A DNA stretch of 8,168 bases from a bacterium (lineage in GTDB: Bacteria > B130-G9): positions 1 to 8,168 of the forward strand of contig JAGHCW010000186.1 in the NCBI GenBank assembly GCA_021160245.1, in the 5' to 3' direction. Below, piece by piece: positions 1 through 8,168 of this stretch (the stretch's first letter is position 1; each line of letters starts with the position of its first letter). The position numbers and the translations under genes are program-made. The notes under the pieces were generated by a model, which saw nothing but the letters and a program-made list of their open reading frames with translations, was not told where the DNA came from and made no database searches.

Positions 1-1
1 A

Positions 2-60
2 CTTGTCAGGATACGCGATCATTCGACCATCACGCCCTGATATTAGGGTCTTCTGGCAAG
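2..60. repeat. Imperfect nested inverted repeat
   Basis: CTTGTCAG (2-9) pairs with CTGGCAAG (53-60) through one G-T wobble. Inside it, GACCATCA (25-32) can pair with TGAT (38-41) and GGTC (47-50), leaving a 5-nt bulge at 42-46 and a CGCCC loop. The outer arms are far apart, so this is the weakest of the structures in this region. Its role is unknown. It is listed because three further nested structures follow it in the same gene-free stretch. Confidence 0.35.
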
Positions 61-70
61 CCCCTCTTGA

Positions 71-122
71 AAGTTGAGACCCTACTCACGATTTCTCGGA
101 AGAAATCCCTCGGTCTCAACTT
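71..122. repeat. Nested stem-loop with 11-bp perfect outer arms
   Basis: AAGTTGAGACC (71-81) is the exact reverse complement of GGTCTCAACTT (112-122). Nested inside is a second perfect hairpin, GATTTCT (90-96) with AGAAATC (101-107), closed by a CGGA loop. Two nested perfect stems in 52 bases are unlikely by chance. No T-tract follows directly, so it is not a standard intrinsic terminator. It could be a protein-binding site, a cruciform or single-strand DNA structure, or a structured RNA. Confidence 0.7.
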
Positions 123-166
123 CCGCTTTTTCAACAACACAAACGCATCATTACCACTCGTTTGGC

Positions 167-189
167 ATCCCCTCAACCCGCGAGGGGGT
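167..189. repeat. GC-rich hairpin
   Basis: ATCCCCTC (167-174) pairs with GAGGGGGT (182-189) across an AACCCGC loop, with one G-T pair. The bases after it are CTTTAGTG, which is too poor a T-tract for a confident intrinsic terminator. It resembles the GC-rich hairpins that precede the genes at 777 and 1625, but here no Shine-Dalgarno or gene follows. It may be a leftover leader of a lost gene or a weak terminator for something left of the window. Confidence 0.5.
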
Positions 190-237
190 CTTTAGTGTGA
201 GAGTTCATAACGTGTCTTCAGAAATCGGGACATTAGA

Positions 238-291
238 TGATTGTCGTCGAATCGCGTGTCGTGCTTGACATAAGGTCATCGACGACAATCA
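238..291. repeat. 13-bp perfect inverted repeat with inner hairpin
   Basis: TGATTGTCGTCGA (238-250) is the exact reverse complement of TCGACGACAATCA (279-291). A short inner hairpin, TGAC (266-269) with GTCA (275-278), sits directly against the right arm. A consensus-like TTGACA (265-270) lies in the loop, but no recognisable -10 box follows at 16-18 nt spacing. Possible roles are a binding site for a dimeric regulator or recombinase, or a folded single-stranded element; the sequence does not decide between them. Confidence 0.7.
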
Positions 292-341
292 GGTCGCGAC
301 TTCTGCAAACCCGTTCCTCTCTCTCACACAGCCGCGAGCAC

Positions 342-356
342 AAACGCGAGGCGTTT
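342..356. repeat. Short perfect hairpin AAACGC-GAG-GCGTTT
   Basis: AAACGC (342-347) and GCGTTT (351-356) form a perfect 6-bp hairpin with a GAG loop. The same two hexamers recur as arms of the next structure at 378-383 and 411-416, and AAACGC also occurs at 141-146. The motif is therefore repeated within the gene-free region. Confidence 0.5.
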
Positions 357-363
357 CCTAAGC

Positions 364-423
364 GGTGACAGGACGCCAAACGCATGGTCAACACGAGGCG
401 TGTTGTTTGAGCGTTTTATCACC
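364..423 (+). promoter_or_regulatory. Extended stem-loop in the leader of the 446 gene
   Basis: Three co-axial stems are nested: GGTGA (364-368) with TCACC (419-423), AAACGC (378-383) with GCGTTT (411-416), and CAACAC (389-394) with GTGTTG (400-405), with a GAGGC loop. Between the two inner stems, TGG (385-387) can pair with TTG (407-409) by G-U wobbles, so 378-416 is almost continuously paired apart from two single mismatches. The structure ends 7 nt before the AGGAGG at 431-436. That position would suit an RNA leader that controls translation or message stability, or a DNA hairpin. No ligand class is recognised. Confidence 0.6.
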
Positions 424-445
424 CCAAACCAGGAGGAACCAGCCA

Positions 446-715
446 ATGCGAATCCAACTGACAGAACCAGAAGTTTCTTGCGTAATCGTCAAGGCCGAAG
501 ACGGTCGAGAACTCTTCATTCAGACCGACTACGACTTCGCGGGAATCGCCTCAACATTCGGATGGCCCGGCTGCAAATGCGGCTCGAAGGGAACGGACGG
601 GACTATCGACTGCCCCGACTGTGGAAGGCCAGCCCATGTCTTAATCACCGACGCCATCCACTGGATCGATCGCAATTGGGGTCTCCAAGTCGAAGACCCC
701 GGCTACTTCTCATAA
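446..715 (+). CDS. Small zinc-ribbon-like protein of mobile-element type, function unknown
   Basis: The protein has 89 residues. I chose the ATG at 446 because a perfect AGGAGG (431-436) lies 9 nt upstream; a GTG at 365 in the same frame would place the leader hairpin inside the gene and has no Shine-Dalgarno. C43, C45, C56 and C59 form a CxC-x10-CxxC pattern that could hold one zinc ion. Before it comes the acidic, aromatic stretch FIQTDYDFAGIASTFGW, and the protein ends in DPGYFS. There is no signal peptide or membrane segment. From memory, small proteins of this look are encoded near antirestriction genes on plasmids and integrative elements, but I know no function. It is the first gene of a cassette of three and lies 61 bp before ardC. 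Confidence 0.8.
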   Translation: MRIQLTEPEVSCVIVKAEDGRELFIQTDYDFAGIASTFGWPGCKCGSKGTDGTIDCPDCGRPAHVLITDAIHWIDRNWGLQVEDPGYFS

Positions 716-728
716 ACCAGACCTACAC

Positions 729-749
729 GGGGTCGGCTCGTCCGGCCCC
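729..749 (+). promoter_or_regulatory. GC-rich hairpin in the ardC leader
   Basis: GGGGTCGG (729-736) pairs with CCGGCCCC (742-749) around a CTCGT loop; the only non-Watson-Crick pair is one T-G. It sits between the stop of the preceding gene and the AAGGAG (762-767) of ardC. No T-tract follows, so an RNA-stability or translational role fits better than termination. Confidence 0.65.
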
Positions 750-776
750 ATCAACCCTCGAAAGGAGAACTACCCC

Positions 777-1565
777 ATGAACCCAAAAGTCATATCAGCC
801 GTGAATCAGATCGTGGAGCTTCTTCAGTCAGACGACATCGGCGAGAAGATAGCGATCGCAACATACCCACCCTACGACGTTCCTTGCAGCAAATGGAGTC
901 TACCGAATCAGCTGCTTTGCTTGATAGCTGGGACCTACGATGCGAGAGGTTTCCGCCAATGGAAGGCCGCAGGGCGCTTTGTGAAGAAAGGTGCCCACGC
1001 TTTCAGGATACTCATCCCCAGGATCGTCAAGACAGTTGACATGGCATCCGGCGAGGAGAGTTTGTCTTTGGGAGGTTTCCTCACCGCGCCAGTATTCGCA
1101 GCATCAGACACAGACGGAGCCGATCTACCAGACTACGAGCCACCCGAATTGCCCAAACACAGCCTCATGGACGTAGCAGCCCGTTTCAACGTGAGCATCG
1201 ACAGCATACCGTATCAGAATCACATCATGGGCCACTACAGCGAGGGCATGTTTGGAAAACGAATTAGACTGGCCAGTCCAGACGAAACTGTCTTCTGGCA
1301 TGAATTAGCCCACGCTGCACACCATAGAATAGCTCAGGCAGATTATCGGAGTCGCACCACTAATCAGCGCGAGGTTATAGCCGACCTAACAGCCGCCAGC
1401 ATCGGCGCACTATTCGGCGAGAAACTGACAACTGCTCGCAAACTCAAGGATCATCTATCCCGACACAGCAAGAACCCCGGCAAAGAGGCGCTCAGCCTTA
1501 TCAAGATCGTTGGTGTCCTGATGCACGGGATAATCAACAACACATCAGAAACCGCCGCTGCCTGA
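777..1565 (+). CDS. ardC: ArdC-like antirestriction protein (ssDNA-binding domain plus zinc metallopeptidase)
   Basis: This 262-residue cytoplasmic protein has the two-part ArdC layout. Residues about 1-110 look like the ArdC N-terminal ssDNA-binding domain: W40 and N44 are followed by GFRQWKAAGRFVKKGAHAF (58-76), matching the family's GF-x-QW-x-x-x-GR-x-VKKG pattern, and then a strand-rich stretch to FLTAPVF. Residues about 125-262 are a zincin-type domain with HELAH at 175-179 (H175 and H179 as zinc ligands, E176 catalytic) and a likely third ligand, E199, in REVIADL. ArdC proteins bind single-stranded DNA and can protect incoming plasmid DNA from restriction; whether the peptidase is active here is not shown. 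AAGGAG at 762-767 supports the ATG at 777. The protein is slightly shorter than typical ArdC of roughly 290-300 residues, and both domains appear complete. Its place about 570 bp upstream of a type I restriction operon is notable. Confidence 0.85.
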   Translation: MNPKVISAVNQIVELLQSDDIGEKIAIATYPPYDVPCSKWSLPNQLLCLIAGTYDARGFRQWKAAGRFVKKGAHAFRILIPRIVKTVDMASGEESLSLGGFLTAPVFAASDTDGADLPDYEPPELPKHSLMDVAARFNVSIDSIPYQNHIMGHYSEGMFGKRIRLASPDETVFWHELAHAAHHRIAQADYRSRTTNQREVIADLTAASIGALFGEKLTTARKLKDHLSRHSKNPGKEALSLIKIVGVLMHGIINNTSETAAA

Positions 1566-1581
1566 ACCACGCAGATAATAA

Positions 1582-1607
1582 AGGGCCGGGGCAACCGTCC
1601 CGGTCCT
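1582..1607 (+). promoter_or_regulatory. GC-rich hairpin between ardC and the 1625 gene
   Basis: AGGGCCGGG (1582-1590) pairs with CCCGGTCCT (1599-1607), with one G-T pair, and the stem can extend two pairs inward to leave an AACC loop. It is followed at once by CAAG and the AAGGAG (1612-1617) of the next gene. It repeats the hairpin-then-Shine-Dalgarno layout seen ahead of the genes at 446 and 777, and lacks a T-tract. Confidence 0.65.
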
Positions 1608-1624
1608 CAAGAAGGAGAATCATA

Positions 1625-1834
1625 ATGGCACGTCCACTCATTCTCACACCTTCACCCGCTCCCGAGCCAGCAGCCACCCCTGCTAAACTTCTCTCGCGCC
1701 ACAATACGCCCAAGCGTAAATGCTTCGGATCGCCGAGTATGCGAGCAAAGAAATGCTGTGTATGTAGAAACTTCGACCTATGCTACTACGAATTCCTCCA
1801 AACCAGAAAACAAGGCAGGATCAAACTGCTATGA
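1625..1834 (+). CDS. Small Cys-rich basic protein, function unknown
   Basis: The predicted protein has 69 residues. The start is supported by AAGGAG (1612-1617) 7 nt before the ATG, and by the same leader layout as its two upstream neighbours. The N-terminus (about 1-20) is rich in Pro and Ala and probably disordered. The rest is basic, with C33, C44, C45, C47 and C53, which gives a possible zinc-binding knuckle (CCxC-x5-C). No membrane segment is evident. I do not recognise the family. Position suggests it belongs with ardC as mobile-element cargo. Because it is short and unrecognised, spurious translation cannot be excluded, although the ribosome site is good. Confidence 0.6.
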   Translation: MARPLILTPSPAPEPAATPAKLLSRHNTPKRKCFGSPSMRAKKCCVCRNFDLCYYEFLQTRKQGRIKLL

Positions 1835-2141
1835 GACGCCGAATTACTACGAAATCACCAATAAGAGCTTCCCCACGCTCGCTTGCTGCGGATGGGTTAG
1901 AAACATGGAATCCATCAGATTCAGCCGCCTCGGCCTCCTCCGCGACGGTCACCGATGTGCAGTCGCGTAGTCCAGTCAATTCCACTTTACTACCCATATT
2001 GCCTCATGTATCTTCTCTTGAAATCAGCGCAATTGTCCTACTCTGTGGATATGCAGGGACCAGCAACACGTCATACCGGGGAAGGAGCGCAGATGCATCA
2101 CGCTAAATGGAACAAATCGAGACGCTCTTAGGGATTGAGGG
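1835..2141. other. Intergenic stretch between the ardC cassette and the hsd operon
   Basis: This is about 300 bp with no gene I can support. An open frame of 91 codons starts at an ATGA that overlaps the stop of the 1625 gene (1831-2106), but its translation is Ser/Ala-rich low complexity with no motif and it lacks its own Shine-Dalgarno. I see no convincing promoter pair: TTGAAA at 2018-2023 has no matching -10 box. I also see no intrinsic terminator. A hsd promoter probably lies here, but I cannot place it. The last 60 bases hold a strong Shine-Dalgarno and two tiny ORFs. Confidence 0.5.
2093..2131 (+). CDS. Possible 12-codon leader ORF upstream of hsdR
   Basis: AAGGAG (2082-2087) stands 5 nt before an ATG that opens only 12 codons, MHHAKWNKSRRS, and stops at TAG 2129-2131, 10 nt before hsdR. 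The ribosome site is much better than that of hsdR itself. It could be a leader peptide that brings ribosomes to hsdR. It could equally be the stub of a broken gene whose start was separated from its body when the hsd operon arrived. A second 12-codon frame (2107-2145, MEQIETLLGIEG) overlaps the hsdR start as ATGA. Both may be chance. Confidence 0.25.
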   Translation: MHHAKWNKSRRS

Positions 2142-4340
2142 ATGAGAGATTCCACGACTGAGGCTGACGCAAGAATCAACATCGATGATATGCTCCGGCG
2201 GGCCGGCTGGGATCCTGCAGACAAGCTTCAGGTGACGACTGAACAGGTATCATCCAGCGGCGGATATGCTGACTATGTCCTCCTCGCCGAGAATGGTCGC
2301 CCGCTTGCAATTATAGAGGCTAAGCGGTCTGCCATTCAACCATACTCGGCCAAACAACAGGCGCTTCCCTATGCACAGGAGATGAAGGCCCCATTCATTT
2401 TTCTCAGTAATGGGGAGCTTATCTACTTCTGGGATTACGCAAACGACGATGCCCGAATGGTCAATTCGTTCTTTTCAAGGCGTGATCTCGAACGACTCAA
2501 GGAGATGCGCTCGACACGGAAGGCCCTTGCCACCATTGACATCCCGGAGTATTACATCCGTCAAGACGAATCCAGAATCGTGCGCCCCTATCAGCGCGAG
2601 ACAATGCAGGCGCTTGACCATGCCTTTGAGCTCGGCAGACGCCACTTTTTAATGGAGCTCCCGACTGGGACTGGGAAGACCGATCTGATTTGTCTCTATT
2701 TGCGTCGGTTGTTCAAAGCGGGCTGGGTTGAGCGCGTTCTCTTTCTTGTTGATCGAGATCAGCTTGCCACGCAGGCTATAGGGGCGATACAGGACATCCT
2801 GACCGAATACAGCAGCTACTGGCTGCGCTCCGGCGTGGCGAGACAGGAGCAACAGATAACGGTCTGTTTGCTTCAGACGATGATCGGCAGATATCCCCAA
2901 TTCAGCAGTGGGTATTTCGATGTCGTGATCGCCGATGAGTGTCATCGGTCGATCTATGGAGCCTGGCAGACAGCGTTGACGCATTTCGATGCCTTCCATA
3001 TTGGTTTGACTGCCACACCAGCGGCATACATTGAGCGCAATACTTTTCAATTCTATCGATGCAAAAATGGGCAGCCGGATTTCTCTTTCCCTATTCAACA
3101 AGCGTTCGACGATGAATATCTTGTGCGCTATAAGTTCGCAACAGGCATCACGGTTCTTCTCGCCGGAGGGGCCGAGGTTGACGATGAGGAATATGACCCA
3201 CTTGAGTTCGAAAGAACATGGACCAATGAGGACACGAACCGCAAGATGATGGCTGAGTTTGACAGACTTGCTTGGGAGAATTATCGGGAGCTAGCATCCA
3301 AACAGAAGATCGGCCCGGGCAAGACGATCGTGTATGCCATCACGAAACAACATGCAGCACGCCTCGCATCCTATCTCAACGAGTTACATCCCGAGCGCAA
3401 CGGCCGATATGCTGAGATCATCACGAGCGACGTTGCCAATGCCGCCGACATCATACGGAAGTTCAAGAACGAGGACTATCCCCAGATTGCAGTGAGCGTT
3501 GGCATGTTGGATACCGGATTCGATTGCCGTGAAGTGCTTCACCTCGTTATGTGCCGTCGGGTCCGAAGCCCAATCCTATATCAGCAGATGCGCGGTCGCG
3601 GAACAAGGACAGCTCCGCACATCGGCAAGAGAGAGTTTGTGATCTACGACTTCTTTGGGAACCACGAATACTTCAATGACGACGATGAAGACATCTTCAC
3701 CAGGACAAGGGGTGGCAGCGCTCCGACTGTGCCGGAGAGACCCTCCAAGCCTCCGCGCGACTTAGTGGAGCTCGGGCTTGAGGATGAGTGGCTCAATGCC
3801 GTCAGATACATTGAGGTCGGTCAGGATGGTGAGAGAGTTGACAAGCGGGAATATGTCAGCAAATGGAAAGAGTCAATTGAGGACCTGGCAGCAGATGATT
3901 CCATAATCCAGAAGGTCCGCGATGACAGGCCGCTGCTGAAAGAAGAGGAAGAGAAGCTTCAGCAGCGTTTGAATAGCCCCGCAATGTATTTCAACGAGGA
4001 CAACCTGAGGCGCGCGTATGATAAGCCGGGTGGGAACTTCATCGACTTTATCAGGGCTGCCCTGGGGAAGCTGCGCATCAAGAGTCGCGAGGAGGAATTG
4101 ACAGAGAACTTCCGGGCCTGGCTCGTAACGAGGTCGTTGACGCTTGAGAAGGCGCAATACCTATCGCTACTGAAGAATCGAGGCATCGTTACTGGTAACA
4201 TAGAGCTCGGCGACCTGTTTGATCCGCCCCTTTCGGTTCTGGATGCAGCAGGTCAGGGGGTGGATCTCTTTGGCGAGAACGGCCTCAAGGAGATCATCGA
4301 GGACCTGAACGAATCGATCTTCCGCAGAAAGACGGCTTGA
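2142..4340 (+). CDS. hsdR: Type I restriction enzyme, R subunit (nuclease and ATP-dependent DNA translocase)
   Basis: HsdR cuts unmodified DNA after ATP-driven translocation by the R2M2S complex. The N-terminal nuclease domain (about 1-135) shows a PD-(D/E)xK core: D44 in GGYADYVLL and E59-A-K61 in IIEAKRSA. The SF2 motor follows, with Walker A PTGTGKT (174-180), the DECH box at 265-268, TAT within GLTATP (288-293), and motif VI QQMRGRGTR (481-489). The C-terminal part (about 570-730, with ENFRAWL at 655-661) resembles the EcoEI-type C-terminal domain that contacts the methylase. At 732 residues it is shorter than EcoKI or EcoR124I HsdR (over 1000) but close to compact EcoEI-like forms. All catalytic motifs are intact. 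The frame is closed by a TGA at 2136, so 2142 is the first possible ATG, and the conserved TEADARINIDDML start agrees. Its own ribosome site is weak (AGGGA, 2130-2134). It is the first gene of the hsd operon. Confidence 0.95.
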   Translation: MRDSTTEADARINIDDMLRRAGWDPADKLQVTTEQVSSSGGYADYVLLAENGRPLAIIEAKRSAIQPYSAKQQALPYAQEMKAPFIFLSNGELIYFWDYANDDARMVNSFFSRRDLERLKEMRSTRKALATIDIPEYYIRQDESRIVRPYQRETMQALDHAFELGRRHFLMELPTGTGKTDLICLYLRRLFKAGWVERVLFLVDRDQLATQAIGAIQDILTEYSSYWLRSGVARQEQQITVCLLQTMIGRYPQFSSGYFDVVIADECHRSIYGAWQTALTHFDAFHIGLTATPAAYIERNTFQFYRCKNGQPDFSFPIQQAFDDEYLVRYKFATGITVLLAGGAEVDDEEYDPLEFERTWTNEDTNRKMMAEFDRLAWENYRELASKQKIGPGKTIVYAITKQHAARLASYLNELHPERNGRYAEIITSDVANAADIIRKFKNEDYPQIAVSVGMLDTGFDCREVLHLVMCRRVRSPILYQQMRGRGTRTAPHIGKREFVIYDFFGNHEYFNDDDEDIFTRTRGGSAPTVPERPSKPPRDLVELGLEDEWLNAVRYIEVGQDGERVDKREYVSKWKESIEDLAADDSIIQKVRDDRPLLKEEEEKLQQRLNSPAMYFNEDNLRRAYDKPGGNFIDFIRAALGKLRIKSREEELTENFRAWLVTRSLTLEKAQYLSLLKNRGIVTGNIELGDLFDPPLSVLDAAGQGVDLFGENGLKEIIEDLNESIFRRKTA

Positions 4341-4350
4341 GGAGGCGCCA

Positions 4351-6015
4351 ATGGACCAAGACCTACGCGGAAGATTGAAACACATCACCGACGTTCTCTG
4401 GGCCGGCGGTGTTACCAATCCGGTGACGTATATCGAGCAGATATCGTATCTCATATTTCTCAAGCTGCTTGATGAGGAGGAATCCTCGCGTGAGCTGAAG
4501 GCTAGAATGATCGGCGACAAGACAGCCGGCAATGGGGTTTTACTTTTCCCGGGTCAGTCGAATCGGTATCGCTGGAGCAAGTGGAAGTTCAAGAGCGGCG
4601 CCGACTTAAGAAACTTCGTGCGCGACGAAGTCTTCCCCTACATGGCTTCGCTGCTCAAAGAGGAGCCTCAGATCGCCAGCTACTTCCGCGACGCCGTCCT
4701 CGAGATATTAGACCCAAACGTCCTCAAGCAGGTAATCGACGAGATCGACAAGATCGGCTTCAGCAAGCTCGGAACCGACGTGAAGGGCGATATCTTTGAA
4801 TATCTCCTGACGCATCTCGGCCAATCGGCCTTGAATGGCCAGTTCAGAACCCCTCGTCAGATACGGACAATGATGGTTGAGATGGTCGATCCTGATTTCG
4901 GGGACACCATCAGCGATCCAGCCTGTGGTACCGGAGGCTTCCTGATTGATGCAGTCGAATACATCCTCGCCAAGTACTCAACGGAACCGAAGGAGGTCCC
5001 TATCTATGGCGAGGAGTGGCTGGAGAAGCGCGACCAGACGCTTGAGGAGGCGAAAAGGCAGATCCCAACGCTGCAGACTTACCGAAAGGGATGTGGCGAC
5101 AGTATCCCCGACTGGGGTCAACTGGAGTATTCGATCTTCGGGACCGATGTCTCCCGGCAGATGATGCGCATCGCCATGATGAACCTCGTGCTGCATGGTA
5201 TTCGCCACGCCTCGGTCAAACGAGCAAATGCCCTCTCCGAGATCGGCGGCCTGACCGACGAGGATTTATATCGCAAATACAAGGTCGTTCTGTCGAACCC
5301 TCCCTTCGCCGGGGTTCTGCCAAAAGAATCGATCCGACGAGACCTGCCTACGAACTCAAAGAAGAGCGAGCTCTTATTTCTCGCGGTTATGATGGAGTCG
5401 CTCGCGCCCGGCGGCCAGTGCGCCGTTGTCGTGCCTGAAGGCCTACTCTTTGGCTCAACCAAGGCCCATGTCGAGATGAGGCGCAGATTGATTGAGGACT
5501 TTGACCTCAGGGCTGTCGTGTCGCTCCCGGCAGGTGTTTTCAGACCCTATGCAGGCGTTAAGACGGGAGTCCTGGTCTTTGCTAGACCCGTCAACACCGA
5601 TGAGACGCGAGATAGATCCGAGGACAAGGTATGGTTCTATGAGGTTCGCGCCGACGGCTATGATCCTGATAGGATTGCGGGCGGCGTTCGCCCTGAAACG
5701 CCCGGCCGCAATGACATCCCCGACCTCTTGAGGCACTGGAAGGCTTACAGGAACTCCAGGTTTACGGACCCGCCGGGTGTTGAGGCCAACGCTATGCTTC
5801 AAGCAGGCAGCGAAGAGCCTCGTTGCTGGTGGACAACGGCTAAGAAAGTCACTGAGAATGACTGCAACCTAGCCGCAGGAAGATACAAGCCTCGTGTGGC
5901 AGAGCCACCACCTGACGAGGAACCCGCCGATCTGATCCGTGAAACGCTGGCAATCGAGCGGGGAATAGCTAGTGGCTTGGAGAAACTACTCCGGCAAGTG
6001 GAGGCAGACGAATGA
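4351..6015 (+). CDS. hsdM: Type I restriction-modification DNA adenine methyltransferase, M subunit
   Basis: HsdM transfers a methyl group from S-adenosylmethionine to N6 of adenine in the target chosen by HsdS, marking self DNA, and is part of both the methylase and the restriction complex. The N-terminal helical domain is typical (LRGRLKHITDVLWAGGVTNP, 5-24, then YLIFLKLLDE). The catalytic domain has the SAM-binding motif I DPACGTGGFL (189-198) and the N6-adenine motif IV NPPF (316-319). The GQFRTPRQI stretch (163-171) before motif I is also a family hallmark. The 554 residues are a normal length and nothing is missing. AGGAGG (4340-4345) lies 5 nt before the ATG, and the gene begins 10 bp after hsdR. 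Its stop overlaps the hsdS start as ATGA, so M and S are probably translationally coupled. Confidence 0.96.
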   Translation: MDQDLRGRLKHITDVLWAGGVTNPVTYIEQISYLIFLKLLDEEESSRELKARMIGDKTAGNGVLLFPGQSNRYRWSKWKFKSGADLRNFVRDEVFPYMASLLKEEPQIASYFRDAVLEILDPNVLKQVIDEIDKIGFSKLGTDVKGDIFEYLLTHLGQSALNGQFRTPRQIRTMMVEMVDPDFGDTISDPACGTGGFLIDAVEYILAKYSTEPKEVPIYGEEWLEKRDQTLEEAKRQIPTLQTYRKGCGDSIPDWGQLEYSIFGTDVSRQMMRIAMMNLVLHGIRHASVKRANALSEIGGLTDEDLYRKYKVVLSNPPFAGVLPKESIRRDLPTNSKKSELLFLAVMMESLAPGGQCAVVVPEGLLFGSTKAHVEMRRRLIEDFDLRAVVSLPAGVFRPYAGVKTGVLVFARPVNTDETRDRSEDKVWFYEVRADGYDPDRIAGGVRPETPGRNDIPDLLRHWKAYRNSRFTDPPGVEANAMLQAGSEEPRCWWTTAKKVTENDCNLAAGRYKPRVAEPPPDEEPADLIRETLAIERGIASGLEKLLRQVEADE

Positions 6016-7946
6016 GGTCGCGCGTGATTAGGCTAGACAACCTCATAGAGTCGCTTGAATCCGGGTCCAGGCCACGCGGCGGAGCCATCGATGTTCTTGA
6101 AGGCGTGCCGAGCTTGGGGGCAGAGCATCTAAATAGCACAGGCTCTTTCTGCTTACAGAAGATAAAATACATCCCCGAAAAGCATTTTGCCATGATGAGG
6201 AGTGGTATTATCTATCGCAATGATATTCTGGTCGTCAAGGATGGCGCAACAACTGGGAAAACCAGCTTAGTGCGCGACGATTTCCCATTTGAACAAGCAG
6301 CCGTTAACGAGCACGTGTTTGTCGTTAGGGTAGCCCCCTCCAAAGCAGAGGCTAGATACGTATTCTACTACCTCTTTAGCAGGGCGGGTCAAACGCAGAT
6401 CATGAAAGATTTCCGCGGCGCGACGATTGGAGGAATTTCACGGCAGTTCCCTTCAGGTGTCGAGATCCCCCTCCCTTCTCTCTCTGAGCAGCGGCGGATA
6501 GTTAAGATACTGGACCAGGCGGATGCGCTGCGCAAGAAGCGTGCCGAGGCGGATGCGAGGGCCGCCCGTATTCTCCCCGCGCTCTTCTACAAGATGTTCG
6601 GCGATCCTGCGACGAATCCTATGGGGTGGCCTGTCATCCCCATCCGCCACCTTGTCGTACCTATTAAACGACGCGATCCCGCGGGACAACCGGATAATGC
6701 CTTCGTTTATGTCGATATAGCTGGAGTGGATGGTCCAACGGGTACTATCGTTGAGACAAAAAATCTACTCGGGGCCGAGGCGCCTAGCCGGGCAAGGCAG
6801 ATTATCCGCGAAAATGACGTCGTTATTTCGACAGTTCGCCCTTACCTCAGAGCCACGGCGCTGGTGCCTGAGCGTCTTGATGATCAAATTTGTAGCACTG
6901 GCTTCTGTGTCCTGCGCGCACGAAAAGGGCGTGGATTTGGTTTTCTATACGCGCTGTCACGTTTGCAGTGGTTCACCGAGCAACTTAATGCCCGCGCGCG
7001 AGGGGCTTCTTATCCTGCTGTAACCGACAGGGACATTCTCAATCTGGCAATACCGTGGCCTGACACATCAAATGCTCATGAAGCCTTTGACGCTCAGGTA
7101 GTCGGTGTCCTTGCTATGCGGCAAAAACGGAGCCATTCTGCTACCGCTCTCGAGAATCTCTTTGCTTCGCTCCTCCATCGCGCATTCACCGGCGAGTTGA
7201 CTGCTTCTTGGCGTGAGTCGCACATGAAGGAGCTCTTGGTTGAAATGGAGCAGCAGGCGAAGGCACTTGAGGCTGCGACCAGGACCGATGACGCAGCTCC
7301 GGAGGTGAGGCCTGAGCGACACGCGGGTTACGACATGTATCACAAGGCGGCACTGGCGGCCTATATCGTGGGACGTTGTCATAGTCCTAAATATCCGCTT
7401 GGCAGAGTCAGACTAGCCAAGCTGTTCTATCTCTTGCAGAAGAAGGCGGGGCTCGAGCTCACTAAATTATTTGCGAAGCGAGCCGCCGGGCCTCTGGATG
7501 ATCATATCCACAAGTTTCTGAATCTCGCTCAGAAGAAGAGGTGGCTGGTGCTAGAAAGGACCCGCCGCAACGTGAAGTCAGTTTCCCCGGGGCAGACCAT
7601 GCAAGAAGGGGTCGCAGAGGCGCGGAAGCTGCTAGGCGAGGCGCTGCCGGAAGTCAATGACATGCTCGATCAGATGAAGGGCTGGAGCACGGGCACCTTA
7701 GAGCGCTGGGCGACGGTATTGCATGCCGCCGAGGAACTCATCGGGGCCGGTGGGCAGCTGACTGATCGCAACGTAAAAAGGGCGATTGAGCAGGACCCCA
7801 CCTGGAGAAGCAAACTTAGTCGAGATGACTTCGCCAACGGTAAGCTCTCAGCGACACTGAGCGGACTCATCCGGCAGGGCTTTATCCGTCCGAAATGTGA
7901 TGGGGAGACAGACACGGTTACGAATCCGGAGAGAACGTCATGTTGA
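6012..7946 (+). CDS. hsdS: Type I specificity subunit HsdS with a C-terminal Panacea-like extension
   Basis: HsdS recognises the bipartite DNA target and scaffolds the complex. TRD1 spans about 1-155. The first conserved helical spacer (about 156-195) contains LPSLSEQRRIVKILDQADAL and ALFYKMFGDP. TRD2 is about 205-350, with the conserved STVRPYLR at 273-280. The second spacer (about 355-400) ends in ALENLFASLLHRAFTGELT, where ordinary HsdS proteins stop. Here the frame continues for about 240 residues: a charged linker (about 402-437), then a domain from 440 to about 628. Its GRVRLAKLFYLLQKKAGL (464-481) and KRAAGPLDDHIHK (489-501) resemble the KLQKLLYF and GP signatures of Panacea/DUF4065 domains; this match is from memory and unsearched. 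The total of 644 residues is well above the usual 400-450. The start overlaps the hsdM stop (ATGA), and the stop overlaps the next gene by 7 bp. The DNA target cannot be predicted by eye. Confidence 0.92.
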   Translation: MRSRVIRLDNLIESLESGSRPRGGAIDVLEGVPSLGAEHLNSTGSFCLQKIKYIPEKHFAMMRSGIIYRNDILVVKDGATTGKTSLVRDDFPFEQAAVNEHVFVVRVAPSKAEARYVFYYLFSRAGQTQIMKDFRGATIGGISRQFPSGVEIPLPSLSEQRRIVKILDQADALRKKRAEADARAARILPALFYKMFGDPATNPMGWPVIPIRHLVVPIKRRDPAGQPDNAFVYVDIAGVDGPTGTIVETKNLLGAEAPSRARQIIRENDVVISTVRPYLRATALVPERLDDQICSTGFCVLRARKGRGFGFLYALSRLQWFTEQLNARARGASYPAVTDRDILNLAIPWPDTSNAHEAFDAQVVGVLAMRQKRSHSATALENLFASLLHRAFTGELTASWRESHMKELLVEMEQQAKALEAATRTDDAAPEVRPERHAGYDMYHKAALAAYIVGRCHSPKYPLGRVRLAKLFYLLQKKAGLELTKLFAKRAAGPLDDHIHKFLNLAQKKRWLVLERTRRNVKSVSPGQTMQEGVAEARKLLGEALPEVNDMLDQMKGWSTGTLERWATVLHAAEELIGAGGQLTDRNVKRAIEQDPTWRSKLSRDDFANGKLSATLSGLIRQGFIRPKCDGETDTVTNPERTSC

Positions 7947-8168
7947 CTTCGTTATCCTTAGGCAATTTCAAGGCCTTTGCCGATACCCAGAAGGTGCCGC
8001 TCAAACCGATCACCTTGATCTTCGGCGCGAACAGCTCGGGCAAGTCGAGTATCATCCACAGCCTAGTCCTTGCGCAGCACGCCTCAAAGACCGGCAATCT
8101 CGATGTTCACCGGACGGAACTCGGAGGCGAATCAGTTGACCTGGGCGGCTTCCGTCAATATGTCCATC
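7940..8168 (+). CDS. AAA/SMC-like ATPase, N-terminal fragment cut by the window edge
   Basis: Only the first 76 residues are present. They begin MLTSLSLGNFKAFADTQKV, the usual opening strand of ABC/SMC-type AAA ATPases, and carry a Walker A motif GANSSGKS (29-36). Then come SIIHSLVLAQHAS and the acidic-glycine stretch LGGESVDLGGF (61-71). The pattern resembles COG4938/DUF3696-type ATPases and, more widely, the ATPases of RloA, OLD and PtuA defence proteins. The Walker B, signature and any nuclease (TOPRIM or HNH) parts lie outside the window, so the subfamily is open. The ATG overlaps the end of hsdS by 7 bp (ATGTTGA) with no strong Shine-Dalgarno, which implies coupled translation and membership of the hsd operon. 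A genome-maintenance role is possible, but the context favours defence. Confidence 0.85.
   Translation, partial: MLTSLSLGNFKAFADTQKVPLKPITLIFGANSSGKSSIIHSLVLAQHASKTGNLDVHRTELGGESVDLGGFRQYVH

Follow-up and report, generated by a model that had tools for sequence, protein, structure and literature searches.

A DarG C-terminal-domain-like extension on the specificity subunit of a type I restriction-modification system

The C-terminal domain of the antitoxin DarG is by itself able to bind and neutralise DarT (PMC7003065), which it blocks by ssDNA mimicry in the DarT site (PMC11481870). Panacea domains (SocA-like; PF13274, DUF4065) have a known antitoxin role as well: they neutralise many unrelated toxins, and a GPV motif has been described for them (PMC8832971). 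In the RptR-RMS-DarTG-M48 island of EPEC, DarG and a type I restriction-modification (RM) system occur together, with DarTG2 located between hsdS and hsdR, a junction proposed to be a hotspot where darTG and other genes of defence insert (PMC12255303). There, a whole DarG is encoded by a separate gene and accompanied by DarT, whereas in the locus described here a homologous domain is fused to HsdS. A description of an HsdS-DarG or HsdS-Panacea fusion was not found in the literature searched, which comprised few subscription papers.

The window, i.e. the whole stretch of DNA that was analyzed, is a contig of 8168 bases from a genome of 3.43 Mb (94.8% complete). It contains hsdR, hsdM and hsdS, followed by an AAA ATPase gene of which the initial 76 codons are present (Table 1). 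The specificity subunit is of type I, given its Methylase_S target recognition domain and the presence of HsdM and HsdR in the same operon. Because the hsdS and ATPase genes overlap by 7 bases (ATGTTGA, 7940-7946), they are probably co-translated. On the 5' side of the RM operon (777-1565) a protein of 262 aa is encoded with a weak match to the N-terminal part of ArdC (E 0.0025, below the cut-off); judging from this match, it is possibly an anti-restriction or plasmid-derived gene.

Table 1. Features of the window, with positions counted from its first base.
Feature	Position	Strand	Basis
hsdR, type I restriction subunit, 732 aa, EcoEI-type C terminus	2142..4340	+	Pfam ResIII, HSDR_N, EcoEI_R_C; PADLOC REase_I
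hsdM, type I modification subunit, 554 aa	4351..6015	+	Pfam N6_Mtase, HsdM_N; PADLOC MTase_I
hsdS with C-terminal extra domain, 644 aa	6012..7946	+	open frame; Pfam Methylase_S; PADLOC Specificity_I
normal HsdS part, residues 1-419	6012..7268	+	alignment with the tail-less HsdS of L002 and L003, which end here
linker, residues ~420-438	7269..7325	+	no counterpart in L002/L003; outside the domain alignment
DarG-C-terminal-domain-like (Panacea superfamily) domain, residues ~439-632	7326..7907	+	NCBIfam DarG, profile, profile-profile, fold of relative L092
RLAKLFYLLQ, conserved KL-x-[YF]-L helix motif of the tail family	7410..7439	+	family alignments
AAGPLD, conserved GP motif, aligned with the GP of DarG and Panacea	7482..7499	+	alignments; G-P invariant in all aligned members
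AAA ATPase gene start (AAA_15/DUF3696-type), cut by the contig end	7940..8168	+	Pfam AAA_15

The original prediction held that the S subunit continues in frame past its normal end, which was placed at FTGELT (about residue 397), and that the continuation contains a compact domain of antitoxin type. Both the continuation and the domain are borne out, and hsdS is a single intact frame, but the end has to be moved: FTGELT does end at residue 397, yet the conserved HsdS end extends to residue ~419. The two closest operons are those of Geobacter sp. UBA6151 (L003) and the Terrimicrobiaceae STA_90 MAG (L002). Their HsdS proteins align with the window HsdS through TA(R/S)WREAHMKELLVEMEQQAK and then stop, terminating in ...EMEQQAK, and since they end there the extra part starts after residue ~419 and not after residue 397. 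The domain itself measures ~190 residues, and the span proposed for it earlier (7326-7895) was nearly right. The RLAKLFYLLQ and AAGP motifs that had been pointed out are present and, according to the family alignments, conserved in a genuine domain family.

That the extra domain is real and beyond chance is confirmed with an HMM of 20 other tails, from which the window tail was left out. The window HsdS obtains 85.8 bits (E 2.4e-25 in the test set), against a best score of 7.3 bits for 2000 shuffled window tails, and the HsdS proteins of L002 and L003 do not match this HMM. There is no sign of a chimaeric join in the GC content of the tail (0.577, near the 0.53-0.56 in the rest of the operon) or in the overlap of hsdS with the ATPase gene.

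The window tail is best described as DarG-C-terminal-domain-like, an assignment in which we have high confidence. It matches the NCBIfam DarG antitoxin model at residues 161-301 of 338, which is the C-terminal domain (E 4e-4); a Pfam search of the tail gave nothing meaningful. A profile of three non-DarG members (the window tail, the HsdS of L004 and the standalone protein of L005) was searched against 386 genomes and retrieved three DarG-type genes (L010-L012, E 6e-11 to 7e-9), together with an HsdM fusion (L008) and a type IIG-like fusion (L009). In L010 and L011 a macrodomain is combined with the tail and a DarT-like gene, recognised by eye, is situated directly 5' of the DarG-type gene; the macrodomain of L012 is partial. 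A standalone relative matches the DarG model of PADLOC at 1.9e-13. In profile-profile comparisons, the RM tails reach 98.9% with DarG C-terminal domains and 99.2% with small proteins paired to HD hydrolases.

The structure model of a relative points to the same family. For the tail of L092, an AlphaFold model based on just two sequences (pLDDT 65) has as its top PDB match 7yk3_B (Foldseek probability 0.99, E 0.016), which is M. tuberculosis DarG in complex with DarT. The Z-score of 8.8 over 142 residues is middling when taken alone and derives its weight from the agreement with the sequence evidence; the next matches are partial and winged-helix-like (Z at most 7.2, the latter over 67 residues), and the C-terminal half of the tail model resembles winged-helix domains. 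A mixed profile that includes two DarG rows (A2) also finds 7yk3_B as first PDB match (E 0.01). DarG was not among the PDB matches of a profile made from the non-DarG alignment A3, and the window tail's own model is poor (pLDDT 62) and has no PDB match. The tail thus shares with the DarG C-terminal domain of 7yk3 the profile similarity, the co-linear KL-x-Y-L and GP motifs and, by the model of a relative, the fold. Net charges are mixed, with +9 for the window tail and -10 to +14 for the others (acidic tails include L056, -10, and L069, -7), for which reason an acidic ssDNA mimic by overall charge was rejected.

Of the features of DarG, the window protein has the homologous C-terminal domain. 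In contrast to DarG, the domain is borne by HsdS: no Macro match is found in the window protein with Pfam, and the HsdS core takes the place of the N-terminal macrodomain. DarT (PF14487) was not found in the window genome, on account of which DarT was rejected as partner of the tail. Among the 20 genomes searched, DarT is absent from 18 (the window genome and 17 others), and the remaining two carry their own DarTG.

The tail had originally been likened to Panacea/DUF4065 proteins. This holds at the level of the superfamily, but as a family DarG is closer. Tails, DarG domains and HD partners together reach 91.4% (E 9e-7) in profile-profile comparison with 11 Panacea proteins, and the RM tails reach 82-91%. 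Decoy families stay at or below 5.3%, the top decoy being DarG macrodomains against DarG tails, aligned over a 21-residue edge only. Since DarG domains alone reach only 17% with Panacea, the link rests on the tails and the HD partners. The remote homology covers ~130 residues including the GP motif, as the AAGP of the tails aligns with the Panacea GP. The window tail does not match the Pfam Panacea model PF13274, and as a plain Panacea domain it was therefore rejected; the sister tails L060, L061 and L095 match SocA_Panacea at E 0.002-0.005, below the cut-off. Judged by these comparisons the tail family and Panacea share ancestry at superfamily level, with Panacea as a remoter cousin than DarG. 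Whereas Panacea is a known antitoxin, no adjacent toxin was recognised for the window tail: the gene next to hsdS encodes the ATPase, which is seen also without the tail.

As had been anticipated, similar tails already exist on other S subunits. We have seen 15 HsdS proteins with a tail, namely the window protein, L016 (cut), L092 (a contig from a viral collection) and 12 in one large phylum, where family members are found in 27 of 395 genomes. The domain is also carried by two HsdM proteins (L017, L059) and by one type IIG-like single-chain enzyme (L018). Complete R, M and S genes are present in 12 tailed-HsdS and 2 tailed-HsdM loci, with otherwise varied neighbours; the tailed RM loci span three HsdR classes, and hsdR is located directly 3' of the tailed hsdS in L092 and L095. 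Moreover, the C-terminal part of three PADLOC specificity models with long C termini (PDLC03196, PDLC03088 and PDLC03184) and of one HsdM model (PDLC03039) matches the tail domain. PADLOC names these only as specificity or methyltransferase subunits and leaves the tail domain undescribed; the tailed HsdS combines two known families, and the fusion is silently included in these models.

The tail motifs are kept across very divergent tails, the window tail having 19-28% identity to the others. In the tree, RM and standalone tails make up one group (98/98), in which the window tail is a long branch. DarG domains form a group of their own (87/86), and a direct origin of the tails from DarG is accordingly not seen in the tree. 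The HsdM tail of L017 groups with the HsdS tail of L016 (99/93), which shows that one subunit has passed the domain to another; the HsdS tail of L074 falls on the DarG/HD side with a long branch. Scans of viral contigs with the window tail, L017, L018, A1 and A5 gave no relative, and those with A3 and A4 gave one contig (L092/L109). Plasmid searches yielded one standalone relative; with this protein as sole query none was found in phages. The best PHROGs match (E 0.008) is a family of unknown function.

Several loci have peculiarities of their own. The end of an hsdS gene, a DarT gene and a DarG gene are consecutive in L082 (1-2019), resembling the EPEC island, and judging from this gene order hsdS-DarTG adjacency could have fed the tail fusion. 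In L096 (8041-9966) hsdS is broken by one in-frame TAA ahead of the tail, while its relative L095 is intact; a natural split of the tail gene in trans (L060/L096) was rejected, as this TAA is inside the HsdS part. The tailed hsdS of L016 (2203-2913) is interrupted, with a transposase-like gene upstream and a TAG inside the tail. Fragments of a PHP-type ATPase lie beside it, and a PHP-type ATPase gene lies beside the tailed hsdS of L106. An HD-domain phosphohydrolase is found beside a small standalone tail-family protein in L022, L047, L081, L084, L085, L089 and L091, and this pair of HD enzyme and antitoxin-like protein occurs in several phyla. Other standalone relatives directly follow a weakly sigma-70-like gene (L005, 7058-8543; L057, 1501-2830; L058, 1501-3147), and are possibly regulators of these loci. 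A multiubiquitin gene is near the standalone relative in L005 and L058, the former locus also having ThiF and the latter a caspase-like gene; L108 (10471-11187) has Pfam Multi_ubiq and Prok-E2_E.

The two closest operons have the gene order R, M, S, ATPase and are of the same operon type and ATPase family as the window, but unlike the window their HsdS is tail-less. In L002 a DitA-like gene (8080-9558; PADLOC E 3e-59) is located between the hsdS and ATPase genes, from which it follows that this junction accepts insertions. In both operons (L002, 9555-12303; L003, 8341-10897) the gene next after that of the ATPase (AAA_15/AAA_21; DUF3696-like at its end in L003) encodes ~300 aa and has no Pfam or PADLOC match. 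The ATPase and this protein may be an effector pair linked to the RM type; in the window, the contig stops ahead of the position of the ~300-aa gene.

We propose that the tail belongs to a mobile kind of protein-binding domain, known from studies of the toxin-binding C-terminal half of DarG, and that a copy of this domain became fused to HsdS directly behind the conserved end of the S subunit. Here it would grip and regulate a nucleic-acid-handling enzyme of its own RM complex, either HsdR or HsdM, similarly to the way in which the C-terminal domain of DarG obstructs the DNA-binding site on DarT. By this analogy the tail would be a partner-binding, inhibitor-type module that acts in cis within the RM complex, a tentative preference that falls just short of being probable; we infer each of its three elements (partner binding, a partner within the complex and an inhibitory effect). 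A partner inside the complex is the simplest choice because R, M and S are complete, other neighbours vary, hsdR follows directly in L092 and L095, and DarT is absent. That HsdM and a single-chain type IIG-like enzyme carry the domain too also speaks for it. On the other hand, tails occur with three HsdR classes, so that one fixed surface of contact does not suggest itself, the mixed overall charges give no indication of ssDNA mimicry, the winged-helix-like C-terminal half makes DNA binding possible, and the window tail is divergent and its own model poor.

Instead of acting in cis, the tail might be an antitoxin in trans, holding a separate toxic effector inactive while the RM complex remains intact. 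EcoprrI, which holds the nuclease PrrC inactive, is a precedent. Varied accessory genes near many tailed loci (by eye, including DUF262-like, KAP-like and PHP-ATPase-like ones) are consistent with this, as are the membership of the tail family in an antitoxin superfamily, the many unrelated toxins neutralised by Panacea (PMC8832971) and the position of DarTG beside hsdS in EPEC (PMC12255303) and L082. Since Panacea-type domains swap partners freely, the effector could even differ from tail to tail, with its gene adjacent or at another site. However, tailed loci have no constant neighbour, hsdR follows the tailed hsdS directly in L092 and L095, and among the 20 genomes searched DarT is restricted to the two with their own DarTG, which leaves the antitoxin in trans as a real but minor possibility. 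In a more general and unlikely form, type I (and some type IIG) RM complexes would double as antitoxins through a DarG/Panacea-type domain on HsdS or HsdM that checks a lethal activity, and a phage protein blocking or breaking the complex would trigger abortive infection. It is rather unlikely that the tail serves as an extra module for binding DNA or RNA, altering how the RM complex is seated on DNA, without a role as inhibitor: the winged-helix-like half, the positive charge of the window tail and the DNA-binding nature of the carriers argue for such a module, but several tails are acidic and the only solved member of the family found, the DarG of 7yk3, binds a protein.

According to the original prediction the tail recruits or restrains the neighbouring ATPase. 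The overlap of both genes with probable co-translation fits this model, as do ATPases of other kinds near the tailed gene in four loci (L016, L100, L103 and L106). Yet an ATPase 74% identical to that of the window (over the part present) follows the tail-less hsdS of L003, with a relative after that of L002, and no relative (E 1e-6) was found in the stretches around 20 other tailed or standalone loci (mostly ~8-9 kb per side, shorter at contig ends for L016, L106 and some others). A genome-wide search gave weak relatives in G787 and G773, two genomes with tails, where these lie at a distance or on a different contig. Being present after tail-less HsdS and not found around the other tailed loci covered, the ATPase goes with the RM operon type and not with the tail; on this context the partnership was rejected, and we consider it very improbable. 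The other tails surveyed have no such ATPase in the stretches covered, an outcome that the original prediction had itself named as one that would refute it, and that in part does so. Finally, a functionless passenger, acquired by gene fusion at a recombination hotspot beside hsdS, would agree with the insertion hotspot proposed for the hsdS-hsdR junction (PMC12255303), the tail-less sister operons (L002, L003) and the stop ahead of the tail in L096. A mere passenger is extremely unlikely, however, because the motifs are conserved even between very divergent tails and the domain recurs on HsdS, HsdM and IIG enzymes, with several HsdR classes.

Overall, a shared domain that is not named in annotation libraries links RM systems to the DarTG and Panacea families of defence. 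A tail that controls the RM complex would make for a regulator built into type I restriction, and a tail that holds a toxin would mean that RM complexes are guarded.
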